From: Luteibacter sp. OK325
GTDB lineage: Bacteria; Pseudomonadota; Gammaproteobacteria; Xanthomonadales; Rhodanobacteraceae
Direction of reading: 5' to 3'
Assembly: GCF_003050935.1 (NCBI RefSeq)
Contig: NZ_QAOX01000007.1
Span: forward strand, 186,001 to 250,000
DNA length: 64,000 bases
Shown here: piece after piece, positions 1 through 64,000 of the stretch
Numbering within the stretch: position 1 is the stretch's first letter
How the letters are laid out: each line of letters starts with the position of its first letter
The notes under the pieces: generated by a model
What the model was told of the DNA's origin: nothing
The model's database searches: none
What the model saw: only the letters and a program-made list of their open reading frames with translations
Program-made: the position numbers and the translations under genes

Positions 1-574
1 GCCTGAGCCCCCAGCACGTGCTGATCGGCAGCATGCGTTCCCCGCTGGCAAACAACCGCTGGTAGTCGCCGGCGTGCCGTGCGAGCACGCTGTGTTGAGA
101 CAGGTCGTAGCCGTGGAACACCGTGAAGATCGGTCCCTCCAACAAGCCCAGGGCGCGCAGGTTCGCGGCCAGTACGCCGGTCGGCCCGAAGTGGGCGACG
201 ATGGCGTGCGCCTTGAGCGGCTGGTTCAGCCGTCGCGCCGCGCCCGCGAGCGCCAGGGTCTTCGCGGAGTGGCCGTAGCGGCGGACGGACAGCGCACGCC
301 GCACCCGGCCCCGGAGCAGGCCGGGCAGCACCTGGCGCAGGCGTTGCAGCAGGATCTGCCGGCCGGTCGATGCACTGGCGGCGTGATCGAAGATGAAGGT
401 GGCGCGATCCATCAAGCCGCGCGTGGCCACCACGTCCCCGGGAGCAGGCACCGGCCCCCGGCTGATCGCCAGGATCCGTACGTCGAAGCCGCGGTCGAGC
501 AGGCCCACGATCTGGTCGATGACGAACGTTTCCGAATACTTGGGAAACTCGGGAAGGACGAACAGGATCGACAT
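1..574 (-). CDS. Glycosyltransferase, GT4 family, WcaL-like (partial, runs off left edge)
   Basis: The reading frame starts at an ATG at 574 and stays open to the window edge, giving the first 191 residues. The N-terminus reads MSILFVLPEFPKYSETFV, the typical opening of colanic-acid WcaL/AmsK-type glycosyltransferases, which transfer a sugar onto the growing lipid-linked repeat unit in the cytoplasm. A later FHGYDLS segment fits the GT-B N-terminal domain. The donor-binding C-terminal half is outside the window. It starts 2 bp after the stop of the pyruvyl transferase, so the two genes are surely cotranscribed, and the pairing repeats the wcaK-wcaL order of colanic-acid clusters. The sugar specificity cannot be read from the sequence. 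Confidence 0.8.
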   Translation of the reverse strand, partial: MSILFVLPEFPKYSETFVIDQIVGLLDRGFDVRILAISRGPVPAPGDVVATRGLMDRATFIFDHAASASTGRQILLQRLRQVLPGLLRGRVRRALSVRRYGHSAKTLALAGAARRLNQPLKAHAIVAHFGPTGVLAANLRALGLLEGPIFTVFHGYDLSQHSVLARHAGDYQRLFASGERMLPISTCWGLR

Positions 575-576
575 GG

Positions 577-1842
577 TCAGGGTCCGATCGCGAGCGTGGC
601 GAGCAGGGACTCCCGCGCGAACGCCTTCTCGCGTGCCACGGCGGCCGCGACCCTGCCGCGCAACGTTTCGTCCTTGAGCAGTTCCAGCACCTTGATGCGC
701 AGGCTGCCATCGAGCAGGGAAGGGACCGGCATGGCCAGATCGTCCGCGCCAAGTCGCTTCATGATGCCCTCGGACTTGTGCTCGTAGTTGATCGCCACCG
801 AAGGAGTGCCGAAGTTCATCGAGATGATCGCGCTGTGCAGGCGCGTCCCGATCGTCAGGACGCAGGCTCCCAGCCGCTGGCCCAGCTCGACATCGTTGAG
901 TTCGTTCATCTCGACATGGAAAGCTTCCGGACGGCGCAGGCGCGCACGTACCTTGAGCGCGATCATGCGGTCGTCCTTGGGATAGCCATCGATCGCGGTG
1001 CATGTGGAGAAGGCGGCGATCCGGTAGCCGGCGTCGATCACGGCGTCGAGCAATTCGGCGAAAGCGCTTTCGTACTGTGCCTGGGTCACGCCGAGGCGTT
1101 TGTCGAACGGCGCCAGCTCGCGGAATGTCACGGCAACCGTCGGTTGCGCGGTATCGACTGCCACCGGTATCCCTGGATGTACCAGCCACGCTGTATCGGA
1201 CGTCCAGCAGACCTTGTCCTGTGGGATGGCGCTTTCCCGCATATAGCGCGCGCTCACTTCTTCGCGCAACGCGAGGGCGTCGACCCGTGCCATCACGTCC
1301 TGCGATACCTTGCGGAAGAACGCTTGCTCGAAAGGACCCACGCTGTGGCCGATCAGGTACGTCGGCCGTCCCGCCAGCAGGGCACAGCTGGCCTGGTCGT
1401 ACTGGGTCGCGCCGTAGAGGTCGACAAAGAATGAACCGCCGACCTGGACCACCAGGTCGTATGCCTTCAGCGATTCGATGTACTCGCGATGACGACGCGG
1501 AAGACGCAGGAATCGGGTCCACCATCGTCGGCGCAGGTGTCCATGCAGCAACCGCGGCACCAGTCTTCGCAACAGCAGCGAGCGAATCATGCCGAAGCGG
1601 TGCCGGGCCGCATTCTGGTAGTAGCCGTTCAGCGTATCGGGCAGCAGCGCGCGGCCGAGCAGGTATTCGGAACTGGTCGGGAAACGACTGGTCACATCGA
1701 TCCGGCTTCCCGGGAGCGCGTCCTCGAGGCATTCCAGCAGGCCGCGCAGGATGGCGCAGTCACCGCGGTTACCGCAGGTATGATTTCCGACGATCAGGAT
1801 GCGCGACATAGAGCTCGATTCATGCATTGCCTCGGTACTCAT
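577..1842 (-). CDS. Polysaccharide pyruvyl transferase family protein, WcaK-like
   Basis: The 421-residue protein contains GNHTCGNRGDCAILRG near its N-terminus, the hallmark of WcaK/CsaB-type pyruvyl transferases that add a ketal-linked pyruvate to an exopolysaccharide sugar. The typical VLTIGTRLHSAIISMNFGTP block lies near residue 330. WcaK proteins usually start right at the MxxLIxGNHTCGN segment, so the internal ATG at 1809 may be the real start and the first 11 residues may be spurious. The gene lies 8 bp after the Wzc-like kinase and 2 bp before a glycosyltransferase. Pyruvylation of the polymer is inferred from the family; the acceptor sugar is unknown. Confidence 0.82.
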   Translation of the reverse strand: MSTEAMHESSSMSRILIVGNHTCGNRGDCAILRGLLECLEDALPGSRIDVTSRFPTSSEYLLGRALLPDTLNGYYQNAARHRFGMIRSLLLRRLVPRLLHGHLRRRWWTRFLRLPRRHREYIESLKAYDLVVQVGGSFFVDLYGATQYDQASCALLAGRPTYLIGHSVGPFEQAFFRKVSQDVMARVDALALREEVSARYMRESAIPQDKVCWTSDTAWLVHPGIPVAVDTAQPTVAVTFRELAPFDKRLGVTQAQYESAFAELLDAVIDAGYRIAAFSTCTAIDGYPKDDRMIALKVRARLRRPEAFHVEMNELNDVELGQRLGACVLTIGTRLHSAIISMNFGTPSVAINYEHKSEGIMKRLGADDLAMPVPSLLDGSLRIKVLELLKDETLRGRVAAAVAREKAFARESLLATLAIGP

Positions 1843-1850
1843 GAGGCGGT

Positions 1851-4040
1851 TCAGGCCGGGTCGGCTTTGTACTTGTAGTAGGCGTATGTGGAGTAGCCGG
1901 ACGTGCGGCGTTCCACGGCATTGAAGATCGCACCCTTCAGTTCGACGCCATTCTGTTCGAAGCGCTGTTTTGCCAGGGCCAGTTCGCGCGCCTTGTTCAG
2001 GCCAAAGCGGGCGACAAGAAGGCTCGTGCCGGCGTGGTGGCCGATCACGGCCGCGTCGGTCACCGCGAGGATGGGCGGGGTATCGATGATGATCAGGTCG
2101 TAAGCCGGCACGATTTCCTGGATGAGCCTGGTGAAGTTCTCATGCATCAGCAACTCGGACGGGTTGGGTGGTACCTGTCCACGGCTGACGAAATCGACGT
2201 TCGGCACCGGACCCGCCTGCACGACCTCCGCAAGCTCCGCGCCGCCCACCAGGATGTCGGACAGACCCCGTCCGGCCCTGATGCCCAGGAGCTGGTGCAA
2301 TGTTCCGCGACGCATGTCGCCATCAAGCAGCAAGACGCGACGTCCGGCTTGCGCGATCACCGTGGCAAGGTTCGCCGAGACGAAGGTCTTGCCGGCGAAG
2401 GGGCTGGAGCCCGTGATCATCAGGATGTTGTTCTTTGCCTCGAGACTGGCGAAATGCAGGCTGGTACGCAGGCTGCGAATCGCTTCGATGGCGAGGTCGG
2501 CGGGATCGCCAACCGCAAGCACGGGGCCGCGACCGCCGTGACCGTGACGGCTCTTGGTCGAGCGGACGCTCTGGCCGGAGCTCAGTGGGATCGACGCGTA
2601 CACGGGCAGACCGAGGTCTTCGATCAGCGCGGGGTCTTCGATACCGCGATTGAGGATCTGCTTGAGGAACACGAAGGCCAATGCAAGGAAGCCGCCCAGG
2701 AAGGTCGCGATGATGACGATCAGGGCCTTGCGGGGTTGCACGGGTTGGGTCTTGTCCACCGCGGAGGTGTCGACGATGCGGACATTGCCGACCGTGCCGG
2801 CACGTGCGATGTCCAGCTGCTGCGCCTGGTTGAGCAGGCTGGTGTAGGTGGTGCTGCTTACCTGCACGTCGCGATTGAGCTTGAGCAGCTGTTGCTGGGT
2901 GTCGGGAAGGTCACCGACCTGCTTCTGCATCTGGTCCTTCTGCGACTGCAACTGTCCCATCTGTTGCTGGAGCGCCTTGTACGCCGGGTGATCGTGGGTG
3001 AACCGGCGATCGATATCGGCTTCCTGCAGATGTAGCTGCTGCATGTTGTTCTCGACCGCGACGATCTGGTCGAGCAAGCCCTTGGTCTGCATGCTGAGAT
3101 CGACCGAGTGCGATTTGGTCTGGAACACGTTCATCGCCGCCTGCGCCTTGTCCAGTTCCAGGCGCACCTTGGGCAACTGGTCCTTGACGAATTGCAGCTG
3201 GCTGGCCGCCTCGGCGGAATTGCGCTCGACGTTCTGGCGAACGTATGCGGCGGTGATGTGGTCGAGCACGTGCTGCGCGAGATCGGGGTCGGTGTTGTTG
3301 TAGGTCAGGCCGATGATGCCCGAATCGCTGCCTTGCTCGAGCGCCACGACGTCGGTCTGCAGGTGGCCGATCGTGGTCAGCGTGGGTTGTACGACGACAT
3401 CGAAGCGAGTGCCCGGATGAGCCGTGAGCTGTTTTACCTGGATCGTCACGCCCCTGGCACTGACCAGTTCGCCGACTTTTCCATCGAGGATGCGCTTGCC
3501 GTCATCGTCGTACAGGCTGAACCTGTGATCGTCCTCGGCGCGCAGTTCCAGTTTTCGCGTGGTTGTCGTATCCGGTAGATCGAGCTTGAAGATGTCCAGT
3601 ACCTCACCGCCCCATCCATAGCGGCTCAGCCCGAAACGCGTCGGTCCGAGCTGGCCGGGTTTATAGCTACGCGAGAGGTAGTCGCCCAGCACCGGCATGC
3701 GCTGCGGTTGCGTCTGGATGTCCAGGTGCAGGTCATCGACCGCCTGACCGATCACCAGGCGCGAGGTGATCAGCGCGATCTCCGTCACCGCCTGTGATGC
3801 GGTGGTTCCCAACGATTGGGTCAGATCGCTCAGACCCGGCAGGGTGGGTGTTTTCTGCTCAACCTGCACAACCGCCGTCGCCTGGTACACCGGCGCGGCA
3901 AGCAACGTGTACAGCACCCCGACCACAAAGAACGTCCCGGTAATAGCAACGATCATCCACTTGTGGTCGAGCAGTGTGCCGAGTAACGCGTTGAGATCGA
4001 TGGTGTCGTCGTCATGCGCCTGATCAATCTTCGTCGTCAT
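1851..4040 (-). CDS. Polysaccharide co-polymerase / BY-type tyrosine kinase (Wzc-like)
   Basis: This 729-residue inner-membrane protein would control chain length and export of an exopolysaccharide. It has the Wzz domain (about 15-110) with a first membrane segment at 29-50, a long periplasmic helical region (about 270-415), a second membrane segment (about 439-459) and a cytoplasmic kinase domain (about 505-710). Walker A is GSSPFAGKT (544-552), Walker A' is LLLDGDMR (570-577) and Walker B is LIIIDTPP (649-656). The tail carries a cluster of five tyrosines (716-724), the expected autophosphorylation site. N- and C-terminal parts are fused as in proteobacterial Wzc/ExoP/GumC-kinase proteins. 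It is the first gene of the minus-strand EPS operon visible here. Confidence 0.9.
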   Translation of the reverse strand: MTTKIDQAHDDDTIDLNALLGTLLDHKWMIVAITGTFFVVGVLYTLLAAPVYQATAVVQVEQKTPTLPGLSDLTQSLGTTASQAVTEIALITSRLVIGQAVDDLHLDIQTQPQRMPVLGDYLSRSYKPGQLGPTRFGLSRYGWGGEVLDIFKLDLPDTTTTRKLELRAEDDHRFSLYDDDGKRILDGKVGELVSARGVTIQVKQLTAHPGTRFDVVVQPTLTTIGHLQTDVVALEQGSDSGIIGLTYNNTDPDLAQHVLDHITAAYVRQNVERNSAEAASQLQFVKDQLPKVRLELDKAQAAMNVFQTKSHSVDLSMQTKGLLDQIVAVENNMQQLHLQEADIDRRFTHDHPAYKALQQQMGQLQSQKDQMQKQVGDLPDTQQQLLKLNRDVQVSSTTYTSLLNQAQQLDIARAGTVGNVRIVDTSAVDKTQPVQPRKALIVIIATFLGGFLALAFVFLKQILNRGIEDPALIEDLGLPVYASIPLSSGQSVRSTKSRHGHGGRGPVLAVGDPADLAIEAIRSLRTSLHFASLEAKNNILMITGSSPFAGKTFVSANLATVIAQAGRRVLLLDGDMRRGTLHQLLGIRAGRGLSDILVGGAELAEVVQAGPVPNVDFVSRGQVPPNPSELLMHENFTRLIQEIVPAYDLIIIDTPPILAVTDAAVIGHHAGTSLLVARFGLNKARELALAKQRFEQNGVELKGAIFNAVERRTSGYSTYAYYKYKADPA

Positions 4041-4580
4041 GCGGCAGCATTTTTCCTGAATATGAATGGACGTCTAAGTGTTTATAACGGGTCCACGATG
4101 AATGGGTGGAAAAGCAGGGAAACAGCTTGTTTTTCGCTCCGCTGATGTTGCGCGCAGCCGTACGTCCGCGCTCTTCGAGCACGCAACACGCCACGCATCG
4201 TTGAAGATGCGTCAACAAACCATGGGAGGCGGGTGGGAAACACGATGTCCATCGCCTGCATCGATCCGGGGGGTTGGGAATCGATGGCAAGGTCAGCATA
4301 GACGGCACGTCGTGCACCTAAAAGCGACGAGGGTCATTTCTGCGACCTGCATCAAGTTAACGATGCATCCATGGCGAGAATGAGGCGGAAAGGTAATCAA
4401 AGCGTTATTTTCGACACTGATTTTGTCGACAGGACGCTAATAACTCATTCACTTTTCAGTTAGCTTTGCTGCGTCGCAAGGCCGGTGAAACGCACGCATA
4501 GATTGGAAAAAGGCGCAATTTCCACGGATGAGGTGCAAAGTGTGCTGCACCGCGACCACGATCCCGCCGACGAGCAGGCG
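4041..4580. promoter_or_regulatory. Long intergenic region upstream of the exopolysaccharide operon
   Basis: No convincing gene lies in these 540 bases. The part nearest the kinase gene is GC-rich with no strong ribosome site beyond GGAAAAATG. The segment 4380-4460 is clearly AT-rich compared with its surroundings and is the best place for the EPS operon promoter. On the minus strand TGTCGA occurs twice, 14 bp apart (about 4411-4432), and TCGACA can be paired with a weak -10 at 16 bp. If transcription starts there, the 5' leader would be about 360 nt. No JUMPstart/ops element was seen. The promoter position is a guess. Confidence 0.35.
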
Positions 4581-5177
4581 TCAATCGACCCGGCGTGGCT
4601 GGATGCGCCCCCGGCTCAGGTCGATCACCCTCGCCGCGATGGCATCGAGGCGATCGAGAGGGGCCAGGACGGTCAGTTCGGCACCGTCGGCGACGAAGGC
4701 TTCCTGCTCGATCGTGCCTTCCATGTCGCGGATTCGCGCAGTGACCAAGGCGAGTTCGGCGAAGTCGCAGTGAATGAACAGGCGGCCCATGGCGACGATC
4801 GCCACGCGCGGCGCGAGGCGAAGGCATTCCGCAGCCGTGCCGCCGTAGGCCCGGGCAAGTCCACCGGCACCGAGCTTGATGCCGCCATACCAGCGCGTGA
4901 CGACGACGACCACGCGATCACAGCCCTGGCCATCGATGGCTTGCAGTATCGGCCGCCCGGCCGTTCCGCCGGGCTCGCCATCGTCGTTGAAACGGTAGGC
5001 GTCGCCGACGCGGTAGGCCCAGCAATTGTGCGTGGCTGTCACATCACCCACGGTGTCGACGAAGGCGAGCGCCTCGGCGGTGCTGCCGACTGGAGTGGCC
5101 TGGGCGAGGAAACGGCTCTTGCGAATGTCTTCCTCGTGCCGCCATGGCGACGCGAGGGTTTCAAGCGACGCGCTCAA
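4581..5177 (-). CDS. yigZ: YigZ / IMPACT family protein
   Basis: The protein has 198 residues, normal for YigZ. It carries the UPF0029 signature ATHNCWAYRVGD, then NDDGEPGGTAGRP, then TRWYGGIKLGAGGLARAYGG. A C-terminal DUF1949-type domain follows from about residue 140. The family is cytoplasmic; eukaryotic IMPACT acts on translational control, but the bacterial role is unsettled. No ATG exists near the N-terminus. The start is a TTG whose last two bases overlap the TGA of the preceding gene (TTGA overlap), implying translational coupling to the anti-sigma-like gene. The function within a sigma-factor operon is not obvious. Confidence 0.88.
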   Translation of the reverse strand: MSASLETLASPWRHEEDIRKSRFLAQATPVGSTAEALAFVDTVGDVTATHNCWAYRVGDAYRFNDDGEPGGTAGRPILQAIDGQGCDRVVVVVTRWYGGIKLGAGGLARAYGGTAAECLRLAPRVAIVAMGRLFIHCDFAELALVTARIRDMEGTIEQEAFVADGAELTVLAPLDRLDAIAARVIDLSRGRIQPRRVD

Positions 5178-5971
5178 TGATTCAGGTCGCGCAGGTCTTG
5201 GGGCAGGTCGTAGTGCGGATAGCGTCGACGCAGGTCGTTCAGTTCACGCAGGGCCTGTGCGCGATTGCCGCTGCCCAGGAGGCGACGGATTTCCCCGACA
5301 CGGTCGTCCGGACCGAGGTTGCCGGGGACGATCGCGTCGGTCGCTATCTTGGCTGCGATGTTCTCGCGAAGCATGCCTGACGGGGCCGGTGCGGCCGCCT
5401 CGTATTGCTGCGGCGACGGGGCGGGAGCGGAGGTTACCTGCGCTGAGACACTGGGGGCGGTGCGGTATGCCTGTGCCCGCTGCGCGGGCTTCGCCGCTGA
5501 AGCGGCTCCCACATTCGCCGCTGGAGCGGCTCCTACATTCGGTGCTGGAGCGGCTCCTACATAGGCAGGAGACGTCTTGCGCAGGTCTCGTGTGGGAGCC
5601 GCTTCAGCGGCGATGCTTTCCACTGTGCGAGGCGCGCGCATGTCCGCCGCGGCAGGCATGGCAGCGGAAGGTGCTGTTGGGGCCGGTACGACAGGGGGCG
5701 GTACCGAAGCTGTCGGGAGCGCGGAAGGTGCCGGCTGCAGCTCGCGCACCTGCCAGGCGACACCGACGGCGAGCACCAGCACGGCCGCCGAGGCCAGTGC
5801 GACGGGCCAGCGGGGACGGCGGCTCACCTGTACCGCGCGCGTGGCCTCGGCGAGCACCGCCGCGTCGAGGGACGCGTCTGGCTCGACCTTCGGCAGGCGT
5901 GCGTACAGCGCGGCGAGCTCGCGCTCGTCGGGCAGGTCGTCGTCGCTGGTCGGGGGCGTGGTCTGGGTCAT
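5174..5971 (-). CDS. Membrane anti-sigma-like protein with REP-derived linker
   Basis: The ATG at 5971 follows the stop of the sigma-factor gene by one base (TGACATG), so the pair is cotranscribed and probably coupled. The protein of about 265 residues has an acidic cytoplasmic N-terminus (about 1-50), one membrane segment (VALASAAVLVLAVGVAWQV) and a periplasmic Ala/Pro-rich region. A C-terminal helical segment follows, ending PHYDLPQDLRDLNH. No zinc-finger HxxxCxxC motif is present. The assignment as anti-sigma factor rests on position and topology, not on a recognised domain. The Ala/Pro linker contains segments such as VGAAPAANVGAASAAK, which are direct translations of REP repeats in the DNA. 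Confidence 0.6.
   Translation of the reverse strand: MTQTTPPTSDDDLPDERELAALYARLPKVEPDASLDAAVLAEATRAVQVSRRPRWPVALASAAVLVLAVGVAWQVRELQPAPSALPTASVPPPVVPAPTAPSAAMPAAADMRAPRTVESIAAEAAPTRDLRKTSPAYVGAAPAPNVGAAPAANVGAASAAKPAQRAQAYRTAPSVSAQVTSAPAPSPQQYEAAAPAPSGMLRENIAAKIATDAIVPGNLGPDDRVGEIRRLLGSGNRAQALRELNDLRRRYPHYDLPQDLRDLNH
5490..5613. repeat. REP units inside a coding sequence (three direct, one inverted)
   Basis: Three near-identical half-palindromes (5490-5512, 5515-5535, 5541-5560) carry the core CGCTGRAGCGGCTCCYAC. A fourth copy in the opposite orientation (5592-5613) reads GTGGGAGCCGCTTCAGCGGC. They match the intergenic REP elements at 24113, 55677 and 57596. All four keep the reading frame of the anti-sigma-like gene and translate to Ala/Pro-rich peptide. 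Confidence 0.85.
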
Positions 5972-5972
5972 G

Positions 5973-6527
5973 TCATTCGGCAACGAGTTCGCGGATCCGG
6001 GTCATGGCGTAGCGAAGCCTCGATTTTGCGGTTTCGCGTCCTACGCCGGTCACGGCGGCGATGTCCTCCAGGGAAAGTTCGTTCTCCATGCGCAGCACGA
6101 AGGTGGTGCGCTGTTCGTCGGGCAGGCTCTCGATCGCGCGCTGCATGCGTCGACGTAGTTCGAAGTCCGACAGTGCGTGTTCGGGTTGATCGCGTTCGGG
6201 CGCGGCCTGCGCGGCGAACGCGGCTTCGGTCTCCTCGGCACCCGCCTGAGGACGTTGTTTGCGGAAGCTGTCGATGGCCAGGTTATGGGCGATCTGCAGC
6301 AGCCACGTGCTGAACTTCGCCTCGACACGATACCGCTGACGGGCCGCGATCACACGGCTCCAGGTTTCCTGGAAGAGCTCATCGGCGACGGCGCGATCCT
6401 TCACTGTCTTCATCAGGAACCGGTAAAGCGGGCCCTTGTGGCGTGCATAGAGCTCGGTGAAGGCAGCCGCGTCCCCGCCCGCCCAGGCGAGCATCAGTCC
6501 GCCATCGTCGGCCAGGGGTGCATCCAT
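5973..6527 (-). CDS. ECF-type RNA polymerase sigma factor (sigma-70 family)
   Basis: The protein of 184 residues (from ATG at 6527) has sigma region 2 (ADELFQETWSRVI) and region 4 with its helix-turn-helix (IAAVTGVGRETAKSRL), so it should direct RNA polymerase to a small stress regulon. The frame stays open upstream to 6650, but that extension translates a REP repeat, so I start at 6527. No good Shine-Dalgarno is visible there, which leaves the start uncertain. Neighbours are a VWA-domain gene upstream and a one-pass membrane protein directly downstream, the usual place for an anti-sigma factor. The target promoters were not identified. Confidence 0.85.
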   Translation of the reverse strand: MDAPLADDGGLMLAWAGGDAAAFTELYARHKGPLYRFLMKTVKDRAVADELFQETWSRVIAARQRYRVEAKFSTWLLQIAHNLAIDSFRKQRPQAGAEETEAAFAAQAAPERDQPEHALSDFELRRRMQRAIESLPDEQRTTFVLRMENELSLEDIAAVTGVGRETAKSRLRYAMTRIRELVAE

Positions 6528-6590
6528 GGCGGGGGAGGTTAAGGCATTCAATGGGGTTTGGGCGATGGGCAGGGTCGTGATTCCATTGAT

Positions 6591-6656
6591 CGCCGATGAA
6601 TCGGCTCCTACACAGAGCAAGCCGGCCTGTTCCTGTAGGAGCCGATTCATCGGCGA
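6591..6656. repeat. REP inverted pair (GATTCATCGGCGA type)
   Basis: Two REP units face each other: CGCCGATGAATCGGCTCCTAC at 6591 and its inverse ending at 6656, separated by about 24 bases. Together they can fold into a long hairpin in the gap between the VWA gene and the sigma gene. The spurious N-terminal extension of the sigma frame comes from this element. Confidence 0.9.
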
Positions 6657-6668
6657 AGGGTGCTCGCC

Positions 6669-8429
6669 TCAACGAATGAACGCACCAGCCACAGGCTGCT
6701 CAGTCTGCATCCCCCCAGCCAGGGCGGCCAACCTCGCCATACCCGCACGATAGCCACCCTCGTCCTTCCCAACGGACCCGCGTGCCAACGTCGTGACTTG
6801 GTCGTAACCAAAGCCGTCGATATACTTCCCACCGCGCAGGTTCTCGGCGAAGGCTGCCACCGCGGCAGCGAAGCGCAGGCGTTCGCTGGGCGCCGCGGCC
6901 GCGCGTGCCGACAGTGGCTCTTCGATCAGCTTGCTCGCGCCACCGTCGGGTGCCTTGTAGCGGAGGCGAAGGAAGGCCAGCTCGCCGCCTTTGGATGCTG
7001 CCGCGTCACTGCCGTAACGAAGCGGATCGATTCGTGCGCCCGGTGCGCCCTTGAGCGTGATCTCGTAGAGGGCGGTGACATTCGCGCCGGCACCGATCTC
7101 ACCGGCGTCGACCGCGTCGTTGTTGAAGTCCTCACGAGCCAGCACACGTTTCTCGTAGCCGATCAGGCGGTATTCGGCGACCACGCCCGGATTGAACTCG
7201 ACCTGGATCTTCACATCCTTCGCGATCGTCATCAGCGTTGCCGACATCTCGTCGACCAGGACGCGCCTGCCTTCGTCGAGGCTGTCGATGTAATGATGGC
7301 TGCCGTTGCCGACGTCGGCCAGTTCAACGGCCATCTCGTCGTTGTAGTTACCTTCGCCGAAGCCGAGCGTGGTCAGCGCAACACCGCTCTTGCGCTTCTC
7401 GACGATACGATCCTTGAGTGCCTGCACGCCGGTCATGCCGACGTTGAAGTCGCCATCGGTCGCGAGGATCACTCGATTCACGCCACCCTTGATGTAACCC
7501 TTCGCCGCCTGCGCATAGGCCAGATCGATGCCCGCCGCGCCGTTGGTGGAACCGCCGGCGCCCAGCGCGTCGATAGCCGCGGTGATGGTTGCGTGCTGGT
7601 CACCGGGCGTCGATGGCAACGCAACGCAGGTCGCGCCCGCATAGGTCACCAGTGAAACGCGGTCCTGCGCGCGAAGCTTCGGCACGACCTGTTTCAGCGA
7701 CGCCTTCAGCAAGGGCAGCTTGTCTGGCTCATCCATCGACCCGGACACATCGACGAGGAAGACCAGGTTGGCGGCGGGAATGTCGCTGGCCGGCACCTTG
7801 TAGCCCTGGATGCCCACCATCAACAGCTGGCGGCTGGGATTCCACGGTGCGGGTGCGAGTTCGGTGGTCACGCTGAAGGGGCGCGAGCGATCGGTCGGCG
7901 GTGCATAGCCGTAGTCGAAGTAGTTGATGAACTCCTCGGTGCGCACCGCATCGGCGGGCGGCAGGCGTCCTTCATTGAGCATGTGGCGCACGTTGGTATA
8001 CGAGCCGGTGTCCACGTCGATACTGAAGGTCGAGACCGGGTCGTTGGTGGCAAGGTGTACCGCGTTGGCATCGCGGTGCTTGTAGTTGTCACGGTCCATC
8101 GGCTGCGCTGGCATCGTCGCGACGATCATGCCCCCCATCGACGCCGGCGAACGCTGCACTTTGGCCATCATCGGCGCGGCCGGCGCCGGTGCCGCTGTGG
8201 CTCTCAGGGCGTCGGCTTCGGCAACGGGCATCGCCATCGGCATCGGCATCGGCAGGGGGCGCCCGGGCGCGTAGCCACGCACGGCCCGCTCGCAGGAAGC
8301 GTCGTTGGGTACCGGTAACGCTGGCTCAGGCGCCACACGCGGGCGGGGCAAGCCGTTGGAAGCGGCGCTTCCCGCGGCGGCAACCAGGCCGGCGAACAGC
8401 AGGGGTAGGGTGATGCGTAGCGTATTCAT
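6669..8429 (-). CDS. von Willebrand factor type A protein, YfbK-like
   Basis: The 586-residue product starts at the ATG at 8429, preceded by GAGG, with a signal peptide (MNTLRITLPLLFAGLVAAAG). It continues with a low-complexity Pro/Met/Ala stretch. The mid-protein VWA domain has an intact MIDAS motif (VFLVDVSGSMD) and a later ATDGDFNVG. The segment before it (FSIDVDTGSYTNVR) and the C-terminal 200 residues match the layout of E. coli YfbK. Such proteins are secreted or membrane-associated and bind protein partners through a metal ion. It lies upstream of the sigma/anti-sigma pair on the same strand, 141 bp away across a REP pair. Its ligand is unknown. Confidence 0.85.
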   Translation of the reverse strand: MNTLRITLPLLFAGLVAAAGSAASNGLPRPRVAPEPALPVPNDASCERAVRGYAPGRPLPMPMPMAMPVAEADALRATAAPAPAAPMMAKVQRSPASMGGMIVATMPAQPMDRDNYKHRDANAVHLATNDPVSTFSIDVDTGSYTNVRHMLNEGRLPPADAVRTEEFINYFDYGYAPPTDRSRPFSVTTELAPAPWNPSRQLLMVGIQGYKVPASDIPAANLVFLVDVSGSMDEPDKLPLLKASLKQVVPKLRAQDRVSLVTYAGATCVALPSTPGDQHATITAAIDALGAGGSTNGAAGIDLAYAQAAKGYIKGGVNRVILATDGDFNVGMTGVQALKDRIVEKRKSGVALTTLGFGEGNYNDEMAVELADVGNGSHHYIDSLDEGRRVLVDEMSATLMTIAKDVKIQVEFNPGVVAEYRLIGYEKRVLAREDFNNDAVDAGEIGAGANVTALYEITLKGAPGARIDPLRYGSDAAASKGGELAFLRLRYKAPDGGASKLIEEPLSARAAAAPSERLRFAAAVAAFAENLRGGKYIDGFGYDQVTTLARGSVGKDEGGYRAGMARLAALAGGMQTEQPVAGAFIR

Positions 8430-8492
8430 CGTGCGTGGCCTCGTGGGGGACATGCAGATGAAACGTGGCCCTGGCGAAAAGGGGTTAAACGA

Positions 8493-9983
8493 TCAGGCGC
8501 GCGAGGGCTCGAGGCGCGCGTCGCCGAGGGCGCCGATGCGGTTACGCCCGGCGTTCTTCGCGCGGTAGAGCGCGCGGTCGGCGGCATTGAGCAGGTCCAG
8601 CGGGCCGCCGTTGGCATTGGCCAGGAGCGTCGCCACGCCGATCGTGATGGTCAACACGCCGCACGGACTCAGGGGATGCACGATGCCTTGCGCTTCGACT
8701 TGTGCACGGAGGTCTTCGGCCAGCGCCACCGCTTCGGGCAGGCGCGTGCCCGGAGCGATCACCGCGAATTCCTCGCCGCCGAAGCGGGCGATGAAGTCGC
8801 CGGCACGCAGGCCGCGTCCGGAGAGTACCGAGGCCAGGGCGCGCAGGCAGTCGTCGCCGGCGAGATGGCCGTAGCGGTCGTTGTATTCCTTGAAGAAGTC
8901 CACGTCGATCATCAGCAAGGCGATCGGCTCGCGCTGCGCGGGCCGGTGCCATTCACGCAGGAGGCGTTCGTCCAGTGCGCGGCGGTTGGCCAGCCCGGTC
9001 ATGCTGTCGATGAACACCAGTCCCTGAAGCTCATCGCGGCTGCGCGAGAGGCGGTACTCCTCCTCGACCAGGTCGACCTGGGCCAGCGTCCCGCGCAGGC
9101 CGATACCGATGACCGCGGCGATGGCGCCACAGATACCCAGCGACGGATACACCGGGATCACCATCAGACCAAAACCCAGCACGCTCATGGCCAGGAAGGT
9201 GGGACTCGCGCTCTGCACGAAGCGAATCAGGTACACCGGCGGGTGCCAGTGACGCTGGGGCTGGCGGGTCATGGTGACGACGAACAGTGAAAGGAAAGGC
9301 AGGTCGAGCAGGACGTCCCACGATGAGCTGCCGAAGTCGGGATGACCGTTGAGGGCAACGTAGTGGTTGTACGAGAAGCCGGAAATCGCATAGACGACGA
9401 AGAACGCCATCACCCCGCGGAAGAACGCGTGATCGTCCGCCCGGTCGGTGGCGACGAAACGCAGCAAGGCGGCCACCGCCAGGCATACGTTCTCGAAGTC
9501 GAGCATGTAAGCGACGTCGACCGCCTGCTGTCGACCGATCGCACCTTCCACGGTCACGATGGAGAACGTGCGCAGGTAGAACAACACGCCGAGCAGACCG
9601 GCCAGCACAAGGTCGATCGACAGCGCCCATTTCTTTCGCGCAGCGACGGGCGCGGAGGAAACAGCGACCAGTACCGGCAACACGTACAGGATGTAGAAGA
9701 ACATGCTGTCGCCGGGCGCGGGGTTGGAATTGTCGAGCACGTAGTTCTGTCGTGCCGACAGCGACATGCCGATCGTCCACAGCCCGAGGCTCGCCAGCAG
9801 CAACCACCAGCGGTGGTCGCGCGGCGTGCCCGAGCGCAACCACGATCGCCACGTACCGATCATCGCCAGCGCGGCAACCGAAAAGAAAAAGGTGTAAGAG
9901 ATCGCCATGCCAGTCGCCGGCAGGAGTGCCAGCGCGACCGCGTGGGCCGCGACGATGGCCGCCGCGGCGATGAATGCTTTCAT
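8493..9983 (-). CDS. Membrane-bound diguanylate cyclase (GGDEF)
   Basis: The ATG at 9983 has a strong ribosome site (GGGGGAGG). The 496-residue protein has about seven or eight hydrophobic segments (1-300), forming a membrane sensor region of no named type that I can recognise. A GGDEF domain (about 325-490) follows. The active site reads GGEEF and an allosteric I-site RAGD sits five residues before it, so it should make cyclic di-GMP and be product-inhibited. It appears monocistronic. The pgaABCD operon in this window is a plausible c-di-GMP-controlled target, but no direct link is visible in the sequence. Confidence 0.92.
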   Translation of the reverse strand: MKAFIAAAAIVAAHAVALALLPATGMAISYTFFFSVAALAMIGTWRSWLRSGTPRDHRWWLLLASLGLWTIGMSLSARQNYVLDNSNPAPGDSMFFYILYVLPVLVAVSSAPVAARKKWALSIDLVLAGLLGVLFYLRTFSIVTVEGAIGRQQAVDVAYMLDFENVCLAVAALLRFVATDRADDHAFFRGVMAFFVVYAISGFSYNHYVALNGHPDFGSSSWDVLLDLPFLSLFVVTMTRQPQRHWHPPVYLIRFVQSASPTFLAMSVLGFGLMVIPVYPSLGICGAIAAVIGIGLRGTLAQVDLVEEEYRLSRSRDELQGLVFIDSMTGLANRRALDERLLREWHRPAQREPIALLMIDVDFFKEYNDRYGHLAGDDCLRALASVLSGRGLRAGDFIARFGGEEFAVIAPGTRLPEAVALAEDLRAQVEAQGIVHPLSPCGVLTITIGVATLLANANGGPLDLLNAADRALYRAKNAGRNRIGALGDARLEPSRA

Positions 9984-10090
9984 GGCGTGCCTCCCCCGAC
10001 CTGCAACGCACTCATCATATCGGCCGGAGAGGCAGGAAGTTGAGGGCAACCCTTCAAATTTTACGTTTCGCAGAACGACAAATGTGAAGG

Positions 10091-10765
10091 TCAGTTGGCC
10101 CGCCGCGCCACCTCCTCGATGTCCCGGGTTTCGAGAACGGTCTTCGGGTAACCGTGCCGCGCCAACTCGAGCAGGGCACGTCCGACTGTCTCGGTCGTCG
10201 CCACCGCATGGGGCATGAGCGCGCGGAACAGGGGAAACAGCGGGGCCATCAGCGGGTAGAGCATCCGGTACGCCCGCGTGCGCGAACGGGCTCCGTGCAT
10301 GGGCCGGATGGCTCCCGGCCGGATCGCATGCACGCGTTTGAACGGAAGTCGCGCGAGGGTGTTTTCGGTTCGCCCGCGCACACGAGCCCACATGATTTTG
10401 CCGGATTCGCTGCTATCGGCACCCGCCCCGGAGACATACACGAAGGACATCGCCGGATTCAGGCGGGCGAGGGTAGACGCCGCCGCGAGGGTCATGTCGT
10501 AGGTGAGATGCGTGTAGGTTGCTTCGTCCATGCGGAACGAGGTCACGCCGATGCAGAAGAAGCAGGCGTCGAAGCCACCGAGCCGGTCTTCGACGGCACG
10601 GTAGTCGAAGAGGTCGGCCTGGACCAGGTCTTTCAGCTTCGGGTGGCTGGCACCACTGGGCGTGCGCCCGATCGCGACGACCTCGTCGACATCGGGGGCG
10701 AGCAGGCACTCGCGAAGCACGCCCTGGCCCACCATGCCGGTGGCGCCGAACAGCAGGATCCTCAT
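10091..10765 (-). CDS. NAD(P)-binding Rossmann protein, atypical SDR family
   Basis: The 224-residue protein opens with MRILLFGATGMVGQGVL, a classic NAD(P)-binding glycine motif. VYVSGAGADSS and IRPGAIRP follow, as in short atypical SDRs related to Htatip2/YbjT-type proteins. The Tyr-x-x-x-Lys catalytic pair is absent, so the activity may be binding rather than reduction. The start at 10765 is 10 bp downstream of the SDR gene at 10776, so the two are probably one operon under the TetR regulator at 11700. The frame continues upstream to 11251 only as an antisense-free overlap with the SDR gene and should not be annotated. Confidence 0.75.
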   Translation of the reverse strand: MRILLFGATGMVGQGVLRECLLAPDVDEVVAIGRTPSGASHPKLKDLVQADLFDYRAVEDRLGGFDACFFCIGVTSFRMDEATYTHLTYDMTLAAASTLARLNPAMSFVYVSGAGADSSESGKIMWARVRGRTENTLARLPFKRVHAIRPGAIRPMHGARSRTRAYRMLYPLMAPLFPLFRALMPHAVATTETVGRALLELARHGYPKTVLETRDIEEVARRAN

Positions 10766-10775
10766 GCGGGTGTCC

Positions 10776-11636
10776 TCAGTAGGCCGGGAAGGCGGGAAGG
10801 GCGGCGGCGCCGACGTCGGTCGCGCGGCTGATCTCGACCCAGCGCTGGTCGGTTTCACGGCGCGCCTGCTCGGCGGCGCCCGCGTAAGCCACCGCGTCGC
10901 TGCCCAGGAGGAGTCGTACGGGTGGACGCGGATGCGCGGCAAGGCGGAGCACCACCTCGGCAACACGAACCGGGTCGCCTGCCTCGTTGCCGGCGTAGCT
11001 GGAAAGCATGTCGCGAAGCGGGCCCACGCTGCTTTCGTAGTCGGCCAGCAAAGTTGGCACGTCGGCGCCTGCACGACGAACCCAGTCGGTGCGCATGCCG
11101 CCGGGCTCGATCGCCGTGACGTGCACGCCCAGCGCACCGAGTTCGGTCGCGAGCACTTCGGAAAGACCGCCCACCGCCCACTTTGCAGCCTGATAGGCCG
11201 ACATGCCGGGCATTCCGATGCGGCCACCGACGGAGGAGACATTGATGACACGGCCGCTACGGCGCTCGCGCATCGGACCGACGGCGGCGCGCGTGAGGTT
11301 CACCACGCCGAACAGGTTGGTCTCGATCTGTGCACGATAGTCAGCCGATGACATCTGCTCGAACGGGGCGAGCTGACCGTAGCCAGCGTTGTTGACGAGC
11401 ACGTCGAGCTGGCCGAATGCTTCCAGGGCGACCCGCACGGCTTTGATGCACGCAGCCTCGTCCGTGACATCGAGCGGGGTGACGCGGAGGGTGTCCGGGT
11501 AGCGCGCGACCAGATCGTCGAGCACCTCGACGCGCCGTGCCGTGGCGACGACACGATGGCCGGCGGCAAGTGCCGCCTGGGCGATATCGCGACCGAGACC
11601 AGCGCCGCTTCCTGAAATGAGCCAGACCTGTGACAT
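10776..11636 (-). CDS. SDR family oxidoreductase
   Basis: The 286-residue classical short-chain dehydrogenase has the cofactor motif SGSGAGLGRDIA near the N-terminus, the NNAG motif, a catalytic Ser (INVSSVGGR) and YQAAK. PGGMRTDW follows, as in the class often annotated as oxidoreductase/retinol dehydrogenase-like. It should reduce or oxidise a small carbonyl or alcohol with NAD(P)(H). The substrate is unknown. A palindromic operator sits 20 bp upstream, and the TetR gene lies directly upstream on the same strand, so repression by that TetR is likely. Confidence 0.85.
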   Translation of the reverse strand: MSQVWLISGSGAGLGRDIAQAALAAGHRVVATARRVEVLDDLVARYPDTLRVTPLDVTDEAACIKAVRVALEAFGQLDVLVNNAGYGQLAPFEQMSSADYRAQIETNLFGVVNLTRAAVGPMRERRSGRVINVSSVGGRIGMPGMSAYQAAKWAVGGLSEVLATELGALGVHVTAIEPGGMRTDWVRRAGADVPTLLADYESSVGPLRDMLSSYAGNEAGDPVRVAEVVLRLAAHPRPPVRLLLGSDAVAYAGAAEQARRETDQRWVEISRATDVGAAALPAFPAY

Positions 11637-11655
11637 GAAAAATCCTCGCTATAGT

Positions 11656-11671
11656 GAGTGAGTACACACTC
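11656..11671. promoter_or_regulatory. TetR operator upstream of the SDR gene
   Basis: The 16-bp sequence GAGTGAGTACACACTC is a near-perfect palindrome (7 of 8 pairs) 20 bp before the SDR start. Its GAGTGAG half is also found in the palindrome ahead of the TetR gene at 12292, which supports a shared repressor. Confidence 0.6.
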
Positions 11672-11699
11672 GGTTATGTGGGTAAAAAAAGGGCGTGCT

Positions 11700-12275
11700 T
11701 CAGGCGGACCCGATGGCTCGCCAGATGGCCTCGAAACCGGCCCGACGGTAAACACCCGCCTCGGCGGCGTTCTTCGCCATGAACTGCATCGTGGTTTCGG
11801 CGATGGCGGTGATGATCCCCGCCATGAAGCCAATGGGTTGCCCCTGGCTGAGCACGCCGGCGGCGATGCCGTCGTCGAACAAGCCCGCGATGTCGCCGAA
11901 GACACGTTCGCCCTCGACGCGGGTAGCCGGAGTGATGCGCTCGGACACCATCAGCTGCGCCATGGCCGCGCGCAGGGCAGGCTGCTCCATACCCCAGTCG
12001 AGGTAACGATTCCATACGTGCTCGAAGCGCTCGATGATCGGGGCGCGCGAGGGGTAACCGTCGACCATGGCTTCGCGAAGGCTGCTCTTCGCACTCAGGT
12101 AGAGTTCGTTGAGCAGCAGGTCCTTGTCGGCGAAGTAGGTGAAGATCGAGCCCTCGGCCACGCCAGCCAGCTTCGCGATGAGCGAGGTCGGCGCACCCAC
12201 GCCACGCTCGGCCACGGCCTGGGCTGCGGCGGCAAGGATGGCGTTGCGTTTTTCTTCGCTCTTGAGGCGGGCCAT
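11700..12275 (-). CDS. TetR/AcrR family transcriptional regulator
   Basis: The 191-residue protein has the standard N-terminal HTH, in which the segments ILAAAAQAVAERGVG and VAEGSIFTYFADKDLLLNE are typical TetR helices 1-4. The ligand-binding C-terminal domain is unassigned. It is followed 63 bp later on the same strand by an SDR gene and an NAD-binding protein gene. Similar palindromes ahead of this gene and ahead of the SDR suggest autorepression and repression of the pair, relieved by a small molecule that the SDR may act on. Confidence 0.88.
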   Translation of the reverse strand: MARLKSEEKRNAILAAAAQAVAERGVGAPTSLIAKLAGVAEGSIFTYFADKDLLLNELYLSAKSSLREAMVDGYPSRAPIIERFEHVWNRYLDWGMEQPALRAAMAQLMVSERITPATRVEGERVFGDIAGLFDDGIAAGVLSQGQPIGFMAGIITAIAETTMQFMAKNAAEAGVYRRAGFEAIWRAIGSA

Positions 12276-12291
12276 GGGGTTCTGATAATAG

Positions 12292-12306
12292 GTGAGTGCT
12301 CACTCA
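12292..12306. promoter_or_regulatory. TetR operator upstream of the tetR-type gene
   Basis: GTGAGTGCTCACTCA contains arms GTGAG/CTCAC with a 2-bp centre, 17 bp before the regulator start. On the other strand it reads TGAGTGAGCACTCAC, sharing GAGTGAG with the operator at 11656. Confidence 0.55.
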
Positions 12307-12348
12307 TTATTGGGCACTCCGGGAGCCATTGCAAGATCCCAATCCCCT

Positions 12349-12430
12349 GCAGGAGCCGATTCATCGGCGATCCCGCGGCAGCGGGCAAGGTCATGGCAAG
12401 CACCCTATCGCCGATGAATCGGCTCCCACA
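12349..12430. repeat. REP inverted pair with 40-bp insert
   Basis: Outer arms AGGAGCCGATTCATCGGCGA and its inverse flank an insert with its own small palindrome (CCCGCGGCAGCGGG). The same outer arms and almost the same insert occur at 44471-44553, so this is a mobile composite REP unit rather than a chance hairpin. Confidence 0.9.
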
Positions 12431-12449
12431 AGGGCGGGGTGCCGCACGA

Positions 12450-13178
12450 TCACGCGGCGCGGATGGCGCCCTTGGCGATGACCGGGCCGGTCGGTTGGCC
12501 GGTGGGCGAGCCGCCGAGCGGTTCCAGCGACACGGCGAGTGCCGCAGTCGGGCCGAGGCGATCGAGGAGGGCCTTGTCGAGATGGAAGCGCTTGGGATCG
12601 CCGGGCGGGAAGACGCCGACCGAGATGGGGGCGCCGCCGGCGGGAATAAGCCATAGCTCGGTATTGCGATCGGCAGCGACGGCGGCGGGGCTGGCCGGAA
12701 CGACGAGCAGTTCGGAGCGGTCGATGTCCATGGTGGCGGTCCAGCCGGCGACGCCGTTCTCACCGGCGATGGTCGAGACCATGAGGACGGAAGTGTGCGC
12801 CGCGCTGGGCGGCGCCACGGGACGGGTCATGGTGATCACAAGCAGGCAGGCGGCAAGCGCCGTGGCACCCACACCGATCCAGCGCCAAAGACCGAGGCTG
12901 TCCCAGACGCTCTCGCGTCCCTTGGAAGACGATGGCGCGGCAGCATCGAAGGCGAGACGACGACGGATGCCGGCCCAGACATGCGCGGGCGGCTCGACGT
13001 CGGTGATTTCCATGGCGAGCGGCGTGAAGTGACGCTGCCACAGCGCGACCGCCGCGGCGGCTTCGGCGTTTGTCTCGACCTCCCGCGCCACCGCGGCTCG
13101 CGCGTCGGCGTCGAGCAGGCCGAGCGCGTACTCGGCGTAGCGCAGGTTGTCCTTGTCCGATTCGAAAGTGCTGTTCAT
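12450..13178 (-). CDS. RskA-type anti-sigma factor
   Basis: The start ATG overlaps the sigma stop in an ATGA at 13175-13178, so translation is coupled. The 242-residue protein has an N-terminal helical anti-sigma domain (RYAEYALGLLDADARAAV). One membrane segment (WIGVGATALAACLLVITMT, about residue 105) follows, then an extracytoplasmic domain with the typical RskA phrases TELWLIPAGGAPISVGVF and AVSLEPLGGSPTG. It should hold the sigma factor at the membrane until an envelope or oxidant signal triggers its release. No zinc-binding cluster of the ChrR kind is visible. It ends in the gap carrying a REP pair. Confidence 0.88.
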   Translation of the reverse strand: MNSTFESDKDNLRYAEYALGLLDADARAAVAREVETNAEAAAAVALWQRHFTPLAMEITDVEPPAHVWAGIRRRLAFDAAAPSSSKGRESVWDSLGLWRWIGVGATALAACLLVITMTRPVAPPSAAHTSVLMVSTIAGENGVAGWTATMDIDRSELLVVPASPAAVAADRNTELWLIPAGGAPISVGVFPPGDPKRFHLDKALLDRLGPTAALAVSLEPLGGSPTGQPTGPVIAKGAIRAA

Positions 13179-13732
13179 GGATTGAGGCACGCCCTGAGCT
13201 GCAGGAGACCGCGGCGAATCCAGCTTTTCATGGTGCCAAGGGGCACCTTTGCGCGTTCCGCCAACTCGTTATACGTCGCGCCGCCGAAAAAGGCTTCACG
13301 GATGGAGCGACGTTGCTGGGCTTCCAGTTCGCCCAGGCAAGCCTGCAAATGGCGGTACTCCTCGTCGCTCTCGGCGCCGTGCGCGGGACCGGGGCCATCG
13401 TCGACAAGGGTTTCCCAATCCACCTCGACCGGGCGCAGGTCGGGGCGCTGGCGAAGGCGGTCGATGGCTTTGTTACGGGCGACGGTCACCAGCCAGGTGA
13501 TGGCGCTGGAGAGCTTCGCGTCGAAGCTGCGGGCACGCTTCCACACCGTGACGAAGGCTTCCTGGAGGACTTCCTCGGCCTCGTCGCGATCGCCCATCAA
13601 CCGCACGCAGACGCCGAACAAGCGCGATGAGGTGCGCCGGTACAGCTCCTCGAAGGCGCGCTGGTCTTCGTCAGCGGTACGTTGCAACAGTCGATTCAGC
13701 TCGTCGCGCTCGGCGGGGCTGGTGGCTGACAT
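13175..13732 (-). CDS. ECF RNA polymerase sigma factor, SigK/RpoE-like
   Basis: From the ATG at 13732, with AAGGATC upstream, the protein has 185 residues. Region 2 contains DRDEAEEVLQEAFVTVWKRA and region 4 contains ATYNELAERAKVPLGTMKSW, both typical of ECF sigma factors paired with RskA-like anti-sigma factors. The frame extends upstream to 13954 but lacks a better start. The gene is divergent from a secreted-protein gene and, beyond it, a lipid-modification operon. Both carry the same GCATCCGT-N15-GTAT motif and are the likely direct targets. No such motif is seen ahead of the sigma gene itself. Confidence 0.9.
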   Translation of the reverse strand: MSATSPAERDELNRLLQRTADEDQRAFEELYRRTSSRLFGVCVRLMGDRDEAEEVLQEAFVTVWKRARSFDAKLSSAITWLVTVARNKAIDRLRQRPDLRPVEVDWETLVDDGPGPAHGAESDEEYRHLQACLGELEAQQRRSIREAFFGGATYNELAERAKVPLGTMKSWIRRGLLQLRACLNP

Positions 13733-13812
13733 GCGTGGGATCCTTATTCGGGCCGGCGGTCGCTCGATGCGGGCCGATCTATAACATGACCTTGGTCGGC
13801 ACGGCGCGACGC

Positions 13813-13839
13813 GCATCCGTTCTTCACATACTCTCGTAT
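13813..13839 (+). promoter_or_regulatory. Candidate ECF sigma promoter for the secreted-protein gene
   Basis: GCATCCGT (13813-13820) and GTAT (13836-13839) are separated by 15 bp. The -10 half lies 35 bp before the GTG start at 13875. The same two blocks with the same spacing precede the desaturase gene. The CATCC core resembles the -35 element I recall for SigK-type ECF factors. Confidence 0.6.
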
Positions 13840-13874
13840 CCACTGTCCGGCATTCCCGTCGAGGACGAGTACCC

Positions 13875-14636
13875 GTGAGGCTTCTTTCATCTGCCCCGAT
13901 CGTCCCCTTTGCTGCTGCCGCGTGCCTCGCCAGCGGCATCGCGCCTGCCGCCACCGAGCGTTTCGTCGGCGACGCCTATGCGCCGGATAACGGCCAGCTG
14001 CTCTATCGCGAAGTCCATACGGTGGGCCCCGAGCGACAGGTGGTGCAGTACCAGTGTCCCGATGGCAAGGCGTTCGCGCGCAAGGTACTGGAGGGCGGCG
14101 ACAAGGTGATCGGGCCGGACTTCAGTTTCGTCGACGCGCGTAACGGCTATGCCGAAGGAGTGCGCTCGCAGGGTGGTGCCCGCAGCGTTTACGCCAAGCG
14201 TGGCGCAGCCCCCGAAGTGGTCAAGCCACTGCCGGAGAAGAAGGACGGCGTGATCGACGCCGGTTTCGACGTGTACGTACGCACTCACTGGGACGCCGTC
14301 GGCAAGCGTGGCGACGGTATTCCTTTCCTCTTGCCCGGACGCTTTGCCTACTACGACGTGCGGCTGGTCGACGGCCAGACGAGCGGCGGCGTGCGACGCA
14401 TGACGATGAGACTCGACGCCTGGTACGCCTTCGCGGCACCCACGGTGGTGCTCAGCTACACCATGGCCGATCGCACGCTTCGTCGCTTCGAGGGCATGGG
14501 CTCGATCCGCGGCGAGAACGGCAAGCTGCGCCCCGTGCGCATCGAGTTCCCGCCCGACAAACGTGAAGGCAATGTAGCCGACGCCGCCGTGGATGAGGCG
14601 CTGGCCACGAAGCTGGACGGTCGCTGCACCATCTAG
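13875..14636 (+). CDS. Predicted secreted protein of unknown function
   Basis: The gene starts with GTG at 13875 and encodes 253 residues. A signal peptide ends near ASGIAPAATE. The mature protein has a predicted mixed beta structure with repeated aromatic and charged strands (for example LLPGRFAYYDVRLVDG and RRFEGMGSIRGENG) and ends in a cysteine-containing DGRCTI. I do not recognise a named domain. It lies between the sigma gene (divergent) and the lipid operon (same direction) and has its own copy of the candidate sigma promoter. A periplasmic role in the same stress response is therefore an inference from position. Confidence 0.75.
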   Translation: MRLLSSAPIVPFAAAACLASGIAPAATERFVGDAYAPDNGQLLYREVHTVGPERQVVQYQCPDGKAFARKVLEGGDKVIGPDFSFVDARNGYAEGVRSQGGARSVYAKRGAAPEVVKPLPEKKDGVIDAGFDVYVRTHWDAVGKRGDGIPFLLPGRFAYYDVRLVDGQTSGGVRRMTMRLDAWYAFAAPTVVLSYTMADRTLRRFEGMGSIRGENGKLRPVRIEFPPDKREGNVADAAVDEALATKLDGRCTI

Positions 14637-14647
14637 GCCATGTTCGT

Positions 14648-14674
14648 GCATCCGTGAGGCGTCCGACCCCGTAT
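14648..14674 (+). promoter_or_regulatory. Candidate ECF sigma promoter for the lipid operon
   Basis: GCATCCGT (14648-14655) and GTAT (14671-14674) are again 15 bp apart, 27 bp ahead of the desaturase ATG. Eight identical -35 bases, four identical -10 bases and equal spacing within 1 kb of an ECF sigma gene make chance unlikely. Confidence 0.65.
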
Positions 14675-14701
14675 AGGTAAGGGAACGCCACGGGAGTCCG
14701 C

Positions 14702-15661
14702 ATGAACGTCCGCCCCAATGCCTCGTCCGATACACCGCCGGGGGCACTTCGCGTCGGTACCGTACGCCGGTGGTTCGACACCTCCACCGCCGCGCCGGCC
14801 GACGACGCGAAGGGCGACCGTGTCGACTGGCTCCGGGCCTCGCCCTTCGTCGCCATGCACCTGGCATGCATCGGCGCGTTCTGGACCGGCGTGTCGCCGG
14901 TGGCGATCGGAGTCACGGTGACGCTCTATGCGGTGAGGATGTTTGCCCTGACGGCTTTCTACCACCGCTACTTTTCGCACCGCACGTTCCGTACCTCTCG
15001 TGCGGTGCAGTTCTTCTTTGCCGTGATCGGCGCGAGCTGCGTGCAGCGTGGACCCCTGTGGTGGGCCGCGCATCATCGTCATCATCACCGGCATACCGAC
15101 ACGCCGCTCGATCCGCATTCGCCGGGCGTCCATGGCTTCCTCTGGAGTCACGTGGGCTGGTTCCTCACCCCGAATGGCTTCCGCACCGAGGTCGAGCGTG
15201 TGCCGGACCTGGCCAAGTATCCAGAGCTGCGTTGGCTGGATCGTTACGATACGGCCATCCCGGTGCTGCTGGCGGTGGCCTTGTTCGGCCTGGGCAAGCT
15301 TCTCCAGCATGCGGCGCCGGGCCTTGGCACGACGGGCTGGCAGATGCTGGTGTGGGGCTTCTTCATTTCCACCACCGTGCTGTTCCACGCCACCGTGACG
15401 ATCAATTCGCTGGCACACCGTTTCGGCCGCCGTCGATTCGACACGAACGACGATAGCCGCAATAACGTCTGGCTTGCGCTGCTGACCTTCGGCGAAGGTT
15501 GGCATAACAACCATCACTTCTTCCCCGGAACCGTGCGGCAGGGCTTCCGCTGGTGGGAAATCGACGTGACCTGGTACGGCCTCCGCCTGATGTCGTGGCT
15601 GGGTCTGGTGCATGACCTCAAGCCGATTCCGGCCTGGGTCGCGGCCAGGGCGAGGTGCTGA
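14702..15661 (+). CDS. Acyl-CoA / fatty acid desaturase (delta-9 type)
   Basis: The 319-residue integral membrane di-iron desaturase carries the three histidine boxes HRYFSH (about 88), HRHHHRH (about 125) and HNNHH (about 267), in the order and spacing of stearoyl-CoA desaturases. The hydrophobic segments between them fit four membrane passes. It would introduce a cis double bond into acyl chains. It heads a seven-gene operon in which all later genes are linked by 4-bp overlaps or a few bases. In that setting the double bond may be the substrate for the downstream methyltransferases. A candidate ECF promoter lies directly upstream. Confidence 0.92.
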   Translation: MNVRPNASSDTPPGALRVGTVRRWFDTSTAAPADDAKGDRVDWLRASPFVAMHLACIGAFWTGVSPVAIGVTVTLYAVRMFALTAFYHRYFSHRTFRTSRAVQFFFAVIGASCVQRGPLWWAAHHRHHHRHTDTPLDPHSPGVHGFLWSHVGWFLTPNGFRTEVERVPDLAKYPELRWLDRYDTAIPVLLAVALFGLGKLLQHAAPGLGTTGWQMLVWGFFISTTVLFHATVTINSLAHRFGRRRFDTNDDSRNNVWLALLTFGEGWHNNHHFFPGTVRQGFRWWEIDVTWYGLRLMSWLGLVHDLKPIPAWVAARARC

Positions 15662-15663
15662 GC

Positions 15664-16929
15664 ATGCGCGTTGCCGTCATCGGTTCGGGCATCGCCGGGC
15701 TCGCTTCTGCCTGGTTGCTGTCGCGAAGGCACGCAGTAACCCTGTTCGAAGCCAACGACTATCCCGGTGGGCATACGCATACGCACGATATCCATCTCGA
15801 CGGCCGCCAGTACACGGTCGACACGGGATTCATCGTGCACAACCGTGCGCATTACCCGTTGCTGTCGGCCTTGTTCGATGAACTCGGCGTGGCGACCCAG
15901 CCGACCACCATGAGCTTCTCGGTACGCAACCAGGCCAGCGGCCTCGAATACAACGCGGCCACCCTGGACACGCTGTTCTGCCAGCGCCGTAACCTGCTGT
16001 CGCCACGTTTCCTGGGCATGATTCGCGACCTGATGCGCTTCTACCGCGAGGCCCCGGCCTTGCTGGACGAGGCAAGCCAGGATTCCACCCTCGGCGAATA
16101 CCTGGCGCATGGCGGCTATGGCGCGGCATTTCGCGACGAGCACCTCGTGCCGATGGCCTCGGCGCTCTGGTCGTCGCCGCCGACCGCGGTGCTCGGCTTC
16201 CCCGCGCGCTACCTCGTGCAGTTCATGGCCAACCACCAGATGCTCAGCCTGTCCGGTCGACCGGAATGGCGCGTGGTAAGCGGTGGGTCGCGCCACTACA
16301 TCGATGCGATGCGCGCCCGTTGGTCGGTGCACGAACGCCTGAACACGCCGGTCGTCGCGGTGCGGCGTCATCACGACACCGTGGATGTGGTCACGCACGC
16401 TGGTACCGAGCCTTTCGACGACGTGGTGCTCGCCTGCCACAGTGACCAGTCCCTGGCACTGCTGACCGATGCCGACGCAGCCGAACGCTCCATTCTCGGC
16501 GCGATGACGTACCAGACCAATGACACCGTGCTGCATACCGACGCGTCCTTGCTGCCACGTTCGCGTAAGGCATGGGCGGCATGGAACGCATTCATTCCAG
16601 CCGATCCTGGCGATGCCTGCACGGTCAGTTACTGCATGAACCTGCTGCAGGGATTCACCTCGCCCGATCCCTTCGTCGTCACCCTCAACCGCAGCCACGC
16701 CATCGACCCGCGGCGGGTCCTTCGCCGCATGAGTTACGAGCACCCGGTGTACACGCGCGAATCCGTCGCCGCGCAGATGCGCAAGACCGAGATCCAGGGG
16801 CGTCGCCGCGTGTGGTTCGCCGGGGCGTACTGGGGCTGGGGATTCCATGAGGACGGCATGCGCAGCGCTGTCGAACTGGCACGAGACTTCGAGGGCGTCG
16901 TGGCCACGCGTACGCCGGCGTTGGCATGA
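15664..16929 (+). CDS. FAD-dependent amine-oxidase-like protein (COG2907 type)
   Basis: The ATG at 15664, two bases after the desaturase stop, gives 421 residues. The N-terminus MRVAVIGSGIAGLASAWLL is a GxGxxG dinucleotide-binding fold, followed by FEANDYPGGHTHT, the signature of the amine-oxidase-like FAD proteins found beside DUF1365 and Cfa-like genes. The C-terminus (VWFAGAYWGWGFHEDG) closes the FAD site. It probably acts on a lipid acyl chain, as an oxidase or dehydrogenase. From memory, homologues in the Rhodobacter sphaeroides RpoE regulon are linked to the singlet-oxygen response. The exact reaction here is unknown. Confidence 0.88.
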   Translation: MRVAVIGSGIAGLASAWLLSRRHAVTLFEANDYPGGHTHTHDIHLDGRQYTVDTGFIVHNRAHYPLLSALFDELGVATQPTTMSFSVRNQASGLEYNAATLDTLFCQRRNLLSPRFLGMIRDLMRFYREAPALLDEASQDSTLGEYLAHGGYGAAFRDEHLVPMASALWSSPPTAVLGFPARYLVQFMANHQMLSLSGRPEWRVVSGGSRHYIDAMRARWSVHERLNTPVVAVRRHHDTVDVVTHAGTEPFDDVVLACHSDQSLALLTDADAAERSILGAMTYQTNDTVLHTDASLLPRSRKAWAAWNAFIPADPGDACTVSYCMNLLQGFTSPDPFVVTLNRSHAIDPRRVLRRMSYEHPVYTRESVAAQMRKTEIQGRRRVWFAGAYWGWGFHEDGMRSAVELARDFEGVVATRTPALA

Positions 16930-17690
16930 GCGATCGCTTCGCCAGCGCCGTCTACGAAGGCATCGTGACGCATCATCGTCACGCGCCGCGCGAGCACGCT
17001 TTCAGCTACCGCATGGCCCAGCTCTATCTGGACCTGGACGAGATTGACCAGGTCTTCGCTGATCGTTGGCTGTGGTCGGCGAAGGGGCGCAGCTTTGCCG
17101 AGTTCCGGCGAGCCGACTACCTCGGTGCGCCGGACCTGCCGTTAGTCGAGGCTGTTCGCGAACGCGTGAAAGCTTCGCTTGGCTATCGGCCGGTCGGCCC
17201 CGTACGCGTGCTCACGCACCTGCGCTACGCGGGTGTCGTGTTCAATCCGGTGACGTTCTATTACTGCTTCAAAGCGGATGGCATCACGCTCGACTGCGTG
17301 GTCGCCGAGATCACCAACACGCCGTGGCGTGAACGACATAGTTATGTGCTTCGCGTGGACGACAGTGCCGAAGGGCATGTCATCGACGCATCCTTCCCCA
17401 AAGCCTTCCACGTGTCGCCGTTCATGCCCATGGATCGCGCGTATCGATGGCGCTTCACCTGTCCGGATAAGCAGCTCCGCGTGCACATGGACGTGCTCCG
17501 CGAGGGCGTGCGTGAGTTCGACGCGCACCTGTCGCTTCACCGCCGCGAGCTCACCGGTGCCTCGCTGGCGCGTGTCCTATGGCGCTACCCGTTGATGACG
17601 GCGAAGGTCGTCGGATCGATTCATTTCGAAGCGCTTCGGCTCTGGCTCAAGCGCAACCCCATTCACGACCACCCGACGAGAAACCCATGA
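16926..17690 (+). CDS. DUF1365 family protein
   Basis: The 254-residue protein overlaps the preceding gene by an ATGA. It starts SAVYEGIVTHHRHAPREHAF and contains HLRYAGVVFNPVTFYYCF and PFMPMDRAYRWRF, both typical of DUF1365. The family almost always lies between the FAD protein and the Cfa-like methyltransferase. Its biochemical role is not established to my knowledge. There is no signal peptide or clear membrane segment, so it is presumably cytoplasmic or membrane-associated and acts on modified phospholipid acyl chains with its partners. Confidence 0.88.
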   Translation: MSDRFASAVYEGIVTHHRHAPREHAFSYRMAQLYLDLDEIDQVFADRWLWSAKGRSFAEFRRADYLGAPDLPLVEAVRERVKASLGYRPVGPVRVLTHLRYAGVVFNPVTFYYCFKADGITLDCVVAEITNTPWRERHSYVLRVDDSAEGHVIDASFPKAFHVSPFMPMDRAYRWRFTCPDKQLRVHMDVLREGVREFDAHLSLHRRELTGASLARVLWRYPLMTAKVVGSIHFEALRLWLKRNPIHDHPTRNP

Positions 17691-18940
17691 ACGCCATCGT
17701 TCGCAACGAAGACGCTGTGCCGGCCTCGCGAGGCCTGCGCTTTCTCCGCCGCCTGTTGCTGGCGCGGATGGAAGGGATGCGTCACGGCCGCCTGGTGATC
17801 GACGATCCATTGGGACGTGTCACGCTGGGCCAGTCGATGGACATTCCAACGGACCTGGTCGTGCATGTGCGGGTGGACGACCTTGCGTTCTACCGGGCGG
17901 TCGCCGCCAATGGCAGCGTCGGTGCGGGCGAGGCCTTCATGGATGGGCTTTGGCGCTGTGACGATCTGGTTGGACTGATTCGTCTGCTGGTGCGTAACCG
18001 CGATCGCCTCGACAGCATGGAATCGGGACTGGCGAGGCTCGGCGGTCTTGCCATGAAGAGCTGGCATGCGCTGCGCCGGAACACGCGTGAAGGCAGCCGT
18101 CGCAACATTGCCGCTCATTACGACCTGGGCAACGATTTCTTCGGTCTCTTCCTCTCGCCGGACCTGATGTATTCGTCGGCTTTCTGGGAAGGTGACGACG
18201 ACACGCTGGAAATGGCCTCGACGCGCAAGCTCGACCGTGTCTGCCAGTGGCTGGACCTGAAACCCGGTGACCGGGTGATCGAGATCGGCACCGGCTGGGG
18301 CGGATTCGCGGTGCATGCCGCCCGGTACTACGGCTGCCACGTGACCACCACGACCATCTCCCGTGAACAGCACGCGCTTGCCGCCATGCATGTGGAGGAA
18401 GCCGGCATAGGTGATCGCGTCAGCCTGTTGCTCGAGGACTATCGCGACCTGACCGGCACCTACGACAAGCTGGTGTCGATCGAGATGATCGAGGCCATCG
18501 GTGCAAGCTACCTCGACGTGTATTTCGCCAAGCTCGGCAGCCTGCTGCGGCCAGGGGGCAGGGCGCTGGTGCAGGCGATCACCATCGAAGACCACCGTTA
18601 TGCCCAGGCGCTGGCCTCGGTCGACTTCATCAAGCGCCACGTCTTCCCGGGCAGCTTCATTCCGTCGATCCACGCGATGCTTGCGGCGAAGACACGCGTC
18701 ACGGACCTCGCGCTGATTCGTCTTCACGACTTCGGACTCTCATATGCGCGCACGCTCGAAGCATGGCGCGAGCGGTTCCTCGCCGGCCTGGGGCAGGTGC
18801 GGGAGCAGGGCTTTGACGAGCGCTTCATCCGTTCGTGGGAGTTCTACATGGCGTATTGCGAGGGCGGTTTCCGCGAACGATCGATCGGGGTGTCGCACCT
18901 GTTGATGGAGAAGCCGCTGCACGGGAGTACGACGGGATGA
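17687..18940 (+). CDS. Cyclopropane-fatty-acyl-phospholipid synthase family methyltransferase
   Basis: The ATGA overlap at 17687 fixes the start; the product has 417 residues. It contains the Cfa hallmarks HYDLGNDFFGLFLSPDLMYSS and the SAM-binding loop VIEIGTGWGGFAVHAA. Two positions differ from E. coli Cfa. The cysteine of its YSCAY motif is serine here (MYSSAFW), and the HTIG segment is replaced by QAITI. It therefore belongs to the COG2230 branch that travels with DUF1365 and FAD proteins, and the product may be a methylated rather than a cyclopropanated acyl chain. It uses SAM to modify a double bond in membrane phospholipid. Confidence 0.9.
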   Translation: MNAIVRNEDAVPASRGLRFLRRLLLARMEGMRHGRLVIDDPLGRVTLGQSMDIPTDLVVHVRVDDLAFYRAVAANGSVGAGEAFMDGLWRCDDLVGLIRLLVRNRDRLDSMESGLARLGGLAMKSWHALRRNTREGSRRNIAAHYDLGNDFFGLFLSPDLMYSSAFWEGDDDTLEMASTRKLDRVCQWLDLKPGDRVIEIGTGWGGFAVHAARYYGCHVTTTTISREQHALAAMHVEEAGIGDRVSLLLEDYRDLTGTYDKLVSIEMIEAIGASYLDVYFAKLGSLLRPGGRALVQAITIEDHRYAQALASVDFIKRHVFPGSFIPSIHAMLAAKTRVTDLALIRLHDFGLSYARTLEAWRERFLAGLGQVREQGFDERFIRSWEFYMAYCEGGFRERSIGVSHLLMEKPLHGSTTG

Positions 18941-19473
18941 TGGCTGCGTGGGCCAGTTTCATTGGCTATGAAGTGGTCTGGTTCGTCGCGGTGGTCTTCG
19001 CTGGTCGTGGCGAGCCGTGGCCGGGGGTGATCGCCGCGGTGCTGTTCGTGGGCTGGCAGCTCGGGGTTTTGCCGCATCGTCGGGCCGCCTTGCAGGTGCT
19101 GGTGATCGCCGTCCTGTGCGGCGTCGTCATCGACGGTCTCGTGCATGGCCTGCATCTGGCCGACTACGCGGCGGCCGCACCGGCGCTGCCGACCGGCGGC
19201 GCGCCCTTGTGGATTCTCTGTCTCTGGGCCTGTTTCTCGTTGACGCTGGGCGGACCATTGCGAGCCCTGGGTACGCGCCCCTTGCTCGCCGTGGTGCTCG
19301 GCGGCATCGGTGGCCCGCTCGCGTATGCGGGAGCCGCGCACGGCTGGGAAGCGCTGACGTTTCGCGCCCCGGAATGGCAGGCGCTCGCTTTGCTTGGCAT
19401 CGGCTGGGGCGTGGCGATGCCCTTGCTCGCGGCGCTGACCCATCGGTGGTCCATGACGAGGGCGACGGCATGA
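18937..19473 (+). CDS. DUF2878 family membrane protein
   Basis: The 178-residue protein starts at ATGATG, overlapping the previous stop. It is almost entirely hydrophobic, with about five membrane segments (for example VLVIAVLCGVVIDGLVHGL and LLAVVLGGIGGPLAYAGAA). Size and composition match DUF2878, a family known mainly from this type of lipid gene cluster. No catalytic motif is visible. It may scaffold the enzymes at the inner membrane or move a lipid intermediate; both ideas are inference. Confidence 0.8.
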   Translation: MMAAWASFIGYEVVWFVAVVFAGRGEPWPGVIAAVLFVGWQLGVLPHRRAALQVLVIAVLCGVVIDGLVHGLHLADYAAAAPALPTGGAPLWILCLWACFSLTLGGPLRALGTRPLLAVVLGGIGGPLAYAGAAHGWEALTFRAPEWQALALLGIGWGVAMPLLAALTHRWSMTRATA

Positions 19474-20258
19474 GCACGACGAACACCTTGCTGGTGATCT
19501 GGCTGGCCGCCGCCTGGTTGATGACGGCGGGATGGGCCTGGCAACGGCGCAAGAAGAACGCAGGCATCGTCGATGTGCTCTGGTCGACCGGTGTCGGCGG
19601 TGCGGCGGTGCTGGCGGGCTTGATCGGCTCAGGTGCGCTGGGGACGCGTTTCGCGGTGGCGATACTCGGTGGCCTTTGGGGTGTTCGCCTGGCATGGCAC
19701 CTGTGGCGTCGCGTGGCCGGTGAAGCGGAAGACGGCCGCTATCGCGCCCTTCGCGAACACTGGCGCGGCAGCCAGACAAAGTTCTTCGGTTTCTTCCAGT
19801 TCCAGGCTTTCCTCGTCGGTGTTTTCGCCGTGCCATTTCTGGCAGTGGCTGCGAATCCGAACGCATCGTTCTCCGCCATCGTGGCGGCCGTCGTGATCTG
19901 GCTTGTCAGCGTCGGCGGTGAATCCATCGCGGATCGACAACTGGCCGACTTTCGCGCCGCCCCCGCTAACCAGGGTAAAACGTGCCGCGCCGGGCTGTGG
20001 CGTTACTCGCGCCACCCGAATTACTTCTTCGAGTGGTTGCACTGGTTCGCCTACGTGGTACTGGCGATCGGTTCGCCGCTGTGGTGGCTGGCCTGGAGCG
20101 GTCCGGTGGTGATGTTCCTGTTCCTGCGCTTCGTCAGTGGCGTGCCTTACACCGAGACGCAAGCGTTGCGCTCGCGCGGCGACGAATACCGTCGCTACCA
20201 ACGCGACACCCCGATGTTCTTTCCGTGGTTTCCGAAACATGAGAGCGATAACGCATGA
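19470..20258 (+). CDS. DUF1295 / steroid 5-alpha-reductase-like membrane protein
   Basis: An ATGA overlap sets the start at 19470, giving 262 residues. The protein has about six membrane segments. Its C-terminus carries the conserved block GLWRYSRHPNYFFEW and then DEYRRYQRDTPMFFPWFP, typical of the DUF1295/steroid reductase C-terminal superfamily. That superfamily includes NADPH-dependent double-bond reductases and isoprenylcysteine-type methyltransferases. Reduction of an unsaturated lipid intermediate is plausible. The frame is open upstream to 19017 inside the DUF2878 gene, but that part is a shadow. Confidence 0.85.
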   Translation: MSTTNTLLVIWLAAAWLMTAGWAWQRRKKNAGIVDVLWSTGVGGAAVLAGLIGSGALGTRFAVAILGGLWGVRLAWHLWRRVAGEAEDGRYRALREHWRGSQTKFFGFFQFQAFLVGVFAVPFLAVAANPNASFSAIVAAVVIWLVSVGGESIADRQLADFRAAPANQGKTCRAGLWRYSRHPNYFFEWLHWFAYVVLAIGSPLWWLAWSGPVVMFLFLRFVSGVPYTETQALRSRGDEYRRYQRDTPMFFPWFPKHESDNA

Positions 20259-21337
20259 ACACCGCCGTCCGTCCCGCTGCATATGCCCGTGAAGATCGCG
20301 CCGCGTCCGGCTTGCTCGGCCTCGCGGAGCGTGGGCTTGTCCCCGATATCCTGCTGCGTGCCGGTATTCGACGGCTGTGCGCCAAACGGCTTGCGGACGA
20401 GGAGGCCGGCGGACTCGCGGCCGTGGCGGCTCGGTATCAGAAGCGCATCGAAGGGCTGAAGCAGAGCGAGGTCGCCATTCACACGGACGCCGCGAACGGC
20501 CAGCACTACGAGCTGCCGGCACGCTTCTTCGAACTGTGCCTTGGCCCGCGTCTGAAGTATTCGGGTTGCTACTACACAACTGGAGCCGAGTCGCTGGCCG
20601 ATGCAGAGGAGGCGATGCTGTCGCTTTACGGCGCACGTGCCGAGCTGGCCGACGACCAGTCGATTCTCGAGCTGGGCTGCGGGTGGGGCTCGCTCACCTT
20701 GTGGATGGCCCAGCGCTATCCGCGTTCGCGCATCACGGCCGTCTCCAATTCGGGTAGCCAGCGTCGCCACATCGAGGCCAGTTGCACGGCGCGTGGCATC
20801 CACAATGTCAACGTGATCACCGCGGATGCGAACACGCTCGAACTGGGTGCCAGCCAGTTCGACCGCTGCGTATCGGTGGAGATGTTCGAGCACATGCGCA
20901 ACTACGAAACCCTCCTCTCGCGCATTAGCCTGTGGTTGCGCCCGGGCGGCAAGCTCTTCGTCCATATTTTTGCCCACCGGACCCTGATGTACCCGTTCGA
21001 GACAGAAGGCAAGGACGACTGGATGGGCCAGCATTTCTTCACCGGCGGCCTGATGCCGGCCTCGGATACCCTGCTCTGGTTCCAGAACGACCTGACCATC
21101 GAGCGCCGCTGGCATGTGGACGGCACGCACTATCAGCGCACGGCCAATCACTGGCTGGCGAACCAGGATCTGGCCCGTGAGGAAATCATGAAAGTGCTGA
21201 AGGGGACGTACGGCGACGCGGCGGGGCTCTGGTTCCAGCGCTGGCGGATGTTCTGGATGGCCTGTGCCGGGTTGTTCGGTTACGCAGACGGGCAGGAATG
21301 GCTCGTGGCCCACTACCGCTTCGTCAAACCGCGCTAG
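20255..21337 (+). CDS. SAM-dependent methyltransferase, second Cfa-like protein
   Basis: The 360-residue protein overlaps the DUF1295 gene by an ATGA. It shows the Cfa-related motif QHYELPARFFELCLG, then YSGCYY, then the SAM loop ILELGCGWGSLTLWMA. The variant sequence SVEMFEHMRNYETLL follows. This places it with the Cfa/coclaurine-N-methyltransferase-like branch, distinct from the gene at 17687. Two different SAM enzymes in one lipid operon suggest successive modifications of the same acyl chain. It is the last gene of the coupled run; 168 bp without a gene follow. Confidence 0.87.
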   Translation: MNTAVRPAAYAREDRAASGLLGLAERGLVPDILLRAGIRRLCAKRLADEEAGGLAAVAARYQKRIEGLKQSEVAIHTDAANGQHYELPARFFELCLGPRLKYSGCYYTTGAESLADAEEAMLSLYGARAELADDQSILELGCGWGSLTLWMAQRYPRSRITAVSNSGSQRRHIEASCTARGIHNVNVITADANTLELGASQFDRCVSVEMFEHMRNYETLLSRISLWLRPGGKLFVHIFAHRTLMYPFETEGKDDWMGQHFFTGGLMPASDTLLWFQNDLTIERRWHVDGTHYQRTANHWLANQDLAREEIMKVLKGTYGDAAGLWFQRWRMFWMACAGLFGYADGQEWLVAHYRFVKPR

Positions 21338-21505
21338 GGCGCGGCCTGCGCGGCATGCGGGGTTAAGACAAGGCGGTCACAAACGTCCAATCCGGCCAGC
21401 TTTGCCTGCAGGTAATGTCACCTATTCCGGATTGTCGCCTTGGAAACGACGACCGGTGGTCGCACGATGTGTGGCTTGCACCACACCTGCCTGAAGGAGA
21501 GAGCC

Positions 21506-21883
21506 ATGTCCTCGCGCCCTGTTCGTATTCCCGGCCCGGACCACCCGATCACCGTTATCCCCTCTGGCGGCCGCGTGGTCGTGCGTGACGGCGACCGCGT
21601 GATCGCCGATACCCGCAACGCGTTGACCCTGCAGGAGTCCACGTACCCGGCGGTGTTCTACATTCCCCGCGCCGACGCCGACATGGCCGCGCTGACGAAG
21701 ACCGAGCACCACTCGTACTGCCCATACAAGGGTGAGGCGTCGTATTTCAGTTTGCCGGGAAACACCGAGAAGGCGATCAACGCCATCTGGACCTATGAGA
21801 CGCCTTACGACGCGGTGACGTCGATTCGCGAACATCTCGCCTTTTACCCCGACCGGGTCAGCATCGAGCACACGCCGGCCTGA
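21506..21883 (+). CDS. DUF427 family protein
   Basis: The ATG at 21506 follows a good ribosome site (GAAGGAGAGAGCC). The 125-residue protein has the DUF427 motifs IPSGGRVVVRDGDRVIADT, FYIPRADADM and HHSYCPYKGEASYF. The Cys-Pro-Tyr-Lys-Gly block may form a small-molecule site. The function is unknown. It lies 25 bp before the EgtB-EgtD fusion and is probably cotranscribed with it. A short hairpin (GTGTGG/CCACAC, 21469-21486) lies in its leader but lacks a T-run. Confidence 0.85.
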   Translation: MSSRPVRIPGPDHPITVIPSGGRVVVRDGDRVIADTRNALTLQESTYPAVFYIPRADADMAALTKTEHHSYCPYKGEASYFSLPGNTEKAINAIWTYETPYDAVTSIREHLAFYPDRVSIEHTPA

Positions 21884-21908
21884 CCCGCCAGCGCAGGGAA
21901 CCTGACAC

Positions 21909-24101
21909 ATGCAAGCTATCGTCGATACCACCTGGGCGCCTGGCGCCGCCGGCCTTCGTTCCAGCGAAGGCACGGCGGCGATCCGATGTAACGCCGACGA
22001 ATCGCTCCTCGCCCGCTATAATGCCGTTCGTGCGCGCACCGAAGCGCTGGTCGCCTCGCTCGACGCCGAAGACATGGTCGTCCAGTCCATGCCGGACGCC
22101 AGCCCTGCGAAATGGCACCTCGCGCATACCACCTGGTTTTTCGAGACCTTCGTGCTCGGGCCCAACGTACCGGGTTACGAGGTGTTCGATGCCGACTTCG
22201 GTTACCTCTTCAATTCCTACTACGAGGCCGTCGGTCCGCGGCATCCGCGACCGTTGCGTGGCTTGCTCACGCGTCCCTCCGTGGCTCAGGTGATCGCCTA
22301 TCGCCATCACGTGGACTCGCACATGCGTGCCTTCCTGGGCGAATGGCCCTCGGCGGAACTGGAGGCGTTGTTGCGCCTGGGCTTCGCGCATGAGGAGCAG
22401 CACCAGGAACTGCTGGTGATGGACATGCAACACCTGTTCGCGCAGTCCCCGCTCAAACCGGCCATCGATGCGGCGTGGCCCGCGCCGGCACCTGGCCCGA
22501 GCGGACGCTTCCGTCGTATCGGTGGCGGGCCGGTGCGTATCGGTGCCGTGGACGAGCGCTTCGCCTTCGACAACGAAGGCCCGCGGCATACGGCGTGGCT
22601 GGAACCGTTCGAAATGTCGGACCGGCTCGTGACCAACGGTCAATGGCTGGCCTTCATGGCGCTGGGCGGCTATCGCCGCGCGGACCTGTGGCTCTCCGAC
22701 GGCTGGGCCCAGCGGCAGGAGGAAGGCTGGGAGGCGCCGCTGTACTGGCGGCGCGAGGACGACGTCTGGTCGCACATGACGCCGGGTGGCTGGAAGCCGG
22801 TCGACCCGGATGCCGCCGTGACCCATGTCAGCTATTACGAGGCCGAGGCTTTCGCACGCTGGGCCGGCGCACGTCTGCCGACCGAAGCCGAGTGGGAACA
22901 TGCCGTGCGCACGCGCAACGACCTGGACCAGGTCGACGACGTGGCCTGGCAGTGGACGGCGAGTGCCTATTCGCCGTATCCCGGCTTCCGTGCCACCGAC
23001 GATGCCGTCGGTGAATACAACGGCAAATTCATGATCGGGCAGATGGTGCTGCGTGGTGGCGCCAGCGTCACGCCGCCGCATCATGTTCGCCCTTCGTACC
23101 GCAACTTCTACCGCCCGGGGCAGCGCTGGATGTTCTCCGGCTTGCGTCTGGCGAGGGATGTAGGCAGCTCGCCCGATGACGATCGCCTGACCTTCCTGCG
23201 CGACACGCTGGCTGGTTTGTCCGCGTCGCCGAAGGCGTTCTCACCGAAGTACTTCTACGATGCCGCCGGATCGGCCTTGTTCGAAGCCATTTGCGTCACG
23301 CCGGAGTATTATCCCACGCGTACGGAAACGGCTTTGTTGCATGACATCGCACCTGCGCTGGCGGCAACCATTCCCGACGGTGCCGTGCTGCTCGAACTGG
23401 GCAGCGGCGCGAGCGACAAGACGCGTGTGCTCCTGGATGCGGCGCCGCAGATCTCGGCTTACGTACCGGTGGATATCAGCGTCGATGCTCTCAACGGCGC
23501 GGTGGACCGGTTGCGCTCCGCGTATCCCGGGCTGGCCGTGCATCCCGTGGTGGGCGATTTCACCCGCGCGATCGACGTGCCCGAGGCCCTTGCAGGCCGG
23601 CCGATCGTGGCATTCTTCCCGGGTTCCACGATCGGTAACTTCGTTCCCGAAGAAGCGATCGCGTTGTTGCGTTCGGTACGCGAGCGGCTCGGTGCCGCGG
23701 CGCACTTCATCGTCGGTGCCGATCAGGTCAAGTCGGTCGATACGCTCATCGCTGCTTACGACGATGCCGAGGGCGTGACCGCCGCCTTCAATCGCAACGT
23801 GCTGGTGCGGATCAACCGGGAACTGGGCGGCGACTTCGACCCGCAGGCTTTCGAGCATCGCGCGGTATGGAACGCGGAGCTCGAGCGCATCGAGATGCAT
23901 CTGGTGAGTCGGGTAGCGCAGCAGGTCACGGTGGCGGGGCAGACGTTCCGTTTCGCCGTCGGCGAGTCTATCCACACCGAGAACTCGCACAAGTTCACGA
24001 GCGCGTCGTTTGCGCATCTGGCCGGGGCAGGCGGGTGGCGGGTAGACCGGGAGTGGATTTCGCCAGATCCCGCCTTCGGCGTCTTCGCCCTCGTCGTATA
24101 A
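21909..24101 (+). CDS. EgtB-EgtD fusion: ergothioneine sulfoxide synthase plus histidine trimethyltransferase
   Basis: One frame of 730 residues combines both core ergothioneine enzymes. Residues about 30-200 are the DinB-like half of EgtB, with the iron ligands predicted as H73 (in LAHTTW) and H161/H165 (in HEEQHQE). Residues about 205-417 are the FGE-type half (PTEAEWEHAV, LRGGASVTPPHHVRP, FSGLRLARD). After about 10 residues the EgtD methyltransferase begins (RDTLAGLSASPKAFSPKYFY, FEAICVTPEYYPTRTE, SAM loop LELGSGASDKTR at 495-506). The C-terminal domain is of the EgtD type, not the OvoA type. EgtD would trimethylate histidine to hercynine, which EgtB would couple to a thiol. No EgtE lyase gene is nearby. 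Confidence 0.9.
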   Translation: MQAIVDTTWAPGAAGLRSSEGTAAIRCNADESLLARYNAVRARTEALVASLDAEDMVVQSMPDASPAKWHLAHTTWFFETFVLGPNVPGYEVFDADFGYLFNSYYEAVGPRHPRPLRGLLTRPSVAQVIAYRHHVDSHMRAFLGEWPSAELEALLRLGFAHEEQHQELLVMDMQHLFAQSPLKPAIDAAWPAPAPGPSGRFRRIGGGPVRIGAVDERFAFDNEGPRHTAWLEPFEMSDRLVTNGQWLAFMALGGYRRADLWLSDGWAQRQEEGWEAPLYWRREDDVWSHMTPGGWKPVDPDAAVTHVSYYEAEAFARWAGARLPTEAEWEHAVRTRNDLDQVDDVAWQWTASAYSPYPGFRATDDAVGEYNGKFMIGQMVLRGGASVTPPHHVRPSYRNFYRPGQRWMFSGLRLARDVGSSPDDDRLTFLRDTLAGLSASPKAFSPKYFYDAAGSALFEAICVTPEYYPTRTETALLHDIAPALAATIPDGAVLLELGSGASDKTRVLLDAAPQISAYVPVDISVDALNGAVDRLRSAYPGLAVHPVVGDFTRAIDVPEALAGRPIVAFFPGSTIGNFVPEEAIALLRSVRERLGAAAHFIVGADQVKSVDTLIAAYDDAEGVTAAFNRNVLVRINRELGGDFDPQAFEHRAVWNAELERIEMHLVSRVAQQVTVAGQTFRFAVGESIHTENSHKFTSASFAHLAGAGGWRVDREWISPDPAFGVFALVV

Positions 24102-24112
24102 GCGCGCTCCGT

Positions 24113-24342
24113 GTAGGAGCCGCTTCAGCGGCGAAAGCCAGGTTGCCTCGGCCCCCATCGCCGGCATAGCCGGCTCCTACAAGAGCCCCATGTGGGAGCC
24201 GCTTCAGCGGCGAAAGCCAGGTTGCGGCGACGCCATCGCCGGCATAGCCGGCTCCTACAAGAGCCCCATGTGGGAGCCGCTTCAGCGGCGATAGCCAGGC
24301 TGCCTCGGTCCCCATCGCCGGCATAGCCGGCTCCTACAAGAG
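24113..24342. repeat. Three tandem REP doublets, about 78-bp period
   Basis: Units begin at 24113, 24192 and 24270. Each has GTRGGAGCCGCTTCAGCGGCGA, a 20-base spacer, then CCATCGCCGGCATAGCCGGC and TCCTAC, followed by AAGAGC. The two REP types in a unit differ in their cores but face each other. The copies differ by only a few bases, mainly in the spacer. The array lies between the ends of the EgtB-EgtD gene and pgaD, which converge. Confidence 0.93.
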
Positions 24343-24343
24343 C

Positions 24344-24787
24344 TTAGCGGACGTCGTCGACGGTCATGTAGCCGGCGTCGCTCACACTGACCACGGCGCG
24401 GCGATGGGCCTGGATGTTCACGGCATCCTCGGTGCTCGCGCCGATCACACGGGCCGTGGCTTCCACGCCCACCGGATGGTTGCCGCGCCGCTTCTGCCTG
24501 CCGGCGAACCGTGCACGGTTATAGCCGGCCCAGGCGCTGAAAATCAGCGCACAGACGATTGCGGCAATCAGCACGACGTTGAGGTCGCCTTCCTTGTGTG
24601 ACGGTTCCAGCACATATAGCTGCAACCAGGCGCTGCGCACCCCGAAGGCCCAGGCGCCCAGGGTAATCAGCGGTAGCCAGAGAAACGCCCAGAACATCCA
24701 GGCGATGATGGTGACGACGCTGAACATCGCTTTCTGCACCGACGACTGACGTTCGGGTCGCTGGATCAGGATGGCTTCGGCTTTCAT
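24344..24787 (-). CDS. pgaD: PgaD, poly-N-acetylglucosamine synthase accessory protein
   Basis: The 147-residue protein starts at the ATG at 24787, overlapping the pgaC stop (ATGA). It has two membrane segments near the N-terminus (FSVVTIIAWMFWAFLWLPLI and LNVVLIAAIVCALIFSAWAGY) and a soluble cytoplasmic tail. This fits PgaD, which pairs with PgaC to form the c-di-GMP-responsive synthase. Sequence conservation in PgaD is low, so the call rests largely on topology and its place as the last gene of pgaABCD. Confidence 0.88.
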   Translation of the reverse strand: MKAEAILIQRPERQSSVQKAMFSVVTIIAWMFWAFLWLPLITLGAWAFGVRSAWLQLYVLEPSHKEGDLNVVLIAAIVCALIFSAWAGYNRARFAGRQKRRGNHPVGVEATARVIGASTEDAVNIQAHRRAVVSVSDAGYMTVDDVR

Positions 24788-26034
24788 CGCAGTCCCCGGT
24801 CCGGGCTGACCCACACCGCACGCGTGCCCTTGCGCTTCATCAGTGCCTTGGGCATCGCGACAATGGAGGTGGCCGTGTTGAGGATCCAGTACACCAGCGG
24901 GTACCAGATCATCCAGTAGTAGTTCCGGCCGATGCGCGTTTCATAGCGGCGATCGACCAGCAGGCTGATCAGGAACTGCAGCAGGCAGATCGCACCGAGC
25001 ACCACGCCGTGCCACTGCGGAAGCAGTGTTTCGATATACAGCGAACGCGGCAAATCGATGAAATGCCCGAGTACCCACAGCGTGACGATGACGGCCATGG
25101 TGTACGACCAGACCAGGCTCGTGACGTATTCGAGCGCCACCGGCCACATGCGTCGCTGGCGCCACTTGAACAACTGCTTCGTATAACGCAGCAACACCTC
25201 CGAGCCGCCCTGGGCCCAGCGCAGACGCTGCTTCCACAGGCCGCGGAGTGTTTCGGGCATCAGGATCCAGCACAGCGCATTCGGCTCGTAGCGGATTTCC
25301 CAGTGACGCATCTGCAGCCGCCAGCTGATGTCGATATCCTCGGTGACCATGTCGGTGTTCCAGTAACCGACATCGTGCAGGGCGCTCTTGCGGAAGCCCG
25401 CAATCACTCCGGACACCGTGAAGATGCGCCCGTAGACGCGCTGGGCACGCTTAATCAGGCCGATGATCGAGGAGAACTCGCCCACCTGCAGTTTGCCCAG
25501 CAGGGTGGAACGGTTGCGTATGCGCGGGTTGCCGGTGACCGCGGCCACACGCGGGCTATCCAGCATGTGTGACAGCAGCCAGTGCGTGGCGTAGTCGTCG
25601 AGCAGGGCGTCGCCGTCGACGCAGACCAGGAAGTCGGCGTTGGACGCCAGCGCGGCGGCACGCAGGCCCATCGCCTTGCCCTGGTTGCTCGACATGTGGA
25701 TCACCCGCAGCTTTGGGTACTGCTCGAGCAACTGGTCAAGCTGGGCGCCGGTGTCGTCGATCGAACCATCGTTGATCGCGATGATCTCGAAGTTCGGGTA
25801 CTGCTGCGAGGCGAGGTGCGCGATGGTCTCTCGGACTTGCTCGCCCTCGTTGTGGCAGGGCACCACGAGGGTGACCATCGGGTATTCCGGCAATTCGGGA
25901 GGCTTTACGCGCAGTGGCTCGTTGCGCTCCCAGCGCATGAAATAGATCACCCCGCCGGTCATCCAGATGAGCGACATCACCAGTGGATAGAAGAACGCGA
26001 ATTCCAGCAGTACGTGGAGCCATCCGCCGTTCAT
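24784..26034 (-). CDS. pgaC: PgaC, poly-beta-1,6-N-acetylglucosamine synthase
   Basis: The ATG at 26034 overlaps the pgaB stop (ATGA); the product has 416 residues. After two N-terminal membrane segments comes the GT2 domain with VPCHNEGEQVRETI, VCVDGDALLDD, the TEDIDISWRLQ acid pair and the QRLRW motif. Several C-terminal membrane segments follow. This is the processive GT2 layout of PgaC/IcaA, which polymerises UDP-GlcNAc and passes the chain through the inner membrane. In E. coli, activity needs PgaD and c-di-GMP. Confidence 0.95.
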   Translation of the reverse strand: MNGGWLHVLLEFAFFYPLVMSLIWMTGGVIYFMRWERNEPLRVKPPELPEYPMVTLVVPCHNEGEQVRETIAHLASQQYPNFEIIAINDGSIDDTGAQLDQLLEQYPKLRVIHMSSNQGKAMGLRAAALASNADFLVCVDGDALLDDYATHWLLSHMLDSPRVAAVTGNPRIRNRSTLLGKLQVGEFSSIIGLIKRAQRVYGRIFTVSGVIAGFRKSALHDVGYWNTDMVTEDIDISWRLQMRHWEIRYEPNALCWILMPETLRGLWKQRLRWAQGGSEVLLRYTKQLFKWRQRRMWPVALEYVTSLVWSYTMAVIVTLWVLGHFIDLPRSLYIETLLPQWHGVVLGAICLLQFLISLLVDRRYETRIGRNYYWMIWYPLVYWILNTATSIVAMPKALMKRKGTRAVWVSPDRGLR

Positions 26035-27914
26035 CGGGTGGGCTCCGGATAGGGATAGTCGGATGCCGAAATATAAGGCCGGATGGCTTCCAGGTTCGGA
26101 CGATCGTGCAGGAAGTCGTCCGGGTAGTAACCGATATGCCACGCACCTTCGGCCTGCATCGTGCGCATGCGCAGGCCGAGCTCCCGGTCTTCGATCGGCT
26201 TGTGGGTGCGCCAATCCTGCGTGGCGAACTCGAACAACGTCCGCTCGAAGCCGTTCGGAATCGTGGCCACCTGCGCGGCAAGGTGCTTGTACCAGCCGAG
26301 ACGGTCTGACTGCTGGTCCAGCTGCGGCATCGCCATCACGGCTGTCATGTCATAGGCCTTGATGAAGGCAGGCAGGCTCTGCGCTGTCCAGGCTTCCGCA
26401 TTTGGCTGCAGGATGGGCCGGGCGTACAGGTTGCGCGCGGTGCGCAGCTGCGGGCGCCACTTCTGCATACGTTGCGAGAGCTCCAGCGTGAAGTCGATCA
26501 GTGCCTGGGTGTTCTGCGCCGGTGTGTTTTTCGCCCATGGACCCAGGTTGTCGGTGTCGCGGATATAGGCATCGTCGGAGAACAACACGCCAGCCGCGTC
26601 GGCGTGCATGGCGAGATCCTCGTAGACGTCGCCGATCAGGCTGCGCACCTTCGGGTCGTAGGGCGCCAGGCGATAGTGATCGCCACCGGGCTTGGGTTCG
26701 CCGGCCAGGGAGGGCAGGTCCTTGCCGTCCGGGAAACGGAAGGCGAGCACGGGCATCCATGCGTACACGCGCACGCCGGCGCGCGTGCGCAGCTGCCACG
26801 ACACGCGTGAGAACAGGTCCGCGCGCATCGGCAGGTGACGATTCGGGAAGTACACCGCGTCGGCGACACCGTCGCCATCGGGATCCGCATAGGCCTGCAG
26901 CCAGACCTGGCTCGGGTGCAGGCGCTTGATGCGGTCGAGAAGTTTCGAGAGGTTGCGGTCCTGCTGGGCCGGATCCGGGTCGTACACGTAATCGAGGTCC
27001 ACCTGCACGGCGCGCGTGGGTTCGACACGGTCCAGGTGGCGCATCAGCCAGCCGAGCCGGTTCGCGGTGATGTTGCCGCTGACCAGCAAGCGTGGAATGG
27101 TCTTGCCGACCTCGAGGGTGGGCAGCCGGTCGCCCAGGCTAAAGGTCACCGGCATGCCGTGGGCTGCCGCGACTTCGCGGCCGACCCGTGTGTAAGCACC
27201 ATAGGGCCACGCGACGGCGCGCGGACGCACGCCCGTGTGCTCGGCGATCTCGTCGGCGCTGTGCTGGAGGTCGGCGCCGACGCGGGCGCGGTACTGCGCT
27301 TCGTCTTCATACGCGTGCGCCTTGTCGTCGTAATGCAACGACGCGGCAGCCGGCAACAGGTTGCCTTGCGGATTGGCGTTGGTCCCTTCGTGCATGCCCC
27401 AGGAGTGTGAGGCGAATTCCACCAGCCCGCCCTTGTGCATCTCGGTCACCTGGTCCCAGGTGAGGAAGCAGTCGCGATCGCAGTCCGAGCCATTGTATGG
27501 CATGCGCTTGCCGGCGGGCATGTCCATCCAGGAACCGACGATGGCGGCCACGGCGGGATAGTTGTAAGCGCGCAGCAGGGGATAGGCGCGGGTGTAGAAG
27601 CTCTCCAGGCCATCGTCGAACGTGAGCAGCACGGCGTTTGGCGGAAGCGCGGCTCCGCCGTGGCTGGCATCGACGACCTGCTGCAGGCTGACGATGTGGT
27701 AGCCGTTGGCCTTAAGCCAGTCGAAGTGCGAGATCAGGTGATCGGTGCTGGTGGCATCCGGATCGCGGTCGGCCTGAAGGCCGACATCGTCGCGGACATC
27801 GTGATAGGCGAGCACGATCAGCGAGGGTCGCGTGGGGATCGCGGTCTGTGCGAATAGGGGAAGCGTCACCCCGAGCAGGGCTAGCAGGAACAACAGCGGA
27901 CGCATGACTCTCAT
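26031..27914 (-). CDS. pgaB: PgaB, poly-N-acetylglucosamine N-deacetylase
   Basis: The 627-residue periplasmic enzyme has a signal sequence (LLFLLALLGVTLPLFAQ) and an N-terminal polysaccharide deacetylase domain. D100-D101 lie in LLTFDDG, and H170/H175 in ASHSWGMH keep the spacing of the metal site of E. coli PgaB. A C-terminal glycoside-hydrolase-like domain (about 310-610) carries DLDYVYDPDPAQQDRN and FSDDAYI. It partly deacetylates the polymer so that it can be exported. I see no lipobox cysteine after the signal sequence, unlike E. coli PgaB. An internal ATG at 27902 is an alternative start. Confidence 0.95.
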   Translation of the reverse strand: MRVMRPLLFLLALLGVTLPLFAQTAIPTRPSLIVLAYHDVRDDVGLQADRDPDATSTDHLISHFDWLKANGYHIVSLQQVVDASHGGAALPPNAVLLTFDDGLESFYTRAYPLLRAYNYPAVAAIVGSWMDMPAGKRMPYNGSDCDRDCFLTWDQVTEMHKGGLVEFASHSWGMHEGTNANPQGNLLPAAASLHYDDKAHAYEDEAQYRARVGADLQHSADEIAEHTGVRPRAVAWPYGAYTRVGREVAAAHGMPVTFSLGDRLPTLEVGKTIPRLLVSGNITANRLGWLMRHLDRVEPTRAVQVDLDYVYDPDPAQQDRNLSKLLDRIKRLHPSQVWLQAYADPDGDGVADAVYFPNRHLPMRADLFSRVSWQLRTRAGVRVYAWMPVLAFRFPDGKDLPSLAGEPKPGGDHYRLAPYDPKVRSLIGDVYEDLAMHADAAGVLFSDDAYIRDTDNLGPWAKNTPAQNTQALIDFTLELSQRMQKWRPQLRTARNLYARPILQPNAEAWTAQSLPAFIKAYDMTAVMAMPQLDQQSDRLGWYKHLAAQVATIPNGFERTLFEFATQDWRTHKPIEDRELGLRMRTMQAEGAWHIGYYPDDFLHDRPNLEAIRPYISASDYPYPEPTR

Positions 27915-29962
27915 TCTCCCCAGTGCAGGGTCAGATCGAGGACGACGCGATGTTCGCGGCGGCCATCGTAGGGTTGGTTGTGCCAGCCGATGCCCCAGCC
28001 CAGGCGGATGCCTGCGCGTGGCTGGAAGATCTGGCCGTAGCGCACGCTGGCCATCCAGTCGGTGGCGTAGCCTTGTTCGTCGTACTCACCGACGGCGACA
28101 TCCACGCGCTGGGTGACCTGGCGCTCATAGAACTGGCCGAGCAGGTTCTGCAGACGGCCAGTGAGCGCGTAGCTGTTGTCGCGGCGAGGATTGAAGTAGG
28201 GGCGGTCGGTCTGCGTGTTCATCGAGCCGCCCACTTCCACGCCACCGTCGAGCGCGAGGTTGGGCGCGGTGTACACGCGCTGGGTGAAGGCGGCCAGCCA
28301 GCTCGTGCGCTTGTTGCCGTCGCTGAAGTTGTCGCGGGCCACGCCCAGTCGCGCATGCGTGAGCTCACTCGCCCGCCACGTCACGGCGGTTTCGAGGGTC
28401 TTTGCCGAGATACCGTAATACTGAGCGCGCAACGGCGTGTCTTCCCCGGCCGTGCTGAAGTCGGTGGCAATCGCCCAGTGGTCGCTTATGGCCCAGTTTA
28501 CGCCGGCTTCCAGAGCGGTCTTGCCCACGTACCTGTCCGCGGCGGGCAGCGCCTGTACATAGGCTTCGAGGCCACGCGCGTAGCCACGAACACCGAAGCC
28601 GAACCGTGTCCGGCGGACGTCGCCTTCGGGCAGGTCGGCGGTGGAATAGCGGCCCAGCGCGACGACGCGCCAGTGATCGTCGATCAGCGGGCTTTCGATG
28701 GTCGCCAGGGTGGCGCTGTCGCGGTCGCCATAGTCGGGGCTGGAACCCTTGCCGTTTTCCTGGCTGATATCGAACTGCCAGCCTCGCTCGCGATCCCACG
28801 ACTGCACGGCGCGGCCCACGCGATCGGTACGGTTGCCCAGGACCCGTGCCTGGGCGAGGTTTTCATCGATGCCTTCGTAATCGTGGAGCGCACGCTGGGT
28901 GTCCGCCGCATCGAGATAGGAATCGACGTCCCGGGGATTCAAGGTATCGGCGATGGCGAGGTCTTCCTGGGCGCGACGCGGCCAGCCGCGCGCCAACTCC
29001 ACCATGCCAAGTTGGCGGCGGATATCCGAATCAGCCGGTGCCTCGCGGCTCAACGGGACGATGCGCGCATAAGCGTCAGCCTGCATATCCACGATGCTGC
29101 GCGCCGAGATCGCGGCGGACTCGGCATCGAATTTCCGGGGATTCTGGATCGGCAGGCGAATACCGGGCACGTGAACCCAGGGCTGTTCCTTGGCCGCGAG
29201 GGTGTCGATCATGGTGATCGCCTTGCTCGTCTGGCCCGACTCCAGATAGGCGTACATGAGGCCGATACGCGGGTCGAGATCGGCGGCGTCGTAAGGGCCT
29301 GGCTCCTTTGCGATGCTGTCTTCGTAAACCTGCGCAGCTTCCGCGGGACGACGCTTGGCGAGGAGGGCATCCGCGGCGTTGCGCTCCGCATACGCGGGCA
29401 GGGTGACGCCCTGCTTGCGCAGGGCATCGTAACGCTGCACCGCTTCATCCATGAGGCCTGCCTGGTCCAGCGCGACGATGAGGTCGAACTGTGCCCGCTG
29501 GCGCATATCCGCGGGAAGCAGGGGATCGTCGGCAAGGCGCCGCGCATCGGTGGCGGCGCGATCCGCTTCGGCGTACGGCGTGCGCGGATCTGCCGGTTCG
29601 CCCACCGCCCAGCGGGTTTCCCGAGCGACATGGTCGGCCTCCAGACGCGACCGGTCGACCTGGCTTTGCGGCGGATGCAGCGTCACCGCCAGTTCCATGG
29701 CGCGGGTCGTGGCGCCCAGTTCCGTCAACAAAGTGACGTTGAGCGCCTGTGCTTCGCGGTCGTCGGGCCAGCGATCGAGGATCGCCTGGCAATGCGCCAG
29801 GGCGTCTACCCGGTGCCCCTGTTCTCGCTCCTGGCGAACCCTGGTCATGAGCGCATCGCGCTCAGGCGGTGCCGCAGCCCATGTCACGGCCCCGTGCAGA
29901 GCCAGAAGCAGCGCCAGGCACAGCCTCGCGCGTGGCATGCGGATGTCCCGCCGAAAAATCAT
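27911..29962 (-). CDS. pgaA: PgaA, poly-N-acetylglucosamine export porin
   Basis: The protein of about 683 residues has a signal peptide ending near VTWAAAPP. A TPR-like superhelical half (about 20-400, many Ala-rich helix pairs) and a C-terminal beta-barrel (about 420-683) follow, ending in VLDLTLHWGE. This is the PgaA arrangement, in which the periplasmic TPR binds PgaB and the barrel exports the polymer. The start is uncertain: GTG at 29983 and ATGs at 29977, 29962 and 29938 are in frame, with no strong ribosome site at any of them. It is the promoter-proximal gene of pgaABCD, whose genes all overlap by ATGA. Confidence 0.92.
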   Translation of the reverse strand: MIFRRDIRMPRARLCLALLLALHGAVTWAAAPPERDALMTRVRQEREQGHRVDALAHCQAILDRWPDDREAQALNVTLLTELGATTRAMELAVTLHPPQSQVDRSRLEADHVARETRWAVGEPADPRTPYAEADRAATDARRLADDPLLPADMRQRAQFDLIVALDQAGLMDEAVQRYDALRKQGVTLPAYAERNAADALLAKRRPAEAAQVYEDSIAKEPGPYDAADLDPRIGLMYAYLESGQTSKAITMIDTLAAKEQPWVHVPGIRLPIQNPRKFDAESAAISARSIVDMQADAYARIVPLSREAPADSDIRRQLGMVELARGWPRRAQEDLAIADTLNPRDVDSYLDAADTQRALHDYEGIDENLAQARVLGNRTDRVGRAVQSWDRERGWQFDISQENGKGSSPDYGDRDSATLATIESPLIDDHWRVVALGRYSTADLPEGDVRRTRFGFGVRGYARGLEAYVQALPAADRYVGKTALEAGVNWAISDHWAIATDFSTAGEDTPLRAQYYGISAKTLETAVTWRASELTHARLGVARDNFSDGNKRTSWLAAFTQRVYTAPNLALDGGVEVGGSMNTQTDRPYFNPRRDNSYALTGRLQNLLGQFYERQVTQRVDVAVGEYDEQGYATDWMASVRYGQIFQPRAGIRLGWGIGWHNQPYDGRREHRVVLDLTLHWGE

Positions 29963-30254
29963 CAAAGTCGATCCCATCCCCACAACATGACCCGTATCAG
30001 CCGCGCGGTATGTCCATTCCCGGCAACGGCGGCTAAAAAGAAGCGTGGAATAGTAAAGGCAAGCCCCGTGCCAGCTATGTCAACGCGACACCTTCACGCC
30101 CTGGGCCCGACGCTTCGCGTTCAGCTCACTGATACGGGCCGGCAGCGGTTCTGGATGCAGCGGGCATCGCGGTCTATGCCATTCCTCCGATTCACGTCGG
30201 GAGCGGAAGGCGCTACAACGGGCGGGTTGGGTCTGAATCCCGAGGTGACCGGCG
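29963..30254. promoter_or_regulatory. Divergent promoter region between pgaA and the DUF1624 gene
   Basis: About 290 bases lie between the two divergent starts. An AT-richer stretch at 30030-30060 is the only promoter-like composition. I see no c-di-GMP riboswitch core, no clear inverted repeat and no small gene. Confidence 0.35.
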
Positions 30255-31442
30255 ATGGTGGAACCGCATGCTTCTAACGCAGCCGTGGCCTCGACGGCGC
30301 CCCTGCCGCGCCTGGACTTCATCGACGCCCTGCGCGGGCTGGTCATCGCGCTCATGGTCCTTGACCACACGCGTGACTTCGTCAACCAGCAGGCCTTCCT
30401 GTTCGATCCTCTGGACCTGGACAAGACCTCGGTCGCGCTGTTCCTCACCCGTTGGGTGACTCATCTGTGCGCACCGACGTTCGTCATGCTGTCGGGCGTA
30501 TCTATCTTCCTGCAGGCCAATCGTGGCAAGACGGGATGGGCGCTCTCGCGATTCCTGCTCACCCGCGGTCTCTGGCTGATCGTCCTCGAAGTCACCGTGG
30601 TCGATTTTGGCTTCGACTTCCGTCCGGCAATCTTCCTGCAAGTGATTTATGCGATCGGCCTGAGCATGGTGCTGATGTCCGCCGCGGTGCACCTGCCGCG
30701 CCGTGGGGTGCTTGCCCTGGGCATCGTATTGGTTGCCGGCCATAACCTGTTCGATGGTGTCGACGCCGCCACCCTGGGTGCCTGGGGCCTGCCGTGGCAG
30801 CTGCTCATGCAACCCGGTCCGCTGCCGTTCGGTTTCATTGCGTATCCGGTGCTGCCGTGGTTCGGCCTGATGTGCGTGGGTTACGGTATCGGCGGGGTCT
30901 ATCTGCTCGAGTCCTCACGGCGGACCCGTACGCTTGCGTTAATGGCGATTGCCATGCTGCTGCTCTTCTTCGTGTTGCGCCTGCCGAACCTCTATGGCGA
31001 TCCAAGGCCGTGGACGGTTCCGGCCGATCACGAGCTGACGCCGCTCGCGATCATGTCGGTAGCGAAGTACCCACCTTCGCTCGACTACGTGCTCGTTACG
31101 CTGGGTATTTCGACACTGCTGGGGCTCGCGTTGGGTCGCGCGCCGGCGTGGTTGCTCAAGCCGTTCCTGGCGTTCGGCCGTACGCCGATGCTCTCGTACC
31201 TGTTGCACATCTATCTTGCGCACACCTTCGCAGTGGTCATCGCGCAGTTCTACGGCGTGCCGGCCAGGCACTTCATCGGCACGTTGAGCGATCCGTCGCG
31301 GCTTCGTGCCGATGGGTGGGGTTTGTCACTCTGGGGTACGTACGCCGTGTGGCTGGCGGTGCTCGTGGTGCTGTATCCCATCGCCACTGCTTATGCGCGA
31401 TACCGGGCCACGCATAAGAAGTGGTGGTTGAGCTATTTGTGA
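30255..31442 (+). CDS. DUF1624 / heparan-alpha-glucosaminide acetyltransferase-like membrane protein
   Basis: The 395-residue protein starts at an ATG preceded by GAGGTG. The opening RLDFIDALRGLVIALMVLDHTRDF is the DUF1624/HGSNAT-like signature, in which the conserved histidine (LDHTRD) may take part in acyl transfer across the membrane. About ten membrane segments follow. It is transcribed away from pgaABCD. Acetyl transfer to a periplasmic sugar is the family-based guess; a link to the PNAG operon is possible but unproven. It ends 3 bp from the convergent galB-type gene. Confidence 0.82.
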   Translation: MVEPHASNAAVASTAPLPRLDFIDALRGLVIALMVLDHTRDFVNQQAFLFDPLDLDKTSVALFLTRWVTHLCAPTFVMLSGVSIFLQANRGKTGWALSRFLLTRGLWLIVLEVTVVDFGFDFRPAIFLQVIYAIGLSMVLMSAAVHLPRRGVLALGIVLVAGHNLFDGVDAATLGAWGLPWQLLMQPGPLPFGFIAYPVLPWFGLMCVGYGIGGVYLLESSRRTRTLALMAIAMLLLFFVLRLPNLYGDPRPWTVPADHELTPLAIMSVAKYPPSLDYVLVTLGISTLLGLALGRAPAWLLKPFLAFGRTPMLSYLLHIYLAHTFAVVIAQFYGVPARHFIGTLSDPSRLRADGWGLSLWGTYAVWLAVLVVLYPIATAYARYRATHKKWWLSYL

Positions 31443-31445
31443 CTA

Positions 31446-32162
31446 TTACAACGTACCGACCACGGCCGGGAATACCGACTCATACGCCTCACCGTACGTC
31501 ATCGGCGTACCGGAATTGCGGCCGCCCTGAACACCGCGCTGCAAGGCCACCCGCGTGTAGTACTCCCACAGGTGCTCCTGCCCCTGCATGCACTCGATGG
31601 CGGCCCGCTTCTTGTCCCAGGCATCGGTAATGTTGAGGATCGTGTCGGGTTTCCAGCCGCATTGTTCCGGCTGATGCGGTTCGAAGAGATAAACCTGCGG
31701 GGCACCGATCACCGGCGTCTCGGGGTTGTGGCCATGTGCCTGGGCGACGATGCGCGCTTCCTGGGCGAACGCGCTGACCGCGACATGGTCGGCGTTGTAC
31801 GGGTCCAGACGCGAGTGGGTCATGGCCCAGGCGGGGCGAACGGCGCGGTACAGGTCCGCCAGGCGGAATAGCGACTCCTGGGCCAGCGTGATCGGGTAGT
31901 CGCCGAGGTCCCAGAACTGGATGTCGGAAACGCCCAGGTGCGCCGCGGCGTTCTCGGCTTCCTCGCGACGTCCGGACTTCACGTTGTCCAGCGTCATGCC
32001 GGGCTTGCGCCAGAGCTTGGCCGACTCACCGCGCTCGCCATACGACAGGCAGACGACCGTGACATCCCAGCCGGCCGCCGCGTGCAGGGCGATGGCGCCG
32101 CCGGCGCGCCACACGAAGTCGGCCGAGTGCGCGCTGACTACCAATGCTGTTTTCTTCGTCAT
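31446..32162 (-). CDS. galB: 4-oxalomesaconate hydratase, GalB type (PIG-L family)
   Basis: The 238-residue PIG-L/LmbE-fold protein has VVSAHSADFVWRAGGAI, CLSYGERGESAKLW and FWDLGDYP. This set is close to what I recall for Pseudomonas putida GalB rather than for GlcNAc deacetylases. The zinc site would use the first His/Asp (AHSAD) and a later His (NADHVAV). GalB adds water to 4-oxalomesaconate to give 4-carboxy-4-hydroxy-2-oxoadipate, the substrate of the aldolase encoded at the other end of this operon. It is the last gene of the run, 26 bp after the porin gene. Confidence 0.85.
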   Translation of the reverse strand: MTKKTALVVSAHSADFVWRAGGAIALHAAAGWDVTVVCLSYGERGESAKLWRKPGMTLDNVKSGRREEAENAAAHLGVSDIQFWDLGDYPITLAQESLFRLADLYRAVRPAWAMTHSRLDPYNADHVAVSAFAQEARIVAQAHGHNPETPVIGAPQVYLFEPHQPEQCGWKPDTILNITDAWDKKRAAIECMQGQEHLWEYYTRVALQRGVQGGRNSGTPMTYGEAYESVFPAVVGTL

Positions 32163-32188
32163 GAGGGAATCCGTTTACAGGGGAGGGG

Positions 32189-33628
32189 TCAGTCGCCGCC
32201 GCCGGTCTTGTCGAAGCCGAGCATGTAGCCCAGATCCATCTTCAGGCTCACGCCGTAGACGAACATGTTCTTCGGGAAGATGGCGGTATTGGTGATGCTC
32301 GAGTTATCGGGATGCACGATGTACTGCAGGCTGGGCATCAGTTCGAGGCCGCGTGCGACGTGCCAGCCGTAAGTCAGTTCGTAAGCAGTCTGGTGCGCGG
32401 CGTTGGTGCCGTGGCCGCCCTTCTTGGCGCGCGCGTCGCGAAGGAATTCGCGCTCGCGCGGCGTGAGCTCGAACTCGGAGATCGAGAAGTTGAGCGTATC
32501 GGTCGGTCGGCTGGCGAAGGGCGCCGTCCAGACGAACCCCGCATAGACCTGCTGGCGCATGATCTCGGCCTCATCGAGCTGTTGCACGATGCCGCCGAAA
32601 ACGTTGAAGCTCTGTGCGCTGGCATCGTTCGGACGCCAGATGACGCGGTCGCCCATGATGTACACGCCATCGCGGCTACTGTTGACCGTGCGTGCAGTGC
32701 CGCCGAACAGCGCCTTCGATCGACCCGCCGTATTGAAGTACGGGTCGGTAAGCGGTGCGGTGCTCACGAACGCGCCGACCTTCAGTTCAAAGGGATAACG
32801 CGTCTTCGTCGGGTCGGCGTTCTGCCAGGCCCATTCCACCGGAACCGTGACGCCGGTGGCACTGCCGACCGAGAAATCAAGGCCATTGCTCGCCGATGTC
32901 GTGGGGTTGACCTCGAAGACACCGGTTTCGATGTACGTATGCGGCGTCGGTTTGACTTTGACGTTCAGACCCCACGTGGCCGACGGAAGCAGGCTGAAGC
33001 CGGCTTCGGAAACCAGGATGCGCGGCTCGCCGCAGGTATCGGCGGACTCGAACTGGCAGTTGGTCACGAGGTGACCGTAGTACGTGGTGGTGCCGAGACG
33101 TCCCGCCGTGATGTCGAGTTTGTCGTCGAACAGTTTCTGCTCGTAGGCAAACAGGCCGAGATGCCAGCGATAGAATTCGTTCTTGTAAATGTACTGCTGC
33201 TTGGTGAACGTACCGGTGACGTACTTGTTCAGGCTCTCGCCATAGTCGCGATACACGGTGAAGTGGAACGATCCACCACTCACGCCCATCATCTTGTCGA
33301 GGTCGAAGTCGGCACCGATGTTGAACTGGCCGACGTTGGAATGACCCTGGTAGATGCCGCCGGTGGTGTTGTTGGCGTACTGGTCGATCAGCGCACTACG
33401 GAGCTTGATGCCTTTGTCCCTCAGGGACTTTGCCACGTCCGAGAACGGTCCCTTCGACGCCTGGCCCGTCGTCGGCGACGTTTCCGTCGTGTCGGACTCG
33501 CTCGGGGCGGCCGTGGACGAACTCGAAGCGGGCACGATTGATCCGGCGCTCTGGGCCAACGCCATGGTCGGCGCGAGGGCGGTGACCAGGCTACATAGGA
33601 CGATGGCGATGTAAGTCTTGCGATTCAT
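32189..33628 (-). CDS. Carbohydrate/organic acid porin, OprB family
   Basis: The gene has a strong ribosome site (GGGAGGG) before the ATG at 33628. The 479-residue product begins with a signal peptide (cleavage near MALAQSAG) and a Ser/Thr/Ala-rich linker. A 16-18 strand beta-barrel of the OprB type follows, with TAGRLGTTTYYGH and AYELTYGWHVARGLELMPSLQYI. OprB-like porins admit sugars or small acids across the outer membrane. Located inside an aromatic-acid operon with a DctA-type permease, it probably admits the pathway substrate. It ends GFDKTGGGD rather than in an aromatic residue. Confidence 0.85.
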   Translation of the reverse strand: MNRKTYIAIVLCSLVTALAPTMALAQSAGSIVPASSSSTAAPSESDTTETSPTTGQASKGPFSDVAKSLRDKGIKLRSALIDQYANNTTGGIYQGHSNVGQFNIGADFDLDKMMGVSGGSFHFTVYRDYGESLNKYVTGTFTKQQYIYKNEFYRWHLGLFAYEQKLFDDKLDITAGRLGTTTYYGHLVTNCQFESADTCGEPRILVSEAGFSLLPSATWGLNVKVKPTPHTYIETGVFEVNPTTSASNGLDFSVGSATGVTVPVEWAWQNADPTKTRYPFELKVGAFVSTAPLTDPYFNTAGRSKALFGGTARTVNSSRDGVYIMGDRVIWRPNDASAQSFNVFGGIVQQLDEAEIMRQQVYAGFVWTAPFASRPTDTLNFSISEFELTPREREFLRDARAKKGGHGTNAAHQTAYELTYGWHVARGLELMPSLQYIVHPDNSSITNTAIFPKNMFVYGVSLKMDLGYMLGFDKTGGGD

Positions 33629-33697
33629 TGAGCAAATCCCTCCCCGATCGCGGAGTCGAGGGACTTCGCGAGGCTTGTAAAGCGGACGATGTGAGGA

Positions 33698-35008
33698 TCA
33701 GGCGGGTCGGTAACCCGTATCCAGTTCCTGCTTGAGTTTTGCGTGGTCGACGGCTTTCTCCCACTTACCGACGACCACGGTGGCTACGCAATTGCCTGCG
33801 ATGTTGGTGAACACGAACATGGCCGAGAGAATCCGATGGATACCGAGAATCAGGGCGATGCTGTTCACCGGAATGGTCTTGGTCGCAGCCAGTGTCAGGG
33901 TCAGTACGGCGATGGCGGAGCCGGAAACGCCGGCGCCTCCTTTGGACGTGAGCAACAGGATGGCGAGCAACCCCAGCTGTTGCTCCCATCCCAACGCGGT
34001 GCCCGTAGCCTGGGCCAGGAACACTGCGACGGCGGCGAAGTACAGGCACGTGCCGTCATGATTGAAGCTGTAGGCAGTGGGCAGGACCATGCCGACCACC
34101 GATTCGTTGACGCCGAGTTTCGTGAGCTTGGCCGTGAGCTGCGGAAAGACGCTTTCGGACGAACTCGTACCAAGTACCAGCACCAGCTCTTCGCGGAAGT
34201 AACGCATCAGCTTGAGCAGGTTGAAGCCGGCATAGGCCGATATCGGCGCGAGCACCAGCGCAAAGAACAATGCGCAGGTGAACAGGAACTCGAGAATCAA
34301 CGCGCCCAGTGGCAGCAGCGTGGCGAGGCCGAACTGCGCGACGGTGAAGGCGATAGCGCCGAACGCGGCGATGGGGGCAATCTTCATCACCAGGCGAATG
34401 ATCCAGAACAGCGCGGACTGCACGGTATCGACCACATGCAGGACCGGCTCGGCCTTCTCGCCGAGCGATGCCAGCCCGCAGGCAAAGAGCACCGAGAACA
34501 CCAGGATCTGCAGGATGTCGCCCTTGGCGAAGGCCTCAAGCGCGGAGTTCGGCACCAGGTTGACCAGGAACTCGCCCGCACCGGTCGGCACCGCGGCTGC
34601 TCCGTCCCTGGCGACAGTCGTTCCCGTATGCAGCATGGCCGGATCGATATGCATGCCCACGCCGGGCTTGAGCAGGTTGATCGTGACCAGGCCGATAACC
34701 AGCGCGATGCTGGTCACCACCTCGAAATACATCATGGCCTTGATGGCAATGCGCGCCACCTTGCCCAGGTCGCGCACGCTGGCGATGCCATGGGTGACGG
34801 TGCAGAAGATAATCAGCCCAACGACCATCTGGATCAGGCGGATGAAGATGTCGCCGAGCGGCTTCATCTGCTTGCCGATGTCCGGCGCCAGTGCGCCCAG
34901 CAGGACGCCCAGCACCATGCCCGTCACGACCTGGAAGGTGAGGTCCTGATAGAACGGGCGTCGCGCCTTGAGCGGTGCCGGTGCGGTGTTGGTGGTCAGC
35001 TTGCTCAT
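33698..35008 (-). CDS. Dicarboxylate/amino acid:cation symporter, DctA-like
   Basis: The ATG at 35008 gives 436 residues. The frame continues upstream to 35140 without support. The glutamate-transporter fold is shown by the serine-rich GTSSSESVFPQL loop, SYSFNHDGTCLYFA, and the tip LLTSKGGAGVSGSA. These belong to the two re-entrant hairpins and transport helices of DAACS proteins such as DctA and GltP. It should import a dicarboxylate with cations across the inner membrane. The operon context points to a pyrone- or oxalo-type dicarboxylic acid rather than succinate. Confidence 0.92.
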   Translation of the reverse strand: MSKLTTNTAPAPLKARRPFYQDLTFQVVTGMVLGVLLGALAPDIGKQMKPLGDIFIRLIQMVVGLIIFCTVTHGIASVRDLGKVARIAIKAMMYFEVVTSIALVIGLVTINLLKPGVGMHIDPAMLHTGTTVARDGAAAVPTGAGEFLVNLVPNSALEAFAKGDILQILVFSVLFACGLASLGEKAEPVLHVVDTVQSALFWIIRLVMKIAPIAAFGAIAFTVAQFGLATLLPLGALILEFLFTCALFFALVLAPISAYAGFNLLKLMRYFREELVLVLGTSSSESVFPQLTAKLTKLGVNESVVGMVLPTAYSFNHDGTCLYFAAVAVFLAQATGTALGWEQQLGLLAILLLTSKGGAGVSGSAIAVLTLTLAATKTIPVNSIALILGIHRILSAMFVFTNIAGNCVATVVVGKWEKAVDHAKLKQELDTGYRPA

Positions 35009-35084
35009 TACCGGGGCGATTCCACGTGGCGGCCTTCGGGCCTCGTACGGTCTTGCGAGTGTCCCACCATGGCGAGGACGGCGT

Positions 35085-35984
35085 TCATGCGGCGGTTCCG
35101 TCGAGTATGTCCTGCGCCGGACCGAAGACCTCGTCGACACTCAGGCGGCGGGGCAGCAGGCCCTGCTCGACGCAGGCGTCGATGATGTATTCGACCGGTT
35201 CGCGCAGCGTTGCATAGCCGAAAGCGTAGGGCGATGGGGCGTCGGACGGGCTTTGGAGCCGGGCATTCGACTCGAGAAGGAGCCGGTAGATCGCCCGGAC
35301 GGCGGACGGATCGCGCTTGCCGACGGCTGAGCTGACCGACACGACGTGGTTGATCGGCACGAAGCCATGCTGGTCGTACCAGGCGCGGTCGCGGGCCGCG
35401 GCATCGGCGATCACCGGGACGAATTCCTCATCCTTCGGCAGGTCGTTGCCAAGGATGGCCGCGTCGATCACGCCTTCGCGAAGCAGGTCTACGAGGCTCC
35501 GGTCGTCCTCGCTGTGTTCGACGAAGGCCGGGTCGCGGTACTGCTCCACATGGGCGGCATCCCGCGTCACCCAGTGCATGCTGTCCGTGGCCAGACCATA
35601 GTCCTCGGTGAGGTGTGCACGCACCCACATGCCGGTCGTCTGCGTATAAGCACGCACGCCGACACGCTTGCCGACGAGGCTTTCGGGCGTCGTCACGCCA
35701 CCGGTGCGCCGTGTGATCAGGCAGCCGCGCTGGAAGCGCGAGGCGACCACAGCGGGAAGCAGGATGATGGGCTGGCCATATGCGATGGCCTGCAGGCCGG
35801 TCACGATCGCCAGCTCCGAGATATCGAAGGTCTGATCGCGCACCATCGGCGCGAAGGCCTTGTGCACCGGTGAGACGTCGACGAAATCGAAGGTGGCGTG
35901 CGCGCTGCCCAGCACGCCACTTTTTATCGGCGCAGACAACGGCGAGGCGGCCAGGACGATACGCAGGGTAGGGGAATTAGCCAT
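35085..35984 (-). CDS. 4,5-dihydroxyphthalate decarboxylase-like (Pht5-type) / binding-protein-fold protein
   Basis: The 299-residue protein has no signal peptide. It contains FDISELAIVTGLQAIAYG, then ESLVGKRVGVRAYTQTTGMWVR, resembling what I recall of Pht5-type 4,5-dihydroxyphthalate decarboxylases. These share the periplasmic-binding-protein fold and are often misnamed as ABC-transporter proteins. No ABC permease or ATPase gene is present. The start overlaps the end of the amidohydrolase gene by 8 bp, so the two are coupled. If it is a decarboxylase, it may prepare an aromatic or pyrone acid for the pathway. Cytoplasmic substrate binding is the alternative. Confidence 0.65.
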   Translation of the reverse strand: MANSPTLRIVLAASPLSAPIKSGVLGSAHATFDFVDVSPVHKAFAPMVRDQTFDISELAIVTGLQAIAYGQPIILLPAVVASRFQRGCLITRRTGGVTTPESLVGKRVGVRAYTQTTGMWVRAHLTEDYGLATDSMHWVTRDAAHVEQYRDPAFVEHSEDDRSLVDLLREGVIDAAILGNDLPKDEEFVPVIADAAARDRAWYDQHGFVPINHVVSVSSAVGKRDPSAVRAIYRLLLESNARLQSPSDAPSPYAFGYATLREPVEYIIDACVEQGLLPRRLSVDEVFGPAQDILDGTAA

Positions 35985-36840
35985 GCTTGCCGCTCTCCGA
36001 CAAGCCGGGATAAATCGTTGCCGCGGTGCCGTTGAAGATCATGGCCTGGTCGTCGGACGAAAGACTGGAAAGTGCCTCGTGCGCCGCGGCGACAAGCGCA
36101 GGCAGTGCACCTTCGGCGGCCGGGAAGTTCGAACCCCAGGCGATACGACCCGCGCCGAACGTTTCGATCACCCGCGCAAGGAAGTCCTGCGGTGTCGACT
36201 TGCCAGCGGTGGCCGCGGTGAGTGTGCGGTTGGTCAGCTTGAGGTACACACCCGGGAAGGCGGCCATGTCGAACAGCGCCTGCGATGCGGCGAAGGGTGT
36301 GCCATCGGACAGATCCGGGCGCGCGCAATGGTCGAGCAGCACACGCACGGCGGGGAAGCGCTCGAGTAGTGCGCGCAGGGCAGGAAGGCCTTCCATCGTC
36401 ATCTGCAGGCAGACCGGAATACCGAGCTTCTCGGCGTGCGCCCAGGCGGGATAGGAATCCTTATGGCCGAGCCAGTCCGACTGCCCGGGCATGGTGCTGC
36501 CCGTGGTGAACAGTCGGAAGCCGGCGAGACCCTGAGCCTGCCAGTAGTCGATCCGCTCGACGGCGTCCGGCGCGAGCGCGTCGATCGAGTAGACGCCGAC
36601 GAAGCGCGACGGATGGGTACGTACCGTCTCGACGACGTACCGGTTGTCATGTCCGTACACGGTCGACGCCTGCACGACGACGGCTTTGGTGATGCTTGCC
36701 TCGTCGATGGCCTTGAGCAGGCCGCCGGCATCCACGGGGCGCGTCTGCGACCACTCGGACTGATGGCCACCGATGGGGTTGGTCGGATACGTCGCGGTAT
36801 CGGGGGAGATCACATGCGTGTGGGTGTCGAAGATCTTCAT
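35977..36840 (-). CDS. Amidohydrolase, LigI-like (2-pyrone-4,6-dicarboxylate lactonase candidate)
   Basis: The 287-residue TIM-barrel protein of the COG3618 type opens with FDTHTHVISPD, contains VLLDHCARPDLSDGT and ends its barrel with IAWGSNFPAAEG. LigI, the 2-pyrone-4,6-dicarboxylate hydrolase of lignin catabolism, has the same layout. Its last motif is WGTDWP, with a catalytic aspartate where this protein has asparagine. Hydrolysis of a lactone or pyrone to 4-oxalomesaconate would feed GalB and the aldolase of the same operon. The exact substrate is an inference from those neighbours. Confidence 0.72.
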   Translation of the reverse strand: MKIFDTHTHVISPDTATYPTNPIGGHQSEWSQTRPVDAGGLLKAIDEASITKAVVVQASTVYGHDNRYVVETVRTHPSRFVGVYSIDALAPDAVERIDYWQAQGLAGFRLFTTGSTMPGQSDWLGHKDSYPAWAHAEKLGIPVCLQMTMEGLPALRALLERFPAVRVLLDHCARPDLSDGTPFAASQALFDMAAFPGVYLKLTNRTLTAATAGKSTPQDFLARVIETFGAGRIAWGSNFPAAEGALPALVAAAHEALSSLSSDDQAMIFNGTAATIYPGLSESGKHG

Positions 36841-36891
36841 TGGATTCTTATGGGTCGTGAGGTAGGGGAGTAGTTGTCGTAGCTGTCGCCG

Positions 36892-37563
36892 TTAGCGGTA
36901 AACGAGACCCTTCGCCGCCAGGCGCTCGCGCATGGCGTAGATGTCGAGTCCGAGTTCGCCCTTCTTCAGGCGATCGCGCACCTGCTCCTCGCGGGCTTCA
37001 CGTTCCAGGCTTTTCGCGAGCACCTCGTCCGCCTCCTCACGGAGGACCACGCATACGCCGTCGTCATCCGCCACGACGATGTCGCCCGGGCGCACATAGG
37101 CGCCACCGCACACCAGCGGGACGTTCACCGAGCCCAGCGTTTCCTTGACCGTGCCTTGCGCGGAGATCGCCTTCGACCACACGGGAAAGCCCATGGCGGT
37201 GAGTTCGCGAACGTCGCGGACGCCGGCGTCGATCACCAGGCCCCGGCAGCCGCGTGCCATGGCCGATGTGGCCAGCAGGTCGCCGAAGTAGCCGTCGGTG
37301 CAATCGCTCGTGGGCGCTACGACGAGGATGTCGCCATCCTGAAGTTGCTCGATGGCGACATGGAGCATCCAGTTGTCGCCCGGCGGAACGGACACCGTTA
37401 CCGCCGATCCTGCAACGCGGGCACCCGCATAGATGGGGCGCAGGGTCGGCGCGGCCAGGCCCTTACGGCCCTGGGCCTCGTGGATCGTGGCCACGCCGAG
37501 TGCTGCCAGCCGGTCGATAATCGCCCTGCCGGGCCTTTCGAGTTTGGTATTGACTGTGGGCAT
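36892..37563 (-). CDS. galC: 4-carboxy-4-hydroxy-2-oxoadipate aldolase (GalC/LigK/RraA family)
   Basis: The ATG at 37563 gives 223 residues, the usual length for the family. It begins with the [14 protein letters not shown] helix and continues with [24 protein letters not shown] (Arg-Asp metal and substrate residues) and [16 protein letters not shown]. The long C-terminal helix separates HMG/CHA aldolases from RraA. The enzyme splits 4-carboxy-4-hydroxy-2-oxoadipate into pyruvate and oxaloacetate. It is the first gene of the minus-strand operon and faces the divergent LysR gene. Confidence 0.88.
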
Positions 37564-37629
37564 GCGCGTTTTCGGTAGCCTTCGATGACCCAACGGTGCG
37601 CGTCAGCTAGGCGCCTTGCCAAATTCGTT

Positions 37630-37646
37630 TTATGATCGAGCCATAA
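37630..37646. promoter_or_regulatory. Candidate LysR operator between galC and its regulator
   Basis: TTATG-N7-CATAA is an exact 5-bp inverted repeat of 17 bp (TTA-N11-TAA), the typical size of a LysR-type half box. It sits 20 bp before the regulator start in the 103-bp divergent gap and is the most AT-rich part of that gap. Confidence 0.5.
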
Positions 37647-37666
37647 GCAAATGCGATTGATTGCTC

Positions 37667-38884
37667 GTGAACGAGATCTTCCAGCTGAACCTGAGACACC
37701 TGGATGCGCTACTGGTCACCGGCCGCTCCGGCAGCATGAGCGCGGCCGCACGAGAGGTGAGCCTTTCCCAGCCCGCGCTTGCGCAGGCCATGGCCAAGAT
37801 GGAGCGGGTGCTCGGCGAGCGTCTCTTCGACCGGCAACCGGGTGGCGTTTCAGCGACCGCGGCGGGCCGGATCATGATGCTTCGCATCGATCGTGCACTG
37901 CACTACCTCGCACATGGCGGGCGACTGGTCAGAAGGTCTGCGCGGCTTGCGCCCCTGCCGCATATCGAACGGCGCGTCACCATGGTGCAGCTGCGTGCGC
38001 TCATCGCCGTGGAAGGCAACAGCAGTTACGTGCAGGCGTCGGAGCTGACCGGCCTGTCGCAGCCGGCCGTACATCGCGCGGTTCGCGAGCTGCAGGACAT
38101 CCTCGGCACGGATCTGTTCGTGCGCGTCGGGCGCATCGTGCGGCCGACGGACGTGGCGAGTCGATTCGTCCGCTTTGCCCGTCTCATGCTCTCGGAGCTG
38201 CGTGCAGGGTTCGAGGAAATCCGTGCGATGAATACCGACGATGCCGGTCGCGTCACGGTGGGCATCCTGCCCAGCGCACGCGCTATCTTCTTCTCCGATC
38301 TGCTCGCGCGGTTCACCACGGCGCACGTATCGGCGGCGGTCAAAGTGGTCGAGGCGCCGTATCGTGACTTGCTTGCCGGCCTTCGCCAGGGCGACCTGGA
38401 TCTGATCATCGGCGCTCGTCGCGATCCAGCGCCGCACCGCGATGTGGTGCAGGAAGAGCTGTTCGACGACGACCCCGTGGTCGTCGGTCGCGCGGACCAT
38501 CCGCTGCGCGACAAGAAACAGCTGGAGCTGTCGGACCTGCTCGCCTATCCGTGGGTCGCCTCGGCGCCCGGTATACCGTTGCGGAACAAGTGGGAACAGA
38601 TATTCACCAGCCGCGGCGTGGAACCGCCGAAGTTACGTATCGAGTGCGGCTCGGTGCTGGTGACGCGCGGCCTGCTACTGCAGGGCGACTGGCTCACCCT
38701 GGTGTCGCGGGACCAGTTTCTTTTCGAGTACCGCGCCGGGACGCTCACCGAGATCGGTGACCTCGGCAAGGAGTTGCGCCGGCGCATCGCACTCACGCGT
38801 CGACGTGACTGGATGCCGACGCCGTTGCAGGCGGACTTTGTCGAGCGCACGCATGCGTTGGCGAGGGAACGCGACGAGCGCTGA
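37667..38884 (+). CDS. LysR-type regulator with two N-terminal HTH domains
   Basis: The protein has about 405 residues, 90-100 longer than a normal LysR protein, because two complete HTH_1 domains occur in tandem. The first is at about 8-67 (AAAREVSLSQPALAQAMAKM). The second is at about 105-164 (ASELTGLSQPAVHRAVREL). The effector-binding domain follows from about 190. The start is GTG at 37667 or TTG at 37661; no ATG is in frame. Divergent position makes it the likely regulator of the galC-galB operon, responding to a pathway acid. Confidence 0.88.
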   Translation: MNEIFQLNLRHLDALLVTGRSGSMSAAAREVSLSQPALAQAMAKMERVLGERLFDRQPGGVSATAAGRIMMLRIDRALHYLAHGGRLVRRSARLAPLPHIERRVTMVQLRALIAVEGNSSYVQASELTGLSQPAVHRAVRELQDILGTDLFVRVGRIVRPTDVASRFVRFARLMLSELRAGFEEIRAMNTDDAGRVTVGILPSARAIFFSDLLARFTTAHVSAAVKVVEAPYRDLLAGLRQGDLDLIIGARRDPAPHRDVVQEELFDDDPVVVGRADHPLRDKKQLELSDLLAYPWVASAPGIPLRNKWEQIFTSRGVEPPKLRIECGSVLVTRGLLLQGDWLTLVSRDQFLFEYRAGTLTEIGDLGKELRRRIALTRRRDWMPTPLQADFVERTHALARERDER

Positions 38885-38893
38885 GGTTGTCCG

Positions 38894-40321
38894 TCAGCCA
38901 ACCGCTGAGTGTGGCGGCTTGTGCTCGGCCACGAGATCGGTCGGCACATGCACGCCGCGCCGGGCGATCTTCTCCGTCATGATCGTGTGCTGCATCATCA
39001 GTCCGGAGACCAGGTAGGCCGCGACACTCGCTGCAAGTAAGGGCAGCAAGGCGTGCGGTTGCATCGTGGTCTCGAAGACGAACACGGCAGCGGTCAGCAT
39101 CGCGCGCGAGGCGCTCGCGAACAGGGCAGCCATGCCGACGAGAGCGGCCATGCGAGGGTCGACCTGCGTGATCGGCCAATGCGCGAGGGCGAGGCCAAGC
39201 AGACCGCCCAACGCACCGCCGATTGTGAACAGCGGAGCGAGCGTGCCGCCTGACGTGCCGCTGCCCAGCGCGATCGACCACGACACCAGTTTCGCGAAGG
39301 CGAGGACCGCCAGTGCGCCCATGGTCAGGTGGCCACCGATGACGGCGACGATGTTCTCGTATCCGACGCCCAGCGTCGAAGGCACCACATAGCCGACGAG
39401 GCCGACGGCGAGACCGCCAATCGCGGGCCACCACATCCAGTGAATCGGGAGTTTCTCGAAGGCGTCTTCCAGGCCGTAGACCAGGCGCGTTACCGCCACG
39501 CCAGCGACGCCGAAGACCAGACCCAACAACGTATAGAACGTGAGGGCCACGAACGAAGCCGGGCCCAGGGCCAGCATGGGGAACACCGGCCCCGGCCCCT
39601 CGAGAGCGAAGCGCACCGCTGCTCCCGTCGCGGCAGCCATCGCCACTGGCACGAGCGATCGTGCGCGTCGCTCGAACAGCAGCAGCTCAATGCTCAGGAG
39701 CACGGCCGCGAGTGGCGCCGCGAAGATGGCGGCCATACCCGCTGCCGCACCGGCCGCCAGCAGCGTCTTGCGTTCGTCGGCGGTCACGGGAAGCAGCTGT
39801 CCCACGTACGAGCCGAGCGCGCCGCCCGTCGCGATGATCGGACCTTCCGCGCCGAAGGGGCCACCGGTGCCGATCGCCACAGCGGAGGACAGTGGCTTCA
39901 ACCAGATCATGCGCGCGGCGATGCGACTTTCGTTCGTGAGCACTTGCTCCATGGCCTCCGGAATACCGTGCCCGCGGATGGCTCTGGAACCCCAGCGCGC
40001 CATGAGGCCCACGACGAGGCCGCCGATCACGGGAATGACGATCACCCATGCGCCGCGCTGGTGGGTCGAGGGGCTGATCCACGTCGTGTTCCAGTGTCCG
40101 AAGAACGCGAGTTGCGTGACCAGCGCGATCAGCCGGGTCAGCCCGAATGCGATGACCGCGACGACCGCGGCAAGCGCCATGGCAAGTAACGTCGACGCGA
40201 CCAAGCGCCGCCGAATGCGCGGAAGACGGCTCGGCATATGGGCTTGCGCGAGGGCAGGGTCCAACGCCGGGGCGAGCGGAAGCGCCGCCCGATCATGGGG
40301 CGGATGCAGCGGATCAGTCAT
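38894..40321 (-). CDS. ClC-family chloride channel/transporter
   Basis: The 475-residue integral membrane protein (from ATG at 40321; an in-frame GTG lies at 40336) has about a dozen hydrophobic helices. It carries the three ClC filter segments, here RGHGIPEAM, GTGGPFGAEGPI and GSGTSGGTLAPL. The gating glutamate is kept in GAEGP, and an acidic residue is present in VLLSIELLLF. It should move chloride or another anion across the inner membrane, as exchanger or channel. It lacks C-terminal CBS domains. It converges on the LysR gene with a 9-bp gap. Confidence 0.92.
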   Translation of the reverse strand: MTDPLHPPHDRAALPLAPALDPALAQAHMPSRLPRIRRRLVASTLLAMALAAVVAVIAFGLTRLIALVTQLAFFGHWNTTWISPSTHQRGAWVIVIPVIGGLVVGLMARWGSRAIRGHGIPEAMEQVLTNESRIAARMIWLKPLSSAVAIGTGGPFGAEGPIIATGGALGSYVGQLLPVTADERKTLLAAGAAAGMAAIFAAPLAAVLLSIELLLFERRARSLVPVAMAAATGAAVRFALEGPGPVFPMLALGPASFVALTFYTLLGLVFGVAGVAVTRLVYGLEDAFEKLPIHWMWWPAIGGLAVGLVGYVVPSTLGVGYENIVAVIGGHLTMGALAVLAFAKLVSWSIALGSGTSGGTLAPLFTIGGALGGLLGLALAHWPITQVDPRMAALVGMAALFASASRAMLTAAVFVFETTMQPHALLPLLAASVAAYLVSGLMMQHTIMTEKIARRGVHVPTDLVAEHKPPHSAVG

Positions 40322-40506
40322 GAGGGCAGGTGCCACGCAGTGGGGAACGGCGAAAGGCTACGCGGAATGGAGCTCAGTAGCTGGCTGGCAGATGAATGGC
40401 TATCGCGAGGCCTCGCGACGAGCGAACGTCGTCATCACATGAGCGCGACCGATGCGTGGCGTGCCGCACCTGGACACGGGGAAGGGCGGCAGGCAAGGAG
40501 AGCGTC

Positions 40507-40782
40507 ATGACTACAACGAGAGATCAAAACACGCATCCCGGATTCCACTACCACATCGATCCCGAAGCGACGTCACACGAGCTGATGAATGAGGCAATGG
40601 AGTGGCTTCAGTACGCACGGAGCCTTACACGACTACTCGCCGATTTCATCCATGCGACCGACGCGATGGACTGCCAACGTGTGGCGCATGGCATGGAGGC
40701 GATCGGTGCGCTGATGCACATGGGCGTGCAGTGCACGGCGCAGGCACATGCGCGGATGTGTTGGGAGCAGGCGAAGGAATGA
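40507..40782 (+). CDS. Small orphan protein of 91 residues
   Basis: The ATG at 40507 has a good ribosome site (AAGGAGAGCGTC). The product is rich in His, Met and Ala (GFHYHIDPEATSHELMNEAMEWL and EAIGALMHMGVQCTAQAHARM) and appears fully helical, with no signal or membrane segment. It resembles in size and style the small DUF3077-type helical proteins of pseudomonads, but I cannot assign it to a family. It is alone between a ClC gene (divergent) and a TetR gene (convergent). Confidence 0.6.
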   Translation: MTTTRDQNTHPGFHYHIDPEATSHELMNEAMEWLQYARSLTRLLADFIHATDAMDCQRVAHGMEAIGALMHMGVQCTAQAHARMCWEQAKE

Positions 40783-40838
40783 CTCCGGACCGTGCCGTTC
40801 AAGAGGATCAGCTACAAGGCGTGCGCCACGCGCTTCGG

Positions 40839-41519
40839 TTAGCCGCGCCGCAATGAGCGCATGCCCTTGAGGATCAGATCAATCCCGGTAAGGAAATCTG
40901 CCCGGTCGTCGTGGTCGGGCAACTGCCTTGCGATGCTGGAAGCGAACGGATACTCAGCCGGATCCAGTTCGGACCATGTATTCGCCAACGACTCGAGAAA
41001 ATCGGCTCGATTGAGCCCTTCCGCCTGGGCGAACTGCGCGTTCGCCGCGTTTTGTCCGCCGACGCCAAGGATGTAACTCAACAACGCGGAAACGGTTGTC
41101 CACTCGCGCTCGCGCGGCACACCCAGAAGACGAAGCTGCTGGCCGATGCGTTCAAGGATGCGTACCGCTGGTAACTGGCCTGGCGCATGAGCGAGTGCCG
41201 AGCCAACCCAGGGATGCGCGTCGATCGCGTCGAACATGCCCAGCGCAATGGCGCGAAGGGTTGCCTCCGGCGTCGCGTCGGCAAGTGGCGCGTTCATCGC
41301 ACGGGCGACGATCGCGTCGCATGCGGCGGTAAGCAGTTCGCTTTTGTTGGCGACGTGCCAGTAGATCGCGCCGGGGCCGGTGACGAGCTTCAGGGCCAGG
41401 GCTCGGAAGGTGAGCCCGCTTTCCCCGGCGTCGTCCAGGAGCGCGATTGCCGCATCGATGATCCGCTCCCGTGAGAGCGATTCCTCCCGCCGCGGGGCGC
41501 CTGATGTTTTCTTGACCAT
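40839..41519 (-). CDS. TetR family regulator of the adjacent monooxygenase
   Basis: From the ATG at 41519 the protein has 226 residues. The HTH includes RERIIDAAIALLDDAGESGL and GAIYWHVANKSELL, of the TetR-with-C-terminal-domain (TetR_C) class seen beside drug-modifying enzymes. It is divergent from the TetX-like gene. Two copies of a 15-bp palindrome fill the shared promoter region, so it most likely represses both genes until a hydrophobic ligand binds. Confidence 0.88.
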   Translation of the reverse strand: MVKKTSGAPRREESLSRERIIDAAIALLDDAGESGLTFRALALKLVTGPGAIYWHVANKSELLTAACDAIVARAMNAPLADATPEATLRAIALGMFDAIDAHPWVGSALAHAPGQLPAVRILERIGQQLRLLGVPREREWTTVSALLSYILGVGGQNAANAQFAQAEGLNRADFLESLANTWSELDPAEYPFASSIARQLPDHDDRADFLTGIDLILKGMRSLRRG

Positions 41520-41537
41520 TCCGCATATTGACATAAA

Positions 41538-41573
41538 TGGAACGTCGTTCCAAGATATTGGAATGTCGTTCCA
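41538..41573. promoter_or_regulatory. Twin TetR operators
   Basis: TGGAACGTCGTTCCA (41538-41552) is a perfect palindrome around a central T. TGGAATGTCGTTCCA (41559-41573) differs at one base. Their centres are 21 bp apart, two helical turns, which suits cooperative binding on one DNA face between the divergent starts. Confidence 0.8.
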
Positions 41574-41598
41574 TTGAACTCATTCCGAGGAAACCCCC

Positions 41599-42741
41599 GT
41601 GCCTATTCCCATTGCGATCGTTGGCGCCGGCCTTGGCGGCCTGACCCTGGCGCGGGTGCTTCACGTGCATGGCATCGACGCGACCGTCTTCGAAGCCGAG
41701 GCCTCGCCGAACGCAAGGGCGCAGGGCGGCATGCTCGACATCCATGAGGAGAACGGGCAACTCGCGATCAAGGCGGCGGGCCTCTTCGACGAATTCCTTG
41801 CACTCGTCCACGAGGGCGCCCAGGCCACCCGGATCCTGGACAAGGATGCCAACGTTCTGTTCGACCAGCCCGACGACGGCACCGGTGGACGGCCCGAGGT
41901 GCCCAGGGGCGAGCTACGTCGAATCCTCATCGAGTCCCTCCCCGCAGGGACGATACGTTGGGGACACAAGCTCACCGCCGTCTCGTCGCTGGTTGGCGGC
42001 CGTCACGCGCTTACCTTCGCTGATGGCTCGACCATGTCCACCGACCTGCTCGTCGGTGCGGACGGCGCGTGGTCGAAAGTGCGTGCGCTTCTGTCGGAGG
42101 CAAGGCCGGCTTATGTCGGTGTGTCCTTCGTCGAGACGTATCTGCGTGATGCGGATGTTCGCCATGTGGCCGGTGCGCAGGCCGTCGGCGGCGGCGCATT
42201 TTTCGCACTGGCGCCGGGGAAGGGCATCATGGCTCACCGCGAACCCCATGGTGTGTTGCACTCCTACGTGGCTTTAAACAAGCCGAAGGAGTGGCTCGCC
42301 GGCATCGACTTCTCCGACCAGTTCGTCGCGCTGGCCCGCGTCGCAAACGAATTCGACGGCTGGGCACCCGAGTTGACGGCACTCATCACCGGTAGTGACA
42401 CCGCCCCTGTACCTCGCCCCATCCATGCGCTCCCGGACGACCATCGATGGAGCCGCGTGCCGGGCGTGACCCTGCTCGGCGATGCCGCGCACCTGATGAT
42501 GCCTTCAGGTGAAGGCGCCAACCTCGCCATGTATGACGGCGCTGAGCTGGGGAAAGCACTCGCGGCGAATCCTGGCGACGTCGAAGCCGCGCTTCTGGCT
42601 TATGAGGAAGCGCTGTTTCCGCGTAGCGCCGTTGCCGCGGTCGAGGCAGGGGAGCTATCCGGGCTTCTGTTCGGCGAGAAGGCGCCGGGAAGCCTTGTGA
42701 ACATGTTCACCGGTTTCCAGCCTGCCGGCGCCGCCGTTTGA
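41599..42741 (+). CDS. FAD-dependent monooxygenase, TetX-like
   Basis: The 380-residue class A flavoprotein hydroxylase has IAIVGAGLGGLTLARVL at the N-terminus and QGGMLDIHEENGQLAI. The conserved FAD-ribityl segment is VTLLGDAAHLMMPSGEGAN. The layout resembles TetX and related aromatic hydroxylases. It should use NADPH and oxygen to hydroxylate a small aromatic or polyketide-like compound. The true substrate cannot be told from the sequence. Base composition matches the neighbours, so recent transfer is not suggested. The divergent TetR and its twin operators indicate induction by substrate. Confidence 0.85.
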   Translation: MPIPIAIVGAGLGGLTLARVLHVHGIDATVFEAEASPNARAQGGMLDIHEENGQLAIKAAGLFDEFLALVHEGAQATRILDKDANVLFDQPDDGTGGRPEVPRGELRRILIESLPAGTIRWGHKLTAVSSLVGGRHALTFADGSTMSTDLLVGADGAWSKVRALLSEARPAYVGVSFVETYLRDADVRHVAGAQAVGGGAFFALAPGKGIMAHREPHGVLHSYVALNKPKEWLAGIDFSDQFVALARVANEFDGWAPELTALITGSDTAPVPRPIHALPDDHRWSRVPGVTLLGDAAHLMMPSGEGANLAMYDGAELGKALAANPGDVEAALLAYEEALFPRSAVAAVEAGELSGLLFGEKAPGSLVNMFTGFQPAGAAV

Positions 42742-42814
42742 GCCGGCGACGGCGCTCCTGTAGATTTCACGGCTTCTAAGCGCCCGCGATCGTGTGGGCC
42801 GGACAGGATGCTGG

Positions 42815-44464
42815 ATGATCATTCAAGACCGCCCGGCGGCAGGCCGCGCAAAGCGTGGCGTGCCGGCCTGGGTGCTGGGCGCCATCGTTGGCGTCTATAT
42901 CCTCGCCATGCTCAATCGGACCCTCTGGCCCGAAGTGCGCGAGGGCCTGGCGGCTTCCCAGGGTCTGCCCGGATTCTGGGCCTTGAGTGTGACGGTTTAT
43001 TGTCGATTGGTTGGCAACCTCGTCCTGACCCTTGCGTTGGCCATGTGGCCGCGCATCGGCAAGTTCTTGCTGGCCCTGCTGATCCTTGTGTCGGCGGCTA
43101 GTGCTTATTACGAGCAGACGTTCGGCGCACGGCTGAACGAGGAAATCATCCAGAGTATTTTCGAGACGACGCGCGCGGAAGCGATGGCGTTGATCACGAC
43201 CGACTCTGTCGGCTGGATTGCCCTGTTCGGCATTTTGCCGGCCATTCTGGTTCTGCTGACGCCGGTTCGCTTCATGCCGACGTGGCGGAGCCTTCGCTGG
43301 CGTACCGCCATCGTGGTGGGTGCCGCGGCGCTGTTGCTCGTGCCGCCGCTGCTCACGGGGCGCAACTATGTCTACTTCGAGCGCAACCACCGCCCGATGT
43401 ATGAGGTGTTCAATCCGTACGCGGCGCTGAGCGGCACGTTCCACTACCTGCAGCGCGACGTTTTCCGCCCGAAGAAGACCATGACCCCGATCGGTACCGA
43501 TGCCGCGCTGGCGCCGAATGCCGCCATGGCGGCGCGCAAGCGGGTCGTCGTGTTCGTTGTCGGTGAGACGGCGCGGGCAGAGAACCAGTCGCTGCAGGGT
43601 TACGCACGCGAAACCAATCCTGAGATGAAGCGTGCCGGCGCCATCTATTTCAGTGATGCATGGTCGTGCGGCACAGCGACCACCGTGTCGGTGCCGTGCA
43701 TGTTCTCGAACATGACGCGCGAGAAGTTCGACAAGCCCGTGGCCAAAGCCCACTGGAACGCGCTGGATGTGCTTCAGCACGCTGGCGTCGATGTGTTCTG
43801 GCGCGACAACGACGAAGGTTGCAAGGACGTCTGCCTGCGCGTTCCTAACGATGACCTGACCGCGGCCAAGATCGATGGCCTGTGCGATGCCAGCGGCTGC
43901 CAGGACGACGTGTTGATCGCCGACCTGCCCAAGCGCCTGGCAGAAATGCGCTCGCCGGCGCTACTGGTGCTGCACATCAAGGGCAGCCATGGCCCGGCGT
44001 ACTACCAGCGCTACCCGGCAGCCTTCAATGTGTTCAAGCCGGGGTGCGATACCGCCGAGGTGCAGACCTGTACCTATGCGCAGGCCGTTGCCAGCTATGA
44101 CAACACCATCCTCTACACCGACCACATTCTCGGTGAGGTGGTCGACGCCTTGAAGGCGGATCCCGAGGTTGATAGCGCGATGATGTACCTCTCCGACCAC
44201 GGCGAATCGCTGGGCGAGAATGACATCTATCTCCACGGCGCGGACTGGGCCAAGGCGCCTTCCCAGCAGAAGCACATACCGATGCTGCTGTGGCTGTCGC
44301 CGGGCTGGGTGCGCGACGATGGCGTACGCCTGGATTGCATGGCGCAGCGGCGCACGCAGCCGGCGAGCCAGGACAACGTGTTCCATACGTTGCTGGGCTT
44401 CTTCGACACGCGTACGACGGTGTATGAGCCGCAACTCGACCTGCTGGCGGGTTGCCGGGGCTGA
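42815..44464 (+). CDS. eptA: Phosphoethanolamine transferase, EptA-type
   Basis: The ATG at 42815 gives 549 residues. Five N-terminal membrane segments (to about 180) are followed by a periplasmic alkaline-phosphatase-fold domain. The metal and nucleophile residues are present: E251 in GETARAENQS, T289 in SCGTATTVSVPCMFS, and later YLSDHGESLGE. Several cysteines in DEGCKDVC and DASGCQDD match the disulfides of the family. It moves phosphoethanolamine from phosphatidylethanolamine to lipid A, lowering surface charge. It appears chromosomal and native, with no mobile element nearby. Confidence 0.92.
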   Translation: MIIQDRPAAGRAKRGVPAWVLGAIVGVYILAMLNRTLWPEVREGLAASQGLPGFWALSVTVYCRLVGNLVLTLALAMWPRIGKFLLALLILVSAASAYYEQTFGARLNEEIIQSIFETTRAEAMALITTDSVGWIALFGILPAILVLLTPVRFMPTWRSLRWRTAIVVGAAALLLVPPLLTGRNYVYFERNHRPMYEVFNPYAALSGTFHYLQRDVFRPKKTMTPIGTDAALAPNAAMAARKRVVVFVVGETARAENQSLQGYARETNPEMKRAGAIYFSDAWSCGTATTVSVPCMFSNMTREKFDKPVAKAHWNALDVLQHAGVDVFWRDNDEGCKDVCLRVPNDDLTAAKIDGLCDASGCQDDVLIADLPKRLAEMRSPALLVLHIKGSHGPAYYQRYPAAFNVFKPGCDTAEVQTCTYAQAVASYDNTILYTDHILGEVVDALKADPEVDSAMMYLSDHGESLGENDIYLHGADWAKAPSQQKHIPMLLWLSPGWVRDDGVRLDCMAQRRTQPASQDNVFHTLLGFFDTRTTVYEPQLDLLAGCRG

Positions 44465-44470
44465 GCTCTG

Positions 44471-44553
44471 TGTAGGAGCCGATTCATCGGCGATCCCGCG
44501 GCAGCGGGCCAGTCCGACGCAAGCACCCTATCGCCGATGAATCGGCTCCTACA
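44471..44553. repeat. REP inverted pair, same composite as at 12349
   Basis: GTAGGAGCCGATTCATCGGCGA and its inverse flank an insert with CCCGCGGCAGCGGG. The composite is nearly identical to 12349-12430 and lies in the gap after the eptA-type gene. Confidence 0.9.
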
Positions 44554-44574
44554 AGACGGGGTGCCGCAAGACGA

Positions 44575-44613
44575 CCACAAAAAAGCCCCGAAGATTAGTG
44601 ATCTTCGGGGCTT
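44575..44613 (-). terminator. Intrinsic terminator of tRNA-Ala
   Basis: A perfect 13-bp stem (AAGCCCCGAAGAT with its complement, 44583-44613) with a 5-base loop is followed on the minus strand by a run of T. It lies 16 bp after the tRNA 3' end. Confidence 0.9.
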
Positions 44614-44629
44614 CAATGCGTTCAATAAG

Positions 44630-44705
<76 letters not shown>

Positions 44706-44753
44706 ACTAGTCAGCGATGGTAGCAGGGCTTTTTGGCCTCGCCAAGCGTCGGA

Positions 44754-46046
44754 TCAGCGCGCTGCCACAGGCGTGGTCCCGCAGCCCGGAGAGACACTGA
44801 TGTCCACCGTCATGGCGTCTGGTCCCGTCCTGCCCCAGGTTCCGTGCACCGGGACGTTATCGGGCGTCACGAACGTCATCGTGCTCGCGTCGTCCCGGTC
44901 GCCATAGAATCCATTCGAAGTGAACTCTGAGTCGGCTAAAGCATCCTGCGTGAGCAGATCGTGGATCTCCCACTGCTTGCCGTCCGAGGCGCCGTTGACC
45001 CGGAAGCCCAGGTTGCCGAAATCCTTCTGACTGCGGTCGTACGGAATGGTGACGCGCTGCTCCTGTTCGACGCAGGCAATATTGTCCGTGACTACCTGAC
45101 CCTGTTGGGCGACGGTAATCCGGACGGTGACATCGGTCGCGGCGTTCGGAAGGTCGGTTGCGTACAGCGCCATGCTGGCGACCGTCATCGAGACGACCAG
45201 CAGGACCGTGGCGAGGTGGCGGCGGGACGAAGAACGGCTGGGTTTGTTCAACATCATGATGCGCTCCTGCAACGAGTGATTGCCGAGCCAGCCGCATGCG
45301 GCGGATAGCGCAGGCACGGGACGAACGGTCTTGAGCATGGCTTCCGCGTACGTGCGACGGGCGCCGGTGCGGCGAACCACGGCGTCGTCGCACGCGAGTT
45401 CCTGGTCGCGGCGGAACCGACGCCACGCGACATGCAGCAAAGGATTGAACCAGCCCAGCGCGACGAGGATCGTCGCCAGCATGTTCCAGAGCGTGTCATG
45501 GCGCCGCACGTGAACAGCCTCGTGCTGCAAGACCAGCGCTCGCTCGGCCACTCCATAGCGCGCTTCGAAATCAGCGGGCAGCACGATCGACGGCTTGAAA
45601 ACACCGACCGTGGCGGGTCCGTAGGGCCATTGATCGCTCGAGACCACGCGAAACCCGTCGTGCACGGAGGCAGGGATCGCATCGCGGAGCAGATGCATGT
45701 TACGGACGTGACGCAATGTCACGACGCCGATCATCGCGAGAAACCCGCTGATCCATGCCGCGAGCAGCGTGGCGTCATGGGCAGGAGCTGGAACGTGCGG
45801 CACCGATGGCATCGCTTCGCTCAACACACGCATGCTGTGGCCGATCGAGGTGTGCATGACGACGGGGTTAAACCGGGGCGCGACGCCGATGACGAGGGCG
45901 ATCGGTAGAAAAATCCAGGCCGCATAGGCGTGTCCCGGACCAAACCATGCACGTAACGGTGCGCCGATCAGCATGATGACCAGCGATGCTGCGGTGGCCC
46001 AAACCATCAACGACCACGCCTGGCCGAGCAGCTCAGCGGCGTTCAT
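44754..46046 (-). CDS. BlaR1/MecR1-type M56 metallopeptidase sensor
   Basis: The 430-residue protein has N-terminal membrane segments (for example MVWATAASLVIMLIGAP), the zinc-protease motif HEAVH (175-179) and a downstream ELACDDAVV with the third ligand. A further membrane segment (LLVVSMTVASMALYA, near 290) precedes a C-terminal extracytoplasmic domain of about 130 residues. That domain is not a penicillin-binding domain, so the signal is probably not a beta-lactam. The start lies 14 bp inside the end of the BlaI-type gene, so the two are coupled. It should cleave or trigger loss of that repressor. Confidence 0.88.
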   Translation of the reverse strand: MNAAELLGQAWSLMVWATAASLVIMLIGAPLRAWFGPGHAYAAWIFLPIALVIGVAPRFNPVVMHTSIGHSMRVLSEAMPSVPHVPAPAHDATLLAAWISGFLAMIGVVTLRHVRNMHLLRDAIPASVHDGFRVVSSDQWPYGPATVGVFKPSIVLPADFEARYGVAERALVLQHEAVHVRRHDTLWNMLATILVALGWFNPLLHVAWRRFRRDQELACDDAVVRRTGARRTYAEAMLKTVRPVPALSAACGWLGNHSLQERIMMLNKPSRSSSRRHLATVLLVVSMTVASMALYATDLPNAATDVTVRITVAQQGQVVTDNIACVEQEQRVTIPYDRSQKDFGNLGFRVNGASDGKQWEIHDLLTQDALADSEFTSNGFYGDRDDASTMTFVTPDNVPVHGTWGRTGPDAMTVDISVSPGCGTTPVAAR

Positions 46047-46404
46047 CGTCGAGCCTCTCGATCAGTCGGCGCAGCTCGGCGAGATCGCGCTTGGAAAGTT
46101 GCTGGTTCTCGGAGAAGTGCGCCACGAGTGGGGCGACCCGTCCGCCGAACAGGCGATCGAGAAGCGAACTCGATTCCTGGGTGAGGTACTGCTTCTGCGT
46201 GATGAGCGGCTCATAAAGAAAGCGCCGGCCGTCCTTCGTGGCTTGGATAGCGTCCTTCTGGACGAGTCGCGCCAGAAGCGATTTTACGGTGCTCTCCTGC
46301 CACTCCCGCTCAGGACCCACGACGCGAAGGATATCTTCGGCACTTCGTGGCGAGCCCTCCCACAACACGTTCATGATCGCCGCTTCCGCTTCGGTGATTG
46401 CCAT
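46033..46404 (-). CDS. BlaI/MecI/CopY-family repressor
   Basis: The 123-residue winged-helix repressor has the segments ITEAEAAIMNVLWEGS and WQESTVKSLLARLVQKDAI, typical of BlaI. A dimerising C-terminus carries the region normally cut on induction. It overlaps the M56 peptidase gene. Two TCTAC...GTAGA palindromes lie directly upstream, so autorepression is likely. No beta-lactamase or PBP gene is adjacent, so the controlled target besides this operon is unknown. Confidence 0.92.
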   Translation of the reverse strand: MAITEAEAAIMNVLWEGSPRSAEDILRVVGPEREWQESTVKSLLARLVQKDAIQATKDGRRFLYEPLITQKQYLTQESSSLLDRLFGGRVAPLVAHFSENQQLSKRDLAELRRLIERLDDERR

Positions 46405-46417
46405 GTCAGACCCTTCG

Positions 46418-46453
46418 TCTACGTCTGTAGATGATAGTATCTACACGTGTAGA
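46418..46453. promoter_or_regulatory. Twin BlaI-type operators
   Basis: TCTACACGTGTAGA (46440-46453) is a perfect 14-bp palindrome containing the BlaI/MecI core TACA-N2-TGTA. TCTACGTCTGTAGA (46418-46431) is an imperfect copy. Their centres are 22 bp apart, just upstream of the repressor start. Confidence 0.82.
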
Positions 46454-46491
46454 CGATCACGTCAAGCGCTGAGATAGCTCGTTTTCGGCAA

Positions 46492-47505
46492 TCACCCGCC
46501 GGGTTTACCCGCGCCGCCCACTTCGACGCTCGCGGTCATTCCGGCAGCCAGGATCACGTTAGCCGGCACGGTCGCCTCGTCGATGGCGATGCGCACGGGC
46601 ACGCGTTGTGCCAGCCGTACCCAGGTGAAGGTGGGATTCACGTCGGCCAGCAAGTCACTGCCTGTCGGGTTGTCTCGGTCGGTGATGCCACGCGCAACGC
46701 CCGTGATGTGGCCGCCAAAATGGACGCCTCCGCTGAGCAACCGGATGTCGACGGACTGGCCCACGCGCAAAGCCGGCAGCTTGGTTTCCTCGAAGTACCC
46801 GTACAGGTAATAGCTGTGTCGATCGACCAGCGCCACATACGGGCTTCCGGTTGCCGCGTAGTCGCCGCTGCGTACCGTCAGGTTGGTGACGTAGCCGTCG
46901 ACCGGCGCGCGCACTTCGGTTCGCTCGAGGTCGAGACGACTCTGCTCCACGGCAACCTGGGCCAGGGCGACGGCCGCCTCGGCCTGCTGGCGTGCGGCGC
47001 CGGCCTCGTGACCGCTGGCCTGGGCTTCCCGCCATGCGGCCATCGCCGAGTCGGCCACCGATTTGGCGTTGTTGCGTTCCTCCTTCGGAACCACGTCGGC
47101 CAGGGCCTGGCGGCGCGTCGCCTGTTCCTGGCGCATGTCGTATTCGGTCCGGCGCGCATCGGCGCTCGCGAGTACGGCGTCGATATTGGCGCCCGCGGCA
47201 CGGGCGCTCGCTTTTGCCGCGGTGAGACTCGCCTCGGCTTGTTGCATGGCGAAGCGGAAGCGTGCGGCATCGATCTCGAACAGCACATCTCCCTTTTTCA
47301 CTTCCTGGTTGTCGACCACGGCGACACGGGTGACCAGGCCTGAAACGTCTGGCGCGATACGCACGACCTCGGCGCGCATGCGCGCATCGCGCGTCCACGG
47401 GGAATACATGTAGTGGTTCCACAAACCCCGACCCAGCAGCAGCGCGAGGCAGACGACGGTGGCGGTGATACCAAGGCGAAGCAGGGACTGGAGCGCGGTC
47501 TTCAT
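46492..47505 (-). CDS. HlyD/EmrA-type periplasmic adaptor of an AaeA-like efflux system
   Basis: The 337-residue protein has an N-terminal membrane anchor (LGITATVVCLALLLGRGLW). Its lipoyl/biotinyl-like halves read APDVSGLVTRVAVVDNQEVKKGD and VRAPVDGYVTNLTVRSGD, with a coiled-coil hairpin (about 85-190) rich in Ala, Glu and Gln between them. This is the membrane-fusion-protein layout of AaeA. It bridges the FUSC protein to the outer membrane. It is the last gene of the four-gene run, 7 bp after the DUF1656 gene. Confidence 0.9.
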   Translation of the reverse strand: MKTALQSLLRLGITATVVCLALLLGRGLWNHYMYSPWTRDARMRAEVVRIAPDVSGLVTRVAVVDNQEVKKGDVLFEIDAARFRFAMQQAEASLTAAKASARAAGANIDAVLASADARRTEYDMRQEQATRRQALADVVPKEERNNAKSVADSAMAAWREAQASGHEAGAARQQAEAAVALAQVAVEQSRLDLERTEVRAPVDGYVTNLTVRSGDYAATGSPYVALVDRHSYYLYGYFEETKLPALRVGQSVDIRLLSGGVHFGGHITGVARGITDRDNPTGSDLLADVNPTFTWVRLAQRVPVRIAIDEATVPANVILAAGMTASVEVGGAGKPGG

Positions 47506-47512
47506 AAGGTAC

Positions 47513-47713
47513 TCAGGGGTAAAGCAGCAGGCCGATCGAGCCGAACAGGCAGAAGAACAGGGCGACGCGGAACAGGGCGGGATGCCAGACGTGGCGGTAC
47601 CAGCCGTAGCGACCGATCACCGTGTCGATCACCCACTGCATAACCAGGCAGCCGAGATACACGAGCAACAAGCCGGGCACGGTCGCGCCGGCGAATTCGA
47701 TTTCACGCGGCAC
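47513..47713 (-). CDS. DUF1656 small membrane protein, AaeX-like
   Basis: The GTG at 47713 overlaps the end of the FUSC gene by 11 bp. The 66-residue product starts VPREIEFAGATVPGLLL and has two hydrophobic segments (VPGLLLVYLGCLVMQWVI and ALFRVALFFCLFGSIGLLLY). This is the size and layout of DUF1656/AaeX, always found between the FUSC permease and the HlyD adaptor. Its mechanism is not known to me. Confidence 0.87.
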   Translation of the reverse strand: MPREIEFAGATVPGLLLVYLGCLVMQWVIDTVIGRYGWYRHVWHPALFRVALFFCLFGSIGLLLYP

Positions 47714-49820
47714 GTTGTTGCTCCGGTGTGGTGACGATGAAAGGGGCGAGGGCGGACTCGTCGTCGCGTAGCGCGGCGCGAAGTTGCAGCAGATGGCCCA
47801 GGGGTGCCCGACAGCACGCCTGTGCACGTGGCAGCGCCTGGGTGGTCAGCATGATGGCGTGCCCGACGATTCGGCAGGCGTCCTGCCAGCGTCGGGTATC
47901 CGGCGCGTCATAGAGCCTGGCCAGCGCGTCGACGGCGCGTTGCATGATGTCCTTCAATGGCGGCGGCAGTTCGGCATGCTGCATGTCCTGGCGCAGCTCG
48001 ATGACCGCGCGCACGCATTCATGGACAGCCAGGTCCCACGACAACAGGTGCCTCAGCTCGTCGCTGTCCGGCCTGGTGTGCTGGACGATCTGGTGGAGCA
48101 GGTCGCGATTGCTGCTTTCGGCGTGATAGAGCAAGCCCGCCATGGGCGACGAGGCAACGAACGTCACTTGCTGGCGTAGTTTGCGCAGCTGTCGGCGGCG
48201 CAGCCATTCCGTGCCGATGACCGTGGGGATGAGCATGAACGCGACGCCGCAGGCGACGACCCCGAACCACGAGCCGATCGCGTCGTTGAGGAACTGTTCG
48301 GGGTTGTAGACCATGGGGTTCTTCAGCGCGAGGATGCCCGCGAAGCTCATGACGTAACCGGTGCCCATGCCCGGCAAGGTCGCGTTCCGTGTCAGCAGAT
48401 ACGGGCCGATGAGCATCAAAGGCATGGAGGCCAGAATCAGCATCATGAAGCCGTCGCTGCCCGGCATCAGGTAGAACGCCACGACGAAGGCCCCGCTCAT
48501 GCCCAGTGCGTAACCTATCGAGATGTTGATCGCGGCGGACACGGGCGAAGGGGAAGTGGCCAGCAGGCCGCAAAAGTAGGACGCCGTGAGCAGCGCACTG
48601 GGGCCGGATGCCCAGCTCGTGTTGATCCAGAAGAGGCTCAGCATCGATAGCGCAAGGAAGCCGCGTACGGTAGTGATCAAGGGTGCGACATAGTCGTTGG
48701 ACCGTTTGAAGTCGACGTGCTCGATGCCATCTGGAAGGCGCCCCTGGGCTTTGCGCAGTCTCGCCTCAAGCATCGTCAGGTCGTGCAGTTCGCTGGCGAA
48801 GCGGCGGATCAGCGTAGCGCCGCTATCGAACTCCATCTGCAGGTCCGCGTCATCACGAAACGCTTCACGCAGCTCGGCGGCCAGCATCGGTAGCTCCGCC
48901 TCGCAGGCAGCCACCCGGTCAGCCAGGATTCTCGGTTCGAGGTGCTGTGACGTCGGTGCCGTGAGCGCATTGCTTACAGGGGCGTAGAGACGGATGAGCG
49001 CTTCCGCCGCGCCGGGATGGCTCTGTCGCTGCAGCCGGTCGATCAGGTGATATAGCGACTGGAACGTGGTGGCCGCGGACATGTAGCGGAGGTTGTGCAA
49101 TTGCATGCGGCTGCTTCGTGCGCGTGTTTCCGGGTCTTCAAAGATGACCGATGAGCGGAGATCCTCGATCTGGACCGCCGAACGGACGAAGCGCAGGTGC
49201 GCGTGTTCCATGTGCGCACGTGGCGTCGAACCAAGCCGTGTGCCGCCGGCCATGGCCATGAATTGCTCGAAGTGCTCGCGCCTGCGTCGTTGGAGCACAT
49301 CAACGAGACGATCGGGAAAGATCACGTCGCTGACGACGCCCGCCACGATGACACCCAGCAGCACCTCGCTCACGCGCATCATGGCGCCGTCGAACACGCT
49401 GGTGGGATCACTGATCGCCGGGAGCGCAACAATGGCCGCGGTGTATCCCGACAGCACGAATCCGTAGGACATGAAGTTGCGGTACTTCATCGCACCGCCC
49501 GCGCACCCGGCGACCCATAGCGACAATGCCAGCAGGAACAGTTCCCGCTGCTGCGGAAACGCTGCGATCAACAACAGGGCGCAGAGGCTTCCAGCTACAT
49601 TACCGATCGCTCGATAGAAGCCTTTCGCTCGTACCATGCCGCTTTGCGGATGCATCACCAGCGCTACGGTGACCATGGCCGTCGCCGGTTGTTCCAGCTG
49701 AAGCAGCATCGCCAGCCAGGCCGCGATATAGAACGCTAGCAGGCACTTGAACACGAAGATCCAGGCCTGCCGTTCTCCCACGAGAAAGTCGGCAAGCCAG
49801 GGTTTGTTTATGGCGATCAA
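47703..49820 (-). CDS. FUSC-family efflux permease, AaeB-like
   Basis: The 705-residue protein has two sets of membrane segments (about 20-160 and 390-530), separated by a cytoplasmic domain with REHFEQFMAMAGG and VRSAVQIEDLRSSVIFEDPETRARSS. FUSC proteins of the AaeB type export aromatic carboxylic acids. The start codon is TTG at 49820, preceded by GGGGGGAC. No better ATG exists in frame. Downstream are DUF1656 and HlyD genes, and upstream a lipoprotein gene. The outer-membrane partner is not obvious in the window. Confidence 0.9.
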   Translation of the reverse strand: MIAINKPWLADFLVGERQAWIFVFKCLLAFYIAAWLAMLLQLEQPATAMVTVALVMHPQSGMVRAKGFYRAIGNVAGSLCALLLIAAFPQQRELFLLALSLWVAGCAGGAMKYRNFMSYGFVLSGYTAAIVALPAISDPTSVFDGAMMRVSEVLLGVIVAGVVSDVIFPDRLVDVLQRRRREHFEQFMAMAGGTRLGSTPRAHMEHAHLRFVRSAVQIEDLRSSVIFEDPETRARSSRMQLHNLRYMSAATTFQSLYHLIDRLQRQSHPGAAEALIRLYAPVSNALTAPTSQHLEPRILADRVAACEAELPMLAAELREAFRDDADLQMEFDSGATLIRRFASELHDLTMLEARLRKAQGRLPDGIEHVDFKRSNDYVAPLITTVRGFLALSMLSLFWINTSWASGPSALLTASYFCGLLATSPSPVSAAINISIGYALGMSGAFVVAFYLMPGSDGFMMLILASMPLMLIGPYLLTRNATLPGMGTGYVMSFAGILALKNPMVYNPEQFLNDAIGSWFGVVACGVAFMLIPTVIGTEWLRRRQLRKLRQQVTFVASSPMAGLLYHAESSNRDLLHQIVQHTRPDSDELRHLLSWDLAVHECVRAVIELRQDMQHAELPPPLKDIMQRAVDALARLYDAPDTRRWQDACRIVGHAIMLTTQALPRAQACCRAPLGHLLQLRAALRDDESALAPFIVTTPEQQRAA

Positions 49821-49855
49821 CGCCGTCCCCCCATGAGTGATCGAAAAGCCGCGTT

Positions 49856-50392
49856 TCAGCTCTGGATGTGGACCAGCTGGGCGGGGCTTCCGTCGATTCC
49901 GATAAGCATCAGGTTCTTCAGGCGGTCGATCTGGCGAGGGAGATCCTCGATGTTGCTCTTGTCGGGATCGACCCGTGTGCGCGATGACGCCACCAGGCGC
50001 GTTCCATCGCAGAGCGACATGGTCAGTGCAAACGACGTGCTGGAGGCTGTACTGGCCAGGGCGGAGGCTGGCGTTTCGCAGTAGGCGTCGCCTGCAGGAG
50101 ATGTATCACCGCCCGCATCCACGACCAGGCGCGCGGCAGGATGGTCGGCAGGCTCGCGCACTGGTAGAGCACGCGGGAAGGCCTGCGCGATCTGTTCGTG
50201 GGTGAGGTTCGGGAGCTGACCGCGAACTTCGACCGGCAGGGTCGGCAGCGCGTGCTCCCAGCGATAGACGGTGTCGTCGGCCGTTGTCCATCGTGCGTCG
50301 GTGGTCGCGTGGCAGCCGGCTAACAGTGTCGTCGCGAGCAGCGCACATGCAACGAGAAGGGTGGGACGTGAGAGGGGAACTGAGGTTTTCAT
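49856..50392 (-). CDS. Predicted lipoprotein of the efflux operon
   Basis: The ATG at 50392 gives 178 residues with the lipobox LLAGC (about residue 26), so it is lipidated. The mature part has the segments DDTVYRWEHALPTLPVEV and RQIDRLKNLMLIGIDGSPAQ, without a recognised domain. It is too small to be a TolC-like channel. It lies 35 bp before the FUSC gene on the same strand. It may be an accessory to the efflux system. Confidence 0.75.
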   Translation of the reverse strand: MKTSVPLSRPTLLVACALLATTLLAGCHATTDARWTTADDTVYRWEHALPTLPVEVRGQLPNLTHEQIAQAFPRALPVREPADHPAARLVVDAGGDTSPAGDAYCETPASALASTASSTSFALTMSLCDGTRLVASSRTRVDPDKSNIEDLPRQIDRLKNLMLIGIDGSPAQLVHIQS

Positions 50393-50504
50393 GGAAGGGT
50401 ACTGAGGCAGTTGCGATGCGACAGTGTCTGCCCCTGCTCGCGCCCGATATACCACCCCAGACGACCTTCATCCGGGCCTGCCCGTCCCCAATGCCGTACG
50501 TCGG

Positions 50505-51416
50505 TTACGTCTCCCAGGGCGCGCCGGATTCCCAGCGCTGGGCGAGAATATCGATGAAGGCCCGCGTTCGCGGCGCCAGGTGCTGCCTGCTCGGGTAGAC
50601 CAGCCGAATGGGATCGGGCGGTGGTCGATGCACACGCAAAACTTCGACAAGCGTTCCCGCGCGCAACTCGTCGGCGAGAATATAGTTCGGCAGGAAAGTC
50701 AGGCCGAATCCTGCCAGGGCCATTTCGCGCATCACCTCGTAACTGTCGATGTCCAGGCGCGCTGGCCCTTCATAGGCATGCGGCACGTCGTCCGTGTAGA
50801 GGCGCCAGGGCCGCGGTTGTTCACCGACGGCGTACATGATCGTGTCGTGGCCGGCCAGGTCGCGTGGCGTTTGTGGGATGCCGCGCCTGGCCAGGTAATC
50901 CGGCGACGCGCATACGACGAACTGCCGCCACGCCACGGTACGCGTCAGCATCTGCGAATCTTCCTTGGGTGCGCCGATGCGTATCGCCAGGTCGAAACCA
51001 TCCTCGACCAGGTCGACGAAGCGGTCGGTGAACCAGAGTTCCGCGCGAAGTGCAGGCCACTCGTTGAGATACGCATTGAGCACGGGCAGCACGTGACGCT
51101 GCCCGAACGTCGGTGGCATCAGGAACTTGAGCGTACCGGTCGGCTGGTTACGACGCAGTGCCATGGTGGCGTCGACGTCTTCCAGCTCGTCCAGGATTTG
51201 ACACCAGCGCGCATAGACGACGGCACCTTCGTCGGTCAGGCTCAGCTTGCGCGTGGTGCGGTTAAGCAGGCGCAGACCCAGTTGGGTTTCCAGGCGCACG
51301 ATGCTCTTGCCGACGGCAGAGCGGGTCAGTTCGAGTGAATTCGTGGCGGCGGTGATGCTTCCCGCTTTCACCACGGCGACGAAGGCCGCGATATCGCCGA
51401 ATCGATGAGGTTTCAC
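50505..51416 (-). CDS. LysR-family transcriptional regulator
   Basis: The 303-residue protein has the standard N-terminal HTH (FGDIAAFVAVVKAGSITAAT) and continues LELTRSAVGKSIVRLETQLG. Its effector domain carries GFDLAIRIGAP, of the common CrgA-like class. It lies 112 bp upstream of the lipoprotein gene, on the same strand. Control of the efflux operon is likely but not shown by an evident operator. Confidence 0.88.
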   Translation of the reverse strand: MKPHRFGDIAAFVAVVKAGSITAATNSLELTRSAVGKSIVRLETQLGLRLLNRTTRKLSLTDEGAVVYARWCQILDELEDVDATMALRRNQPTGTLKFLMPPTFGQRHVLPVLNAYLNEWPALRAELWFTDRFVDLVEDGFDLAIRIGAPKEDSQMLTRTVAWRQFVVCASPDYLARRGIPQTPRDLAGHDTIMYAVGEQPRPWRLYTDDVPHAYEGPARLDIDSYEVMREMALAGFGLTFLPNYILADELRAGTLVEVLRVHRPPPDPIRLVYPSRQHLAPRTRAFIDILAQRWESGAPWET

Positions 51417-51509
51417 GAAGTCGCCTTGCGCTATACCAAGGCGATGTTATCAGGCTTCACGTGCGCCAAGAGCCGGATAGGGCTCCTGGCGCGACGTGTC
51501 GGAACGCTG

Positions 51510-52310
51510 TTACGCCTTCAGATAACGTGGAGCAGGCGTACCCGTCTGCGTGGCGGCGAACAGGGAGGCGCGGGCCGTGTCGTAGGTGGTCCACAGGCCT
51601 TCGTCGGCAACCGACGGCCAGGTGACGGTCTCGCCGTTGTCCAGGCCGGTGAGCGAAGCGTCCACCATGTCTTCGGCGCTCATGATGGACTCCTGGCGCA
51701 GCGCGGACAGCGGGATGCCGGAAACCTCTTCCGACCAGATCTCGGTGGCCGTGGAGGCGGGAAGGACCAGCTGTACCTTGACGCCGGTGTCGGCGAGCTC
51801 GGCCTGCAGGCCGCGGGTGAAGGCGAGGACATACGCCTTCGTGCCGCTGTAGACGGCGCTGATCGGCAGGGAATGCACCGCGAGCACCGAGGCTACGTTA
51901 ATGATGGTGCCTTCGTTGCGCGCCACGAGCTCCGGCAACACTGCCTGCGTCAGGCGGGTGAGGGCGGTGACGTTCAGGGCCACCTGCGAATGCGCGTCGG
52001 CGACCGAAGTGTCCTTCAACGACCGGAGCCGTGCGAGGCCCGCGTTATTGACCAGCATATGTACGCTGCTGTCGCTGGCGAGGATGGCTTCCACCCTGGC
52101 GACGTCGGCATCTTTCTCGAGGTCGGCCGCCACCACGCGCACATCGACGCCATGGGCTTTGGTGAGCTGTTCGGCAAGCGTGGCGAGGCGATCCGCGCGA
52201 CGCGCCACGAGGACCAGATCGTAGCCGCGAGCGGCCAGGCGCTGGGCGTAGACCGCGCCGATGCCGGAGGAAGCACCCGTGACGACGGCGGTTTTCCTGG
52301 AAGAGGACAT
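51510..52310 (-). CDS. SDR family oxidoreductase
   Basis: The 266-residue short-chain dehydrogenase has TGASSGIGAVYAQRLA, the NNAG motif, a catalytic serine (INVASVLAV) and YSGTK. The C-terminus is of the DltE/YqjQ-like class. It is divergent from a MarR regulator with two perfect operators between them, so it should be induced by the MarR ligand. Its substrate is unknown. Confidence 0.87.
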   Translation of the reverse strand: MSSSRKTAVVTGASSGIGAVYAQRLAARGYDLVLVARRADRLATLAEQLTKAHGVDVRVVAADLEKDADVARVEAILASDSSVHMLVNNAGLARLRSLKDTSVADAHSQVALNVTALTRLTQAVLPELVARNEGTIINVASVLAVHSLPISAVYSGTKAYVLAFTRGLQAELADTGVKVQLVLPASTATEIWSEEVSGIPLSALRQESIMSAEDMVDASLTGLDNGETVTWPSVADEGLWTTYDTARASLFAATQTGTPAPRYLKA

Positions 52311-52333
52311 GGTTCGATACTCCGTGCTTTAGG

Positions 52334-52412
52334 TTGAGGGCTCAAGTAATAAGTTGAGGGCTCAACTGTATAGTGATAAGCTCACGCCTTGTCAATGGTT
52401 CAGTGCTCAACC
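52334..52412. promoter_or_regulatory. Two or three MarR operators
   Basis: TTGAGGGCTCAA occurs twice (52334-52345, 52354-52365) exactly 20 bp apart. Each has 5-bp arms and a 2-bp centre. A weaker third copy GGTTCAGTGCTCAACC is at 52397-52412. They lie between the divergent SDR and MarR starts. Confidence 0.75.
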
Positions 52413-52423
52413 ATCCTTACGCC

Positions 52424-52963
52424 ATGGCGAAAACCTCCAAAAAAGCGAGTGCGCAAGCAAACATGGCCGACAAGGCGGCGGCGGACGCGAGCGCCTTCCT
52501 GGCCATGGCCTGCACGAACACGGCTTTGCGGCGGGCCGCGCGACGCCTGGGCAACCTTTACGACGACGCGCTGGCTCCGGTCGGCCTGAAGGCGACCCAG
52601 ATCGGCCTGCTCGCGGACATCGAACGCCTGTCCGCCGCGGACGGCGGGCGGTCGCCCACGTTGCAGGATCTGGCGACGAAACTCGTGCTGCAGATTTCCG
52701 CAGTGACGCACGCGTTGAGGCCGCTGGTCAGGGACGGACTGATCGTACTGTCGCCAGATAAGGAGGACAGGCGTGCGAAGCGCGCCGCCCTGACTCCCGA
52801 AGGCGCGGCTCTGCTGCATCGGGCGCTCCATCTCTGGGCCGCGGCGAATCGCCAGGTTGAAGACGTGCTGGGCAGCGAATCCGCGACTGCGCTGCGGACG
52901 CTCGCCGACTATGTGTCGTCCGACGAATTTCTCGTTGCCTATGGCACTCCGAATTCGTCCTGA
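52424..52963 (+). CDS. MarR-family transcriptional regulator
   Basis: From the ATG at 52424 the protein has 179 residues, with a Lys/Ala-rich N-terminal extension of about 25. The winged-helix core has LQDLATKLVLQISAVTHALR and the beta-wing DGLIVLSPDKEDRRAKRAAL, both typical of MarR. It should repress itself and the divergent SDR gene through the operators at 52334-52365. The frame extends upstream to 52373 across the third weak operator; the longer form is less likely. Confidence 0.88.
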   Translation: MAKTSKKASAQANMADKAAADASAFLAMACTNTALRRAARRLGNLYDDALAPVGLKATQIGLLADIERLSAADGGRSPTLQDLATKLVLQISAVTHALRPLVRDGLIVLSPDKEDRRAKRAALTPEGAALLHRALHLWAAANRQVEDVLGSESATALRTLADYVSSDEFLVAYGTPNSS

Positions 52964-53074
52964 TGGCGGCGTTGTAAATATGCTGTAAAATAAGCATGAG
53001 AATCTTCTGGGGTAGCGAAGACGCGCATGATTTCGTGCGATTTTCCGCATTAAAAAACTAATTTCGCAACGTTC

Positions 53075-53102
53075 GCCCGGTCATCGTTGACTGGGCTTTT
53101 TT
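53075..53102 (+). terminator. Intrinsic terminator in the gap before the TonB receptor
   Basis: GCCCGGTCA and TGACTGGGC (53075-53083, 53088-53096) form a 9-bp stem with one T-G wobble and a 4-base loop, followed by six T. It lies 112 bp after the MarR gene and 150 bp before the TonB-receptor start. Confidence 0.75.
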
Positions 53103-53252
53103 ATGCCTAGGGAAAGCGTGTGAACTTGCGTGTTCCAGCAAGTACTACGCAGCAATGACAGCAGAAATCGCACGAGCCTTCGACTATCGAAAGATAGTGT
53201 CGAGCGGGGAAGTGTGGACAACGATTCAACCCTTGTAACTCAGGAAACTCCA

Positions 53253-55667
53253 GTGAAAAGAAACCATCTCTCCATGGCGATCGCCGTCGTCTTTTCGATG
53301 ACCGCAGCTTCGGTCTGGGCACAGGATGCAACGGGCCAGTCCGAGAATTCGGCCACCGCGCCGACCGCTCAGCGCAGCGCGTCGAGCACCTCGAACACGA
53401 CGACTTCCAACGACACCCGTCGCGTGCAGCAGATGAGCGGCGTACAGGTCCAGGCGGAGAGCCTCAACCTGGGCGCCGGCCTCATGTCGGTGCAGACGGC
53501 CGCCAAGGCGGTTTCCACGATCACCCGCGAGGCCATCGTCAAGGCGTCGCCAGGCGCAAACTTCACCCAGATGATCAGTACGATCCCGGGCGTGAATGCC
53601 GCGACGGACGATGTCACCGGCCTGGCCAACGGCCACTACTCGATCCGCGGCTTCGACTCGTCGGACATCGGCATGACGCTCAACGGCGCGCCGATCACCG
53701 ATTCGGGCAGCTATTCCGTTTACGCGACCGAATACGGCGATAGCGAGAACATGGGCGATATCACGGTGCTGCAGGGCATTCCGGACATCGACATGCCCGA
53801 TTCCGGCGCCAGCGGCGGTCACATCGGCTGGGCGACGATCGATCCTTCGCACAAGGCTGGCGTGGACTTTACCCAGAGCCTGGGCAGCAACGATTACCGC
53901 CGCACTTTCATCCGCCTCAACACGGGCGACACCGGTCCGGTGCGTTCGTGGATCTCGTACTCGCGCAATACCGCCGACAAGTGGCGCGGCCCGGGCGACA
54001 TGGAAGTGACGAAGGTTGACGGCAAGTCCGTCTGGACGATCGACGACAACAATTCGATCAGCGCTTCGCTGCAGTACAACCGCGAAAACAACATCAACTA
54101 CCGTTCGCTGACCAAGGCGCAGGTGGCCCAGAACGGTTACCACTACGACTATCTCAATACCTGGATGCCGGGTAGCTCGACCGCAGCTATCAACAACAAC
54201 ACGTACTACTACGGCCTGCGTACCAATCCGTTCAAGAGCTACCTGGCCAGCCTCGATGGCGAGTTCAAGTTCAGCGACAGCCTGCGCCTCTCCGTCGTGC
54301 CTTACATCTGGTACGGCAATGGCGGCGGCGGCGCCGGCGCTACGGTGAGCGAGAGCCCGACGGGTGCGGACCGCTTCGGCTTCGCCAACCAGGACGTCAA
54401 CAATAACGGTGTCGTCTCCGCCAACGACAAGGGCGTGGTCTATTCTTACTCGGCCGCGCTGACCTATCGTCCGGGCATCATCGCCAAGTTCAACCAGGAT
54501 CTGGACCAGGACAACAGCCTCGAGTACGGCGTGTGGTATGAGCGTTCGCGGAAGAGCCAGTCGGACCTCTACGGCCTGGTGAACGGCGAGGGCACGCCGG
54601 CTTCGATCTGGGGCGACGACAGCTTCGTGACCTACCCGGGCAGCGGCCTGGGCCAGAAGGTCTACAACGAATACACCACCACCGAGATCAAGAAGGGTTT
54701 CGTCACCGACAACTGGACGCCGAATGACTTCTGGACGTTCACCGCGGGCGTGAGCTACCTGTGGACGAATCGCACGGGCTTCGCACAGGAGTACCCGGGC
54801 TCGATCGCCGGTGCCGTCACCAAGCAGCAGTTCACCACCGACGTGGACAAGAACTGGCACAAGGTGCTGCCGACCGCGGGCATCAAGTTCCAGATGGACG
54901 AGCGCAACCAGTTCTACATCGGTAGCGGCAAGACCTTCCGCGCGCCGCCGAACACGGTGCTCCTGCTCAACGCATTGGCTAGCCAGCAGGCTGCCAATGC
55001 ACCGGAAACGGCGTGGAATACGGACCTTGGCTGGCGTTTCTACGGCGACGCGCTCTCGGTCAGTGCCGACGTCTACCGCAGCAACTACAACAACAAGCAG
55101 GAAAGTGCGTTCGACGACACGACGGGCTACACGTACTACACGTCGGTCAAGCGCATGCACATGCAGGGTTTCAGTTCCGAAGCCAGCTACAAGCTGAGCA
55201 CGGACTGGACAGCGTACGCGTCGTACAGCTACACGCAGGCCAAGATCGTCGGCAGCATCGACGGCGGTGGCGACGGTATCTATCCGACCAATGGCAAGAC
55301 CATGCCCGATACGGCGCGCAACATCGGTAACGTGAGCATCGGTTATGACGACAGCGCGCATGTGTGGGCCACGTTGACCGGTCGCATCAGCAGCTCGCTG
55401 TACGGCGACTATCTCAACACCGAGCGTGTCGGCGGCTTCGCCCAGTTCGACTTCTCCGCCGGCTATCGTTTCGGCGACTGGGATGCGTTGAAGACGCCGT
55501 ATATCAAGGTCAACGTGACCAACCTGGCCGATCGCAAGGCGTTCTCGTATGTCAGCTCGGCGCAGTTCCTGGCCACCACGCAGGGTTCGCTCTATACCAG
55601 CTCGCCGACTTACGGCCTGCTGCAGCCGCGGGCGTTCATGGTGACGTTCGGGGCGTCGTTTAACTAA
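53253..55667 (+). CDS. TonB-dependent outer-membrane receptor
   Basis: The start is GTG at 53253, with AGGAAA 8 bp upstream, followed by a signal peptide (VKRNHLSMAIAVVFSMTAAS, cleaved near SVWAQ). The mature protein has a Ser/Thr-rich TonB-box region and a plug domain with SGVQVQAESLNLGAGL and YSIRGFDSSDIGMTLNGAPI. A 22-strand barrel follows, rich in Tyr/Asn/Gly, ending MVTFGASFN. Length is 804 residues. It imports an unknown chelate or oligomer with TonB energy. No siderophore gene is adjacent. A weak Fur-like ATGAGAATC near 52997 is the only sign of iron control. Confidence 0.9.
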   Translation: MKRNHLSMAIAVVFSMTAASVWAQDATGQSENSATAPTAQRSASSTSNTTTSNDTRRVQQMSGVQVQAESLNLGAGLMSVQTAAKAVSTITREAIVKASPGANFTQMISTIPGVNAATDDVTGLANGHYSIRGFDSSDIGMTLNGAPITDSGSYSVYATEYGDSENMGDITVLQGIPDIDMPDSGASGGHIGWATIDPSHKAGVDFTQSLGSNDYRRTFIRLNTGDTGPVRSWISYSRNTADKWRGPGDMEVTKVDGKSVWTIDDNNSISASLQYNRENNINYRSLTKAQVAQNGYHYDYLNTWMPGSSTAAINNNTYYYGLRTNPFKSYLASLDGEFKFSDSLRLSVVPYIWYGNGGGGAGATVSESPTGADRFGFANQDVNNNGVVSANDKGVVYSYSAALTYRPGIIAKFNQDLDQDNSLEYGVWYERSRKSQSDLYGLVNGEGTPASIWGDDSFVTYPGSGLGQKVYNEYTTTEIKKGFVTDNWTPNDFWTFTAGVSYLWTNRTGFAQEYPGSIAGAVTKQQFTTDVDKNWHKVLPTAGIKFQMDERNQFYIGSGKTFRAPPNTVLLLNALASQQAANAPETAWNTDLGWRFYGDALSVSADVYRSNYNNKQESAFDDTTGYTYYTSVKRMHMQGFSSEASYKLSTDWTAYASYSYTQAKIVGSIDGGGDGIYPTNGKTMPDTARNIGNVSIGYDDSAHVWATLTGRISSSLYGDYLNTERVGGFAQFDFSAGYRFGDWDALKTPYIKVNVTNLADRKAFSYVSSAQFLATTQGSLYTSSPTYGLLQPRAFMVTFGASFN

Positions 55668-55676
55668 ACCGGTTTG

Positions 55677-55766
55677 TGTGGGAGCCGCTTCAGCGGCGAT
55701 GGGGTTCGCGGTAACCCGGCTATCGCCGATGAATCGGCTCCCACATGATGAATCGGCTCCCACATA
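55677..55766. repeat. Chimeric REP cluster with a truncated extra arm
   Basis: A unit of one type (GTGGGAGCCGCTTCAGCGGCGA) faces a unit of the other type (CGCCGATGAATCGGCTCCCACA). The last 19 bases (TGATGAATCGGCTCCCACA) are then repeated once. Elsewhere in the window the paired arms are of one type or of a fixed doublet. Confidence 0.88.
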
Positions 55767-55784
55767 GAGCAGGGCAGGAAGGGA

Positions 55785-56534
55785 TCAGGCGGCGAAGCCG
55801 CCGTCGATCAGCAGGTTGGCACCGGTGATGTTGCCCGCTTCCGGGCCGGCGAGATAGGCGACGAAACTGGCGACCTCATCGGCGTGGCCGTAGCGACCCA
55901 CGGCGAGCAACGGCATCAGCTGTTCCGCGAACGGACCGTCCTTCGGGTTCATGTCGGTGTCGACCGGGCCCGGCTGCACATTGTTCACCGTGATGCCGCG
56001 CGGGCCGAGATCGCGTGCGAGTCCCTTGGTCAGGCCCTGCAGGGCCGACTTGCTCATGGCATAGACCGCGCCACCCTGGCCTGGCATGCGCTCCGCGTTG
56101 GTGCTGCCGATGTGGATGATGCGGCCACCGTTATTCATGGCGCGCGCGCCGAACTTGCTGGCCACCACGGCGGCACGCACATTGATCGCGAGCGTGCTGT
56201 CCAGGTCTTCTATCGGGTAATCCTCGATGGGAGAGAACTTCGCGATACCCGCATTGTTGACGAGGATATCGAGGCCGCCGAAGGCCTCTTTCGTTTTCGC
56301 GACCGCCGCTTCGATGGCAGTGTCGCTGGCACTGTCTGCCTGGAAGGCGATGGCACGACCGCCCTTGGCGGCGATCTCGGCGACGACGGCCTCGGCAGCG
56401 GCGGCGCCGTTGACGTAGGTGAGCACAACGTTGGCGCCGCCGGCGGCGAGGCGACGGGCGATGGCAGCGCCGATGCCGCGCGAGCCACCGAGGATGAGGG
56501 CGCTCTTGCCCTGGATGGAATTGAGGTCGTTCAT
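55785..56534 (-). CDS. SDR family oxidoreductase (FabG-like)
   Basis: The 249-residue classical SDR has LILGGSRGIGAAIARRLA, NNAG, the catalytic segment GGRIIHIGSTNAE with YAMSK, and ITVNNVQPGPVDTDMNP. It resembles the SDR at 63260 closely in the last motif, so the two are paralogues. It is divergent from the LysR gene at 56649 across 114 bp. A 3-oxoacyl or aldehyde reductase role is family-level only. Confidence 0.87.
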   Translation of the reverse strand: MNDLNSIQGKSALILGGSRGIGAAIARRLAAGGANVVLTYVNGAAAAEAVVAEIAAKGGRAIAFQADSASDTAIEAAVAKTKEAFGGLDILVNNAGIAKFSPIEDYPIEDLDSTLAINVRAAVVASKFGARAMNNGGRIIHIGSTNAERMPGQGGAVYAMSKSALQGLTKGLARDLGPRGITVNNVQPGPVDTDMNPKDGPFAEQLMPLLAVGRYGHADEVASFVAYLAGPEAGNITGANLLIDGGFAA

Positions 56535-56648
56535 GGCATGACTCCGAAGTGAGATGAGGTGGACACCAACATCAATAGCGGCGAAAGGGATGCAACGGTA
56601 GGCGCGATTTCACCCATGCAGTCGATACCATCGGTTTAGAATCGTTCC

Positions 56649-57587
56649 ATGGACACCCTCAACGGTATTGTCTGCTTCATCCGCAGCGCCGAATCCGGCA
56701 GTTTCGCCGCGGCGGGGCGCGCATTGGGCCTGACCCCGGCCGCGGTGGGAAAGAACGTCGCCCGGCTGGAGGCCTCGCTCGGCGTCCGGCTGTTTCAGCG
56801 CAGCACGCGCCGGCTGTCGCTCACGGAGGCGGGCGAGGCGTTTCGGCTGGAGGTGGTGGACAGCCTGGACAGCCTGCAAACGGCCATGTCCAACGCCACC
56901 GTGGCGCACGCGAGCCCGGTGGGTCGCCTGCGCGTCAGCATGGGCAATGCGTTTGGCCGCGACTGGATCGTGCCGATGCTGGGCGCCTTTCTTCGCGCGA
57001 ACCCTCGAGTGCAGCCGGACTGGCATTTCGACAATCGCGCGGTCGACCTGATCGGCGAGGGCTTCGATGTAGCCATTGGCGGGGGCTTCGAGTTGCAGCC
57101 GGGTCTCGTGGCGCGGCGCCTGGCGCCTGCGCATCGTGTCCTGGTCGCCTCGCCCGCCTACCTTGCAGCGCGAGGGGCCCCGGGTACGCCGGCGGAGCTC
57201 GCCGGGCGGGGAGGCATTCTGCTCCGGTCGCCGCAGACCGGGCGTATTCGCAACTGGACGCTTACCGATGGCGCGGGTGGCAAGGCCTCGATCGACCTCG
57301 ACACACGCATCCTGTTCGACGATCCCGACGCGGCCAATCACGCCGCGATGCAGGGACTGGGCATCGCCCTGGTGTCCGTGCCGCATGCGCTGTTGTACAT
57401 CGAGCGCGGCGTGTTACGGCGCGTGCTGCCGGACTGGTGGGTGGATGGTGGCGACATTTCGATCTATTACGCGGCGCAGAAATTGCTGCCGCGGAAGACA
57501 CGCGTGTTTGTCGAGCATGTGATGGCGTCATTCGAGCGGGATGCGCTGGCTGCGCGGTTTTCGGCGGAGCATCCCGCGGTGCGGTGA
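56649..57587 (+). CDS. LysR-family transcriptional regulator
   Basis: The 312-residue protein has the HTH (RSAESGSFAAAGRALGLTPA and VGKNVARLEASLGVRLFQRS) and a substrate-binding-type effector domain with GFDVAIGGGFELQP. It is divergent from the SDR at 55785 and is the likely regulator of it. No strong inverted repeat is evident in the gap. Confidence 0.88.
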   Translation: MDTLNGIVCFIRSAESGSFAAAGRALGLTPAAVGKNVARLEASLGVRLFQRSTRRLSLTEAGEAFRLEVVDSLDSLQTAMSNATVAHASPVGRLRVSMGNAFGRDWIVPMLGAFLRANPRVQPDWHFDNRAVDLIGEGFDVAIGGGFELQPGLVARRLAPAHRVLVASPAYLAARGAPGTPAELAGRGGILLRSPQTGRIRNWTLTDGAGGKASIDLDTRILFDDPDAANHAAMQGLGIALVSVPHALLYIERGVLRRVLPDWWVDGGDISIYYAAQKLLPRKTRVFVEHVMASFERDALAARFSAEHPAVR

Positions 57588-57595
57588 GCGCATTC

Positions 57596-57665
57596 TGTGG
57601 GAGCCGCTTCAGCGGCGATGGGGGTCACGGCAACCCGGCCATCGCCGCTGAAGCGGCTCCCACAC
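57596..57665. repeat. REP inverted pair (CTTCAGCGGCGA type)
   Basis: GTGGGAGCCGCTTCAGCGGCGA and its inverse face each other across a 26-base spacer. The pair lies between the convergent ends of the LysR gene and rnd. Confidence 0.92.
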
Positions 57666-57676
57666 AACACACCGAC

Positions 57677-58795
57677 TCAGCCCGGTAGGAGGCCGGCGAG
57701 ACGCTCATGAAGAACGCCGCGGCGCCAGCCTTCGAGGGCTTCGGGCCATGCGCCTGTCATCACGTATTCCTCCATCGACCGGCGCGAGCAGAGCAGGCCG
57801 GGCGGGAGGTCGAGCTGGGTGGCGAGCAGGTCGATGACGCTGCGCATTTCGTTGATGGCACGCTTGGCGTCGCCGACGGGGTGACCGACGACCGGTGCGG
57901 TGGATTCGATCTCCGCGGCTTCCAGTGGCTGCTGGAGCAGGTCGAACAGATCCTTACGCTGCGGCGCGCGCAGTGAACGGGTGCCACGCACACGCTCATC
58001 GAGATGGGCGGCATCGCGCGGCAAGCTGCTGGTGAGGTCCAGTGCCTGGGCGTCTTCGAGCAACCATGAGCGCGGCTTGTCGAGTTCGCGTGCGGTGGTC
58101 TCGCGCCAGCGCAGCACACGGCGGAGCAGGGCCTGCTTCTCCGGCGTCCATTCCGCGGCGGCCTTGAAGCTGCGCTGGGGTTGCGGGTCGCCTTCGCGCT
58201 CACTGGCCCGGCGTTTCATCCGGGCACAGTCTTCCGCGTGCCAGGCGGCACGGTCGCGCTCGACGAGGCGCTCGCTCAGGATGGCGTGCACGGGATGCAG
58301 ATGGACGACATCGAGCGTGGCGTAAAGCTTCTGCGATTCGGTCAGCGGGCGTTGCAGCCAGTCGCTGCGCGTCTCGCCCTTGTCCAGTTCGGCACCGACC
58401 AGTTCGGCCACCAGTGCGCGGTAGCTGATGCCCAGGCCCATGCCGACGAAGGCTGCGGCGATCTGCGTGTCGAACAACGTGTGCGGACCCTCGGGCAGGA
58501 ACGGCGACATGGCTTCGAGATCTTCGCCGGCGCTATGCATCACCGTGACCACGGGGTTGTCGGCGAACGTCGGGCGCAGCACGTCGCCGAGCGGAAACGC
58601 CACTGGGTCGATCAGGGCGTAGCGGCCGTCGTGAGCCAGCTGGAGCAGGGCCAGCTGCGGGTAAAACGTGTTGCGTCGCATGAACTCGGTGTCGAGGCCG
58701 ACAACCGCTGTCGGGCCTACAGGCGCCAGCCAGGTGCTCAACTCGTCGTGGTTGTCGATCCACGGTGCGGCGGGAGCGAGGTCGCTCGATGTCAT
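57677..58795 (-). CDS. rnd: Ribonuclease D
   Basis: The ATG at 58795 has the ribosome site AAGGAAGCAGGA and gives 372 residues, the usual length. The DEDDy exonuclease motifs are present: VGLDTEFMRRNTF (D-x-E), VMHSAGEDLEAM and YATLDVVHL. A C-terminal HRDC region follows (about 215-290). It trims 3' ends of tRNA and other stable RNA. The frame extends to 59014 upstream, but nothing supports that start. It is divergent from the TPR/FGE gene, 111 bp away. Confidence 0.93.
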   Translation of the reverse strand: MTSSDLAPAAPWIDNHDELSTWLAPVGPTAVVGLDTEFMRRNTFYPQLALLQLAHDGRYALIDPVAFPLGDVLRPTFADNPVVTVMHSAGEDLEAMSPFLPEGPHTLFDTQIAAAFVGMGLGISYRALVAELVGAELDKGETRSDWLQRPLTESQKLYATLDVVHLHPVHAILSERLVERDRAAWHAEDCARMKRRASEREGDPQPQRSFKAAAEWTPEKQALLRRVLRWRETTARELDKPRSWLLEDAQALDLTSSLPRDAAHLDERVRGTRSLRAPQRKDLFDLLQQPLEAAEIESTAPVVGHPVGDAKRAINEMRSVIDLLATQLDLPPGLLCSRRSMEEYVMTGAWPEALEGWRRGVLHERLAGLLPG

Positions 58796-58906
58796 TCCTG
58801 CTTCCTTGTGCATACATGGAACGCGCGCGACGTTCGTGTTGCCCTGCCGCACGCGATTCTCTAAGGTGGCAGCGCACGATAGCAGGCCCGCACGGAACAG
58901 CCCACC

Positions 58907-60862
58907 ATGCCGAACACCGAGACCGTCCGCCGACAGCGCGCCATTGGCGGCTCCCTGGGTGTCGCTGTGCTCGGTTTTGCCTTGTTCTATCACTTCTTTC
59001 CGCAACTTCTGCATGTGGAACCGGGCCAGAATACGCCGCGCACGCCGATGCGCGGGCAGCCCACGACGATGGGTTTCGACCAGCGCCCGCAGGCCGCGCC
59101 AGGGGCTATCGTGTCTGAAATCGATGCCGGTCCGCCGATCATGCTCGCGCCGTCATCGGTGATCGCCGCGCGCCGCCGCGAGAAAACCAATGAAATCGAG
59201 CTGCCGGCGCAGAAGACGCCGGACTCTCCCGAGTTGAGTGCTTTGCTCGACCGGGCGGACAAGGCCCTGCAGGCGGATCGCCTGGTCGGTGGCAAGGACA
59301 GTGCGGCGGTGATGTTCTCCGCGGTGCTCAAGGAAAAAGCCGATAGCCAGCGCGCGCTGGGTGGCATGGACGAGGTGCGTGGGCGCCTTGCCGCGGAAAT
59401 CGAGCAGGACATCGCCCTGGGCGATGCCGATGCCGCGCGCGACGGCCTCGCGGCGCTCAAGGCATTGCCGTCCAGTGCCGCCGAGGCCGCTCCCTTGCAG
59501 CAGAAGCTGGCTACCCTCGACAAGGTGCGACCCATGCTCGGCAAGGCGGCCAGCCAGCTGCAGGAAGGCAAGGCCGAGCAACCGCGCGGGGACAGCGCGC
59601 TCGACACGTATCGGGCGGTGCTCCAGCTCGACCCGGATAACGCCGTGGCGGAGCAGGGCGTGATCCAGGTCCAGCGTGCCGTGCTCGACAAGGCGCTCGC
59701 GGCCGTCGCCCAGAACGATTTCGCGGCCGCTGACGCCGCGCTGGCGGAGGCGGCCACCATCCTCCCCGAATCGCAGGGGCTGCAGGACACCCGCGGCCGC
59801 ATCGAGGGCATGCGTCGGCAGAGCGGTTCGGCAATGCTTGCCCAGGCGCGCTCCGCGCTGGACGCCGGCAATATTGAACTGGCCCAGCAGCTGGCGACCA
59901 AGGCACAGCAGATCAGTCCGGATCTGGCCGGCATCGACGACTTCAACGAACGGGTGACCAATGCCCGTCTCTACGCGAGCTACAAGCCTGGCCAGGTGTT
60001 CGCCGATCGTTTCGTCGACTCGACCGGGCAGGCCCCACCGCTCGTCGTCCTGCCGACCGGGCACTTCATGATGGGCTCCCCGGATGGCGAGCGCGGCCAT
60101 GACGCCAACGAGGCGCCCGCGCATGAGGTCCAGGTCGACAAAGGTGTCGGCATGGGACGCAGCGCCGTAACGATCGGGCAGTTCCGTGATTTCGTGCGCG
60201 CGAGCGGCTATGTGCCGCAGTCGCAGTCCATGGGCGGCGGCAGCGTCTACGACGAGCAGAGCGGTGGCCTGCGTGACGATGCCTCGGCCACGTGGCAGGA
60301 CGACTACGCCGGCAAGCCGGGCCAGGAGCGCCTGCCGGTGATCAACGTGTCCTGGAATGACGCCAAGGCCTATGCGGACTGGCTGTCGCAACGCACGGGC
60401 AAGAAGTACCGCCTCGCCAGCGAGGCGGAATTCGAGTACGCGCTGCGCGCCGGCAGCACCAGCCGCTACTGGTGGGGTGATGAGAATCCCACCTCGCGCG
60501 TGGAGAACCTGACCGGCGGTAACGACCGCTCCGGTTCCGGCCGGCGCTGGAGCAACGCGTTCGGCGGTTACAAGGACGGCTATTGGGGGCCCGCGCCGGT
60601 AATGAGTTTCACGGCGAACCCATTCGGCCTTTACGACATGGGCGGCAATGTTTCCGAATGGGTCGGCGACTGCTGGCACGACAACTACATCCGCGCGCCG
60701 CGCACGGCGGAAGCGTGGGTCAACCCGGGTTGTTCCCGTCGCGTCGTTCGTGGCGGTTCCTGGGGCAGTGCGCCGGACATGGTCCGTTCCGCCTATCGCC
60801 AGGGAGCGGATGCCGACCTGCGAAGTGCGCGCGTCGGATTCCGTGTCGTTCGCGAGCTGTGA
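58907..60862 (+). CDS. TPR protein with C-terminal FGE-sulfatase fold domain
   Basis: The 651-residue protein has a short cytoplasmic N-terminus, one membrane segment (GGSLGVAVLGFALFYHFFPQ) and a periplasmic Ala-rich helical repeat region (about 110-365) of TPR-like character. The C-terminal domain (about 380-651) is of the FGE/SUMF1 type, with VLPTGHFMMGSPDGERG, INVSWNDAKAYADWLSQRTG, YDMGGNVSEWVGDCW, VVRGGSWGSAPDM and RVGFRVVREL. The two cysteines that form the active site of formylglycine-generating enzymes after GGS(F/Y) are missing, so sulfatase activation is unlikely. It may be a binding or assembly protein of the envelope. No sulfatase gene is nearby. Confidence 0.85.
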   Translation: MPNTETVRRQRAIGGSLGVAVLGFALFYHFFPQLLHVEPGQNTPRTPMRGQPTTMGFDQRPQAAPGAIVSEIDAGPPIMLAPSSVIAARRREKTNEIELPAQKTPDSPELSALLDRADKALQADRLVGGKDSAAVMFSAVLKEKADSQRALGGMDEVRGRLAAEIEQDIALGDADAARDGLAALKALPSSAAEAAPLQQKLATLDKVRPMLGKAASQLQEGKAEQPRGDSALDTYRAVLQLDPDNAVAEQGVIQVQRAVLDKALAAVAQNDFAAADAALAEAATILPESQGLQDTRGRIEGMRRQSGSAMLAQARSALDAGNIELAQQLATKAQQISPDLAGIDDFNERVTNARLYASYKPGQVFADRFVDSTGQAPPLVVLPTGHFMMGSPDGERGHDANEAPAHEVQVDKGVGMGRSAVTIGQFRDFVRASGYVPQSQSMGGGSVYDEQSGGLRDDASATWQDDYAGKPGQERLPVINVSWNDAKAYADWLSQRTGKKYRLASEAEFEYALRAGSTSRYWWGDENPTSRVENLTGGNDRSGSGRRWSNAFGGYKDGYWGPAPVMSFTANPFGLYDMGGNVSEWVGDCWHDNYIRAPRTAEAWVNPGCSRRVVRGGSWGSAPDMVRSAYRQGADADLRSARVGFRVVREL

Positions 60863-60967
60863 TGCCAGCCTTGAAGGTTTGCCGAAACCGCGCCACGTAA
60901 CGCTTGACGCCGACCCGTTACTGGTTACAAATGCGGCTTAGCCCGTCCGACGTCATGAGGTTCGCGC

Positions 60968-61318
60968 GTGTCCACCTCCATCATCGTTGGCTATCGCCCC
61001 TTTCCGGGCCGGACCGATCTTGTCGTTTCGATCCTGCTGGAAATCTACGAGGCCATGCAGCGCGCGGGCCTGATCACGGCGCGACGACCCTGGATCATGC
61101 GAAGCGGAGACGGTGACGTGGTCGCCGCATTCGACATGACCGATGAGTACTCGTTCGCGGCGTCGGAGAAGTTGCGCGACGTGAGCGTGCTGCGGGCCCG
61201 TCTGATGGGCGTCGCCGAGCGGCTTCCCCTGGCAAACCTGCCCGAAAGCGGCCAGCCCTACGCGGAGTTCGAGACGACCACTGAGTATCCGGCGCCGGCG
61301 GCAAGCGCGGCGCGCTGA
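60968..61318 (+). CDS. Hypothetical protein, 116 residues
   Basis: The start is GTG at 60968. The product begins STSIIVGYRPFPGRTDLVVS and continues with alternating strands and helices (WIMRSGDGDVVAAFDM, ASEKLRDVSVLRARLMG). The layout could be a dimeric ferredoxin-like (ABM/EthD) fold, but I do not recognise a family. It lies between the TPR/FGE gene and a convergent histidine kinase gene. Confidence 0.55.
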   Translation: MSTSIIVGYRPFPGRTDLVVSILLEIYEAMQRAGLITARRPWIMRSGDGDVVAAFDMTDEYSFAASEKLRDVSVLRARLMGVAERLPLANLPESGQPYAEFETTTEYPAPAASAAR

Positions 61319-61321
61319 GCG

Positions 61322-62527
61322 TCAATCCCCGCCGAGGGGCAATCGCAAGGTAAAGCAGGTGCCGTCTTCCGTGCTGGAGCAGACGGTGAGCGTGCCGCCA
61401 TGCGCACGTGCGATTTCCGAGGCGATATACAGGCCCAGCCCAAGGCCGGGCCGCGGTGTCGCGCTTTCCGGTCGATAGAACGGTTGAAACAGCATGACCT
61501 GCGTTGCCTGATCGATCGGTGTGCCGAAGTTGGTTACGGCGAGGACCACGCTATTGTCCTCGAGGCGCCCGTCGACGCGGATGGCGCGTCGCCTGTCGCC
61601 ATGGACGATGGCGTTGTTGAGCAGGTTGGCGAGTAACTGCTGAAGGCGCACGGGATCGAAGCGGAGTTCGCCTGGAACATCCACGTCGCTGACGATCGTG
61701 GCGGTCGGGTGCGCCGCGGACACTTCGGTTACCACCCGGCCGATCACCGCGGCCAGGTCACCCTGATCGAGCCGGGCGACGGGAATGCCCGAGGCAAGGC
61801 GCGCCCGGGCAAAATCCATGATGTCGTCGATCAGGTCGGCCATGCGCTTGGTGCTGGCGGTAATGACTTTCGCCAGGCGGCCCGCACGTGGCGGCAGTTC
61901 CATGTCGGATAGCGTTTCGGCCGCCATGCCCGCCGCCTGCAAAGGGCTGCGCAGGTCATGGCCAACCACGGCGAGGAACTGCTCGCGCAACACGCCTTCG
62001 TCCATGGACGTGCGCAGTGCGCGTTCGGCGTATTCGACCCGCCCTTCGAGCGCCATCTGCGAGGCGATGAGTTCGCCGTAAAGAATCATCGCCGAGGCCA
62101 GCTGCTCCTCGTCCACGACCGATGGCCGCGAATCGATCGCGCACAGCGTGCCGAAGAAGTCTCCCTCAACGGTGTAGATCGGTACCGACGCGTAAGACTC
62201 GAGTCCGTAGTACTTCGGCGTGTGATGCTGTGAATAGACCGCATGCGCGCTCGCGTGTCCGAACACGACCGGCTGGCGGTGCGAGCGGATGTCGTTGCAG
62301 ATGGTGGTCTCGAGGACCAGGTCCTCGCCTGGCTTCAGGCCGAATCCCAGGTCGTCCCGCACGGCGCAGGCCGTCCAGCGGTTTTCGGTGACCCGGGCGA
62401 CGGCCGCGAAGCGCATGCCGGTGGCCCGCACCACGGCGTCGAGAATGCGCGGTACGACCGACAGGCGGGAAATCGCCTCCACCGACGCCTCGATATCCGT
62501 TTGCAGCATCTGCCTAGCGTGACTCAT
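61322..62527 (-). CDS. GAF-domain sensor histidine kinase (orphan)
   Basis: From the ATG at 62527 the protein has 401 residues; a second ATG is at 62536. A GAF domain (about 20-160) with VLETTICNDIRSHRQPVVF, YASVPIYT and FFGTLCAIDSRPS is of the light- or redox-sensing type seen in bacteriophytochrome-like kinases. I see no transmembrane segment. The HisKA helix has AVVGHDLRSPLQAA (phospho-His) and the HATPase domain has LANLLNNAIVHGD and PGLGLGLYIASEIA. No response regulator gene is adjacent. The divergent neighbour is a TetR gene. Confidence 0.9.
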   Translation of the reverse strand: MSHARQMLQTDIEASVEAISRLSVVPRILDAVVRATGMRFAAVARVTENRWTACAVRDDLGFGLKPGEDLVLETTICNDIRSHRQPVVFGHASAHAVYSQHHTPKYYGLESYASVPIYTVEGDFFGTLCAIDSRPSVVDEEQLASAMILYGELIASQMALEGRVEYAERALRTSMDEGVLREQFLAVVGHDLRSPLQAAGMAAETLSDMELPPRAGRLAKVITASTKRMADLIDDIMDFARARLASGIPVARLDQGDLAAVIGRVVTEVSAAHPTATIVSDVDVPGELRFDPVRLQQLLANLLNNAIVHGDRRRAIRVDGRLEDNSVVLAVTNFGTPIDQATQVMLFQPFYRPESATPRPGLGLGLYIASEIARAHGGTLTVCSSTEDGTCFTLRLPLGGD

Positions 62528-62595
62528 AAGCCCCATCTTAGCGAGTTGATCGGTGCTATGCTTTTATGGACTTTTCGATCCAGAAGTGGTGAGGC

Positions 62596-63177
62596 ATGGC
62601 GCGTCCACGCGAATTCGACCGGGATACCGCACTCCAGCGTGCGATCGAGACGTTCGCGGCGCACGGCTTCGAGGGGACATCCACCCCCATGTTGCTGGAG
62701 GCGATGAAGATCGGTCGACAGAGCCTTTATGACACGTTCGGCGACAAACGGAGCCTGTATCTCGAGGCACTGCGGCGCTATTCGGAAGAGAGCACCGGGG
62801 CAACGCTGTCGGCCATGTTCGCCAGCGACAGGGTGCTCCAGGGCATCGAGCACGCCTTGCTGGGATTCGTCGATGACGCGCTATCCGGGGCGGCCCCGGC
62901 CTGCCTGGGCATCCATGCGATCACTGAGTTCGGCACGTCCCAGCCTGACGTTCGCGCCGTGACGGATGCCGTCGGGCACCGCACCTTGCTGGCGTTCGAG
63001 AGTCGCCTTCGCGATGGCATCGAGCGGGGGGAGCTGGCAGCGGATCTCGACGCGAGCGCTGGCGCGCAGTTCCTGCTGGCGACGCTGTCGGGGCTGAAGG
63101 TGGCTGCTCGCGGTGGCGCGTCCCAGGCGGCTCTGCACGGGATCGTCGGCGTAGCCCTGCGGGCGCTGTCGCCTTAA
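62596..63177 (+). CDS. TetR/AcrR family regulator
   Basis: The 193-residue protein has the HTH (FDRDTALQRAIETFAAHGF) and GRQSLYDTFGDKRSLYLEAL, typical of the class that sits beside SDR genes. The C-terminus is a short helical ligand domain. It is 82 bp upstream of the SDR at 63260, on the same strand. A half-palindrome GGAACGAACGATC lies in that gap (63191-63203), but a full operator could not be defined. Confidence 0.87.
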   Translation: MARPREFDRDTALQRAIETFAAHGFEGTSTPMLLEAMKIGRQSLYDTFGDKRSLYLEALRRYSEESTGATLSAMFASDRVLQGIEHALLGFVDDALSGAAPACLGIHAITEFGTSQPDVRAVTDAVGHRTLLAFESRLRDGIERGELAADLDASAGAQFLLATLSGLKVAARGGASQAALHGIVGVALRALSP

Positions 63178-63259
63178 GAGCGCTTCATTGTGGAACGAAC
63201 GATCAGTAATAGGTATGCTTGCCTCTTACTTGACCAATCAATCCATAACTGGAGAATCC

Positions 63260-64000
63260 ATGAACGCACAACCCCTCGAAGGAAAGACCGCATTCTTCAC
63301 CGGCGGCTCCCGCGGCATCGGCGCCGCCATCGTCCGTCGACTCGCCTTGCAGGGTGCTTCGGTGACCTTCACTTACGCGGCAGCCGCCGACGCGGCTGAA
63401 GCCCTCGTCGGTGATGTATTGGCTGCGGGTGGCCTTGCTCACGCCGTTCGGGCCGACAGTGCCAATGCGCAAGCCCTCGCGGCAGCCATCGATGCAGCCG
63501 CTGCGGCGCACGGTCGTCTCGATATCCTCGTCAACAACGCAGGCGTGATCACCCACGGACCCATCGATGACCTTCCCGTCGAAGAGTTCGATCGGGTATT
63601 CGCCATCAATGTGCGCGCCGTCTACGCGGGAACACGCGCCGCGGTGAAGCACATGGGTGAGGGCGGGAGCGTGATCACGGTGGGCAGTATCGTCGCCGAC
63701 CGCAGCGGCTTTCCGGGCACGGCGATCTACAGCGCGTCGAAAGGTGCGATCAAGTCGATGACGCGCGGCTTCGCACGTGACCTCGGCCCGCGCGGCATCA
63801 CCGTCAACAACGTGCAGCCCGGCCCGATCGCCACCGACATGAATCCGGCCTACGTCAAGGACCTGGTACTACCGCTGATCCCGCTGGGCCGGATGGGGCA
63901 GGCGGACGAGGTTGCCGCGATGGTGGCGTATCTCGCCGGGCCTGAGGCTCGTTTCACGACGGGCGCCAGCCTCACGGTCGATGGCGGTTTCATGTCCTGA
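63260..64000 (+). CDS. SDR family oxidoreductase (FabG-like), paralogue of the gene at 55785
   Basis: The ATG at 63260 has GGAG upstream; the product is 246 residues and complete, the TGA being the last three bases of the window. It has FFTGGSRGIGAAIVRRLA, NNAG, VITVGSIVAD with YSASK, and ITVNNVQPGPIATDMNP. The last motif matches the SDR at 55785 nearly word for word. The TetR gene upstream is the probable regulator. The substrate is unknown. Confidence 0.87.
   Translation: MNAQPLEGKTAFFTGGSRGIGAAIVRRLALQGASVTFTYAAAADAAEALVGDVLAAGGLAHAVRADSANAQALAAAIDAAAAAHGRLDILVNNAGVITHGPIDDLPVEEFDRVFAINVRAVYAGTRAAVKHMGEGGSVITVGSIVADRSGFPGTAIYSASKGAIKSMTRGFARDLGPRGITVNNVQPGPIATDMNPAYVKDLVLPLIPLGRMGQADEVAAMVAYLAGPEARFTTGASLTVDGGFMS

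Follow-up and report, generated by a model that had tools for sequence, protein, structure and literature searches.

The window, a 64,000-nucleotide stretch of the Luteibacter sp. OK325 genome (4.94 Mb, 21 contigs), was analyzed around a gene that joins egtB and egtD. The features found there, together with a second egt pair of the same genome, are collected in Table 1. A preliminary description had read the single frame as a complete EgtB followed by a complete EgtD, and profile analysis gave the same result, with the curated equivalog cut-off of each NCBIfam model passed (Table 1); the EgtD domain scanned alone reached 379.7 bits against TIGR03438. Along the 730-residue protein, the Pfam order was DinB_2, FGE-sulfatase, and Methyltransf_33. 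The nearest solved chain to the EgtB domain was 6o6l_A, and over whole domains the protein was 49–51% identical to type II EgtB and ~42% identical to EgtD. A library of viral folds returned low-similarity matches to methyltransferases and capping enzymes. Directly behind the stop codon of the fused gene, an 81-base repeat was found in three copies spaced by 79 and 78 bases.

Table 1. Features of the fused egt locus and of the second egt pair (positions in the window unless a contig is named)
Feature	Position	Strand	Basis or remark
DUF1365, CFA-synthase-like, DUF2878, DUF1295, and second CFA-like methyltransferase genes	16926-21337	+	cluster
DUF427 (PF04248) gene, 125 aa	21506..21883	+	PF04248, 104.2 bits (cut-off 22.1)
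Fused egtB-egtD gene	21909..24101	+	730 aa, ATG start, single unbroken frame
EgtB domain, type II sulfoxide synthase, residues 34-415	22008..23153	+	TIGR03440, 529.9 bits (cut-off 360)
H73 codon, putative iron ligand	22125..22127	+	alignment to 8qf6/6qki
Y104-Y105 codons	22218..22223	+	aligned with Tyr93-Tyr94 of CthEgtB, offset 11 to 8qf6
H161 to H165 codons, two putative iron ligands (H161, H165)	22389..22403	+	alignment
Linker, residues 416-428	23154..23192	+	gap between profile matches; length and sequence vary among relatives
EgtD domain, histidine methyltransferase, residues 429-727	23193..24089	+	TIGR03438, 376.4 bits (cut-off 290.9)
Putative SAM-binding loop of EgtD, residues 495-505	23391..23423	+	alignment
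81-base repeat, three copies	24106-24343		
Unfused egtB-egtD pair	contig 4, 209128-211310	-	frames overlap by four bases

The linker had been put at about 10 residues, and 13 residues separated the two NCBIfam matches; across fusions, the linker ranged from 5 to 29 residues and was unconserved. This bears on the idea that the fusion exists so that hercynine made by EgtD is passed directly to the EgtB site (channeling). Two points speak for such a role: consecutive steps are joined in one chain, and fungi, according to the available passages of PMC5066259, have also linked these activities, in reverse order. However, the linker is variable, the predicted structure of the fused protein does not fix the arrangement of the two domains (pTM 0.58), and OvoA aligned across both domains only at 16.2 Å rmsd. 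We consider channeling unlikely.

Alignment agreed with the earlier statement that the three iron histidines and the SAM loop are kept. H73, H161, and H165 fell on histidine positions that we take to be the iron binders of Chloracidobacterium EgtB, and with Y104 and Y105 they reproduced the type II EgtB signature of a three-histidine iron site plus a Tyr-Tyr pair. Residues 495–505, presumably the SAM-binding loop of EgtD, retained E496, G498, G500, and K504. The key positions were invariant or near-invariant across two alignments, of 52 and 88 fusions. In the predicted structure, the loop carrying the Tyr pair (102–116) had a pLDDT below 50. The role of Tyr93-Tyr94 in CthEgtB is described in PMC10903977, where, in the portion available, the nearest studied EgtB (Chloracidobacterium) is also said to prefer cysteine. 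Residues of the histidine and SAM site were likewise kept: counting the alignment by hand, G572 and N577 matched Gly161 and Asn166 of EgtD, residues named in the accessible part of PMC9103826. Compared with 12 Luteibacter relatives, dN/dS of the two domains was 0.04–0.15 and 0.05–0.18, suggesting that both are under purifying selection, although synonymous change was near saturation, which weakens this evidence.

Two independent egtB-egtD fusions in bacteria are reportedly mentioned in the abstract of a 2014 study by Jones and colleagues. A fusion of egtB and egtD in bacteria has already been mentioned in print: a sentence of PMC5066259 describes a bacterial gene fusion as possible in evolution, citing Jones, Doyle and Fitzpatrick 2014 (Gene 549:161), so the Luteibacter gene belongs to a known kind, the same two genes being joined as far as these extracts tell. 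Beyond that sentence, our literature search met no description of a bacterial EgtB-EgtD fusion in the passages it covered. In Methylobacterium, egtBD are tandem genes, according to the part of PMC4621440 at hand. Fungal Egt1/EgtA likewise unites both activities in a single chain, but the methyltransferase comes first there and last in Luteibacter; the N-terminal methyltransferase of A. fumigatus EgtA (PMC5066259, same passages) agrees with the reversed order claimed in the preliminary description, and a fungal Egt1 architecture was rejected. OvoA (8khq_A, 728 residues) resembles the fusion in overall shape, with the sulfoxide synthase first and the methyltransferase last, but its methyltransferase belongs to another family, as had been proposed. 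The C-terminal domain of the fusion scored above the EgtD cut-off, whereas the OvoA C-terminal model was unlisted at E up to 10 and the N-terminal model reached only 83.4 against a cut-off of 400; an OvoA identity was discarded. Chloracidobacterium thermophilum EgtB (PDB 6o6l, 6qki, 8qf6) is type II like the fused EgtB, yet unfused, and has a ~20-residue loop before the WxWT motif that the Luteibacter fusion does not have. Similarly, mycobacterial EgtD (PDB 4pim and others) is a stand-alone enzyme, unlike the fused EgtD.

A stop codon between neighboring genes, lost through a sequencing or assembly error at about 23150–23200, would also produce a single frame, and unfused neighbors are often in frame with a single stop between them. 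Nevertheless, this reading is refuted and has practically no probability left, since the frame ran through the junction in 19 of 23 Luteibacter genomes (source included) and in 66 of the best 80 loci from GTDB species genomes, in many genera. The relatives searched comprised 101 genomes, namely these 23 and 78 others, and among the matches listed, none of the 78 gave a stop-free match over the whole fused protein. Three of the four genus genomes lacking the fusion (G005, G015, and G020) had unfused genes, and the fourth (G006, 80% complete) had EgtD only among the matches listed. Five named Luteibacter loci were 77–84% identical to the fused protein, and the next locus 65%. Because the 80 loci (66 fused and 14 unfused) were the top matches among at least 580, 66 of 80 is not a rate. 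Outside Luteibacter, fusions occurred in Pseudomonas, Herbaspirillum, Panacagrimonas, Caulobacter, Asticcacaulis, Phenylobacterium, and Dyella psychrodurans. The last is from the same family as the source genome.

Within an even sample of Pseudomonadota, where loci with long frames were read from DNA and the remainder judged from the match table, 119 of 397 genomes matched, and nine, source included, were fused among the matches listed. Open frames of 750–800 aa had suggested many more fusions, but the DNA of 23 such loci revealed a single one (G308). The family of genome G390, which grouped with a Caulobacter in both the EgtB and the EgtD trees, gave matches in 44 of 60 genomes; judged from the match table, 28 had no junction stop and 14 were unfused, one match ran into a contig end, and another was ambiguous with an internal stop. 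Among the matches listed, plasmid records contributed 15 rows, 11 with two separate gene names and four without gene names. The fusion is therefore widespread in Pseudomonadota, including many Caulobacteraceae.

Quick, unrooted trees were built from 126 rows (70 fused and 56 unfused). The starting sets held 163 EgtB and 159 EgtD rows, from which near-copies and any row not carrying both domains were removed. In the EgtD tree, a branch with support 99 had every fused row on the same side. The EgtB tree needed three changes of state, and a single fused clade was not rejected (p-AU 0.291). The early branches inside the fused group were mostly Alphaproteobacteria, and Luteibacter was placed with Panacagrimonas, within a group shared by Pseudomonas, Herbaspirillum, and Asticcacaulis. 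At 13 of 14 unfused loci, the egtD frame opened directly after a single egtB stop, a share biased by a scan that favors in-frame pairs; such genes would become fused if a single stop were lost. The simplest reading is one fusion of an egtB-egtD operon, followed by lateral spread.

In addition, the source genome contains an unfused egtB-egtD pair, so that a fused copy and an unfused pair coexist in one genome, a situation that was not met in the sources our literature search reached, as far as their accessible parts go. The unfused genes belong to the same two families in the same order, each scoring above its NCBIfam cut-off, and share 51% (EgtB) and 45% (EgtD) identity with their fused counterparts. 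They differ from the fusion in being two overlapping genes and in the longer EgtB loop. The pair (L010:7108-9386) was flanked by mfd and an rlmL-like gene. One relative with an intact fusion (G008) showed an unfused egtB split over two frames (L180, G008:C1:1392000-1396500), through decay or sequencing error, and this egtB was not counted as fused.

Two complete copies in one genome might mean that the unfused pair makes ergothioneine while the fused copy has shifted to another substrate, for example selenium, as in SenA. The absence from the fused Luteibacter EgtB, near residue 340, of the ~20-residue loop found in the unfused copy would fit such a shift. However, the short form also occurs in unfused Bradyrhizobium and Rhodopila EgtB, and the loop is present in one fusion (L102). 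A search for an altered active site in the fused EgtB found none, all 14 of the 14 inspected positions being identical to those of the unfused copy. Furthermore, a SenA selenoneine synthase identity was rejected, as the fused and unfused proteins scored 349.5 and 338.4 against NF041186 (cut-off 420). A shift of substrate is thus very improbable.

Upstream of the fused gene, a DUF427 gene ends 25 bases away and probably forms one operon with it. It immediately preceded the fusion in 16 of the 19 genus genomes that carry one; one other (G004) had a copy elsewhere, and in G017 and G022 no DUF427 was found. Of the best 80 loci, DUF427 lay within the flanks (up to 6 kb per side, some shorter) at 18 of 66 fused and 3 of 14 unfused ones. 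DUF427 is uncommon, with 50 matches in 41 of 101 relatives; by our own estimate, which uses these relatives only, chance would place it near fewer than one of 80 loci. Because many loci are close kin, lineages rather than loci count here. In Luteibacter, Pseudomonas, and Herbaspirillum, DUF427 was upstream of egt, and Panacagrimonas had it on the other strand; it lay downstream of egt in a betaproteobacterial MAG (L051) and at unfused loci of Bradyrhizobium and Tardiphaga. More distant DUF427 genes were near egt genes in the unfused relatives G090 and G097. Against a strict partnership, DUF427 was present at only one of the fused loci named Caulobacteraceae (L057), six copies 50–61% identical to that of the window lay away from egt genes, and three unfused genus genomes had DUF427 not adjacent to egt. 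The lipid genes further upstream were also considered as a linked stress cluster, but this was set aside, as DUF1365, CFA, and DUF1295 had no counterpart in the regions flanking the five named Luteibacter loci.

DUF427 and MsrB share a beta-tent fold without significant sequence similarity, according to the available text of PMC4287342. We tentatively suggest that the DUF427 protein might take part in ergothioneine metabolism as an accessory factor not recognised before, perhaps acting at its sulfoxide or sulfenic-acid end. In the portions of the literature searched, this linkage was not met, and no source naming both ergothioneine and DUF427 was found. The linkage is the most useful new lead, and it gives a directly testable hypothesis on a domain whose structure is solved (3djm) but which has no known function.

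Taken as a whole, the fused protein is very probably a bifunctional, O2-dependent ergothioneine enzyme that most likely uses cysteine, arose from an egtB-egtD operon by stop loss, and was acquired horizontally. The C-terminal EgtD domain would trimethylate histidine with SAM to hercynine, and the N-terminal type II EgtB domain would then join hercynine to a thiol, most likely cysteine, with iron and O2 to give the hercynyl-thiol sulfoxide. Ergothioneine would be completed by a C-S lyase whose gene lies elsewhere. No EgtE or EgtC match in the source genome passed its cut-off (best 93.3 against 400 and 30 against 218.65, respectively), leaving the last step without a named gene; sub-cut-off matches say little, since control genomes give them too (14 of 14 for EgtE and 10 of 14 for EgtC). 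The stop between the two genes would have been lost in an ancestral operon, and the fused gene transferred into Luteibacter beside the resident unfused pair. The locus would thus provide a natural bifunctional ergothioneine-making enzyme, probably taking cysteine directly, and Luteibacter may allow the two steps to be compared, within one cell, between a fused and an unfused form.
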